Counted from the stretch's first letter, positions 1 through 33,458 are shown. The stretch is DNA of 33,458 nucleotides from Gemmatimonadota bacterium (GCA_018969225.1 JAGWYS010000013.1:1-33458); one strand, 5' to 3'. Made by a program: numbers and translations. Notes: a model not told the origin generated them from the sequence alone.

Positions 1-911
<911 letters not shown>

Positions 912-926
912 GGCGGGCCCCGCGCG

Positions 927-2657
927 ATGCAGCTGACACTCTGGACCTACGAAGGCCCGCCCCATGTGGGGGCGATGCGGGTGGCCACCTCCATGGAGGG
1001 GGTGCACTACGTGCTGCACGCCCCGCAGGGGGACACCTACGCCGACCTGCTGTTCACCATGATCGAGCGGCGGGATCGTCGCCCGCCGGTCACCTACACC
1101 ACCTTCCAAGCGCGCGACCTCGGCGGGGACACGGCGGAGCTGGTGAAGGCGTCGGTGCGCGACGCGTACGAGCGCTTCCGCCCGGATGCGCTGCTGGTGG
1201 GGGAGTCGTGCACGGCGGAGCTCATCCAGGACCAGCCCGGGTCGCTGGCCGCGGGCATGGGGCTGCCGGTGCCGGTGGTGCCGCTGGAGCTCCCCGCCTA
1301 CTCCAAGAAGGAGAACTGGGGCGCCAGCGAGACGTTCTACCAGCTGGTGCGCGCGCTGCTGGCGCCCGCGGTGCCGGCCCCGGGGAGCGCCCCGCGCCTG
1401 CCGGTGGCCGCCCGGTGCGCGCAGGAGGGGCGGCGCCCGCGGGTGAACCTCCTGGGGGCCACCAGCCTGGGGTTCCGCAACCGCGACGATGTGCGCGAGG
1501 TGACGGGGCTGCTGGCGCAGCTGGGGATCGACGTGCATGTGTGCGCGCCGCTCGGGGCCACGGTGGCGCAGCTGCGGCGCCTCCCCGAGGCGGACGCCAC
1601 GGTGGTGCTCTACCCCGAGGTCGCCGAGGCGGCGGCGCGGTGGCTGGAAAAGGCGTTCGGGATGCCGCTAGTGCGCACGGTCCCCATTGGGGTGCAGGCC
1701 ACACGCGCCTTCATCGCGGAGGTGGCGGCGGCCACCGGGGTGGACGCGGGGCGCGTGCTGGACGGCGAGCGCGCGGGGGCGGCGTCGCTGGGGGCCAGCC
1801 ACGCGCGGCTGCCGTGGTACTCGCGCTCGGTGGACAGCACGTACCTCACGGGCAAGCGGGTGTTCATCTTCGGCGACGGGACGCACGTGCTGGCGGCGGC
1901 GCGGATCGCGCGCGAGGAGATGGGGTTCACGGTGGTGGGACTCGGCACCTACGCGCGCGAGTACGCGCGCCCGGTGCGCGAGGCGGCGGCGGCGCTGGGG
2001 GTGGAGGCGCTGGTCACCGACGACTACCTCGAGGTGGAGCGGCGCGTGGCCGAGCTGATGCCCGAGCTGGTGCTGGGGACGCAGATGGAGCGCCACATCG
2101 CCAAGCGCCTCGGGATCCCCTGCGCGGTCATCTCGGCGCCCATCCACGTGCAGGACGTGCCGGCGCGCTACGCGCCGCAGATGGGGTTCGAGGGCGCCAA
2201 CGTGATCTTCGACACGTGGGTGCACCCGCTGATGATGGGGCTGGAGGAGCACCTCCTGCAGCTGTTCAAGGACGACTTCGAGTTCGGCGATGGGGCGGCG
2301 CCCTCGCACCTGCACGGGAGCGCGCCCGCGCCCCTCCCCCCGCGCCCCGCGGGGCTGGAGGTGCCCGACGCGGCCGGCACCGCGCCGCCGGTGGTGGCCG
2401 CGCCGGTCGCGGACCCGGCGGGGCCGCCGGTCGCGGCAGTCGCGGCGGTGCCGGAGGTGGCACCTCCGGTCGCCGCGGTCGCCGTGGTGGTGGTGGACGT
2501 GACCTGGCTCCCCGACGCCGAGGCGGAGCTCAAGAAGATCCCCTTCTTCGTGCGCGGCAAGGCGCGCCGCAACACCGAGGCGTTCGCGCGCGACCGGGGG
2601 ATTGCGCGCATCAGCGTGGACACGCTGTACGGGGCCAAGGCGCACTATGGCCGCTGA
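927..2657 (+). CDS. bchB: Light-independent protochlorophyllide reductase subunit B
   Basis: [49 protein letters not shown]... and C-terminal [25 protein letters not shown], typical of BchB/ChlB; carries a low-complexity linker. Confidence 0.96.
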
Positions 2658-5600
2658 CCGCGCCGCCCCCGCCCGTCGCGCGTCGGCGCCGGCCGCCGCG
2701 CCGGTGCGCGTGGCCATCGTCACCCTCGATGCGCACCTGGCCGACGCCTTCGAGCGCGCGCGGGGGACGTTGGAGCGCACGGTGCCCGGGCTGGCCGTGT
2801 CCATGCACGTGGCCGCCGACTTCGCGTCCGATCCCGAGGCGGCGCTGCGGGCCTGCGCCGCGATCGCCGAGGCGCACGTGGTGGTGTGCACGCAGCTGTT
2901 CCAGGAGGAGTACGCCAACGCGGTCCTCCCGGCCGTGCAGGCGCGGCGCGCGACAGCCGACGCGGTGGTGTGCGCGCTGTGCACCCCGGAACTCGTCAAG
3001 TGCACACGGCTGGGTCGGTTCGACATGAGCGGCGGCGAGGCGCGCTCCCCCTTCTCGCCGCTGGCGCTGCTCAAGAAGCTGCGCGGGAGCCGCGGCGAGG
3101 GGCGCAGCAGCGGCGAGCGGCAGATGGGGGCGCTGCGCGCGCTCCCCGCGCTGCTGCGCTTCATTCCGGGGACGGCGCAGGACGTGCGGCAGTACCTGCT
3201 GCTCATGCAGTACTGGCTGGCGGGGTCGGAGGAGAACCTCGTGGCCATGGTGCAGCTGCTGGTGGACCGGTACGCGGACGGCCCGCGGAAGGGGCTGCGC
3301 GGCACGCTGCGCCCGCCCCCGCCGCAGGTGTACCCGGAGGTGGGGGTGTGGCACCCCGCGCTCCCCGGGCGCGGCCTCACGGAGGAGCTGGCAGCGCTGG
3401 AGCGCGCGCGGCCGCGCCGGGCGGAAGCGGGGACGGTGGGGGTGCTGGTGGGGCGGTCGTACCTGCTGGCGGGGAACGTGGCGCACTATGCCGCGGTGGT
3501 GACGGCACTGGAGGCGCGGGGGCTGCGGGTGATTCCCGCCTTCGCCTCGGCCCTCGACGCGCGCCCCGCGGTGGCGCGGTACTTCACCGACGGGGCGGGG
3601 CGCGGCACCATCGATGCGCTGGTCAACCTCACCGGCTTCTCGCTGGTGGGCGGGCCCGCCTACAACGATGCGGCGGCGGCGCAGGCGGTGCTCACGCAGC
3701 TCGACGTGCCGTACCTCACGCTGCAGACGCTGGAGTTCCAGTCCATCGACGAGTGGCGCGGCGACGCGCGTGGGCTCAACCCGCTGCAGGCCACGCTGCA
3801 GGTGGCCATCCCCGAGCTGGACGGTGCCATCGCCCCCACCGTGTTCGGGGGGAAGGGGCGCGCGGCGGCGGGGCGCGCGGCCGCGTCCGAGCCCATCCCG
3901 GAGCGGGTGGAGCGCGTGGCCGCGCGGGTCGCGCGGCTGGTGGCGCTGCGCCGCCGCGACCGGGCGCAGCGCAAGGTGGCGGTGGTGCTGTTCAATTTCC
4001 CGCCCAATGCGGGGAACACCGGGAGCGCGGCCTACCTGGCGGTGTTCCCGTCGTTGCAGCGGGTGCTGGCCTCCATGAAGGAGCAGGGATACACGGTGGA
4101 GCTGCCGGCCAGCGCCGACGCCCTGCGCGAGATGGTCACGCAGGGGAACCGCGAGCGCCACGGCACGCCGGCCAACGTGCTGGCGCACATCCCGGTGGAC
4201 GACCACGTGCGCCGGGAGCGGCACCTGGCGGAGATCGAGCGCACGTGGGGCGCCGCGCCGGGGCGGCAGCTGGCCAACGGCCAGGCCATCCATGTCATGG
4301 GCGTGCGGCTGGGGAACGTGTTCGTGGGGGTGCAGCCGGCGTTCGGGTGGGAAGGCGACCCGATGCGGCTGCTGTTCGAAGGGGGCTTCGCGCCCACCCA
4401 CGCCTTCAGCGCCTTCTACCGGTGGGTGCGCGAGGACTTCGGCGCCGACGCCGTCCTGCACTTCGGCACGCACGGGGCGCTGGAGTTCATGCCCGGGAAG
4501 CAGGCGGGGCTCGACGACCGCTGCTGGCCCGACCGGCTCATCGGCGACACGCCGAACGTGTACCTGTACGCCTCCAACAACTCGTCGGAGGGGACGCTGG
4601 CCAAGCGGCGGGGGAACGCCACGCTGGTGTCGTACCTCACGCCGCCCATCGCCAACGCGGGGCTCTACCGCGGCCTGCTGGAGCTCAAGGGGTCGCTGGA
4701 CCGGTGGCGCGCGCTGGCGGCCGGCGAGGCGGCCCGCGACGACACCCTGCGCGCGCTGGTGCAGCAGCAGGCGGTGGCGGTGGAGCTGGCGTCGGCGGAG
4801 CCGGCGTGGGACGCGGCGGAGGCGGAGCGGGAGGTGCCGCGGCTGCGCGACCGGCTGCTGGAGCTGGAGTACGCGTTGATCCCCATGGGGCTGCACGTGG
4901 TGGGGGAACCGATGGCGGCGGAGGCCCGCGCGGAGCTGCTGGCCGAGATGGCGCGGCTGGGGCGTCCGGAGGCGGAGCTGCCGTCGCTGGCCGTGCTGCT
5001 GGCAGGGACGGAGGACGACGCGGTGGCGGAGGAGGCGGTGCGCGCCGCCGCGCGCGGGCTGGTGGCGGCGGGGGAGGCGCGCGGGGCCCTGCGGGCGGCG
5101 GAGGGCGTGCTGCGCGCCGCCGGACGCCGCGTGGCCGATGCCGGCGGCGCCGAACGGTACCTGGCGCTGCTGCAGGGGGTGGAGGAGGCGCTGCGCACCG
5201 ACGCCGAGATCCCCGGGGTGCTGCGGGCGTTGGACGGCCGGTACGTCCCGCCCGCCCCGGGGGGCGACCTGCTGCGCACGCCGGCGGTGCTCCCGACGGG
5301 GCGGAACCTGTACGGGTTCGACCCGTATCGGGTGCCCAGTGCGGCCGCGTTGCTGGAGGGGCGCCAGCGCGCCGACCACCTGCTGCAGCGGCACCTGGCG
5401 GACGGGGGGGCGTTCCCGGAGTCGGTGGCGGTGGTGCTGTGGGGGACCGACAACATGAAGAGCGAGGGGACGCCGCTGGCGCAGGTGCTGGCGCTGATGG
5501 GGGTGGCGCCGCGCTTCGACGCGGTGGGGCGGCTGGCCGGGGCGCGGCTGGTGCCGCTGGCGCAGCTCGGGCGCCCGCGGGTGGACGTGGTCGTGACGCT

Positions 5601-6495
5601 GTCGGGGATCTTCCGCGACCTGCTGCCGCTGCAGGTGCGGCTGCTGGCGGAGGCCGCGCTGCTGTGCGCGCAGGCCGACGAGGACCCGGCGCAGAATTTC
5701 GTGCGCAAGCACGCGCTGGCGACCATGGCGGAGACGGGGTGCGACCTCCCCACCGCGGCGCTGCGGGTGTTCAGCAACGCCGACGGCGCGTACGGCAGCA
5801 ACGTGAACCTGCTCATCGAGACGGGGCGGTGGCAGTCGGAGGACGAGCTGGCCGACCTGTTCGTGCAGCGGAAGGGGTTCGCGTACGGCGCCGACGGGCG
5901 CGCGCGGAGCCAGCCGGCGCTGATGAAGCGGGCGCTGGGGCAGGCGGCGCTGTCGTTTCAGGGGCTCGACTCGGTGGACCTCGGGGCCACCGACATCGAC
6001 CAGTACGTGGAGTCGCTGGGGGGGATGACGCGGGTGATCGCGCAGCAGCGCGGCGGCGCCGCGCCGGCGGTGTACGTGGGCGACTACACGGGGGCGCGGG
6101 GGAAGGTGCGCACGCTGGGGGAGCAGGTGGAGCTCGAGTCGCGCACCAAGCTGCTCAACCCGCGGTGGTACGACGCGCAGCTGGCGCACGGGTACGAGGG
6201 GGTGCGGAACATCGCGGGGCACATGACCGCGACGCTGGGGTGGTCGGCCACCGGGGGGCAGGGGGCGGTGCCCGGGTGGGTGTACACCGAGGCGGCGCGG
6301 ACCTTCGTGCTGGACGAGGCGATGCGCGAGAAGCTGGCGGGGCTCAATCCCGACGCCGCGCTGGGGGTGGCGCAGCGGCTGCTGGAGGCGACGGACCGGG
6401 GCTTCTGGGCGCCGGATGACGAGACGTTGGCGGCGCTGCGCGATGCGGCGGGCGCGCTGGAAGACCGGCTCGAGGGGATCCCCGCGGCGCGCTAG
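2647..6495 (+). CDS. bchH: Magnesium chelatase subunit H
   Basis: 1282 aa from ATG at 2647 (overlaps bchB end); [51 protein letters not shown] is a BchH/CobN signature. Confidence 0.96.
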
Positions 6496-7430
<935 letters not shown>

Positions 7431-7431
<1 letters not shown>

Positions 7432-8270
7432 TGACCACCCCCACCCTGCCGGCCCCCGGGACGGCGCGCCCGCGCGCGGCCGCCGTCGAGGCGGCGCCCG
7501 TGCCGGCCCCCTACCTGGCGCGGCGCGCCTGGATCGGCGAGTACTTCGACCGCACGGCCGCCGCCGCGTGGAAGGCGCTCACCTCCGACGCGCCGGTGTC
7601 GCGCGTGCGGGAGACGGTGCGCGCCGGGCGCGACCGGATGCGCGCCACGCTCCTGGGATGGCTTCCCCCCGACCTGTCGGGGCGGCGGATCCTGGACGCG
7701 GGGTGCGGCACCGGGCAGCTGGCGGTGGAGCTGGCGCGGCGCGGCGCTGAGGTGGTGGCGGTGGACCTGTCCCCCACGCTGGTGGCCCACGCCCGCGAGC
7801 GGGCGGAGGCGGCCGGGGTGACGGTGGCGTTCCACGCCGGCGACATGCTGGACCCGTCGTTCGGGACCTTCGACGCGCTGGTGGCCATGGACTCGCTCAT
7901 CCACTACGAGCTCCCCGACGCGATGCACGCCCTCGCGGCGCTGGCGCCGCGGGTGCGCGAGCAGATGCTGGTGACGCTGGTGCCGCGCACGCCGCTGCTG
8001 GTGGCGATGCGGGCGGTGGGACGGCTGTTCCCGCGGCAGGACCGGGCGCCCGCGGTGGTGCCGGTGAGCGAGACGGCGTTCCGGCGCGCGCTGCTGGGGA
8101 CGCCCACCATGGACCGGTGGGGGATGGTGACCACGCGCACCATCCACTCCGGCTTCTACCGCAGCACCGCGCTGGTGCTGCGCCACGGCTCCTTCCGGCA
8201 CGGCGGCGTCGCGGCGGGCGCCCCGGTCGCGGGGGCCGCTCCCCTTCCTGGAGGCAACGCATGGCGCTGA
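7431..8270 (+). CDS. bchM: Magnesium-protoporphyrin O-methyltransferase
   Basis: SAM-methyltransferase motif ILDAGCGTGQLAVELARRGAEVVAVDLS; TGATG overlap with bchL; position between bchL and acsF. Confidence 0.92.
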
Positions 8271-8593
8271 CGTCCTGGGGTGTCCCCCTGCTGGCCGCCG
8301 CCGCGCTGGCGGGGTGGTACGCGGCCCGCCGGCGCACGGTGGTCCCGTGCACCATCGACCTGGAGGCCACGCACGACCACTTCCACGCGCACGTCGAGCT
8401 GCAGGGGGTGGCGGTGGACCCGGGGGACGAGGTGCTGGTGCACGACGCGCCCAGCCGGATCCCCTTCGGCACGGTGCGGACCATCGCGTCGCGCGCCACG
8501 GTGCAGCGCGCCAGCTGGCTCCGCCGGCAGGTGGTGCGCCTCACGGGCGGGACGGAACTGGACGAGCTGTACGACGTTGGCTTTGAAGGCTGA
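8261..8593 (+). CDS. Small (110 aa) single-TM protein located between bchM and acsF, function unknown
   Basis: MALTSWGVPLLAAAALAGWYAARRRTVVPCTIDLEATHDHFHAHVELQGVAVDPGDEVLVHDAPS...ELYDVGFEG; overlaps bchM end and sits 10 nt before acsF. Confidence 0.8.
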   Translation: MALTSWGVPLLAAAALAGWYAARRRTVVPCTIDLEATHDHFHAHVELQGVAVDPGDEVLVHDAPSRIPFGTVRTIASRATVQRASWLRRQVVRLTGGTELDELYDVGFEG

Positions 8594-8603
8594 GGACCCT
8601 GCC

Positions 8604-9683
8604 ATGTACGCGACGACCACCGACCTCCCCGTCCGTCCCGCCCCGAACGAGACCACGCGCGCGGCCCAGCAGGACGCGATGCTCAACCCGCGGTTCTACA
8701 CCACGGACTTCGCGGCGCTGGACGCGCTCCACATCACCCCGGAGAACCGGCAGATGTGGGACGACATCCTGGCGGAGTTCCGCCGGGACCCCAACAAGGA
8801 CCACTTCAAGCGCAACGCGGAGTTCGACGCGGACTTCTCGGGGATGGATCCGGAGCTGCGCGCGCAGTTCATCGAGTTCCTGGTGTCGTCGGTCACCGCC
8901 GAGTTCAGCGGGTGCATCCTGTACGCGGAGATCAAGAAGCGGATCACGAACCCCGACGTGCGCGAGCTGTTCGGCTTCATGAGCCGCGACGAGGGGCGGC
9001 ACGCCGGGTTCATCAACCACACGCTCAATGATTTCAACGTGGCGGTGGACCTGAGCTTCCTGACGCGGGCCAAGAAGTACACGTACTTCCAGCCCAAGTT
9101 CATCTACTACGCCACCTACCTGTCGGAGAAGATCGGCTACGCGCGCTACGTCACCATCTTCCGCAACTTCGAGCGGAACCCCGACAAGCGCTTCCACCCG
9201 ATCTTCAAGTGGTTCGAGAACTGGTGCCTGGACGAGTTCCGCCACGGGGAGGCGTTCGCCGTGCTGATGCGCTCCAACCCGGAGCTGCTGGCGGGGCGCA
9301 ACCGGTGGTGGATCCGCTTCTTCCTGCTGGCGGTGTTCTGCACGATGTACGTGCGCGACCATGCGCGGCGGCCGTTCTTCGAGGCGATGGGGATCGACGT
9401 GGACGACTACGACCGGCGCGTCATCGCGCTCACCAACCTGATCAGCCGGCAGGTGTTCCCCGACACGATGGACACCGACAGCCCGGTGTTCTGGGCGCTG
9501 ATGGACCGGATGTGGCGCACCACCGACGCCATGCGGCGGGCGGAGGCGGCGGGCGGGGCGTTCGCCGGGGTGAAGGTCGCGCTCCTCAAGGCCGCCAACG
9601 TGCTCACCTTCGCGCGGCTCTTCTTCCACCGCCCGGTCACGCAGGCGCTCCCTGCGGACGTGCGCGTCCAGCCGGTCTGGTAG
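8604..9683 (+). CDS. acsF: Aerobic Mg-protoporphyrin IX monomethyl ester (oxidative) cyclase
   Basis: Di-iron motifs in ...EFLVSSVTAEFSGCILYAEIKKR..., ...MSRDEGRHAGFIN..., WFENWCLDEFRHGEAFA; AcsF family. Confidence 0.96.
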   Translation: MYATTTDLPVRPAPNETTRAAQQDAMLNPRFYTTDFAALDALHITPENRQMWDDILAEFRRDPNKDHFKRNAEFDADFSGMDPELRAQFIEFLVSSVTAEFSGCILYAEIKKRITNPDVRELFGFMSRDEGRHAGFINHTLNDFNVAVDLSFLTRAKKYTYFQPKFIYYATYLSEKIGYARYVTIFRNFERNPDKRFHPIFKWFENWCLDEFRHGEAFAVLMRSNPELLAGRNRWWIRFFLLAVFCTMYVRDHARRPFFEAMGIDVDDYDRRVIALTNLISRQVFPDTMDTDSPVFWALMDRMWRTTDAMRRAEAAGGAFAGVKVALLKAANVLTFARLFFHRPVTQALPADVRVQPVW

Positions 9684-9685
9684 CC

Positions 9686-11143
9686 GTGCCCATCGCCTCC
9701 CCCCCGACGGCGCTGGTGCGCGCCTGGGCCCGGCTGGGGCCGCGCTTCCTGCCGTTCGCCGACGTGGCGTCGGCCGAGGTGCCGCTGTCGCGCCTGCTGC
9801 GGCTGGCGCTGTTCCAGCTGTCGGTGGGGATGGTGCAGACGCTGTTCGTGGGCACGCTCAACCGGGTGATGATCCTGGAGCTGCGGGTGCCGGCGTCGCT
9901 GGTGGCGGTGATGCTGGCCATCCCGCTGCTGGCCGCCCCCTTCCGGGCGCTCGTGGGGTTCCGCTCGGACACGCACCGGAGCATCCTCGGGTGGCGGCGC
10001 GTTCCCTATCTCTGGTTTGGCACCCAGCTGCAGTTCAGCGGGCTGGCCATCATGCCCTTCGCGCTGCTGGTCCTCGCCGAGGCGCCGGTGCGGGGCGGGC
10101 TGTGGATCGGCTACGGGGCCACGTCGCTCGCCTTCCTGCTGGCCGGTGCGGGTGCGCACGTGACCCAGACGGCCGGGCTGGCGCTGGCCACCGACGTGGT
10201 CCCCGAGGACAAGCGGCCGCGGGTCATCGCGCTGATGTACCTCATGATGCTGCTGGGGACGCTGGTGAGTGCGGTGGTCCTGGAGGGGCTGCTGCGCGAC
10301 TTCACGCCGATGCGCCTCATCCAGGTGATCCAGGGGACCGCGCTGTTCACCGTGGTGTGCAACGCCGTTTCGCTGTGGAAGCAGGAGGCGCGCGTCCGCG
10401 GCGTGGCGGAGTACCGTCGCGGCGAGGCGCGCCCCCGCTTCCGCGAGGCGTGGCGCACCTTCGCCGCGGGCGGCCAGGCGGTGCGCCTGCTGGTGGCGTC
10501 GGGGCTGGGGTTCTTCGCCTTCAACCTCCAGGACGTGCTGCTGGAGCCGTACGGCGGGGAGATCCTGCGCCTGTCCGTGGCGGCGACCACGCAGCTCACC
10601 GCCGTCATGGCGGCGGGGGCGGTGGCGGCCTTCGCCCTCACCGCCCTGCTGCTGCGCCGCACCGGCGATCCGATCCGCCTGGCCGCCGCCGGCGCGCTGG
10701 TGGGGATCGCCGGCTTCGCGGCGGTGCTCTTTGCCAGCGCGCTGCCGGCGCCGTGGCTCTTCCGCGGCGGGGTGCTGCTGATCGGCTTCGGCGAGGGGCT
10801 CTTCGGCGTGGGCACCCTGTCGTGCGCGATGCGGCTGCGCGACGCGTCGCAGCACGGCATTGCGCTGGGCGCGTGGGGGGCGGTGTTCGCCACCGCCGAG
10901 GGGTTGTCGTTCGCCCTCAGCGGCGTGCTCAAGGACTGGCTGTCCCACCTGGTGGGGCAGGGGGCGTTGGGGCCGGGGCTCAGCCACCCGGTCGTGCCGT
11001 ACGCGGTGGTGTACCAGCTGGAAATCGTGGCGCTGTTCGCGACGCTGGCGGCGCTGGGGCCGCTCGTTGCGCGCCGGCGGCATGCCGAGGAAGGGGCGGC
11101 GCAGCCGCCCGTCCCCTTCGGCCTCGCCGACCTGCCGGCCTGA
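9686..11143 (+). CDS. lhaA: LhaA/PucC-family (BCD) MFS-type light-harvesting 1 assembly protein
   Basis: Multi-TM; LSVGMVQTLFVGTLNRVMILELRVPASLVAVMLAIPLLAAPFRALVGFRSDTHRSILGWRRVPYLWFGTQLQFSG typical of BCD/LhaA; GTG start after acsF stop. Confidence 0.93.
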   Translation: MPIASPPTALVRAWARLGPRFLPFADVASAEVPLSRLLRLALFQLSVGMVQTLFVGTLNRVMILELRVPASLVAVMLAIPLLAAPFRALVGFRSDTHRSILGWRRVPYLWFGTQLQFSGLAIMPFALLVLAEAPVRGGLWIGYGATSLAFLLAGAGAHVTQTAGLALATDVVPEDKRPRVIALMYLMMLLGTLVSAVVLEGLLRDFTPMRLIQVIQGTALFTVVCNAVSLWKQEARVRGVAEYRRGEARPRFREAWRTFAAGGQAVRLLVASGLGFFAFNLQDVLLEPYGGEILRLSVAATTQLTAVMAAGAVAAFALTALLLRRTGDPIRLAAAGALVGIAGFAAVLFASALPAPWLFRGGVLLIGFGEGLFGVGTLSCAMRLRDASQHGIALGAWGAVFATAEGLSFALSGVLKDWLSHLVGQGALGPGLSHPVVPYAVVYQLEIVALFATLAALGPLVARRRHAEEGAAQPPVPFGLADLPA

Positions 11144-11173
11144 CCGTCCCCACCCAGATCACAGGAGTCGCAC

Positions 11174-11377
11174 ATGGCGCAGTACATCGACGGGGCCCAG
11201 ATCGCCCTCTACGCGTTCTGGCTGTTCTTCGCGGGCCTCATCATCTACCTCCGCCGGGAGGACAAGCGCGAGGGGTATCCGCTGGAGTCGCCGCAGGGGC
11301 CGCGGGAGGGGTGGCCGCGCGTCCCGGAAAAGAAGACCTACATCCATCGCACGCATGGCGATGAGGGAGCGCACTGA
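11174..11377 (+). CDS. puhA: Reaction centre H subunit, N-terminal transmembrane part (separate 67-aa ORF)
   Basis: [42 protein letters not shown]... aligns with the PuhA N-terminus ([29 protein letters not shown]); stops at TGA overlapping the next ATG. Confidence 0.93.
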
Positions 11378-11919
11378 TGTCCGAGCTCAAGGCGGTGCCG
11401 GTTGACGGTTACAACGGGTCCCCGCTGGTCCCCACGGGGAACCCCATGGTGGATGGCGTCGGACCCGCGGCGTGGGCCGACCGCGCCGACGTCCCCGACC
11501 TTACCTTCCACGGCACGAACAAGATCGTGCCCATGCGCGCGGACCCCACCTTCTCGGTGGCCGACGGCGATCCCGATCCGCGCGGCCTGCCGGTGATCGC
11601 CGCCGACAAGCAGGAGGCGGGGCGCGTGGTGGAGCTGTGGGTCAACCGCTCGGAGCCGCAGGTGGCCTACTACGAGGTCCAGCTCACCGGGAGCGAACGG
11701 CGCGTGCTCCTGCCGGCCGCCCTCGTGCAGTGGCCCAACTTCGGGCTCTGGGGGAACGACCGGCTGCTGGTGAAGGCCATCACCGCGGCGCAGTTCGCGC
11801 AGGTGCCCGGCACCCGGCGCGACGACCAGATCACCCTCCTCGAGGAGGACAAGATCTGCGCCTACTATGCCGGCGGGCACCTGTACGCCACGCCGGAGCG
11901 GGCGGAACCGCTCATATGA
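11377..11919 (+). CDS. puhA: Reaction centre H subunit, cytoplasmic domain (separate 180-aa ORF)
   Basis: PTGNPMVDGVGPAAWADRADVPDLTFHGTNKIVPMRA...ITLLEEDKICAYYAGGHLYATPERAEPLI aligns with the PuhA cytoplasmic domain; own ATG with upstream AGGGAG. Confidence 0.94.
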   Translation: MSELKAVPVDGYNGSPLVPTGNPMVDGVGPAAWADRADVPDLTFHGTNKIVPMRADPTFSVADGDPDPRGLPVIAADKQEAGRVVELWVNRSEPQVAYYEVQLTGSERRVLLPAALVQWPNFGLWGNDRLLVKAITAAQFAQVPGTRRDDQITLLEEDKICAYYAGGHLYATPERAEPLI

Positions 11920-12584
11920 CCGGCCAGCGGGCGGACACGCCGCGATACATTCGCGGCGTGCCGCACCCGTTGCCCGAGGGGGAGTCGCTGCTGTGGGAGG
12001 GCGCCCCCGACGCGCGGGCCGTGGCCACGCACGTGTTCCATTGGCGTCCGTTGGTGGGCTACTTCGCCGCCGTGCTGGTGCTGTGGGCGCTGGCCACCGA
12101 CGATCCGGTGGGATCGCCCGCCTTCCGGGTGGCGCTCGCCACGCGGCTGGCCTTGGCGGCGGCGGCGGTGTTCATCGCGCTCGGGGTCGCCGTGGCCGTG
12201 GCCCGCACCACATGGTACGCCATCACCACGCACCGCCTCGTGCTGCGCATCGGGATGGTGCTCCCCATGACCATCAACCTGCCGTACGCACTCCTGCACG
12301 CCGCCGACCTCGGCGTGTTCCGTGACGGGACGGGGCAGCTGCGCCTCTCGCTGGTGCGCCCGCACCGCCTTGCCTACATCGCCTTGTGGCCGCACTGCCG
12401 GGTATGGTCGCTCAACCACCCCGAGCCGGTGCTCCGCGGGCTGGCTGATCCCCGGAAGGTCGGGGCCATCCTCGCCAGAGCCGTTGCCGCGCGGGCCGAT
12501 GAAGGCTCCCTCGCGGTGGCCTCGTCGCCGTCCGCCACCCCGGTGGACGACAAGCGGCCGCTGCCGCAGCCGGCTGGCGTCTGA
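11916..12584 (+). CDS. puhB: Photosynthetic complex assembly protein PuhB (PH-like domain)
   Basis: LPEGESLLWEGAPDARAVATHVFHWRPLVGYF...TWYAITTHRLVLRIGMVLPMTINLPYALLHAADL; ATGA overlap with the upstream H-domain ORF. Confidence 0.93.
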   Translation: MTGQRADTPRYIRGVPHPLPEGESLLWEGAPDARAVATHVFHWRPLVGYFAAVLVLWALATDDPVGSPAFRVALATRLALAAAAVFIALGVAVAVARTTWYAITTHRLVLRIGMVLPMTINLPYALLHAADLGVFRDGTGQLRLSLVRPHRLAYIALWPHCRVWSLNHPEPVLRGLADPRKVGAILARAVAARADEGSLAVASSPSATPVDDKRPLPQPAGV

Positions 12585-12629
12585 CCTGCGCCACCCTCTC
12601 GTGCACATCATCCCCTGCTGCCCACCCGC

Positions 12630-13130
12630 ATGAGCCGCTCCGTCCATTTTGAGCCCGAGCCCGGGGCCCGGGAGGGCGCACCCGGCATCATCGTGCCCAC
12701 GCCGGCGCTGATCATGGCGGCCGCCCTGGTGGTGGTGGTGATCGGCTTGGCCGTGGCCGCCCGCTGGTTCAACACGGGGGCCTTCCGCGAGACCACGGCG
12801 GCCGTGGCCGTGGAGCGGTCGCTCCGCTTCACCGATGCCCTCGACGGGGGGATCCTGGTCACCGACGGCACCACCGGCGTTGAGGCCGCGGCGCTCCCCC
12901 CGGGTACCAATGGGTTCCTCCGTGGCGCGCTGCGCACCTTGTCACGCGCCCGGCGGGCCGCAGGGCTGGGCTCCGAGGCCCCCTTCCGGTTGGTGCGCTA
13001 CGTGGATGGGCGGCTGTTGCTGCACGACCCCGCCACCGGCCAGCACGTCACCATCACCAGCTTCGGCCCCACCCAGGTGGCGGCCTTCGATCGGCTGCTC
13101 CCGCCGGCGCCCGTTCCCGCGCGCCCGTAG
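12630..13130 (+). CDS. puhC: Photosynthetic complex assembly protein PuhC
   Basis: Single TM after short cytoplasmic N-terminus; RSLRFTDALDGGILVTDGTTG...FLRGALRTLSRARRAAGLGSEAPFRLVRYVDGRLLLHDPATGQHVTITSFGPTQVAAF typical of PuhC. Confidence 0.92.
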   Translation: MSRSVHFEPEPGAREGAPGIIVPTPALIMAAALVVVVIGLAVAARWFNTGAFRETTAAVAVERSLRFTDALDGGILVTDGTTGVEAAALPPGTNGFLRGALRTLSRARRAAGLGSEAPFRLVRYVDGRLLLHDPATGQHVTITSFGPTQVAAFDRLLPPAPVPARP

Positions 13131-13181
13131 CACTCCGGCGCTCCCGGTCACCCGCGGCCCCGCTCTCTGACGCGCAGGCGC

Positions 13182-14996
13182 TCAACGCCGGCGCGGCAGA
13201 GTGGATGGTGGGGCGGGCGGTGGAGCGCCGTCGGCAGGTTCCCGCGTCCCGCGTCCCGGGATCGCCACGGCGCACGCGATGTCTTCGCCGGTGCGCAGCC
13301 GCCGATAGAACACCAGGTTCACCGTCACCGCCAATGCGCCGCCGGGTTCGAATCGTCCGGTCAAGCGGGTCGTGAGCGCCGTGCTGCTGCGCGCCTGGTC
13401 GGGGACGATGCGAAACGTGGACGCGAAAAATCCATCCGGATCGATGGTGCTGGGGAACGTGTCCCCACCGAGGAACGCCACCACCAGCGTGTCCGCACCG
13501 GGCTCATGCCGCACTTCGGCGCGTTCCAGGCTCCCCGGCTCCCGGCGCCAGGCATCCCGGCACGCCGAGGACCCTTCCACTTGCGGGAGGCCAAAGCGGA
13601 CGGCATAGGCCCCCCCCACCCCGCGTCCGCGCGGCGTGGCCAGGTCGGCGGCGCGTCGTGGGCGCGAGGTTGGCAGGCGCGCGCCCGTGCCGGCTGGCGC
13701 GCCGGTGCCTCCCGGGACGCGCGCGGCGGCACGGCTCCCCGTCGCCTCACTCGGGAGCGGGGCACGGAAGCGTACGGTGCTGCCGAATTCGGTGATGATG
13801 AAGTCCACCGCCTCCTTCCGCACCTCGTGCCGCAGCCCCGTGCGCCGGTCGCGGAACAGCACCGTGCCCGCCCGCACCACCTCCACCGTCCCGCGCCACA
13901 CCTCGCCATCCGCCAGGTGCAACTCGTCGTACGCCGCGCTTGTTGCCGGAGTCGGTGCGCGCCACCGGGCGCCCTCGCCCCCTGCCCGCCGAGGCGGCTG
14001 CACGTACTGCAGGCGTCCGCCATCAGCGGCGACCGGGAGGAGCGTGCCGGTGAGCGACGGGATCCCCGGGCCGCCTGCCCCGGCAGGAGACCCCGGGGCG
14101 GCGGCGGATGACGCTGGCGGGGACGTGGCCCCGGGCACGGACGGCGATGGTGCCGCCTGGGTGGCATCCGCCAGAGGGGCGGGCGCAGCTGGCGTGTCAC
14201 GAGGCCCCCCGCCATTCCCTTGCACGATGCCGCGGGCCGGCGCTAGGGCGGTGGCCTGCGCACCCCCATCCGCCGATGGCGTGCCTGCCACCTGGATGCC
14301 GAAGGCCACCGTCAACACGCCGACCGCCGCCAGCAACAGGCGCGGAATCTGCGGATTGATGGGGGCGGCGCCGCGTAGCAGACCGGGAGGGGCTCCGCGC
14401 GGCATCCACGCCGGCGTCGCGCGCAGCGCCGAGGACGCCGCCGCCGTGGCGACGGGCACGCGCGCGGTCGGGGGGCGCCACGGGCGGCGCCCGGCGGGTG
14501 TGCCGGTGCCAAGGGCGCCGCCGGTGGACCCCGGGAGCGCCCCACCGGAGGAGCCGCCACTTCCCGTGCTGGCGCTGCCGGCGGCCGACGCCACCGCTGC
14601 CGCGGGACGGGCAGGCGGCGGGGGGGCGGGAGGGGCCACCCGCACCCGCTCGGGCTCGATCACCCCCAGCGCCACGCCCCAGCACTCGGCCGCCCACCGC
14701 GCCATGTCCGGCTGCACGAAGCGTTCGGCGCTCCAGTGCATCACGAACGGCGTGAGCAGCCCGTCCCACCGCGGATCTCCCGCACGCACCTGTGCCAGGC
14801 GCTGGCACCACCCCCGTCGTGCCGCCTCCGTCAACAGCTCGGCGTAGGGGCGGTAGTCGCTCCCCGTGCGATCGAGCAGCCGATTGCGGAACACCTCCAG
14901 CGACGGCAGGCTCCATCCCGCGGGGTCGTCGCGCACCAGCTCCCGCAACGCCTCGCGCAGCCGCACGCGCGGGTCGTGCGCTCGCGGGTCGGTCAT
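13182..14996 (-). CDS. Hypothetical membrane protein (604 aa) with N-terminal helical domain, low-complexity linkers, one TM segment and beta-rich C-terminal region
   Basis: From ATG at 14996 (MTDPRAHDPRVRLREALRELVRDDPAGWSLPSLEVFRNRLL...RWAAECWGVALGV); TM PRLLLAAVGVLTVAFGIQVAG; ATGA overlap with the upstream kinase gene. Confidence 0.75.
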   Translation of the reverse strand: MTDPRAHDPRVRLREALRELVRDDPAGWSLPSLEVFRNRLLDRTGSDYRPYAELLTEAARRGWCQRLAQVRAGDPRWDGLLTPFVMHWSAERFVQPDMARWAAECWGVALGVIEPERVRVAPPAPPPPARPAAAVASAAGSASTGSGGSSGGALPGSTGGALGTGTPAGRRPWRPPTARVPVATAAASSALRATPAWMPRGAPPGLLRGAAPINPQIPRLLLAAVGVLTVAFGIQVAGTPSADGGAQATALAPARGIVQGNGGGPRDTPAAPAPLADATQAAPSPSVPGATSPPASSAAAPGSPAGAGGPGIPSLTGTLLPVAADGGRLQYVQPPRRAGGEGARWRAPTPATSAAYDELHLADGEVWRGTVEVVRAGTVLFRDRRTGLRHEVRKEAVDFIITEFGSTVRFRAPLPSEATGSRAAARVPGGTGAPAGTGARLPTSRPRRAADLATPRGRGVGGAYAVRFGLPQVEGSSACRDAWRREPGSLERAEVRHEPGADTLVVAFLGGDTFPSTIDPDGFFASTFRIVPDQARSSTALTTRLTGRFEPGGALAVTVNLVFYRRLRTGEDIACAVAIPGRGTREPADGAPPPAPPSTLPRRR

Positions 14997-16459
14997 GGAA
15001 TCGGGCGCCCGCTGCGCGTGTCCAGCCGCTGCAGCTGCAGCACCCGGGCCGGCCACGACTCGCCCGCGGTGATGCGCGTCCCCGGCAGCGCCTCCACCAT
15101 CCCGTTGCGCCGTACCATGGCGGCCTCCCCGCCACCGGGGCGGACCACCTGCCACGGCTGGTCGTCGGTGCTCACCACCCACCAGCGTCCCTGGTGCTGC
15201 GATACGTACCCGCGGGGCGTGCGGTCGGCGCGTTCATCGGGGACCACCCCCACGCGCAGGTGCCAGTCGTGGAGCCGCAGGTGGTGGAACAGCGCCAGGT
15301 GGTCCCCCTCTTCCAGCACGTCGCGTCCGGTGTCGCGCTGGAGGCGTGCCACCAGGAGGGTGTCGGGGATCGGCTCGCTGGCAGGCCACGCCTGCGCCGG
15401 GGCGCCTGGGAACGCCAAGATCCACCCCCCCGACGGCGTGGGCACCAGCCATTGCAGCGTGCGGTACAGCGCCCGCTCCCAATCCGCCGCGTCGGCGCGC
15501 CGTGCCGGGGCGTGCAGCCCTTCCACGAAGGTGCGCTCCACGCACTGGGCCAGCGCCGCCCCCAGCGCCGCGTAGCGCCGGTCCAGCGGTGCCACGGGCG
15601 GGTTGCGCCGGTCGGTGGGGTGCTCCACGAACAGCGCGCATGCCCCCATCGAGAGGCGCTCGTCCTCCTCGGCCGAGCGCGTGCTGTTCACTCGGCGCCC
15701 CTGCAGCGGATGGCGCTGCAGCAGCAGCTCGTAGATGAGCACCGCCAGCGCATGGCGGTCGGTGGCGATGGACGGGTGCGCCTTGCCGGCCAGCACCTCG
15801 GGGGCGATGTACCCGGGGGTGCCCAGCACCGACGGCGGGGCGATGCCGGGCACCACCAGCGCGTCAATGTCGATGAGGCACGCATCCCCGCTGCGCGGGT
15901 CCACCAGCACGTTCTTGTGCGACAGGTCCGCGTGCGCCAGCCCGGCCATGTGCAGGCGCCGCACGGCCCGCGCCACCCGCACCGCCACCTGCAGGCGGGT
16001 GAGGAGCGTCCCCGCCTCCTCGCGCGGGACGAAGCGCGACGCCTTCCCGCCGGTGAACCAGCGGACTTCCTTCTCCTGCCGCTGCCCGAAACGGTCGGTG
16101 AAGTAGAAGCCGGGGCGATAGGCGGGGGTGACCACACCCAGCGGTGGCCACACCAGTTGCTGCGCCTGGGCGAAGCTCCGGGGGAGGGCGCGCTCGCCGT
16201 CGGCAATCCCCACGGGCCAGCAGAAGGCGCGCGCCCAGTAGTCGCCGGTGGCCTCCGCCAGCGTGGGGTTGTAGGTGGTGAGGATGCGGGTCAGCCGATC
16301 GGTGCGCTCACGCCGATCGGCGAGGTGCCCATGGTAGAAGCCCACGGCATACTGGCGGTCGCGCGTCAGGAAGACGCGCTTTTCCGCTCCCGTCCCCACC
16401 GGCTCGTCCTCGAGCTCGAGGACGCGCCCGTCGGTCAGCGTGCAGCGGATGCCAGCCAT
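14993..16459 (-). CDS. Protein kinase-like protein (Ser/Thr kinase fold) of a TerY-P-like cassette
   Basis: Catalytic-loop motif LAHADLSHKNVLVD, metal-binding IDIDALVVPG, activation segment GTPGYIAPEVLAGK, TDRHALAVLIYELLLQRHPLQG. Confidence 0.88.
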   Translation of the reverse strand: MAGIRCTLTDGRVLELEDEPVGTGAEKRVFLTRDRQYAVGFYHGHLADRRERTDRLTRILTTYNPTLAEATGDYWARAFCWPVGIADGERALPRSFAQAQQLVWPPLGVVTPAYRPGFYFTDRFGQRQEKEVRWFTGGKASRFVPREEAGTLLTRLQVAVRVARAVRRLHMAGLAHADLSHKNVLVDPRSGDACLIDIDALVVPGIAPPSVLGTPGYIAPEVLAGKAHPSIATDRHALAVLIYELLLQRHPLQGRRVNSTRSAEEDERLSMGACALFVEHPTDRRNPPVAPLDRRYAALGAALAQCVERTFVEGLHAPARRADAADWERALYRTLQWLVPTPSGGWILAFPGAPAQAWPASEPIPDTLLVARLQRDTGRDVLEEGDHLALFHHLRLHDWHLRVGVVPDERADRTPRGYVSQHQGRWWVVSTDDQPWQVVRPGGGEAAMVRRNGMVEALPGTRITAGESWPARVLQLQRLDTRSGRPIP

Positions 16460-17391
16460 GCGCGGGAACCGGGGGGGCGCACCAGCGCGAGGGTGCGATC
16501 GTCGTTCTCGCCGCGCCGTTCGAAGCCCAACCAGGCCACCAGCGCCGCCGCCGGATCGGCCGCGGTCAGGACCCCGCCGTTGTCAGCGACCGCGGCGGGG
16601 AGCGTGAGCCCGGTGGGGACGGTGCCGGCGGGGGGCGATGCCCCCGCCAGGGAGGCCAGCAGTCCGGGCGCCGTGCGCGCCAGCGGATACCACGGGTCCT
16701 CCACGCCGTCGGTGGCCAGCAGCAGCACCTCGTCGGCAGACGGGGGCAGCGCCGTGACCGAGGCCAGCAGGGCCTCCAGCGCGCCGGGATCCGGGAGGAA
16801 GTGCGACACCTCCCCCGCGTACTCGCCGCCATGTCCCGCCACGGGCTGTCGGAAGCCGTCCGCTGGGGTTCCGCAGATGATGGCGCCGTCACCCACCTGC
16901 ATCACGGCCCGTGCCGAGCCGCGTCCCGCCGCCACCAGCAGCGTGGTGCGCAGCGCGCGGGGGTCGCACGGGGCCCGTTCCGCCAGCCACGCGAGCGCCT
17001 GCTGGGCGGCGTGCGCCCCTCGCGCCAGCGCGTCCTCCAGCGCGACCTCCGGCATGGCCAGCGCGGCCGCCACGGCATGGGCGGCACACTCAGCCGCCGT
17101 AAACGATCCCAGGCGGCTGTGCGCCGCGGATCCGGCGCCATCGGCCACGGCCACGCACCAGCCGTGTGCTTCCGCACGCCACGCGGCGGCGTCCTCGCGG
17201 TGGGCGCCGCGGTGGGCGTGCAGCCGCCCACGCCGACTGGCCAGCAGCAGTTGCCACCCATCGGGGAGTCGGATGTCGGCCGACCGCTCGTCGCCGGCCG
17301 CCTCCTCCACGGGGCACGCTGGCGGGAGCACGGCCACCAGCGCCGCGCGCCACTCCTCGGGGCACCAGGGGGTCGCCGGGGGGAGCGACAC
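16435..17391 (-). CDS. PP2C-family serine/threonine protein phosphatase
   Basis: Metal-binding motifs VAVADGAGSAAHSRLGS, VMQVGDGAIIC, LLLATDGVEDPW, RGENDDRTLALV. N-terminal start uncertain. Confidence 0.88.
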   Translation of the reverse strand: MSLPPATPWCPEEWRAALVAVLPPACPVEEAAGDERSADIRLPDGWQLLLASRRGRLHAHRGAHREDAAAWRAEAHGWCVAVADGAGSAAHSRLGSFTAAECAAHAVAAALAMPEVALEDALARGAHAAQQALAWLAERAPCDPRALRTTLLVAAGRGSARAVMQVGDGAIICGTPADGFRQPVAGHGGEYAGEVSHFLPDPGALEALLASVTALPPSADEVLLLATDGVEDPWYPLARTAPGLLASLAGASPPAGTVPTGLTLPAAVADNGGVLTAADPAAALVAWLGFERRGENDDRTLALVRPPGSRAWLASAAR

Positions 17392-17435
17392 CCAGGTGGC
17401 GGGCGCGGGCGCGCTTGGGGGAACGGGCGGGGTGC

Positions 17436-18071
17436 TCAGGGGACGATCGTGATGCCGGGGGGCGGGGGCGGGAGGGTGATCCCGTCGCCGTCACTGAGCG
17501 CCCCCACCTTGGCGCTGGTCTGCTTCACCGAGGCGGAGACGAAGCGGAAGAACGCCTTGAACGCATCCGGTGACATGTCCTGCATGCGGATGACGCTTTC
17601 GGTGACCTGCTTGAGGACCGTCGCGTCCGCCTGGTCGCCGCAGGCCACGGCGATGATGTTGGCGGGGCGCCGGTCGTGCAGTTGTTGGGCGTACCGGGGC
17701 CAGTCCACGTCGGTGGGGGCGCCGTCGGAGAGGATGAACACCAGCGGGCGCCAATCCCCCTTGGCATCCGGGGTGGTGCGCACCAGTTCGCGGTCGAAGA
17801 GGTCCAAGAGGAGCCGGAGCCCGTCGCCGAAGTTGGTGTTGCCGGTGGCCACGAGGTCCGGCGGGGTGAACAGGGCGACCTCCGTGAGGGGCACCACCTG
17901 CGCGGCGCGGTCGGCGAAGGTGCACACGGAGAGGTAGGCGCTCTCGATGGCCTGCGGGTCCCCGAGGAGGTCGCGGTGGAGCTGGCGGATCCCGGAGTTG
18001 ACGGACTCGATCGGGGTGCCGCGCATGGAGCCGGAGACGTCGGCGAGGATGTAGACCGGAAGGCGGCGCAT
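17436..18071 (-). CDS. TerY-like von Willebrand factor A (vWA) domain protein
   Basis: MRRLPVYILADVSGSMRGTPIESVNSGIRQLHRDL...GNTNFGDGLRLLLDLF...FILSDGAPTDVDWPRYAQQL; MIDAS DxSxS present. Confidence 0.9.
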   Translation of the reverse strand: MRRLPVYILADVSGSMRGTPIESVNSGIRQLHRDLLGDPQAIESAYLSVCTFADRAAQVVPLTEVALFTPPDLVATGNTNFGDGLRLLLDLFDRELVRTTPDAKGDWRPLVFILSDGAPTDVDWPRYAQQLHDRRPANIIAVACGDQADATVLKQVTESVIRMQDMSPDAFKAFFRFVSASVKQTSAKVGALSDGDGITLPPPPPGITIVP

Positions 18072-18225
18072 GGGCTGGGGCGCGTGAGGGGGAGGACGGG
18101 GCAGCGGCGCCCGCGGACACCCCGGGATTGGCCCCGGGACGCTCCGCAGGGGTGAATGCACGGCCGGTCCCCGGGGTTTCGACAGGGAAGAGCCCCCGGC
18201 CAACCAGACCCGCCCGGATGCGCAA

Positions 18226-18255
18226 GGCCCCGTGACGCCAGGGCGCCACGGGGCC
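18226..18255. terminator. Strong GC hairpin downstream of pufC (candidate terminator or mRNA-stabilising hairpin)
   Basis: GGCCCCGTG-acgccagggcgc-CACGGGGCC, perfect 9-bp stem about 60 nt past the pufC stop. Confidence 0.55.
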
Positions 18256-18312
18256 GGGGCCGCGCTGCGGGCCAATGGCCCTGTGCGCGGTACGCTGGGG
18301 GGAGCGAGCTCC

Positions 18313-19404
18313 CTAGGGGAGTGTGCCTCCGTCACCCACGACGGGGGCCGATCCGCCCCGGCGGGCGCTGGCCTTGGTGGCCGGCGCGGCAGCCGGGGTG
18401 GGCATGGCGGGGGCGGCCGCGGAATCCAGGGTCGGCACCAGCGACGGGAAGGGCACCCCGTTCCACTCGCTGCGTCCCCAGAGCGCCGGGTAGTGCTTGA
18501 CCATCTGCGCGCCGTAGAGCGGCTTGTACGCCCCGTTGTGGCAGGTGACGCACTGCGCCTTGGGGGCGTCGCCCATCTTGCCGAGGCGGACCGCCGGATA
18601 GACGGGCTGCAGGGGGGCCAGGTAGTTCACGTTCACGTCGCGCACCATGAGGATGCCGTGGTACGCCGTGACGCGCGCCGGGGGCGCCTCTGCCCAGCTG
18701 GCGAACTGCCGGGTGTTGTGGCAGTAGGTGCAGTTGACCCCCAGCGACCGCGACTGCGAGATCATGAGGGCGTGCGTCCACTCCGTCTGCTTGACCGAGC
18801 TGCGATTGGCGTTGCTCGGGGACACGCTCTTGGAGATGACGCGCGCGCCGTCGCGGTCGAGGTAGTGGCGGAGGTAGTCGGTCTGGCTGCTGTAGAACCA
18901 GAGGCCGTTGGGGAGCGGCTTCCCCTGGTGGCAGGTGTAGCAGGTGACGCCGGTGTTCTTGACGTGCTGGCTGTACTGGCCGTTGATGTGGCGCGTCATC
19001 TGGAGCATGCGCCGGGCGACCAGCTTGGTGTACAGCGGCTTGCCGTCGTTGGAGGTGTCGGCGGCGAGGTTGGCGATGTTGTGGCAGTACGCGCAGTTCC
19101 CGGTGCCGGCCACCCAGGTGCTCATGGCGATCATCGTGCGGTTGAACTCCGCGACGCTGATGTCGTTGAGCACCTGGACGTTCTTCCACGGGAGGGGGCC
19201 CGGCGGGGAGCCCCCCGCCGGAGGGAGGGGCGCGGGGATCTTGACCGCGGCGAACTTGGCCTTGAGGTCGCCGCGGTTGTAGTTCTGCTCCAGCGCCGTC
19301 CCCCGGTACCCCACCTGCACGCTGTCCGTGTTGTGGTCGCCGCAGCCGACGGCGGCGAGGAGGAGGGCCGGCAGCAGCCGGCCCGCGCGGAATCGCGTCA
19401 TCAT
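18313..19404 (-). CDS. pufC: Reaction centre tetraheme cytochrome c subunit (lipoprotein)
   Basis: Lipobox-like LLLAAVGC; four CxxCH motifs (CAYCH, CYTCH, CTYCH, CVTCH); downstream of pufM with ATGA overlap. Confidence 0.96.
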
Positions 19405-20573
19405 GGCATCCTCCCGCTGGCAGGCGGGGCGGGGGGCTTCGCGGGGACCGCGGGCGCCGCCGACGGGGCGGCGGCCGCCGTGGAGTCTGGGGTGGCCGTG
19501 GTGTCGGCGGCGGCGGAATCCGCCGGCACGGCGGCGCTGTCGGCCATCACCGCCGGCTGGGCCGGCTGGTACACCGGGAAGGTGTCGGGGGCGGCCCCCT
19601 GGTAGCGCCCGCGCAGCAGCTCCTGCTGCTCCGGCGTCAGCACGTTCTGGGCGGGGTACGGCGACACGATGCCGTGCTTCACCCCCCACAGGTACCAGTT
19701 GTCCACCACGGTGCCCGTGAGCAGGATGCCAATGCCGCCGGTGAAGGTGGTGAGGACCGCGAACCACCAGGCCCACCGGTGGATCGACTCCATCGTGGCG
19801 TTGAACCCCATCGTCCACCGCCAGAAGAGCATCGAGCGCTCGGCCGCGGTGCCGCGGTCGGTGATCTGCTCGATCTCCCGCTCGCCCCCCATCCTCGACG
19901 TGGCCAGGATGGTGGCGCCGTGCATCGCGAACAGCACGGCGCTGCCGTACAGGAACACGATGGAGAGGGCGTGGAACGGGTTGTAGTACAGGTTCCCGTA
20001 GCGGATCGAGAAGGCCGAGGTCCAGTCGAGGTGCGGGAACAGGCCGAAGGGGACCATCTCGCTCCAGCTCCCCACCAGCAGCGGCTGGATGAAGAAGCAG
20101 AGGTAGAGGAAGATCGCCGAGGCGAAGGCCCAGGGGAGGTGCGTCCCCATCTTGAGGGCGCGCGCGCGGCGGTAGGTCCGGATCCACCAGAGGATGACGG
20201 CCACGGTGAGGAAGAAGCCGGCCATCAGGTACCACCCGCCCTGCCGCAGCGGGGGCACCCGCAGCCCGTACTGCGGCGGCGGCGGCTCCAGCGCCAGCCA
20301 GGGGAGCTGCCGGATGAACTCCCCGGGGTCCCACCCCACCGACGCCCACATGTTGAAGCCGATGATCTCGAAGGCGAGGAAGCCGAAGAGCAGCGAGAGG
20401 GTGCCCGTCCAGCCGAGGTAGACCGGTCCGATCTGCGCGTCGCCGAACTTGCCGGCCAGCCAGCTGAAGACGCCGGTCCCGACGCGCGTCCCCGTGGACT
20501 CGTCGATGGGGAGCCCGGGCTCGGGGACGGTGCGGACCTGGACGCGCGTGAAGAGGTTCTGGTATTCAAGCAT
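19401..20573 (-). CDS. pufM: Photosynthetic reaction centre M subunit with long Ala/Pro-rich C-terminal extension
   Basis: [51 protein letters not shown]...[29 protein letters not shown]...[11 protein letters not shown]...[15 protein letters not shown]. Confidence 0.97.
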
Positions 20574-20585
20574 GGCGGCTGGTCC

Positions 20586-21410
20586 TCACTTCCAGATGGG
20601 GAGGTTGAGCCACCAGCCCCACCACTCCGGCCACCCCTGGGTCCAGAACGGCCCGGAGATGACGATGCACACGGCGCTCATGAGTCCGGCCCCCACCGCC
20701 AGGAACAGCCCCAGCCGGTGGATGCCGATCGCGCCGATCGAGTAGCCGAGCAGGTCGCGGAAGAAGACGTTCTCCTGTTCGCTGGTCCCCACCGGCGTCC
20801 CCTTGGGCGGGTTCGTCACCGACAGGATCAGCGACCCGTGCATGGCGAGGGCGAGGCAGTTCGTGAAGAACAGCGTCACCGCGATCATGTGCGCGGGGTT
20901 GTAATGGAAGTGCAGGTACTGGTACCCCACGTTCGACACCCAGTCGAGGTGCGAGAAGATGCCGTAGGGAAACCCGTGCCCCCACGCCCCCAGGAGGAAG
21001 GGGCGCACCACCACGAGCGTCGCGTACGCCGTCACGGCGGCGCTGAACGCCCAGGGGATGTGCATGCCCATCCCCAGCTTGCGGCTGATCTCCGCCTGCC
21101 GCAGCGCCCAGCTCCCGAAGGCGCCCAGCGCGCACAGCGTGATGACCTGCCAGAGCCCCCCCTCCCGCAGGGGCGCCAGCCCCAGCCCGTACTTCAGGTC
21201 GGGCGGGGCGATGTTGATCTGCCAGAGGTTCCACGTGGGGCCCATCGCCGCGCCCCAGACACACAGCAGCGTGCCCAGCGCGACGAAGAACAGGGTGGTG
21301 ACCCCGAAGAAGCCGACGTAGAAGGGACCGAACCAGAAATCGAAGAGATCTCCGCCGATCAGCGTGCCGCCGCGGACACGGTACTTCCGTTCAAAGCTCA
21401 GCATCGCCAT
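20586..21410 (-). CDS. pufL: Photosynthetic reaction centre L subunit
   Basis: [46 protein letters not shown]...[31 protein letters not shown]; 274 aa. Confidence 0.98.
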
Positions 21411-21533
21411 GGGCGATATCTCCGGTCACGCCGAGTTGGACGAGCGAGGGGGGTGGACGGCTGGGCCGCCGGCCGGGGATGGCCCCGCCCCGACGCGGGC
21501 GGGCCACCATCCCCGGCGGCGAGGTGATGCGGA

Positions 21534-21752
21534 CTACCGGCCGGGAGGCAGGGGTGCCATCTCCGGTGCCGCCGGGGCCGCCACTCCAGCCCCAACCGGC
21601 GCCTGCGCGGCCGCCAGCGTCCCGTTCTCGATCCACGAGTAGCGCTGCGAACTGAGCAGGATGAAGTGGATGGTCAACGCCAGCACCGCCAGGAAGCCCG
21701 TGAGGGCCACCAGGACGCGGCGTGGGTCGAACATCAACCAGATGCGATGCAT
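21534..21752 (-). CDS. pufA: Light-harvesting 1 alpha polypeptide with Ala/Pro-rich C-terminal tail
   Basis: [44 protein letters not shown]..., classic LH1 alpha with central His. Confidence 0.95.
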
Positions 21753-21761
21753 GATGGCTCC

Positions 21762-21932
21762 TTACTTGACGGCGGTCGGGGACGCCGTGTTGGCGTACTT
21801 GGCCTTGAGGGACGCCGGCCAGTTGAACTGGCTGAACGCCCACATGTGCATGAACAGCACCGCGCCCACGACGAACGCGCCGACCCCCATCAACGCCTGA
21901 TGCGGATCCAGCCCAACCCAGACTCTGTGCAT
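21762..21932 (-). CDS. Second light-harvesting alpha-like polypeptide (56 aa)
   Basis: Read from reverse strand (not listed as its own ORF in the track): MHRVWVGLDPHQALMGVGAFVVGAVLFMHMWAFSQFNWPASLKAKYANTASPTAVK*; preceded by AGGAGAGACC; single TM with His as potential BChl ligand; between pufB and pufA. Confidence 0.88.
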   Translation of the reverse strand: MHRVWVGLDPHQALMGVGAFVVGAVLFMHMWAFSQFNWPASLKAKYANTASPTAVK

Positions 21933-21957
21933 GGTCTCTCCTGCCGAGGTCAGAGGG

Positions 21958-22092
21958 TTAGAACCAGGGGCGCCAGCGCCACGCCAGCATGTGCGCCATC
22001 ACCGCGACGGCGACCCACGCAAGCGTGTAGGTCACCATGTAACCGTGGAAGCGGCGCGCCTCCTCCTCGGTCATTCCGCCCTTGTCCGACAT
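21958..22092 (-). CDS. pufB: Light-harvesting 1 beta polypeptide
   Basis: MSDKGGMTEEEARRFHGYMVTYTLAWVAVAVMAHMLAWRWRPWF*, typical beta with terminal W-RPWF; ATG at 22092. Confidence 0.95.
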   Translation of the reverse strand: MSDKGGMTEEEARRFHGYMVTYTLAWVAVAVMAHMLAWRWRPWF

Positions 22093-22186
22093 CGTGCCTC
22101 CGAAGTGCGTTGCTGCCACGCTCATCCCGCGTGGCCGGGATGCCGCCCCCCTGACCGGGGGAACGGCGGACCATTCTGGCTCCGGG

Positions 22187-22204
22187 TGTAACTTGGACCT
22201 GACA
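22187..22204. promoter_or_regulatory. PpsR/CrtJ-type box TGT-N12-ACA upstream of pufB
   Basis: TGTAACTTGGACCTGACA; minus-strand reading TGTCAGGTCCAAGTTACACC aligns with boxes at 28258 and 29631. Confidence 0.6.
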
Positions 22205-22298
22205 GTCTTACACGTCAAGAAGAAATGACAAAAAAGTTTTGTTCCCGCGTCACCCCCACACCCCTCCCTGTCCCTCCCCTTTCCGTTTCGTCCCTGCC

Positions 22299-23192
22299 AT
22301 GGCCGCTTCGTCCCTTTCCGCCCCCGACAACGACAGCCCCGTTGACTGGCCCCGACGCGAGCGCTCCCACCGCCTCCTCCGTCCGGGGATCGCGTGGGGG
22401 CTCACGCGGGAGGGGGAGGGACCCCTCCTCCTGCTCCTCCACGGCACCGGCGGCAGCAGCCACTCCTGGGCCCCCTGCATCCCCGCCCTCGCGCGGCACT
22501 GCACCGTCCTGACCCTCGATCTCCCGGGGCACGGCTTCACCCGCCTTCTCGCGCGTCCCGCCGGGACCCCTGACCCCCTCGCCCTGCGAGGGATGGCCGC
22601 CGCGGTGGCCGACGTGCTGCAGGCGCTGGATGCGCGTCCGACGGTCGTGGCGGGGCATTCGGCCGGGGTGCCCCTCCTCCTGCGCCTCATCCTCGACGGG
22701 GCCATCGCCCCCGAGCGCGTGGTGGGGATCTGCCCGGCGCTGGTGCCTCCCGAGCCGCTGCTGCAGGCCACGCTGGGCGCCCCGCTGGCGGCCCTCGCCA
22801 CGGCTGCGCCGGTGGCCCGCGCCGGCGCGTGGCTGGCGCGCACCACCGGCGTGGTCCCCGCGATGCTCGCCTCCACCGGCTCCCCCCTCACCCCGGCGCA
22901 GGCGGCGCGCTACGCGTGGCTGTGCACCGACCCGGCGCGCGTGCACGCCGCCCTCGCCATGATGGCGCGCTGGGATCTCCCCGGCGTGCTCCGCGACGCG
23001 CACGCCCTGCGCGTCCCCGTGACGCTGCTGGCGGGCGCGCGCGACCGCTGGGTGCCCCTGGCGGCGCTGCGCCGCGCCGTGGAGCGCTTCCTGCCGCAGG
23101 CCTCGCTCGCGGTGGCTCCGGGGGGACACCTCCTTCCCGAGGAGGATCCGGCGCGCGTGGTGGCGGCCATCCTGGGCGCGCCGCCCCCCTGA
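22299..23192 (+). CDS. bchO: Alpha/beta-hydrolase, BchO-like (putative Mg-chelatase-associated protein)
   Basis: LLLLLHGTGGSSHSWAPCIPALARHCTVLTLDLPGHGFTR...VAGHSAGVPLLLRLILDG; within PGC; 297 aa. Confidence 0.85.
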   Translation: MAASSLSAPDNDSPVDWPRRERSHRLLRPGIAWGLTREGEGPLLLLLHGTGGSSHSWAPCIPALARHCTVLTLDLPGHGFTRLLARPAGTPDPLALRGMAAAVADVLQALDARPTVVAGHSAGVPLLLRLILDGAIAPERVVGICPALVPPEPLLQATLGAPLAALATAAPVARAGAWLARTTGVVPAMLASTGSPLTPAQAARYAWLCTDPARVHAALAMMARWDLPGVLRDAHALRVPVTLLAGARDRWVPLAALRRAVERFLPQASLAVAPGGHLLPEEDPARVVAAILGAPPP

Positions 23193-23198
23193 CGCACG

Positions 23199-23229
23199 AC
23201 GGGCCCCGCGTCAGCGACGCGGGGCCCGT
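23199..23229. terminator. Bidirectional intrinsic-type hairpin between convergent bchO and bchZ
   Basis: ACGGGCCCCGCGTC-AGC-GACGCGGGGCCCGT: perfect 14-bp stem, 3-nt loop, between convergent stops. Confidence 0.75.
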
Positions 23230-23253
23230 GAGCCCGTCGGCGGCCCGCGTCGC

Positions 23254-24708
23254 CTACGCGGTGGCCGCCGCCAGCCCCCGCCGCGACGCCAGCACGTGGT
23301 CGCGCGTGACCAACGTGTCCCCCAGGTCGCGCGCGTCGCGCTCGGCCAGGTCGCGCAGCCGCTTCGCCGCGCTGATGCGGATCAGCACCGGGAGCGCCTC
23401 CACCAGCTCGTCCATCGTGGCCTTCGCCTCGTCGTCCCACGGCAGCTCCTGGTGCAGCCGCGCCGGCGTGGCGTCGATGCGGTCCAGCTCCGTCCCCAGC
23501 GGCAGGATGTGGAACAGCGCGTCGAAAAGCTGGTTGCACACCTCCTGCACCAGGTACGACGCGCCGCTGTACCCCATGAACGGCGTGCCGGTGTGCCGGC
23601 GCACGATCGCCCCGGGGAACGACGCCGGCACGTACATCGTCCGCGCCCCCAGCTCCGCCAGGTACATCCGCTCGTTGTAGCTCCCGAACAGGATCAGCGG
23701 CGGGCGCTCCTTGATCGCCGCGCGCACCGCTTCGTTGTCGGGCTTGACCCCCGCCTTGCGCGCGAACGAGAAGGTGCAGGGGAGCCCCATCTCGTCCTCG
23801 AGGAAGTGCCGCACCCCGCGCGCATACGTCTCCGTGGCCACGATGCCGAAGCTGGCCGTGCCGAAGAAGTCCTGCGTGACCGACCGCCACAGGTCCCACA
23901 GCGGCTTGAGCGTGGTGTGCCGCTCCCGCTCGATGAACGGTTCGGGGTCCACCCCCAGGATCCCCCCCAGCGTCCGCAGGAACGCCGTGGTGCTGTGCAG
24001 CCCGATGGGCGCCTGCAGGTACGGCACCTCGAGGTCCTCGCACAGCATGCGCCCGAACTCGCGGTACAGGCACACGTTCGCGTCGGCGTCCACCAGCCGC
24101 GGCACGTCCTGCAGGTGGCTCCCCAGCGGGAACACGAGGTTGACCTCCGCGCCGATCCCCTCGACCAGGCGGCGCATCTCGGCCAGGTCGCTCGCGGTGT
24201 TGAAGGTGCCGTAGATGGGGCCGATGAGGTTGACGCGCGGCTTCTCGCCGGCGGCGCGCTCGCGCCGCTTGGGGCGCACGCCGCGCTTGAGCCCGTACTC
24301 GGTCCACAGCCAGTACATCGCCCGGTTGGCCGCCTGCCACTGGTCCTCGTCGATGGTGCGCGGCAGGAAGCGCTGGATGTTGGTCCCCTCCGGCGTGACG
24401 CCGCCGCCGATCATCTCGGCGATGCTTCCGGTCACCACCACGGCCGGGAGCTCGCGGTCCAGCGTGGCGTGGGCGCGCTTCATCGCCCCCTCGGTGCCGT
24501 GCTGCCCCAGCTCCTCCTCCCCCAGCCCGGTCACCACGATGGGGAGCTCGTGGGGCGGGAGGGCGTCGGTGTAGTGCAGCACCGATGTCACCGGCAGGTT
24601 CTCGCACCCCACCGGGCCGTCGATGACCACCTGCAGCCCCTTGATGGCGGTGAAGACGTACACGGCGCCCCAGTAGCCGCCCGCGCGGTCGTGGTCGAGG
24701 ACGAGCAT
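23254..24708 (-). CDS. bchZ: Chlorophyllide a reductase subunit Z
   Basis: [68 protein letters not shown]...; TGATG overlap with bchY. Confidence 0.97.
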
Positions 24709-26273
24709 CAGGCCATCTCCTCCGCCTTGCGCTGGCGGGCCAGCTTGGCGAGGTGCCGCTGGTAGTGTTCCCGGAACTCGGGGCGGTCCTGGGGCACCTC
24801 CTCCCACACGCCGGCGCGATACCCCTGGCCGGTGTCGCCGAAGAAGGCGCGCATGGCGTCGAAGCGCCCCTTGTTGCCGATGGCCGTGGTGATGACCTGC
24901 GCCAGGGAGCCGGCGCCGGCGGGGCCCATCAGCGGCCGCGCCGAGATGAGGTTGGTGAAGTAGAGCCCGGGGATGGTGCGCTCCTTGGCGGCCTGCACCA
25001 CCGGCGTGGTGCCGATGGCGAGGTCGGGCTGGAACTCGGCCATGGCGGCCAGGTCCTGCTCGAGCGACGCGCGGAACTGCACGTGCACCCCGCGCGCCGC
25101 CAGCCACGCGCGGTCGGTCTCGGCCACGGCGGTGCGCGGGCAGGCGGTCCCCACATAGCGCACGTCGGCACCGCTCTCCACCAGCAGCCGGGCCACCAGC
25201 AGCTCGGACCCCTCGTAGCCGGACATGGTGATGCGCCCCCGCACCGGACGCGCCGCGAGGGCGCCGCGGATGGCGGGGAGGAGCTTCTGCTGCGCCGCCC
25301 CCACGCGCGCCGCGGGGACCCCGGCGGCGGCGCCGATCGCCTCGAGCCACGCGGCCGTGCCCTCGTACCCCACCGGGGCGGAGCCCACGACGGGGCGCCC
25401 CGCCGCGGCGAACTCGCGGAAGCTGGCCACGTAGAACGGGTGGATCCCGGCGATCACCACGCCGTCGAGCGCGGCATACAGCTCGCGCCACTCGCGGGTG
25501 GGCACCACCGGCCCCGCGGCCAGCCCCAGCGGCTCCAGCATCATGCCGATCCCCACCGGGTCGGCGGGGAACATCTCCCCCACCAGCGTCACCGTGGGGC
25601 GCTCGCTCCGCCCCCCGCGCGGCGCCTGCACCGGGCCCTGCTCGGCCTCCAGGCGCGCGTAGCGGAGCATGGCCCCCGCCAGCACGTCCTTCGCCTCGGC
25701 GTGCGTGGGGACCCCGAACCCCGGCACGTCGATCCCGATGATGCGCACGCCGTTGATCTCCTTGGGGAGGATCTGCAGCGGCACCCCGGACGCGGTGGGG
25801 ACGCAGAGGTTGGTCACCACGATGGTGTCGTAGCGGGCCGGGTCGGCCAGCTTGAAGACGGCGTCGCGGATGTCCTCGAACAGCTGCCCGGTGACCAGCG
25901 TCTCCGAGTTGAAGGGGACGTAGCCCACGGTGCGGCGCGCGCCGTAGAAGTGCGACGTGAAGGTGAGCCCGTACACGCAGCACGCCGAGCCGCTGAGCAC
26001 CGTGGCGGTGCGCCGCATGCGCAGCCCCACGCGCAGCGACCCGAACGCGGGGCACATGCTCTGCGGCTGGTCGTGCGGCCCTTTCGGGTAGTCGGCGGCG
26101 TACTGGTCGAGCACCCCGGCCTTGCCGGCGGCGCGCGCGGCGGCCTCCAGCTGGTCGCGCCCGGCGTGGCACCCCAGCCCGTCGGCGGCGGTGGCGGCGA
26201 GGTTGACGGGGGTCCCGTCCACCACCGGCAGCGGCGCGCGGGCCGGCGCGGGGGCGTCTGGCGTGGTCCCCAT
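24708..26273 (-). CDS. bchY: Chlorophyllide a reductase subunit Y
   Basis: [69 protein letters not shown]; 521 aa. Confidence 0.97.
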
Positions 26274-26283
26274 GGCCCCTCCC

Positions 26284-27303
26284 TCAGACCGCGTCGTAGA
26301 CGACTTCCAGCGTGGGGCGCACCACCTCCTCGCGCCCGCACATGTCGAACATCGTGGCCGGCTCCAGCACCACGTCGCGCCCGGTGGCCTTGCTGGCGAA
26401 GAGCCCCAGCAGCCCGTCCTGCGTGAGCGGGCGGGGGCGCACCGGCGGCGCGTCGGCCACGTTGGTGGCCAGCTCGCCGAAGAGGCTCCCCCATTGGCCG
26501 CCGGGGAAGCCGATGATCTCGTAGTTGGCGCTCTTGCGGCGGATGTCCTCGTGCGCCGGCACGCGGGCCAGGATGGGGATCCCGGCGGTCTCCGCGAAGT
26601 GCGCCGCCTCGCCGGTGCCGTCGTCCTTGTTGATGACCATCCCGGCCACCCCCACGTTGCCGCCCAGCTTGCGGAAGTACTCCACCGCGCTGCAGACGTT
26701 GTTGGCCACGTACAGCGACTGGAGGTCGTTGGAGCCCACGACGATGACCTTCTGGCACATGTCGCGGGCGATGGGGAGGCCGAAGCCGCCGCACACGACG
26801 TCGCCGAGGAAGTCGAGGAGGACGTAGTCGAAGCCCCAGTCGTGGAAGCCGAGCTTCTCGAGGATCTCGAAGCCGTGGATGATGCCGCGGCCGCCGCAGC
26901 CGCGCCCGACCTCGGGGCCGCCGAGCTCCATGGCGAAGACGCCGTCGCGCTTGAAGCAGACGTCGCCGATGGCGACCGCCTCGCCGGCGAGCTTCTTCTT
27001 CGCGCTCACCTCGATGATGGTGGGGCAGGCGCGCCCGCCGAAGAGCAGGGAGGTGGTGTCGCTCTTGGGATCGCACCCGATGAGCAGCACCTTCTTCCCC
27101 TGCTGCGCCATCATGTACGACAGGTTGGCCAGCGTGAAGCTCTTGCCGATCCCCCCCTTGCCGTAGATGGCGATGATCTGCGTCTCGCGGGTGACGGGGC
27201 CGGTGTGGACCTCGTCCGGGGCCGCGGCGGCCTCGTCGCGGACGGCGCGGTGCAGCTGGTGGAGCGCCCCGCCGGCGGCGGGGCTGGCAACGGGCTCGCT
27301 CAT
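26284..27303 (-). CDS. bchX: Chlorophyllide a reductase iron protein subunit X
   Basis: [63 protein letters not shown]; start at 27303. Confidence 0.97.
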   Translation of the reverse strand: MSEPVASPAAGGALHQLHRAVRDEAAAAPDEVHTGPVTRETQIIAIYGKGGIGKSFTLANLSYMMAQQGKKVLLIGCDPKSDTTSLLFGGRACPTIIEVSAKKKLAGEAVAIGDVCFKRDGVFAMELGGPEVGRGCGGRGIIHGFEILEKLGFHDWGFDYVLLDFLGDVVCGGFGLPIARDMCQKVIVVGSNDLQSLYVANNVCSAVEYFRKLGGNVGVAGMVINKDDGTGEAAHFAETAGIPILARVPAHEDIRRKSANYEIIGFPGGQWGSLFGELATNVADAPPVRPRPLTQDGLLGLFASKATGRDVVLEPATMFDMCGREEVVRPTLEVVYDAV

Positions 27304-28253
27304 GCGGCCGATCTCCAGTCGAGGATCATCTTGACGCACTGCGGGTCGCCGAAGGCGGTCGCATAGGCGTCGGGGGCACGCGCCGCGGGCGCGCGGTGCG
27401 TGATGAGGCCGTCCAGGGGCAGGCGGCCGTCGTTGGCCAGGCGGGCCACCGCCGCCAGGTCGGCGGGGTGCCACTGCGCGGCGACGCGCAGGCGCGCCTC
27501 GCGCAGGAACGCCGGGGGAAAGTCGAAGCGCACGGGGTGCGCGTAGAAGCCGCCCAGCACCACTTCCCCGCCGGGGGCGAGGCGGGGGATGAGCGCGTCG
27601 AGGATGCCGTCGGCGCCGCTGACGTCGCAGATGGTGCGGTAGCCGCGCGTGGCGTCGGCGTCGGGGTGCACCACCGCATAGCCGTCGGCGCCCCCCTGAC
27701 GCACGGGGTTGACCTCCCACACCACGGGCGGGGCGCCGCCGTAGAGCAGCACGAGGCGGGCCAACAGCCGCCCCAGCGCCCCGTGTCCCACGATGAGGCC
27801 GGGAAGCCGCTCGGGGTGCGCGGCGGGCGCATCGCCCAGCATGTGGTGGGCGGTGGCGGCGAGCGCCAGCAGCGTCCCCCGCTCCCCCACGGCGGCGTCC
27901 AACGGGATGACCTTCGCGCCGGGCGCCACCACCTGCGCCGCCTGGCCGCCAAACAGCCCGCGCGCGCCGGCAAAGCCGCGCGACCCCGGGACGTACACCA
28001 GGTCGCCCACCGCACGCCCGGAGGAGGCGCCCGCCTCCACCACCTCGCCCACGCCCTCGTAGCCGGGGACGAGGGGATATCCGAGTCCGGGGAAGGGGGG
28101 CATGTGTCCGGTGTAGAGCAGCTTTTCCGTGCCGGTGCTGATCCCCGACCAGCGCATGGCCACGCGCACGTCGTCCGGTGTCATGGACACCAGATCCAGC
28201 AACCGGAGCGAGAGGCGTCCAGGCTCCTCGAAGACGACGGCGAGGGTCTCCAC
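27300..28253 (-). CDS. bchC: Bacteriochlorophyllide a dehydrogenase (2-desacetyl-2-hydroxyethyl)
   Basis: VETLAVVFEEPGRLSLRLLDL...STGTEKLLYTGHMPPFPGLGYPLVPGYEGVGEVVEAG; GTG at 28253 preferred to the longer ORF start because the upstream segment contains the regulatory box. Confidence 0.93.
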   Translation of the reverse strand: METLAVVFEEPGRLSLRLLDLVSMTPDDVRVAMRWSGISTGTEKLLYTGHMPPFPGLGYPLVPGYEGVGEVVEAGASSGRAVGDLVYVPGSRGFAGARGLFGGQAAQVVAPGAKVIPLDAAVGERGTLLALAATAHHMLGDAPAAHPERLPGLIVGHGALGRLLARLVLLYGGAPPVVWEVNPVRQGGADGYAVVHPDADATRGYRTICDVSGADGILDALIPRLAPGGEVVLGGFYAHPVRFDFPPAFLREARLRVAAQWHPADLAAVARLANDGRLPLDGLITHRAPAARAPDAYATAFGDPQCVKMILDWRSAA

Positions 28254-28257
28254 GAGG

Positions 28258-28275
28258 TGTAACGTGCAGTTGACA
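28258..28275. promoter_or_regulatory. PpsR/CrtJ-type box TGT-N12-ACA upstream of bchC
   Basis: TGTAACGTGCAGTTGACA; minus-strand reading TGTCAACTGCACGTTACACC aligns with the pufB box at identical distance from a TTGACR hexamer. Confidence 0.6.
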
Positions 28276-28281
28276 CCAGAA

Positions 28282-28299
28282 CCTGTCAATAATGACAGG
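28282..28299. promoter_or_regulatory. Perfect inverted repeat upstream of bchC
   Basis: CCTGTCA-ATAA-TGACAGG, 7-bp arms, 4-nt spacer; contains a minus-strand TTGACA. Confidence 0.5.
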
Positions 28300-28329
28300 C
28301 GATCCGTTCGGGATTGCCGAGGCCGGCGG

Positions 28330-29601
28330 TCAGGCCTCGGCGACGATGAGCCCGGTGTGGATGGGGAAGCGCGTGGCGCGTTCGTGGCTGCGGCGGAAGC
28401 CGGCGGCCTGGAGCATGGCGTGCAGCTCCTCGGGGCGACGCGCCCGCCCCTTGCCCATGGCCATGAGGTAGAAGCCGAAGTAGGCGTCCCCCACCGTTTC
28501 CGCCCCGCGGGCGCCGGCCATGGCCTCCGCCACCAGCAGCACGCCCCCCGGCGGGAGCGCGTCGTGGACGCGGCGCAGCAGCTGCATCACCGCCGCGTCG
28601 TCGTGATCGAGCAGGACGCGCACCAGCGAGATGACGTCGGCGCCGGAGGGCAGGGGGTCGGCGTGGAAGTTCCCCCCGGCGCACTGGATCCGGTCGCCCA
28701 GCCCGGCCTCCTCCAGCCGCCCCCGCGCGCGCGCCGCCACCGCCGGCAGGTCGAACAGGTGCAGGTGCAGGTGGGGGTGCCGTCGGCCGGCCAGCGTGAG
28801 GAAGGCGCCCTCACCCCCGCCCACATCCAGCAGCACCTGGTGCCGGGACAGGTCGTAGGCGTCGAGGACATCGTGGGCCACCGGCGGCAGGGTGTCGCGC
28901 ATGATCTCGGAGTACGCCGCCACCCGGCTGTCGTCGATGGCCTGCGGGCGCGGCGCGTCGGCGTAGGACCAGTAGCGCGAGAGCTCCGTGCGGAAGTCCG
29001 CGCCTTGGCGGAGGAGCCCCACCGGGTCGGCCAGGTCCTGGTAGGCCAGGCGGTGGTGCCGGATGAGCGCCAGCACCCCGGTGTTCCCCACGAGCGGGGC
29101 TCCCAGCGGCCCCACAGCCACCCGCCCATGCCGGCGCCGCGCGAGCAGGCGCAGCGACACCGCCGCGTTGAGCAGGCGGTCCAGGCTGCCCGGGGTGAGC
29201 CCGGTGTGGGCCGCGAGCTCCGCGCGGGTGCGCGCGCCGCCCGCCAGGAAGGCAAAGAGGTCGAGTTCCACGCACGCCAGCAGCGTCTGCGTGTAGACGA
29301 ACCCCGAGACCACGTCGAACAGCGCGCGCGAGCGGTACCGCGTGATGGGGCGCGTCAGCGGGAAGCGGGCGCTCCAGCGCTGGAAGGCATCGCTGGCCAC
29401 CAGCGTGTTCCACCGGTCGCGCATCCGCTCCCACCAGGGGGGCGGCGGGAGGACCCCGGGGGGCGTCGCCGCCAGCTCCGCCACGACGGCGAGTGAGGGG
29501 ACGGGCGGGGTGACCACGCGAACGCCCCCGGAGGTGCGACGGCTGCGGCGGTCGGGCCAGGGCGCGCCCTGGGCGCCGGCGGCAGGTTCAATGGGGGGCA
29601 C
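28330..29601 (-). CDS. crtF: CrtF-like carotenoid (demethylspheroidene/hydroxyneurosporene) O-methyltransferase
   Basis: PWWERMRDRWNTLVASDAFQRWSARFPLTRPITRYRSRALFDVVSGFVYTQTLLACVELDLFAFL...LLDVGGGEGAFL; immediately upstream of bchC as in proteobacterial crtF-bchCXYZ. GTG start, exact start uncertain. Confidence 0.87.
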   Translation of the reverse strand: MPPIEPAAGAQGAPWPDRRSRRTSGGVRVVTPPVPSLAVVAELAATPPGVLPPPPWWERMRDRWNTLVASDAFQRWSARFPLTRPITRYRSRALFDVVSGFVYTQTLLACVELDLFAFLAGGARTRAELAAHTGLTPGSLDRLLNAAVSLRLLARRRHGRVAVGPLGAPLVGNTGVLALIRHHRLAYQDLADPVGLLRQGADFRTELSRYWSYADAPRPQAIDDSRVAAYSEIMRDTLPPVAHDVLDAYDLSRHQVLLDVGGGEGAFLTLAGRRHPHLHLHLFDLPAVAARARGRLEEAGLGDRIQCAGGNFHADPLPSGADVISLVRVLLDHDDAAVMQLLRRVHDALPPGGVLLVAEAMAGARGAETVGDAYFGFYLMAMGKGRARRPEELHAMLQAAGFRRSHERATRFPIHTGLIVAEA

Positions 29602-29630
29602 ATGGCGACGTTACCGTCGCCGGAACAAGG

Positions 29631-29648
29631 TGTCAAGAATACTGGACA
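29631..29648. promoter_or_regulatory. PpsR/CrtJ-type box TGT-N12-ACA between divergent crtF and bchI
   Basis: TGTCAAGAATACTGGACA; minus-strand reading TGTCCAGTATTCTTGACACC aligns with the other two boxes. Confidence 0.5.
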
Positions 29649-29665
29649 GCTCGCCTGTTCCACTC

Positions 29666-29694
29666 TTGCGACGCTTGCGCCCGCGCCCTAATGT
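29666..29694 (+). promoter_or_regulatory. Candidate sigma70-type promoter for bchI
   Basis: TTGCGA-N17-TAATGT about 75 nt upstream of the bchI start. Confidence 0.35.
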
Positions 29695-29767
29695 GGCAAG
29701 CAGGTGCCTCCTGCGTTCACCGGTCCGGACCACGTTGTCCCCGGCCGATCCATCTTCCTCCATCGGC

Positions 29768-30811
29768 ATGCGACCGACCTACCCCTTCAGCGCCATCGTC
29801 GGGCAGGACGAGATGAAGCTGGCGCTCCTGCTCGTGGCGATCGACCCGTCCATCGGCGGCGTGATGGTGTTCGGCGACCGCGGCACCGGCAAGTCCACCG
29901 CGGTGCGCGCCCTGGCCGGGCTGCTGCCGGTGATGAAGGCCGTCGCCGGCTGTCGCTACGGCTGTGATCCCAAGGCCAATGGCTCACGGTGCAGCGAGTG
30001 CCTGGCGCGCGCCGGCCACGGCGAGGCGTTGCGCACGGTGCAGGTGCCGGTGCCGGTGGTGGACCTCCCGCTGGGGGCCACCGAGGACCGGGTGGTGGGC
30101 GCCCTCGACCTCGAGAAGGCGCTCGCCACCGGGGAGAAGGCGTACGAGCCGGGGCTGCTGGCCCGCGCGCACCGCGGCTTCCTGTACGTGGACGAGGTCA
30201 ATCTCCTGGAGGACCACCTGGTGGACCTCCTGCTCGACGCCGCGGCCACGGGGGAGAACGTGGTGGAGCGCGAGGGGGTGAGCGTCCGGCACCCCGCGCG
30301 CTTCGTGCTGGTGGGGAGCGGCAATCCCGAGGAAGGGGAGCTGCGCCCGCAGCTGCTGGACCGCTTCGGGCTGGCGGTGGATGTGCGGACCCCGCAGGCC
30401 ATCGCCACGCGCATCGAAGTCATCCGCCGGCGCGACGCCTTCGACCGCGATCCCGAGGCGTTCCTGGCGCACTGGCAGCGGGCCGATGCCAAGGCGCGTC
30501 GCTCGCTGGAGCGCGCCCGGGGGCGCCTGGAGGCGCTGGAGGTGGGCGACGAGGTCCTCGAGCGGGCGGCCGAGCTGTGCGCGCAGTTGGGGACCGACGG
30601 GCTGCGCGGCGAACTGACGCTGCTCCGCGCGTCGCGCGCGCTGGCCGCCTACGAGGGGGCGGACACTGTCACCCTCGACCACCTCCGGCGGGTGGCCCCG
30701 ATGGCGCTCCGGCATCGCCTGCGCCGCAATGTGCTCGACGAGGCCGGGTCCGGGACCCGGGTGGAGCGGGCCATGGCGGAGCTGTGGGGTGATGCCGTCG
30801 CCGTCGCCTGA
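29768..30811 (+). CDS. bchI: Magnesium chelatase ATPase subunit I
   Basis: [57 protein letters not shown]+ Walker motifs. Confidence 0.97.
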
Positions 30812-32606
30812 CCTCCCTGGCGCCCCCGCGGCGCTGGTCCCCCTGCTGCTGGCGGTGGACCCGCACGGGTTGGGGGGGGCGGTGCTGGACCATCCGCTGC
30901 ACGAGGGGGCGCGGGCCTTTGGCACGCTGGTGCAGGCGCTGCTGCCGTCGGGGGCGCCGCTGCGTCGTCTCCCCGCCGGGGTGACCGCCGACCGTCTGTA
31001 TGGTGGCGTGGACCTGGCCGCCTCGCTGGCGGCAGGTCGGCTGGTGGCTGAGCGGGGCGTGCTGGCGCTGGCCGATGGCGGGGTGGTGGTGGTCCCCATG
31101 GCGGAGCGCCTGCCGCCGGCGGCGCGCACGGCGCTCACCGAGGTGCTGGACCAGGGCACGATCCGGCTGGCCCGCGACGGCGTGGCGGCGGAGCACGCCG
31201 CACGCGTGTGTCTTGTGCTGCTGGACGAGTCGGTGGAGGACGAGGCGGTGCCATCCGCGCTGGGGGACCGGCTGGCCTTCCGGCTGCCGCGCTCGGGGGG
31301 GGAGGCGGAGCCCGCCCCGGACACCGTGGCGGCGTGGGCGCGGCTGGTGCGCGAGGCGCGCCACCGCCTGGCGCGGCAGACGGTGGACGACCGCTGGATT
31401 GCCGCGCTGTGCGCGACCGCAGACGCCTTCGGCATTGACGGGGTGCGGGCGCCGCTGTTGGCGCTGCGGTGCGCGCGCGCGCACGCCGCCCTGCACGGCC
31501 GCCTGCTGGTGGCCGAGGCCGACGCCGAGGCGGCGGCGGCGCTGGTGCTGGCCCCTCGGGCCACGCGGTTGCCGATGCCCCCCGCCGAGCCGCCACCCCC
31601 GGCGGCGGACGAGGCGCCCCCGCCGCCCCCGACGGGGGAGGATGCGCCGCCCGACCCCCCGGAGGAGGCGGAGACGCCACAGCCTCCCGGGCTGGGGGAG
31701 TTGTTGCGCGACGCGGTGGCGGCCGCCATTCCGCCGGGGGTGCTGGCACAGCTGTTGGCCCAACTGCCGGCGGGGCGCGCGGCCGGGCGCGTGGGGGACG
31801 AGGTGGTGAGCCTGCTGCGCGGCCGGCCGCGGGGGGCGCGCACGGGGCTCCCCCGGGGCGGGGCGCGGCTGCACCTGCTGGAGACGTTACGCGCGGCGGC
31901 GCCGTGGCAGCGGGCACGCGGAGCCGCGGTCCCCAATCCGGCGCCGCGCATCACGCCAACGCGCGGAGCGGGGGGGCGGCCACGGGTGGCGATCCGGCGC
32001 GGCGACTTCCGCGTCCGCCGCTTTGTCGAGCGAACCGGCACCACGGTGCTGTTCGTGGTGGACGCGTCGGGGTCGTCGGCGCTGCAGCGGCTGGGGGAGG
32101 CCAAGGGGGCCATCGAGGTCCTGCTGGCGGAGAGCTACGCGCGGCGCGATCGCGTGAGCCTCATGGCGTTTCGGGGGCAGGGGACCGAGGTGCTGCTGCC
32201 GCCCACGCGGGCGCTGGCACGCGCGCGCAAGGTGCTGGCGGCGCTCCCGGGGGGCGGTGGGACGCCGCTGGCGCACGCGATTGACGCGGCGCTGGAGCAG
32301 GCGCTGGCCATCCGGCGGGGCGGGAGCGCGGCGATGGTGGTGCTGCTCACCGACGGGCGCGCCAACATTGCCCGGGATGGGGCACCAGGGCGCGCCGCCG
32401 CCGAAGCGGACGCGCTGGCGGCGGGGCGGCGGTTTGCGCAGGCGGGGGTGGGCGCGCTGTTCGTGGACACGTCGCCCCGCGGCGAGGCGGTGGCGCGTCG
32501 CGTGGCCGAGGCCATGCGGGCGCGGTACATCCTGCTGCCGGCGGCGGATGCCCGGGCGCTCGGGGGGCTGGTGCGGGCGGCGTTGCAGGTGGGGGACGGG
32601 GGGTGA
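30792..32606 (+). CDS. bchD: Magnesium chelatase subunit D
   Basis: Overlaps bchI; Pro/acidic-rich linker and C-terminal vWA domain TTVLFVVDASGSSALQRLGEAKGAIEVLLAESYARRDRVSLMAFRG. Confidence 0.95.
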   Translation: MPSPSPDLPGAPAALVPLLLAVDPHGLGGAVLDHPLHEGARAFGTLVQALLPSGAPLRRLPAGVTADRLYGGVDLAASLAAGRLVAERGVLALADGGVVVVPMAERLPPAARTALTEVLDQGTIRLARDGVAAEHAARVCLVLLDESVEDEAVPSALGDRLAFRLPRSGGEAEPAPDTVAAWARLVREARHRLARQTVDDRWIAALCATADAFGIDGVRAPLLALRCARAHAALHGRLLVAEADAEAAAALVLAPRATRLPMPPAEPPPPAADEAPPPPPTGEDAPPDPPEEAETPQPPGLGELLRDAVAAAIPPGVLAQLLAQLPAGRAAGRVGDEVVSLLRGRPRGARTGLPRGGARLHLLETLRAAAPWQRARGAAVPNPAPRITPTRGAGGRPRVAIRRGDFRVRRFVERTGTTVLFVVDASGSSALQRLGEAKGAIEVLLAESYARRDRVSLMAFRGQGTEVLLPPTRALARARKVLAALPGGGGTPLAHAIDAALEQALAIRRGGSAAMVVLLTDGRANIARDGAPGRAAAEADALAAGRRFAQAGVGALFVDTSPRGEAVARRVAEAMRARYILLPAADARALGGLVRAALQVGDGG

Positions 32607-33442
32607 GCGTGCTGTCGTCTGTGGCCGAGGTGGCGCCTGCCGCGCGGCGGGGCGGGGTGGTGGCCACGCGGGAAACCGCAGCGCGCGTGGCGCTCCGGTC
32701 GCTGGTGGTGGTGGTGGCGTTCTGGTGGACCGCCACCGGCGTGATCTTCGCGCTCGAGCGCTCCGCGCTCACCCGGCTGCTTGGGCTGTTGCTGGCCACG
32801 GGGCTGGCGGCGTGGGGCGCGCGCACGCTGGTGCGCGAGCGGGACGACGCGTCGCCGCGCGGGGTGCGGCGCAGTTTCCTGGGGGGCGCCTTCCTGTGGA
32901 CCTGGGTGCAGGTGGCGTTCTACGGCGGGTGGCTGGTGGGGCCCGCCTCGCGCATGGTGCCCGTGCCGGCGGAGGCGCCGTCGTGGAGCCTGGCGGTGCG
33001 TGCGGTGCTGGCCATGTTCTGGTACCAGCTGGCCATGCTGGCGGTGCTGGCGGGGGCCGGGGTGGCCTCGGCGCGCCATCGCAACCGCATCGGCTGGTGG
33101 TCGCTGCTGTTGTTCTGGATCACGCACCAGGCGGCCTGCCTCAACATCTTCCTGGGGGTGGAGAACCCCGGGCGCGGCTTCTTCCCCGAGCGGCTGGCGT
33201 ACCTCGAGTCGTACTTCGGTCCGGCGCGCACCAGCTGGTGGCTCCCGGCGTCGGTGGCCATGCTGCTGGCGTTCACATTGCGCGCCGTGGTGCACGGGCT
33301 GCGTGACGCCACGCCGGCCCGGCGGCAGGCGATGCTGCTGCTGGCCGTGCTGGGGACGCTGGGGGTGTTCGAACTGTCGGTGCTGGCCGTGCCCGCCACG
33401 CTGCCGTTGTGGGAGGCGTTCCTCGCGCTGCGGGGGTACTAG
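32603..33442 (+). CDS. puhE: PuhE-like putative photosynthetic complex assembly protein (DUF3623 family)
   Basis: Multi-TM; HRNRIGWWSLLLFWITHQAACLNIFLGVENPGRGFFPERLAYLESYFG typical of PuhE; GTGA overlap with bchD. Confidence 0.88.
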   Translation: MSVLSSVAEVAPAARRGGVVATRETAARVALRSLVVVVAFWWTATGVIFALERSALTRLLGLLLATGLAAWGARTLVRERDDASPRGVRRSFLGGAFLWTWVQVAFYGGWLVGPASRMVPVPAEAPSWSLAVRAVLAMFWYQLAMLAVLAGAGVASARHRNRIGWWSLLLFWITHQAACLNIFLGVENPGRGFFPERLAYLESYFGPARTSWWLPASVAMLLAFTLRAVVHGLRDATPARRQAMLLLAVLGTLGVFELSVLAVPATLPLWEAFLALRGY

Positions 33443-33458
33443 GCGGGGGTACCCGGCG

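Follow-up and report, generated by a model that had tools for sequence, protein, structure and literature searches.

A variant TerY-P-type vWA, phosphatase and kinase cassette between the puf and puh genes of Gemmatimonadaceae: a candidate for phototrophy-linked control

We analysed a window of 33,458 nucleotides from a Gemmatimonadota bacterium (GCA_018969225.1, JAGWYS010000013.1), which corresponds to the whole of contig C134 in a 375-contig assembly and carries genes of a photosynthesis gene cluster (PGC). The plus strand encodes, from left to right, bchB, bchH, bchL, acsF, puhB and puhC; the minus strand carries, in order, four cassette genes, pufC, pufM, pufL, small ORFs, bchY, bchX and further genes, the cassette being flanked by pufC/M/L on one side and by puhC/B on the other. 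The four minus-strand ORFs that the initial annotation had placed between pufC and puhC were confirmed (Table 1): three of them have Pfam matches and both overlaps are present, i.e. 25 nt between the kinase and PP2C genes (16435-16459) and 4 nt (ATGA) between the kinase gene and orf604. The start codon of pufC was deduced from the pufM/pufC overlap. A chance arrangement can be ruled out, since the same order and place recur in more than 15 related genomes and all the genes are under purifying selection.

Table 1. Cassette genes and flanking features in the window
Feature	Coordinates	Strand	Evidence
vWA protein, TerY/YegL-like, 211 aa	17436..18071	-	Pfam VWA E 2e-7
PP2C Ser/Thr phosphatase, 318 aa	16435..17391	-	Pfam PP2C_2 E 6e-34
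Protein kinase, TerY-P/YegI-type, 488 aa	14993..16459	-	Pkinase E 5e-15
orf604 membrane protein, 604 aa	13182..14996	-	Alignment, AF2 model, Foldseek; relatives in cassette genomes only
GC-rich hairpin 3' of pufC, terminator-like, weak T tract	18225..18256	-	
pufC, upstream cassette flank	18313..19404	-	NF040706 E 9e-103
puhC, convergent downstream flank	12630..13130	+	TIGR03054 E 2e-43

Reading of the translated sequences bore out the initial description of the first two proteins. The vWA protein is TerY-like with an intact MIDAS (DVSGS, TNFG, SDGAPTD); it is 34 % identical to E. coli YegL (E 1e-24), and its identity across cassette-carrying relatives ranges from 73 to 86 %. The metal motifs of the PP2C phosphatase are likewise intact (HRGAHRED, ADGAGS, VGDG, TDGVED, ENDDR) and the protein is 29 % identical to E. 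coli PphC (E 1e-11); PP2C motifs were also examined in relatives, and the metal-binding motifs that characterise TerY-P systems are present. A link to Mg-chelatase through the vWA protein was dropped, its sole support being the occurrence of vWA domains in both.

For the third protein, the kinase fold was confirmed by the Pkinase match and by an AF2 model (pLDDT 91) whose PDB matches are kinase folds and whose C-terminal region is beta-rich; the window protein shows no transmembrane (TM) segment. The HxDLxxxN, DxD and APE motifs are kept in all 22 aligned relatives. One correction concerns the usual beta-3 Lys, which is missing throughout the alignment (VGF/VAF instead of VAK in 22/22, VGF in the window copy); a Lys of the glycine-rich loop, Lys27, located at the third glycine position, is invariant in 22/22 instead. 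At the sequence level this is the Lys arrangement of WNK kinases, which are active with the Lys shifted to beta-2 (PMC12599244), and the cassette kinase most likely binds ATP via its loop Lys, as WNK kinases do. In the same 2025 survey (PMC12599244), a Yersinia kinase with VVA-, Hsdlsykn and DVD was assigned to the family Yegi1, listed among pseudokinases. The cassette kinase shows the Yegi1 pattern (i.e. no beta-3 Lys, HsdlsykN loop and DxD) in a comparison limited to motifs, and it likely belongs to this family. The zinc-ribbon Cys (C...C...CPxC) have been lost from the window kinase and are intact in no aligned Gemmatimonadota kinase; all four are present in kinases of Succinimonas, Planctomyces, Deltaproteobacteria and Rhodobacteraceae.

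The fourth product had been described as a membrane protein of 604 residues, and a single TM helix was indeed predicted at about residues 216-236. In the AF2 model, a helical N-terminal domain (4-109) precedes the TM helix (216-236), which is followed by an Sm/Hfq-like small barrel (357-409) and a beta-rich C-terminal domain (462-585). The latter contains Cys479 and Cys575, both invariant in the alignment, and the model suggests that it is periplasmic. Neither a Pfam match nor a match in a PDB sequence search was obtained for orf604. The best Foldseek match of the C-terminal domain, a PsbO-like fold, was weak (E 0.003, TM 0.25) and is not claimed. In most relatives a further gene related to orf604, orfX (~400-510 aa), lies between the kinase gene and orf604; it is absent from the window genome, and genus g18 has a single gene of the orf604/orfX type. 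Relatives of these membrane proteins were found in cassette genomes only, and we infer a sensor function for orf604.

As described in PMC11090510 (after Anantharaman et al. 2012), the TerY-P triad combines a vWA protein and a PP2C phosphatase with a kinase that bears a zinc ribbon on its C-terminal side. Like this triad, the cassette encodes a TerY-like vWA protein with MIDAS, a PP2C and a Ser/Thr kinase, adjacent and co-directional. The initial label of TerY-P-like is therefore upheld by composition and gene order, and has to be narrowed because the kinase has lost the zinc-ribbon Cys: the cassette derives from a TerY-P-type triad, as a variant form. It also differs by the addition of one or two single-pass membrane proteins with an invariant Cys pair, by its one vWA protein where the distant relatives encountered in this analysis have two or three, and by its position in a photosynthesis cluster, whereas TerY-P triads are associated with Ter or restriction genes. 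No linkage to Ter, restriction or DNA-processing genes was found in the 33-kb window, in which the identified neighbours are photosynthesis genes. PADLOC returned generic kinase-domain matches only, with none for the vWA and PP2C proteins, nor for YegL or other TerY-like vWA proteins, for which its library may have no model.

Two known arrangements are close to the cassette. The E. coli yegL-pphC-yegI genes have the same order (vWA, PP2C, kinase) with detectable homology for all three; however, YegI is itself membrane-bound, whereas the membrane part of the cassette is a separate protein, and YegI has the usual glycine and VAK Lys that the cassette kinase lacks. YegI autophosphorylates on Ser and is dephosphorylated by PphC (PMC13232886), which is a precedent for the kinase/PP2C pair. 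The nearest relatives are stand-alone triads of Verrucomicrobia (L077-L081), which share the gene order (46-48 % identity for the kinase, 60-64 % for the vWA protein) but comprise three genes only, with a longer PP2C and no orf604/orfX, in genomes without pufM or bchY.

The distribution of the cassette was assessed in a phylum sample of 200 genomes and in a family census of 179 genomes. Full-length kinase orthologues occurred in nine of the 200 phylum genomes, all nine with pufM. Within the family, the kinase was found in 28 genomes and pufM in 44 (both in 27, kinase only in 1, pufM only in 17 and neither in 134), an association with a Fisher p of ~2e-19 (n=179) when shared ancestry is ignored. 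The block is thus present in other PGCs, i.e. in 27 of the 44 pufM-positive family genomes, and it was found at these flanks in 0 of the 134 pufM-negative ones, leaving aside one ambiguous MAG. This MAG (G288), the sole kinase carrier without pufM, is 85 % complete, with pufM, bchY and acsF absent from the assembly; its incompleteness, and the presence of bchH, bchL and acsF in its genus-mate G123, make the exception ambiguous. None of the near-complete non-phototrophs of the family carries the cassette and, in the genus of the window genome, it was found in 17 of 23 phototrophs versus none of seven non-phototrophs. The set of genomes with the vWA gene and orf604/orfX is essentially that with the kinase gene, the genes being present all together or not at all. 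Phototrophy does not need the cassette, since 17 of the 44 family phototrophs and five phototrophs of another family are without it.

A scan of one genome per species (84,980 species), based on short peptide patterns and not exhaustive, retrieved 45 loci. The 21 loci from Gemmatimonadota were, G288 excepted, in pufM-positive genomes where checked; the others, from Verrucomicrobia, Planctomycetes and Proteobacteria, are triads without puf linkage. A kinase gene downstream of pufC in G129 was rejected as a cassette member, as it encodes a kinase of ordinary type extended by a long repeat-like region.

Phylogenetic analysis grouped the Gemmatimonadota cassettes in one clade (100/99), adjoining non-phototrophic Verrucomicrobia. 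Genera g1 and g21, as well as the subgroups within g1, are congruent between the vWA+kinase tree and the pufLM tree, which indicates that the cassette was co-inherited with the photosynthesis cluster. The motifs of the window copy are intact even though it stands on a long branch of the vWA+kinase tree. Two genomes, G181 and G260, have kept an intact cassette at a site away from the PGC (the puf-puh interval of G181 is empty); their sister genome G264, with a linked cassette, shows this move to be secondary. The cassette is also unlinked in the three genomes of genus g18, which are phototrophic; unlinked cassettes therefore amount to five genomes in two lineages, phototrophs only. In G300, two membrane genes are located at the opposite PGC end and the PP2C gene was not found near the PGC. 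Within g1, the absence of the cassette from G172, G269/G270, G276 and G258 points to several losses; phototrophs of g2 are also without it.

Every part of the cassette is under purifying selection. The dN/dS values among relatives were 0.007-0.084 for the vWA gene, 0.055-0.12 for the kinase gene and 0.13-0.30 for the PP2C gene and orf604, compared with 0.025-0.061 for pufL, so that the constraint on the vWA gene is about equal to that on pufL. Both the co-inheritance and the persistence of relocated cassettes support a link with phototrophy, within the limits set by the small number of independent unlinked cases and by the losses in other phototrophs.

Read-through from puf into the cassette, as initially suggested, is not favoured: a strong hairpin 3' of pufC recurs in nearly all Gemmatimonadota PGCs examined, whether the cassette is present or not. 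The probable role of this hairpin is to terminate the puf transcript or to stabilise it, which makes it more likely that the cassette has its own promoter. RNA folding of the whole pufC-vWA gap was not unusual (z -0.9), the local hairpin alone recurring across loci. A scan of the cassette for Sigma-70-like promoters returned none, a result that is uninformative at this G+C. The window contains 5 PpsR-type sites (TGT-N12-ACA) where 2.2 would be expected, with none near the cassette.

In the two cultured phototrophs, G. phototrophica and G. groenlandica, hypothetical genes reported as conserved (PMC7844134) have the same puh-puf location as the cassette and were not named there as a kinase/phosphatase/vWA module; no paper identifying the module was found in our literature search. 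That study did not cover the distribution and history of these genes. Gemmatimonadota acquired their whole PGC by horizontal transfer; the question at stake is by what means these bacteria tune their photosystems. In the transcriptome study of G. phototrophica (PMC11406998, whose text does not mention kinases), photosynthesis genes were reported to be under minimal control at the transcript level, with a single PpsR site, which makes control of phototrophy by other means plausible. A kinase/phosphatase/sensor module inside the PGC of most phototrophs of the genus is a concrete candidate for such control, and its role is accessible to phosphoproteomics in two cultured species.

We propose, with about as much confidence as doubt, that the PGC of Gemmatimonadaceae captured a TerY-P-derived Ser/Thr phosphorylation module and has retained it for post-translational control linked to phototrophy. 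In the corresponding mechanism, orf604 (plus orfX in relatives) would act as a transmembrane sensor. Its periplasmic domain, which the invariant Cys pair would close, would read the state of the photosynthetic membrane, and its cytosolic helical domain would relay this information to the kinase and PP2C. These two enzymes, held together on the Mg2+-dependent vWA protein, would then determine how far proteins of the photosystem, of antenna assembly or of pigment synthesis are phosphorylated. A more specific version is offered tentatively and with more doubt: a dedicated transmembrane Ser/Thr phospho-switch, with a kinase using a WNK-like relocated Lys, would set photosystem assembly or activity post-translationally, in place of an oxygen/light transcriptional control that was not transferred with the PGC.

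Linkage by itself accounts for much of the association between the cassette and pufM, the informative unlinked cases being limited to two lineages. A serious rival, although we consider it less likely than not, is a passenger: a stress- or defence-type TerY-P module that settled between puf and puh, in an interval prone to insertions, and is carried along by linkage to the PGC while performing its usual function, with no contribution to phototrophy. TerY-P triads are tied to stress and restriction systems, with OB-fold versions being antiphage systems (PMC11090510), the closest outside relatives of the cassette are non-phototrophic, unrelated genes also occupy the puf-puh interval in G239, and the absences from g1 genomes and from phototrophs of g2 make the cassette dispensable. 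Such a passenger would nevertheless hardly be expected to persist unlinked in two separate lineages, in phototrophs only, or to be missing from every near-complete non-phototroph of the family. The congruent vertical inheritance, the very strong constraint on the vWA and kinase genes and the added membrane proteins that occur only with the cassette also argue against it, and no defence genes were recognised in the window.

The module might also serve phototrophy indirectly, by handling the envelope or redox stress that arises from light harvesting (i.e. reactive oxygen or intracytoplasmic membranes) with no action on photosystem or pigment proteins. The Cys pair on the predicted periplasmic side of the membrane protein, the hypothesis that TerY-P is a metal-sensing stress switch (PMC11090510) and the losses in some phototrophs, which fit an accessory function, are in line with this reading; we nonetheless judge it improbable, as the cassette of most carriers lies inside the PGC next to puf and puh, which points to a more direct connection, and there are no stress genes near it. 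Very improbable, finally, is an inactive kinase in an assembly scaffold with PP2C as its sole catalytic part: the absence of the beta-3 Lys and the Yegi1 motifs would fit it, but Lys27 and the other catalytic motifs are kept throughout the alignment, WNK kinases are active with a displaced Lys, and the neighbouring PP2C would have no partner kinase.

Should the WNK-like reading of the kinase be true, a family now listed among pseudokinases would be active, and TerY-P/Yegi1 kinases without the usual Lys would be predicted to work through Lys27. Elsewhere in the window, the small minus-strand ORFs between pufL and bchY comprise two pufA-like ORFs and one pufB-like ORF; a link between the cassette and the second pufA (pufA2, double antenna ring) was dropped, because Pseudogemmatithrix, possibly the cassette-less genus g2, is reported to have pufA2 as well (PMC12817894).

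The beta-3 lysine was missing from all 22 TerY-P-type kinases in our kinase alignment, and the third glycine of the glycine loop was invariably replaced by a lysine (22/22; Lys27 in the cassette kinase). WNK kinases likewise carry a lysine in the glycine loop, and this relocation may extend to the Yegi1 family at large, a bacterial family listed among pseudokinases (PMC12599244).

For the C-terminal domain of orf604, the top PDB fold match was PsbO of photosystem II; this match was weak (E 0.003, TM 0.25), and a PsbO-like fold is not claimed. In the related genome G300 (L115 and L109), orfX, the additional membrane-protein gene, and orf604 were located at the PGC end opposite to the vWA-kinase genes, and no PP2C gene was found nearby. 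In G123 (genus g16, L116), bchH, bchL and acsF were present; pufM was not detected anywhere in the genome, and the stretch downstream of acsF in L116 showed no puh genes, a gene content that corresponds either to a broken or rearranged PGC or to an assembly gap.

Equivalents of the pufC 3' hairpin were observed in nearly all Gemmatimonadota PGCs examined, whether the cassette was present or absent; sequence differences among them occur in pairs, and the T tail is weak. The pufC-puhC interval itself looks insertion-prone, and is occupied by another gene pair in G239, a phototroph devoid of the cassette. In the window, the two pufA-like ORFs and the pufB-like ORF correspond to the genotype reported for the Gemmatimonas double-ring antenna (PMC12817894), and the neighboring hydrolase-like ORF is probably bchO.

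Coordinates of the features discussed (window positions unless a locus is given)
Feature	Position	Strand	Remarks
Lys27 codon	16379-16381	-	within kinase gene
orf604	13182-14996	-	
Hairpin GGCCCCGTGGCGCC-CTGG-CGTCACGGGGCC	18225-18256	-	immediately 3' of pufC
Two pufA-like ORFs, one pufB-like ORF	21534-21752, 21762-21932, 21958-22218	-	
Alpha/beta-hydrolase-like ORF	22239-23192	+	317 aa; between puf operon and bchZ, opposite strand
G239 gene pair	L108:12633-16543		657-aa kinase-like membrane protein and 446-aa protein
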